Shown here: positions 1 to 5,838 of the stretch, one piece after another | How positions within the stretch are numbered: the stretch's first letter is position 1 | Layout: each line of letters begins with the position of its first letter | Source of the DNA: Patescibacteria group bacterium | GTDB lineage: Bacteria > Patescibacteriota > Patescibacteriia > UBA2591 > PGYQ01 | Direction: 5' to 3' | Assembly (NCBI GenBank): GCA_020057535.1 | Contig: JAGVFS010000051.1 | Location: 1 to 5,838, forward strand | DNA: 5,838 bases | Notes under the pieces: generated by a model | Seen by the model: only the letters and a program-made list of their open reading frames with translations | Told to the model about the DNA's origin: nothing | Databases searched by the model: none | Position numbers and translations under genes: made by a program

Positions 1-130
1 AAATTCCTGAAAATTAGCGGCGCGTTGGCAACTGCGGCGATTCCTTTTCCTCAAAACCCTTTTCCTTTGTCGCAGCCGCCTTCATTTTTACTCGCTTGCT
101 CTTCGGGTGGACTTGCATCAAAAATCACCA
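1..130 (-). other. GC-richer island with short basic ORF (14-118, minus)
   Basis: This stretch is clearly richer in G and C than the AT-rich DNA around it and is cut by the window edge. On the minus strand an ATG at 118 opens a 34-residue frame ending at TAA (14-16). The product is strongly basic and rich in Lys, Ala and Glu, with no recognisable domain. An in-frame stop lies just upstream (125-127), so it cannot be extended much. Its style resembles the basic frame in the second island (919-1134), and both islands carry a similar CCTG...TTAGCGG string (about 6-20 and 1138-1149). I read it as part of a dispersed non-coding repeat or a decayed mobile element rather than a gene, but a small gene cannot be excluded. 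Confidence 0.35.
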
Positions 131-196
131 AAATTTTTAGAAAAAAATAATTGCTCAGTATACCGAGTCGCTTAGTTATAAAAGACATAATAAAAT

Positions 197-229
197 AAAA
201 AGGCGACTGTCACCTTTTTATTTTTAATC
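197..229 (+). terminator. Rho-independent terminator-like hairpin
   Basis: AAAAAGGCGA (197-206) pairs with TCACCTTTTT (210-219) around a 3-nt CTG loop, with a single C-A mismatch, and is followed by a T-rich tail to about 226. The A-tract/T-tract arrangement would let it act in either direction. It probably ends transcription of a gene lying left of the window, although no such gene is visible here. Confidence 0.5.
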
Positions 230-230
230 T

Positions 231-251
231 CAACGTGTTAACACTGTGAAG
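231..251 (-). repeat. Inverted outlying copy of the array core
   Basis: Read on the minus strand, this matches the start of each array unit (TCACTGTGTTAACACGTTG) with one mismatch over 19 bases. It contains the 10-bp palindrome GTGTTAACAC at 235-244. It sits about 160 bp before the first array unit and faces the opposite way. The homology stops abruptly on both sides, so it is an isolated core and not a full unit. Confidence 0.7.
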
Positions 252-325
252 ATGGGAAAATAGAAAGATTAAAATAAAAATTAATATTTAGAAGTTGAAT
301 TTTAAGAAAAGGAAAAAAGAATAAA

Positions 326-412
326 TAAATGTTTGAGTATCGTAAATTTAAAAAAAAGAAAATATAAATGTTTGGGTATCGCAATAAACTCAAATATATT
401 TTTCTCTTATTT
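326..412 (+). repeat. Degenerate leading half-units of the tandem array
   Basis: Two related strings, TAAATGTTTGAGTATCG (326-342) and TAAATGTTTGGGTATCG (365-381), lie 39 bp apart. The second runs into AAACTCAAATATATTTTTCTCTTATTT, identical in character to the 3' half of the array units that follow. They look like a decayed or divergent left border of the array. A reading frame opens at 368, but it merely translates the repeats and is not considered a gene. Confidence 0.6.
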
Positions 413-775
413 CACTGTGTTAACACGTTGGGAAATATAATATTTGGATTTACGATGTCTAAACATAAACTCAAATATATTTTCTCTTATTTCTCTCATT
501 CTATTTTTTTCTCTTATTTCTCTCATTCTATTTATTTCTCTTATTTCTCTTATTCCACTGTGTTAACACGTTGGGAAATATAATATTTGGATTTACGATG
601 TCTAAACATAAACTCAAATATATTTTTCTCTTATTTCACTGTGTTAACACGTTGGGAAATATTATATTTGGATTTACGATGTCTAAACATAAACTCAAAT
701 ATATTTTCTCTTATTTCTCTCATTCTATTTTTCTCTCTTATTTTTCTTATTTCACTGTGTTAACACGTTGGGAAA
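413..775 (+). repeat. Nested tandem repeat array, about 80-bp units
   Basis: Four copies begin with CACTGTGTTAACACGTTGGG at 413, 556, 637 and 753. The first three units are 143, 81 and 116 bp long, and the fourth is cut off after about 23 bp. The basic unit of 80-81 bp runs from the GTGTTAACAC palindrome through GGAAATAT, a GATTTACGATGTCTAAACAT segment and a CTC/TTATTT pyrimidine-rich tail. Length differences come from extra copies of a 27-bp pyrimidine-rich subrepeat (CTCTCATTCTATTT...) plus a short remnant: two in unit 1, none in unit 2 and one in unit 3. Within each unit ATATTTG and CAAATAT can pair around an inner ATGT/ACAT stem. Unit lengths that are not multiples of three argue against coding. 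The role is unknown; a protein-binding array or a satellite-like repeat are both possible. Confidence 0.85.
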
Positions 776-820
776 TATTATATCTAAATATTATATTAAA
801 TATAATATTTAGATATAATA
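776..820. repeat. Near-perfect 45-bp palindrome
   Basis: The arm 776-797 is the exact reverse complement of 799-820, leaving only base 798 between them. The arms are A/T except for one C/G pair. The palindrome starts where the fourth array unit departs from the other copies, so it forms the right edge of the array. It could extrude as a cruciform or form a long weak hairpin in RNA. There is no T-tract directly after it, so it is a poor terminator. From 821 to about 950 the DNA is AT-rich with an array-like fragment (ACTCAAATATGAG and CTAAACAT, 831-856) and nothing else recognisable. Confidence 0.85.
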
Positions 821-918
821 GATTTGTTATACTCAAATATGAGACACCTAAACATATTTTAAAATGTAAAAATAAATTTTAATCAAATTCGTGCCAAATG
901 TAATTTTATGGTTTAATT

Positions 919-1140
919 TTAGTTATTTTTAGCCAAAAAAAAATAACAATTCAAGGAGGGACTGTTCCCATTTAAAATACAAAATTTCGTTTTGACGAAC
1001 CGTCTCATTTCCGAAAAAATTGCGTCTTTTGATTTCGTTTCGCCCTTTGATTTTACGGCTTCATTTCTTGCGCGCCGCACCTTCAGGCGCGGCGAAGCAA
1101 ACCTCTTTTTGTGTCCGCTTCCAAAAATTTGCAAAATCCT
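919..1140 (-). other. Second GC-richer island with basic 71-codon ORF
   Basis: Bases about 955-1140 have a mixed, GC-richer composition unlike the surrounding DNA. An open frame on the minus strand (ATG at 1134, stop at 919) gives 71 residues, very basic in the first two thirds (KKR, KVRRAR and KSKGETKSK clusters), with a low-complexity end where it re-enters AT-rich DNA. No domain is recognised and there is no Shine-Dalgarno site. The island holds several short inverted repeats: GGGA/TCCC at 958-969 and CGCGCC/GGCGCG near 1074-1094. The composition, stems and resemblance to bases 1-130 favour a dispersed intergenic repeat (REP-like or a decayed mobile element) over a true gene. This is not settled by the sequence. 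Confidence 0.4.
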
Positions 1141-1148
1141 GTTTAGCG

Positions 1149-1267
1149 GACTATAATTAAAAATGTGCGAACCTTTTTTAAAAGAAATGCCGCAGGCGTT
1201 TCGCTTTCACTTTCGTCTTTTTGACTTCAGTCGAGCAGTAAAATAGATTCGCGCATTTTTTATAGTC
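1149..1267. repeat. 119-bp element with terminal inverted repeats (MITE-like or structured RNA)
   Basis: GACTAT...TGTGCGAA (1149-1171) is matched in inverted orientation by TTCGCGCA...ATAGTC (1248-1267), with one mismatch and a 3-base gap. Inside lies a second stem, GAAATGCC/GGCGTTTC with a GCA loop (1184-1202), and a short GC-richer core. A transcript could fold into a long outer stem with an inner hairpin. The form fits a miniature inverted-repeat element, but no clear target-site duplication is seen. A small structured RNA is the alternative. Confidence 0.5.
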
Positions 1268-1284
1268 TAATTTTTTATAGTCTA
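1255..1284 (+). repeat. 15-bp perfect tandem duplication
   Basis: ATTTTTTATAGTCTA occurs twice in a row (1255-1269 and 1270-1284). The first copy is the outer part of the right inverted repeat of the neighbouring element, so the end of that element has been duplicated. Each copy also holds TATAGT, a possible -10 hexamer for the tsaB-like gene, but no matching -35 was found. Confidence 0.75.
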
Positions 1285-1342
1285 TGAATGAGTTATGAAT
1301 TTTTATGTTATTGACTATCAACTTTAATCGTTAATTGTTTTT

Positions 1343-1759
1343 ATGTTTCTAATAATCAATACAGCGGAAAAAAATAAAACAATTTTAATTATTTTTAAAT
1401 TTAAAAATAATTCATTTTCTATATTTTCTAAATATAGCTTTAAAAGAAATTATCATCAGGCTGAAAAATTATTACCAGCCATTGATAAATTATTTAAAAA
1501 AAATAAAAAAACCCCAGCTAATTTGAGAGGGGTGGTAGTAATAACAGGTCCGGGACCATTTACTGCTTTGCGAGTTGGAGTAACTATTGCCAATACAATG
1601 GCTTTTGCTTTAAAAATTTCCGTTGTTGGAATAAAATTAGATGAGTTTAAAAATACAAAAGAATTAATTGAATTAAGTTATAAAAAATTTAAAAAAGCAA
1701 AATTAAAAAAAATTGCCATTCCGTTTTATGGCAAAGAACCAAATATTACAATGGCATAA
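1343..1759 (+). CDS. tsaB: TsaB-like tRNA threonylcarbamoyladenosine biosynthesis protein (short form)
   Basis: The 138-residue product resembles the N-terminal half of TsaB/YeaZ, the ASKHA-fold, non-catalytic partner of TsaD in making the t6A37 modification of ANN-decoding tRNAs in the cytoplasm. Visible features are an initial beta strand (LIINTA, 3-8), the HQAEKLLPAID segment (38-48) matching the family's H-S-E-x-L-x-P region, and GPGPFTALRVG (69-79), the counterpart of the GPGSFTGLRIG signature. It ends with IPFYGKEPNI. Classical TsaB is about 220-230 residues, so the C-terminal half is missing. It ends cleanly without an adjacent remnant, which suggests a naturally short form as in reduced genomes, not a recent truncation. 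The ATG at 1343 has no Shine-Dalgarno site and follows a T-run. The gene stands alone and converges on the regulator downstream. The family assignment is good; retained t6A function is inferred. Confidence 0.8.
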   Translation: MFLIINTAEKNKTILIIFKFKNNSFSIFSKYSFKRNYHQAEKLLPAIDKLFKKNKKTPANLRGVVVITGPGPFTALRVGVTIANTMAFALKISVVGIKLDEFKNTKELIELSYKKFKKAKLKKIAIPFYGKEPNITMA

Positions 1760-1912
1760 ATTAATCTAAATAATTACTCCCTCTTGAATCACAATTGCTT
1801 TATTTTTTTCCAAAAAATTTTAAATATTTTTGTAATTTAATGTTTTAAATTTTGAATTTATTTATTTGGATAATTGTGTCATTGTTTAGGTCAATTAGAA
1901 ATTAGGGGGTGA

Positions 1913-2491
1913 TTAAATTAATTTGTTTTCATATTTTGATGTTTTTATTTTATTTATAAGGACAATTTTTTTATTTTCTAAGATATTATATAAAAAATTA
2001 TCTGTTAAATCAGAGCGATAACGAAATTCTTGAAAACTCATTATTGTATAATTAATTTTTTGCTCTATCTCTTTTTCTAAAGATTCAATAATGTGTTTTA
2101 ATTTTTTTCTATTTAATTTTCCAACAATTAAAATATCGGTTTGACTAGGTAAATCAACAAAAAAACCAGTTAAAATTAAAAGGCGAATTTGTCCCAAACG
2201 TTCTAATTTTTCTTTTAATTTATCCTTTAAAAGAATTCTTGATTTTGTTATTAAAATTTTTAACTCTGGATAAAGAATAAAATTTTTATTAATTGCAAAA
2301 TATTTTTTTCTATTTTGATTTTTTTCTTTTATAATTCCTATTTTTAATAAATTTTTTAACTCTCTTCTTGTTGAATTAATATAACTATTAGTTAGTCGAA
2401 CTAATTCTCTTATATAATAAAAATTAGATTGTGTTAAAAACAATTTTAATAGTTTAACTCTAGTTTTTGAACCAAATAATTGTTCAAGCAT
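1913..2491 (-). CDS. Winged-helix regulator with degenerate nucleotidyltransferase-like domain
   Basis: This is a 192-residue protein in two parts. Residues 1-75 form a winged helix-turn-helix: it starts MLEQLFGSKTRVKLLKLF, continues with YYIREL (25-30), has a probable recognition helix at about 34-50 and a basic wing at 53-68 (KEKNQNRKKYF). Residues about 100-182 resemble a minimal nucleotidyltransferase fold. The catalytic GS...SDID signature is eroded to TGFFVDLPSQTDILIVG (108-124): GS is absent and the first Asp of the D-x-D pair is Gln117, leaving only Asp119. It is therefore probably a DNA-binding protein with an inactive, perhaps ligand-binding or dimerising, tail. The ATG at 2491 gives the usual start of this family and has no Shine-Dalgarno site. 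It is divergent from the large PP2C-like gene and has half-site repeats at its own start, which suggests autoregulation and perhaps control of its neighbour. The target is unknown. Confidence 0.75.
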   Translation of the reverse strand: MLEQLFGSKTRVKLLKLFLTQSNFYYIRELVRLTNSYINSTRRELKNLLKIGIIKEKNQNRKKYFAINKNFILYPELKILITKSRILLKDKLKEKLERLGQIRLLILTGFFVDLPSQTDILIVGKLNRKKLKHIIESLEKEIEQKINYTIMSFQEFRYRSDLTDNFLYNILENKKIVLINKIKTSKYENKLI

Positions 2492-2531
2492 AGAATATGA
2501 ATTCTAAATTAAGAATTATTTATAGAATTCA
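2491..2531. promoter_or_regulatory. Operator-like AGAATTC half-site cluster
   Basis: TGAATTCTA (2498-2506) and TAGAATTCA (2523-2531) form a perfect 9-bp inverted repeat. Related AGAAT strings at 2492 and 2512 give four half-sites spaced roughly one helical turn apart. The cluster touches the regulator's start codon and lies just upstream of the divergent promoter at 2542-2570. Autoregulation by the adjacent winged-helix protein is the simplest reading (inference). AT-rich DNA makes some AGAAT matches cheap. Confidence 0.45.
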
Positions 2532-2541
2532 AAAATAAAAA

Positions 2542-2570
2542 TTGCATGATATTTTAATTTGGTTTATAAT
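2542..2570 (+). promoter_or_regulatory. Sigma-70-type promoter for the PP2C-like gene
   Basis: TTGCAT (2542-2547) and a perfect TATAAT (2565-2570) are separated by 17 bp, with expected initiation near 2577. It faces the mini-ORF and the 746-residue gene, leaving a leader of about 70 nt before the Shine-Dalgarno-preceded ATG. The -35 matches only TTG, but the -10 and spacing are ideal. Confidence 0.6.
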
Positions 2571-2633
2571 TAAAACAAATTTTTTAATCTAAAATTTCTA
2601 ATTTCTATAGTACTATTTTTATTTTATAAAAGC

Positions 2634-2649
2634 AAGGAGCATAAAGATG
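2634..2649 (+). promoter_or_regulatory. Strong Shine-Dalgarno site pointing at ATG 2647
   Basis: AAGGAG (2634-2639) is followed after 7 nt by ATG (2647-2649), an ideal arrangement. It is the only strong, well-placed Shine-Dalgarno site before a start in the window. It serves the mini-ORF start and not the 746-residue ORF start at 2685, which has only a T-run before it. Confidence 0.7.
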
Positions 2650-2739
2650 AATTATAAATTAATTTTTATGTTAATTGTTTTTTTATGTTTAATTCAAAAA
2701 AGTTTTCTAAAAATAATATTCAAATCGCTAGCTTTTTAA
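2647..2739 (+). CDS. 30-residue hydrophobic mini-ORF overlapping the PP2C-like gene
   Basis: The frame encodes 30 residues (MNYKLIFMLIVFLCLIQKSF..., stop TAA 2737-2739), with a hydrophobic stretch over residues 5-16. It owns the best ribosome-binding site in the window. Its codons GTT TTT TTA contain the heptamer TTTTTTA (2679-2685). A -1 slip there continues directly as ATG TTT AAT, the start of the 746-residue frame. Three readings are possible: a leader peptide that couples translation of the next gene by termination and re-initiation, a true -1 frameshift extending the large protein by about 13 residues, or a one-base sequencing loss in the T7 run (2678-2684), since eight Ts would fuse the frames. 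It matches no family I recognise. Confidence 0.45.
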   Translation: MNYKLIFMLIVFLCLIQKSFLKIIFKSLAF

Positions 2740-4925
2740 TTAATAATCCAAAATTAACTGAAACATGGGGAAATGTTTATATTGTTGAACCTTCAAATGA
2801 ACGAGAAGCAAAACTGGGACAATTGATAATTTTAGTCGCTCTTTCTGATTTTTCTTCTAAAACATCGCAAAAAGAAATTATTGAGCGAATGATTAAAGAG
2901 ATGCAAGTCAATTATTATCGTTCGGATGTAAATAAAGAAAATTTAAATATCGAAGAAATTTTTGAAACGATTTTGCAAAAAGCTAATCAAGAATTTGCTA
3001 AAATTATAAGAATTAGCCAAAATAATTGGTTTAAAAAAATAAACATACTTGTGGCAATAGTAAAAAATGAATCAATTTATTTTGCTCAAATTGGAGAGAT
3101 TTTTTCAGCTTTTTTAATTAATGAAGATAGAATTATTGATATTATTGAAAAAGTTAGAGCAAACAATATTCCGTTTAACCCATTAAAATTATTTTCTTCA
3201 ATTACAAACGGTTCGATCAGCGTTAACGATAATATTTTTTTTACTTCTTCTGGAATTTTTGATTTTATTGCTTCAGAAAAAATAAAAAGAATTATCAATG
3301 ATTGGGAAGTTAATTCGGCTATTTCAAAATTTCAAAATCTTTTAAGTAATTTAAAAACAAAAAATATTTTTGCCGGAGTAATAATTAAAAATAGTTTTTT
3401 AAACAAAAAGAATGAAATTAAAACAATAAAATTAGCTCAAAAGAATAATTCTTTATTTGAATTAGCTAATCAAAGAGAAAAAACAGATAAAATTCTTAGG
3501 CCTTCATTTTTATCGAATTTATTAAAAATTCAAAAAAAATGGTTAAGTTTATTTTCTAATTGGCAAATAAAATTTCACAAAAAAATAAATTCTTCGCCTT
3601 CTAGCGTGGCATTAGATTCTGTTGGAAAAATTTCTTTAATGCCTAACTCTTTTTATGATAAGCCGTGGAATATTTTAAAAAAATGTGGAATAAAAAAAGA
3701 ACTTTCTATTTACCAACCAACAGGGGAAGAAAAAAAGCATTATTTATCATTTATTACTCGTTGTCCATTTTTATTAAAATGGACAAATAAATTTAAATCA
3801 TTCTCTTTTTTAAGTAAAATATTATTTATTTCCGCTTTAATTTTGGCTTTGTTTTTGGTTTATAGCGTCATTTGGTTAGCTAGAAAACAAACTAAAGATA
3901 ATCAAATTAAAGAGAATAAACAATTGCTTGAAAAAATAGAAAGTAAACAAAACGCTGTTGGCGCTGCTTTAATTTATAAAGATAAAAAAAAGGCTGGAAA
4001 AACTTTAGAAGAAATTTTAAAATTATCTGAAAAAATATCAAAAGATTCTCCTGAAAATTTAGCAAAACTTCAAAAAATTCAAAAAGAAACAGAGATTCAA
4101 CTCAATCAATTAAGAAATATTACAGTGATTGAAAATCCTTTAATGGTAACAGATTTAAATCTTTTAAGTTCTAATTCGTCTCTTAGCGAAGAGAAATTTA
4201 ATTTAGTTTTTTTAAACCAGCAACTTTATTTTTACAATCAAGATAATTCAATTTTTAAATTTGATTTTAAAGAAAAAAAGATTTTTTCTATTTTTAAGGA
4301 TTTACAAGAGAATAAATCATTTGAGAATGCAAAATCATATGATAAAAATTCTATTTTATTTTCTAATGCTAATGAAATAATTAAATTTAATATTCTCAAT
4401 AAAAATTTAGAATCAATAGACCTTAAATTACCAGTTGAAACTAAAAAAATTGAAGATTTTGTTGTTTATTCTCAAAAAATTTATTTACTTGATTCGGAAA
4501 ACAATCAAATTTATAAATATTATCCAACACAAACCGGTTTTGGAGAAAAAAATAATTGGCTTAAAGATGAGCAAATTAATTTAAATGAAGGGGTTTCAAT
4601 GGCTATTGATGGCGCTATTTATGTTTTAAAATCCAATGGAGAAGTTTTAAAATTTATTCAAGGTAAAAAACAAGAATTTGTTTTAAAAAATCTTGAATTG
4701 GCTTTAAAAAATCCAACCAAAATTTGGACAAGTTTTAATTCTAAATATATTTATATTTTAGATCCTTCAACTAAAAGATTAATAATTTTTGACAAGCAAG
4801 GTAAAGTTCAAAAACAATATACTTCTGAAAAATTTATTCAGTTGAAAAATTTTGTTGTTAATGAAGAAAAAAATAAACTTTATATTCTTTCCGATAATAA
4901 AGTTTATGAATTGAAGGTTGAATAA
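2685..4925 (+). CDS. Membrane-anchored PP2C-like pseudophosphatase with coiled coil and beta-propeller
   Basis: This is a 746-residue protein. Residues about 22-236 look like a PP2C/SpoIIE-type phosphatase fold. IYFAQIGEIF (131-140) corresponds to the family's vanvGDSR strand and NDNIFFTSSGIFDFI (181-195) to its D.lLL.SDGlwd motif. The metal-binding Asp residues are missing (GD to GE, SDG to SSG), and no DGHG-type motif is visible, so catalysis is unlikely. A basic linker leads to one membrane helix (379-399, from ILFISALILALFL). After it comes a Lys/Glu-rich coiled coil (about 400-465), then about 500-746 with repeating strand patterns (IYLLDSENNQIYKY, IYVLKSNGEVLKF, IYILDPSTKRLIIFD, LYILSDNKVYEL) fitting a roughly six-bladed beta-propeller. 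The likely topology is N-terminus in the cytoplasm and propeller outside, suggesting a signal-transducing or scaffold protein (inference). ATG 2685 is the only ATG available in frame after the TAA at 2655-2657. The tRNA-Trp gene follows closely and may be co-transcribed. Confidence 0.7.
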   Translation: MFNSKKFSKNNIQIASFLINNPKLTETWGNVYIVEPSNEREAKLGQLIILVALSDFSSKTSQKEIIERMIKEMQVNYYRSDVNKENLNIEEIFETILQKANQEFAKIIRISQNNWFKKINILVAIVKNESIYFAQIGEIFSAFLINEDRIIDIIEKVRANNIPFNPLKLFSSITNGSISVNDNIFFTSSGIFDFIASEKIKRIINDWEVNSAISKFQNLLSNLKTKNIFAGVIIKNSFLNKKNEIKTIKLAQKNNSLFELANQREKTDKILRPSFLSNLLKIQKKWLSLFSNWQIKFHKKINSSPSSVALDSVGKISLMPNSFYDKPWNILKKCGIKKELSIYQPTGEEKKHYLSFITRCPFLLKWTNKFKSFSFLSKILFISALILALFLVYSVIWLARKQTKDNQIKENKQLLEKIESKQNAVGAALIYKDKKKAGKTLEEILKLSEKISKDSPENLAKLQKIQKETEIQLNQLRNITVIENPLMVTDLNLLSSNSSLSEEKFNLVFLNQQLYFYNQDNSIFKFDFKEKKIFSIFKDLQENKSFENAKSYDKNSILFSNANEIIKFNILNKNLESIDLKLPVETKKIEDFVVYSQKIYLLDSENNQIYKYYPTQTGFGEKNNWLKDEQINLNEGVSMAIDGAIYVLKSNGEVLKFIQGKKQEFVLKNLELALKNPTKIWTSFNSKYIYILDPSTKRLIIFDKQGKVQKQYTSEKFIQLKNFVVNEEKNKLYILSDNKVYELKVE

Positions 4926-4950
4926 TTTTAATTTTTTTTGATTTTTATAT

Positions 4951-5026
4951 GCGGGTGTAGCTCAATTGGTAGAGCGCTGGTCTCCAAAACCAGAGGTTCC
5001 AGGTTCAAGTCCTGGCTCCCGTGCCA
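4951..5026 (+). tRNA. tRNA-Trp (CCA anticodon)
   Basis: The 76-nt cloverleaf includes an encoded 3' CCA. The D arm is GCTC/GAGC, the anticodon stem CTGGT/ACCAG with loop CTCCAAA (anticodon CCA), and the T arm CCAGG/CCTGG with loop TTCAAGT. The discriminator is G73, as expected for bacterial tRNA-Trp. The acceptor stem (GCGGGTG against CTCCCGT) has a G1-U72 wobble and a U6-U67 mismatch. It begins 25 bp after the upstream stop with no promoter between, so read-through from the PP2C-like gene is plausible. In many bacteria tRNA-Trp precedes secE-nusG; here it does not. Confidence 0.95.
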
Positions 5027-5088
5027 AAAAAAACAATAAATTAAAATTATTAATAAGAAAAATGGTAAATATATTTTTTTAAAATTAA

Positions 5089-5193
5089 TGTGGATAACTC
5101 AGAGTAATTCTGTGGATAACTATGTGGATAAATAAAAAATATATTATATTTCTTTATTTTTATAAATATAAAAATATTTTTTTAAATTTATTA
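5089..5193. other. Candidate replication origin: three DnaA boxes plus AT-rich unwinding region
   Basis: TGTGGATAA, the exact complement of the consensus DnaA box TTATCCACA, occurs at 5089-5097, 5111-5119 and 5123-5131, all in the same orientation with start-to-start spacing of 22 and 12 bp. Immediately after, 5128-5193 has a single non-A/T base (C at 5152), which suits a DNA unwinding element. Established knowledge: clustered same-strand DnaA boxes beside an AT-rich tract are the hallmark of bacterial oriC. No dnaA, dnaN or rpmH gene is in view, so a DnaA-titrating or DnaA-regulated promoter site remains possible. No clear DnaA-trio was picked out by eye. Confidence 0.65.
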
Positions 5194-5240
5194 GTCTTTT
5201 TTCGGCTAAGTTAAGGAAAAATAAAACAACAATGAATTAA

Positions 5241-5269
5241 TTGACAAAAATTTTTATAAGGGGTATTAT
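5241..5269 (+). promoter_or_regulatory. Near-consensus sigma-70 promoter for the terminal gene
   Basis: TTGACA (5241-5246), a 17-bp spacer and TATTAT (5264-5269) give a near-ideal promoter, the best in the window. Initiation is expected near 5276, leaving a leader of about 50 nt before ATG 5327. A palindrome overlaps its -10 and start point, which suggests strong but repressible expression. Confidence 0.7.
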
Positions 5270-5290
5270 TTAACTAAATTTAGTTAAATA
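5267..5290. promoter_or_regulatory. 24-bp perfect palindrome, likely operator
   Basis: The half-site TATTTAACTAAA (5267-5278) is followed directly by its exact reverse complement (5279-5290). It covers the last bases of the -10 and the expected transcription start, the classic position for a repressor operator. In RNA it would be a weak AT-rich hairpin without a T-tract, so a terminator role is unlikely. The repressor is unknown; the half-site does not resemble the AGAATTC sites at the regulator gene. Confidence 0.6.
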
Positions 5291-5326
5291 TTAAAAATAA
5301 ATCCGTATTTATAAAATTATTGTATT

Positions 5327-5838
5327 ATGGATTTAACAAAAGGAGAAAAAAATAAAAATCAAAAAGAATTTTTTGTATTTTTTAAAAATATGAAAGGTTT
5401 TTTGTTTTCAAATTTTTTTAAAAAACAAATGGTCTGTATTTTAATAATTGCAGGCTTTTTTTATTTTTCTTTTGTTCCTAAAGTTTATGCCATACCATTT
5501 CCAGTTAATACAGAAAAAATGATAGAAAATTTTAAAGAGACAATAGTAAATTTATTTGAATTTGAAAAAGATACAACTAAAAAAACCACACCAAAAAATA
5601 TTGCAAAACAAGAAGAGGCAAAGAAAGAATTACCAAGCGCAATTTTTTCAGAAATAGTTGAACCAATAATGCCAACAACAATTAAACCAGCGATAGTTGA
5701 ATTTAAAAAAGAAATAGTAGAAGGAATAAAAGAAACAGTAAAAAAGATTTTTAATCCAAAAATTTTTAATTCTAAAACAGAAGAGTCTAAAACAGAAGAG
5801 TCTAAAACAGAAGAGTCAAAAACAGAAGAGTCTAAAAC
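5327..5838 (+). CDS. Secreted or membrane-anchored protein with KTEES repeats (partial, 3' end missing)
   Basis: The frame is open from ATG 5327 to the window edge (170 codons visible). Residues 1-34 are basic and polar, and 35-50 form a hydrophobic core (MVCILIIAGFFYFSFV) followed by PKVYA, then IPFP. This reads as a signal peptide with a long n-region and probable cleavage after Ala55, or as an uncleaved anchor. Residues 60-148 are Lys/Glu-rich with amphipathic patterns (EFKKEIVEGIKETVKKIF). From residue 150 it becomes a perfect KTEES pentapeptide repeat. No family is recognised. There is no Shine-Dalgarno site before ATG 5327; the AAAGGAG at about 5338 is inside the gene and too far (about 45 nt) from the next in-frame ATG (5390) to set a different start. 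Export to the envelope or outside is inferred from the N-terminus. Confidence 0.75.
   Translation, partial: MDLTKGEKNKNQKEFFVFFKNMKGFLFSNFFKKQMVCILIIAGFFYFSFVPKVYAIPFPVNTEKMIENFKETIVNLFEFEKDTTKKTTPKNIAKQEEAKKELPSAIFSEIVEPIMPTTIKPAIVEFKKEIVEGIKETVKKIFNPKIFNSKTEESKTEESKTEESKTEESK
5774..5838 (+). repeat. 15-bp in-frame tandem repeat encoding KTEES
   Basis: AAAACAGAAGAGTCT repeats in tandem from 5774, with four full copies and the start of a fifth at the window end. Only one base changes (TCA for TCT in copy 3). The near identity at DNA level points to recent expansion by slippage. Total copy number cannot be known from this window. Confidence 0.9.

Follow-up and report, generated by a model that had tools for sequence, protein, structure and literature searches.

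A DnaA-box array beside an A/T tract in a Patescibacteria contig: a candidate promoter-regulating site rather than an origin

Does a tight cluster of DnaA boxes next to an almost pure A/T tract mark the chromosomal origin of a patescibacterium, or does it serve another function? The initial annotation of the DNA analysed here had favoured the origin, with a DnaA control or titration site as its fallback. The window is the whole contig C44 (5,838 bp) of the assembly G000, which comprises 523 kb in 84 contigs. It was compared with genomes of the same genus (G001, G002 and G003) and with genomes of the same order that are represented by long contigs (G004, G014 and G020).

The array and its neighbours

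Three exact copies of the 9-mer TGTGGATAA lie at 5089-5097, 5111-5119 and 5123-5131 on the same strand, separated by gaps of 13 and 3 bp and covering 43 bp in total. Box 1 (5089-5097) reads TTATCCACA on the minus strand and TGTGGATAA on the plus strand. Boxes 2 and 3, likewise exact and on the minus strand, form a tandem double box (5111-5131). The array adjoins a 66-bp A/T tract (5128-5193), the single G/C base of which is a C at 5152. Both the count of three co-oriented 9-mers within 43 bp and the 66 bp with one non-A/T base had been claimed before, and both are confirmed. No other 66-bp stretch with at most one G/C was found in the window, and none in 81,960 bp from ten other contigs, nine chosen as box-bearing and one as dnaA-bearing. 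Consensus boxes adjoining an A/T-rich element are found at oriC; the array is also a strong noncoding box cluster, as at a datA-type titration site, and includes a tandem pair 2-3 bp apart, as at DnaA-regulated promoters.

Three chance matches this close had been called very unlikely, and the calculation bears this out: with independent bases, 523 kb should contain about 1e-7 same-strand triples that span no more than 43 bp, and 9e-7 if the genome's own box rate is used. The 9-mer occurs 12 times in G000 and the reversed word twice, and the triple is the strongest same-strand cluster of exact boxes in this genome. Three same-strand boxes with gaps of up to 30 bp were present in 4 of 97 genomes searched (G000, G001, G025 and G061). 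The array of the more distant G025 lies at 18766-18812 of its contig C2 (L016/L018), and the more distant G061 has two near-identical copies on different contigs (L014, L017).

The neighbours of the array are also as first described, with a tRNA-Trp gene upstream (4951-5026, plus strand) and an ORF with a hydrophobic N-terminal segment starting at 5327 downstream. An Rfam search of the window matched the tRNA alone. Upstream of the tRNA and the boxes lies an ORF of 746 aa (2685-4925), for which no Pfam match was found; the named relatives of its product come from one Candidatus Kuenenbacteria MAG and one Patescibacteria MAG. Of 26 genomes searched, 25 have a homolog of this ORF, and a TsaB-like gene and the mraZ cluster are frequent neighbours. 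At 216-783, the window contains four 43-nt repeats carrying the palindrome GTGTTAACAC, and one inverted copy near 228-262. These repeats are interspersed with TTTCTCTTA runs and adjoin a perfect 22-nt inverted repeat at 776-820.

Downstream of the array, a sigma-70-type promoter is predicted at 5241-5269 on the plus strand (TTGACA at 5241-5246, a 17-bp spacer and TATTAT at 5264-5269), with the boxes at offsets of -148, -126 and -114. A palindrome at 5264-5293, with 15-nt arms that are 93% complementary, covers the -10 element and the start region. The ORF that follows (5327-5838, plus strand) is predicted to encode a secreted or surface protein; its 5' part is present, and the contig ends within 15-bp SKTEE repeats. 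Its G003 homolog has an open frame of at least 961 aa, and the sole Pfam match of this homolog was Pectinesterase, below the cut-off.

Conservation of the array and position of the origin

Conservation of the boxes in relatives had been proposed as a check, and the outcome was divided. G001 has all three boxes with the spacings of the window and with the same box-to-promoter offsets, in a block, including the A/T tract, that is 80% identical. In G002 and G003 there are no boxes at the tRNA-Trp gene, so that only two of the four genus genomes carry them at this site, which is not the conservation in close relatives expected of oriC. Linkage of the boxes to the tRNA is thus inconsistent. In G002, the 746-aa protein is 94% identical and tRNA-Trp is kept without a box at that site. 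Near position 3318 of G002:C45 (L030), similarity beyond tRNA-Trp breaks off inside box 1, where TTAATGTGG gives way to unrelated DNA; a gene that by eye is SMC-like follows the divergence point, which is either a rearrangement breakpoint or an assembly join.

In G003, tRNA-Trp immediately precedes a different ORF and the box cluster sits on another contig (C12). There, two exact boxes lie upstream of the surface-protein homolog, one of them 2 bp away from a third box that has one mismatch; A/T-rich DNA and an aligned TTGACA also precede the homolog. Of 18 genomes, G000 and G003 were the two in which the surface-protein gene itself was detected. It was not found in G001, where the contig stops 262 bp past the conserved block, and neither the gene nor the boxes were found in the G002 assembly. 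The boxes are therefore kept with the promoter in G001 and with the gene and TTGACA in G003, as expected of a DnaA-regulated promoter. These comparisons, although few in number, suggest that the element tracks the promoter and the gene, not the tRNA.

In G004, G014 and G020, GC skew changes between mostly negative and mostly positive values at a point 4-5 kb upstream of dnaN (the profiles of G004 and G020 were sampled, not whole). The switch was placed at 115.5 kb of G004:C1 (L222-L223), 65 kb of G014:C3 (L201) and 196.6 kb of G020:C1 (L211). An S1-domain gene and ftsH are preceded by a divergent gap; the skew minimum of G014 falls within this gap, and those of G004 and G020 no more than 300 bp from it. 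No cluster of TTWTNCACA boxes was found within 7 kb of the skew switch in these genomes. An oriC beside dnaA was rejected as well, because dnaA is in the positive arm in all three, at a distance of 72-156 kb from dnaN. Tandem boxes do precede dnaA in several families; TTATCCACA-like and 2 bp apart, they lie immediately upstream of the gene (L113, 10782-10812; L108, L116, L119). These boxes, far from the skew switch, likely serve autoregulation.

In G003, dnaN and rpmH are adjacent on C18, a contig of only 12 kb, and the cumulative skew reaches its minimum inside dnaN. On C1, where tRNA-Trp sits at about 31.7 kb, the 5-kb bins over 0-110 kb form an arm in which 20 of 22 are positive. The two negative bins include the one immediately ahead of tRNA-Trp, which is followed by a positive bin. 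On C12, the contig with the homologous box cluster, all nine 2-kb bins are negative or about zero. The short stretches that entered the skew comparison carry little weight, having been selected around dnaN; those of G013 and G006 have their minimum near the end, and the G016 stretch was profiled but left out of the combined dnaN comparison. In the G000 assembly (84 contigs), dnaN and rpmH were not found. The window has no change of skew sign near 5.1 kb, and a simple scan of 5031-5340 on both strands found no DnaA-trio run. Among the relatives open to this test, the profiles of G004, G014, G020 and G003 place the skew switch elsewhere than at such an arrangement.

Boxes at promoters across the order

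Exact boxes are mostly noncoding, in 11 of 12 cases in G000 (counted on 11 of its 84 contigs, one of them partial, ten with boxes and one with dnaA), 6 of 9 in G003, 6 of 10 in G004, 3 of 5 in G014 and 2 of 3 in G020. Letter permutations of the box are noncoding in 9-23% of cases, below the exact boxes in all five genomes tested. Among the noncoding boxes of the genus (G000-G003), 17 of 52 lie 10-24 bp upstream of a predicted -35 element, as against 573 of 36,687 random noncoding positions (1.6%). The corresponding figures for other families are 15 of 36 and 1,448 of 52,170 (2.8%), for a set taken from the surroundings of dnaA, dnaN and the 746-aa gene, a frequent neighbour of mraZ. The 20 of 72 exact genus sites that were counted as coding were excluded from this count and from the second-box count below.

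The offsets from the -35 element cluster at about -10 to -15 and again at about -19 to -24, two groups that differ by roughly one turn of the helix. When look-alike contexts were collapsed, 14 of 32 genus families had a box 10-24 bp upstream of a predicted -35, with the reservation that the collapsing is crude and merges some unrelated A/T-rich contexts. Conversely, 14 of 218 strong predicted promoters in G003, G004, G014 and G020 have a box with at most one mismatch at this place, and five control words together occur there at 2 of 218. Judged by this placement, the TGTGGATAA 9-mer is a promoter element in this order. No paper on DnaA boxes at Patescibacteria promoters was found, judging from search listings. 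The window array, 114-148 bp from its promoter, lies outside the usual place of 10-24 bp. Four box sites of G001 are copies of one repeat at contig ends; the same sequence ends C42, C45, C57 and C120 (L248, L250, L252, L261), so that a repeat element seems to carry a DnaA box.

The 17 promoter-box pairs of the genus lead to rRNA in five cases and to an ORF within 550 bp in seven; in five, neither was found. The rRNA cases are 23S in G000, G001, G002 and G003, and 16S in G002. Beyond the genus, exact boxes lie upstream of 23S in G005, G014 and G004 but not in G013, which brings the 23S promoters with such boxes to 7 of 8 genomes with a fetched 23S start (23S and 16S loci with boxes: L028, L241, L274, L138, L268, L103, L198, L218). 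No exact box precedes 16S at the G014 and G004 loci, and the 16S locus of G003 carries TGTGGAAAA. This word is permitted by the DnaA-box consensus TTWTNCACA (PMC12371093) and is likewise over-represented. Some apparently gene-less promoters were thereby assigned to rRNA, which raised the probability that we give to DnaA as a growth regulator to a value still short of even.

The ORFs behind box-bearing promoters include tuf and a TrpR-like gene in G000, dksA-like genes in G002, G004 and G014, and genes for a T4SS pilin, an RRM protein and, behind a tRNA, cysS in G001. They further include L10-like (rplJ) genes in G004, G015, G021 and G008, and lexA in G017; names of targets that lack a Pfam hit were assigned by eye. 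In G000, G001 and G003, the rplJ box is near the start site rather than upstream of the -35. We rejected fba and atpC as targets because the predicted promoters point away from both genes, and groES and mnmA because no promoter is predicted toward them.

The spacing of paired boxes bears on the identity of the binder. A second box 2-3 bp from the first was found 11 times in the genus (0.51 expected; identical contexts dropped, 50 of 52 kept) and 13 times in other families (0.37 expected), with each pair counted from both sides and 12 of the 13 non-genus pairs coming from mraZ or dnaA loci. E. coli DnaA prefers box pairs 2 or 3 bp apart and mostly loses binding when a base is added between paired boxes (PMC11317965). 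A single DnaA match was found in G000, and it includes a DnaA_C DNA-binding domain. The simplest binder of the 9-mer would therefore be DnaA. In mraZ leaders of the order, TGTGGATAA and TGGGGATAA occur at a distance of 12 bp from each other and follow the predicted promoter (L145, 1400-1445; L087, L096, L097, L098); these repeats may be either an MraZ operator or a DnaA double box.

Function of the array

In the best reading, to which we give an even chance, 5089-5131 is a DnaA-binding array and not an origin; it would regulate the promoter predicted at 5241-5269, in front of the predicted surface-protein gene that begins at 5327. DnaA would bind the double box with its 3-bp gap (5111-5131) along with box 1, and the A/T tract, which we propose aids contact between array and promoter, would let the DnaA complex reach RNA polymerase 114-148 bp downstream; that bending of the tract bridges this distance is a guess. 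Expression of the surface protein would then follow the DnaA level or the DnaA ATP state. Observed directly are the sequence, its conservation with the promoter in G001 and with promoter and gene in G003, and the presence of the 9-mer at many promoters of the order. DnaA as the binder, its action on the surface-protein gene and the sign of the effect are what we infer, the action because the array is outside the usual 10-24 bp. This distance is the weak point of the promoter-switch reading. DnaA can activate or repress promoters (PMC8203912, PMC11317965). Known DnaA-regulated promoters (E. coli nrdAB, dnaA, uvrB and purH; the Caulobacter regulon) have consensus TTATCCACA boxes, often in tandem 2-3 bp apart, like the window. 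The boxes of this order differ from them in occupying two preferred places upstream of the -35 and in preceding rRNA and translation genes; the window array lies farther upstream.

Next in rank after a promoter-regulating array comes a datA-type site for DnaA titration or control, a noncoding cluster that soaks up DnaA and leaves the neighbouring gene unaffected, which we regard as rather unlikely. The strength of the cluster, its noncoding position and its distance of 114-148 bp from the next promoter agree with such a site, and E. coli datA is likewise noncoding, with strong boxes clustered upstream of the gene yjeV (PMC11317965). Unlike datA, the window gives no evidence of nucleotide hydrolysis or IHF binding, and its boxes stay with promoter and gene, as in G003; exact boxes of the order moreover concentrate at promoters. 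Between them, the control and titration readings that had been the fallback of the initial annotation are favoured by the evidence. Lower still, and improbable, is an operator of MraZ or another regulator with a DnaA-box-like site. The TGTGGATAA and TGGGGATAA pairs of the mraZ leaders point that way, as do the GTGG-containing direct repeats, with a period of about 12 bp, that the window shares with the MraZ boxes of the mraZ-mraW operon. The window has no copy of TGGGGATAA, with its GTGGGG, and its boxes lie upstream of the predicted promoter instead of downstream as in the mraZ loci shown. No MraZ domain was found in the ORF downstream of the array, where an MraZ operator would have mraZ. We set this operator aside because no mraZ was detected in the two genus genomes that have the triple (G000 and G001), although absences from draft genomes prove little.

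That the array is the chromosomal origin is unlikely, and we place last an origin that was relocated in the species of G000, and perhaps G001, relative to the rest of the order. Like an oriC with an A/T-rich unwinding element, the triple of consensus boxes adjoins a nearly pure A/T tract, the only one of its kind in about 88 kb. The missing dnaN and rpmH leave the origin of G000 itself unplaced, the skew-switch regions of relatives lack a consensus-box cluster, and the skew of G003 turns from negative to positive in the bins at tRNA-Trp. Against a relocated origin, the skew switch lies near dnaN in G004, G014 and G020, and weakly so in G003, and the array is neither there nor beside dnaN and rpmH. 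The block is missing from the assembly of G002 despite its 94% identical neighbouring protein, the homologous cluster of G003 is on the contig with nine negative or near-zero bins, and the window shows neither a sign change near 5.1 kb nor, in the simple scan, a DnaA-trio run. The position of the switch near dnaN and the lack of conservation at the tRNA-Trp site led us to set aside an oriC at the array, and the main claim of the initial annotation is thus not supported.

A wider reading, to which we give somewhat less than an even chance, is that DnaA acts in this order as a global, promoter-bound growth regulator. With boxes placed one or two helical turns ahead of the -35, the promoters of rRNA, tuf, rplJ and dksA-like genes would tie ribosome synthesis to the initiator, the origin defined by skew would have no consensus-box cluster, and the triple of the window would be the strongest array of the network, controlling a giant surface protein. 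If this is true, the textbook signature of oriC misleads here, since consensus boxes would mark promoters, not the origin, and programs that locate origins by clustered boxes could annotate such genomes wrongly. An uncultured group would gain a testable regulon, with the replication initiator at rRNA promoters, and with it a handle on the coupling of growth and replication.
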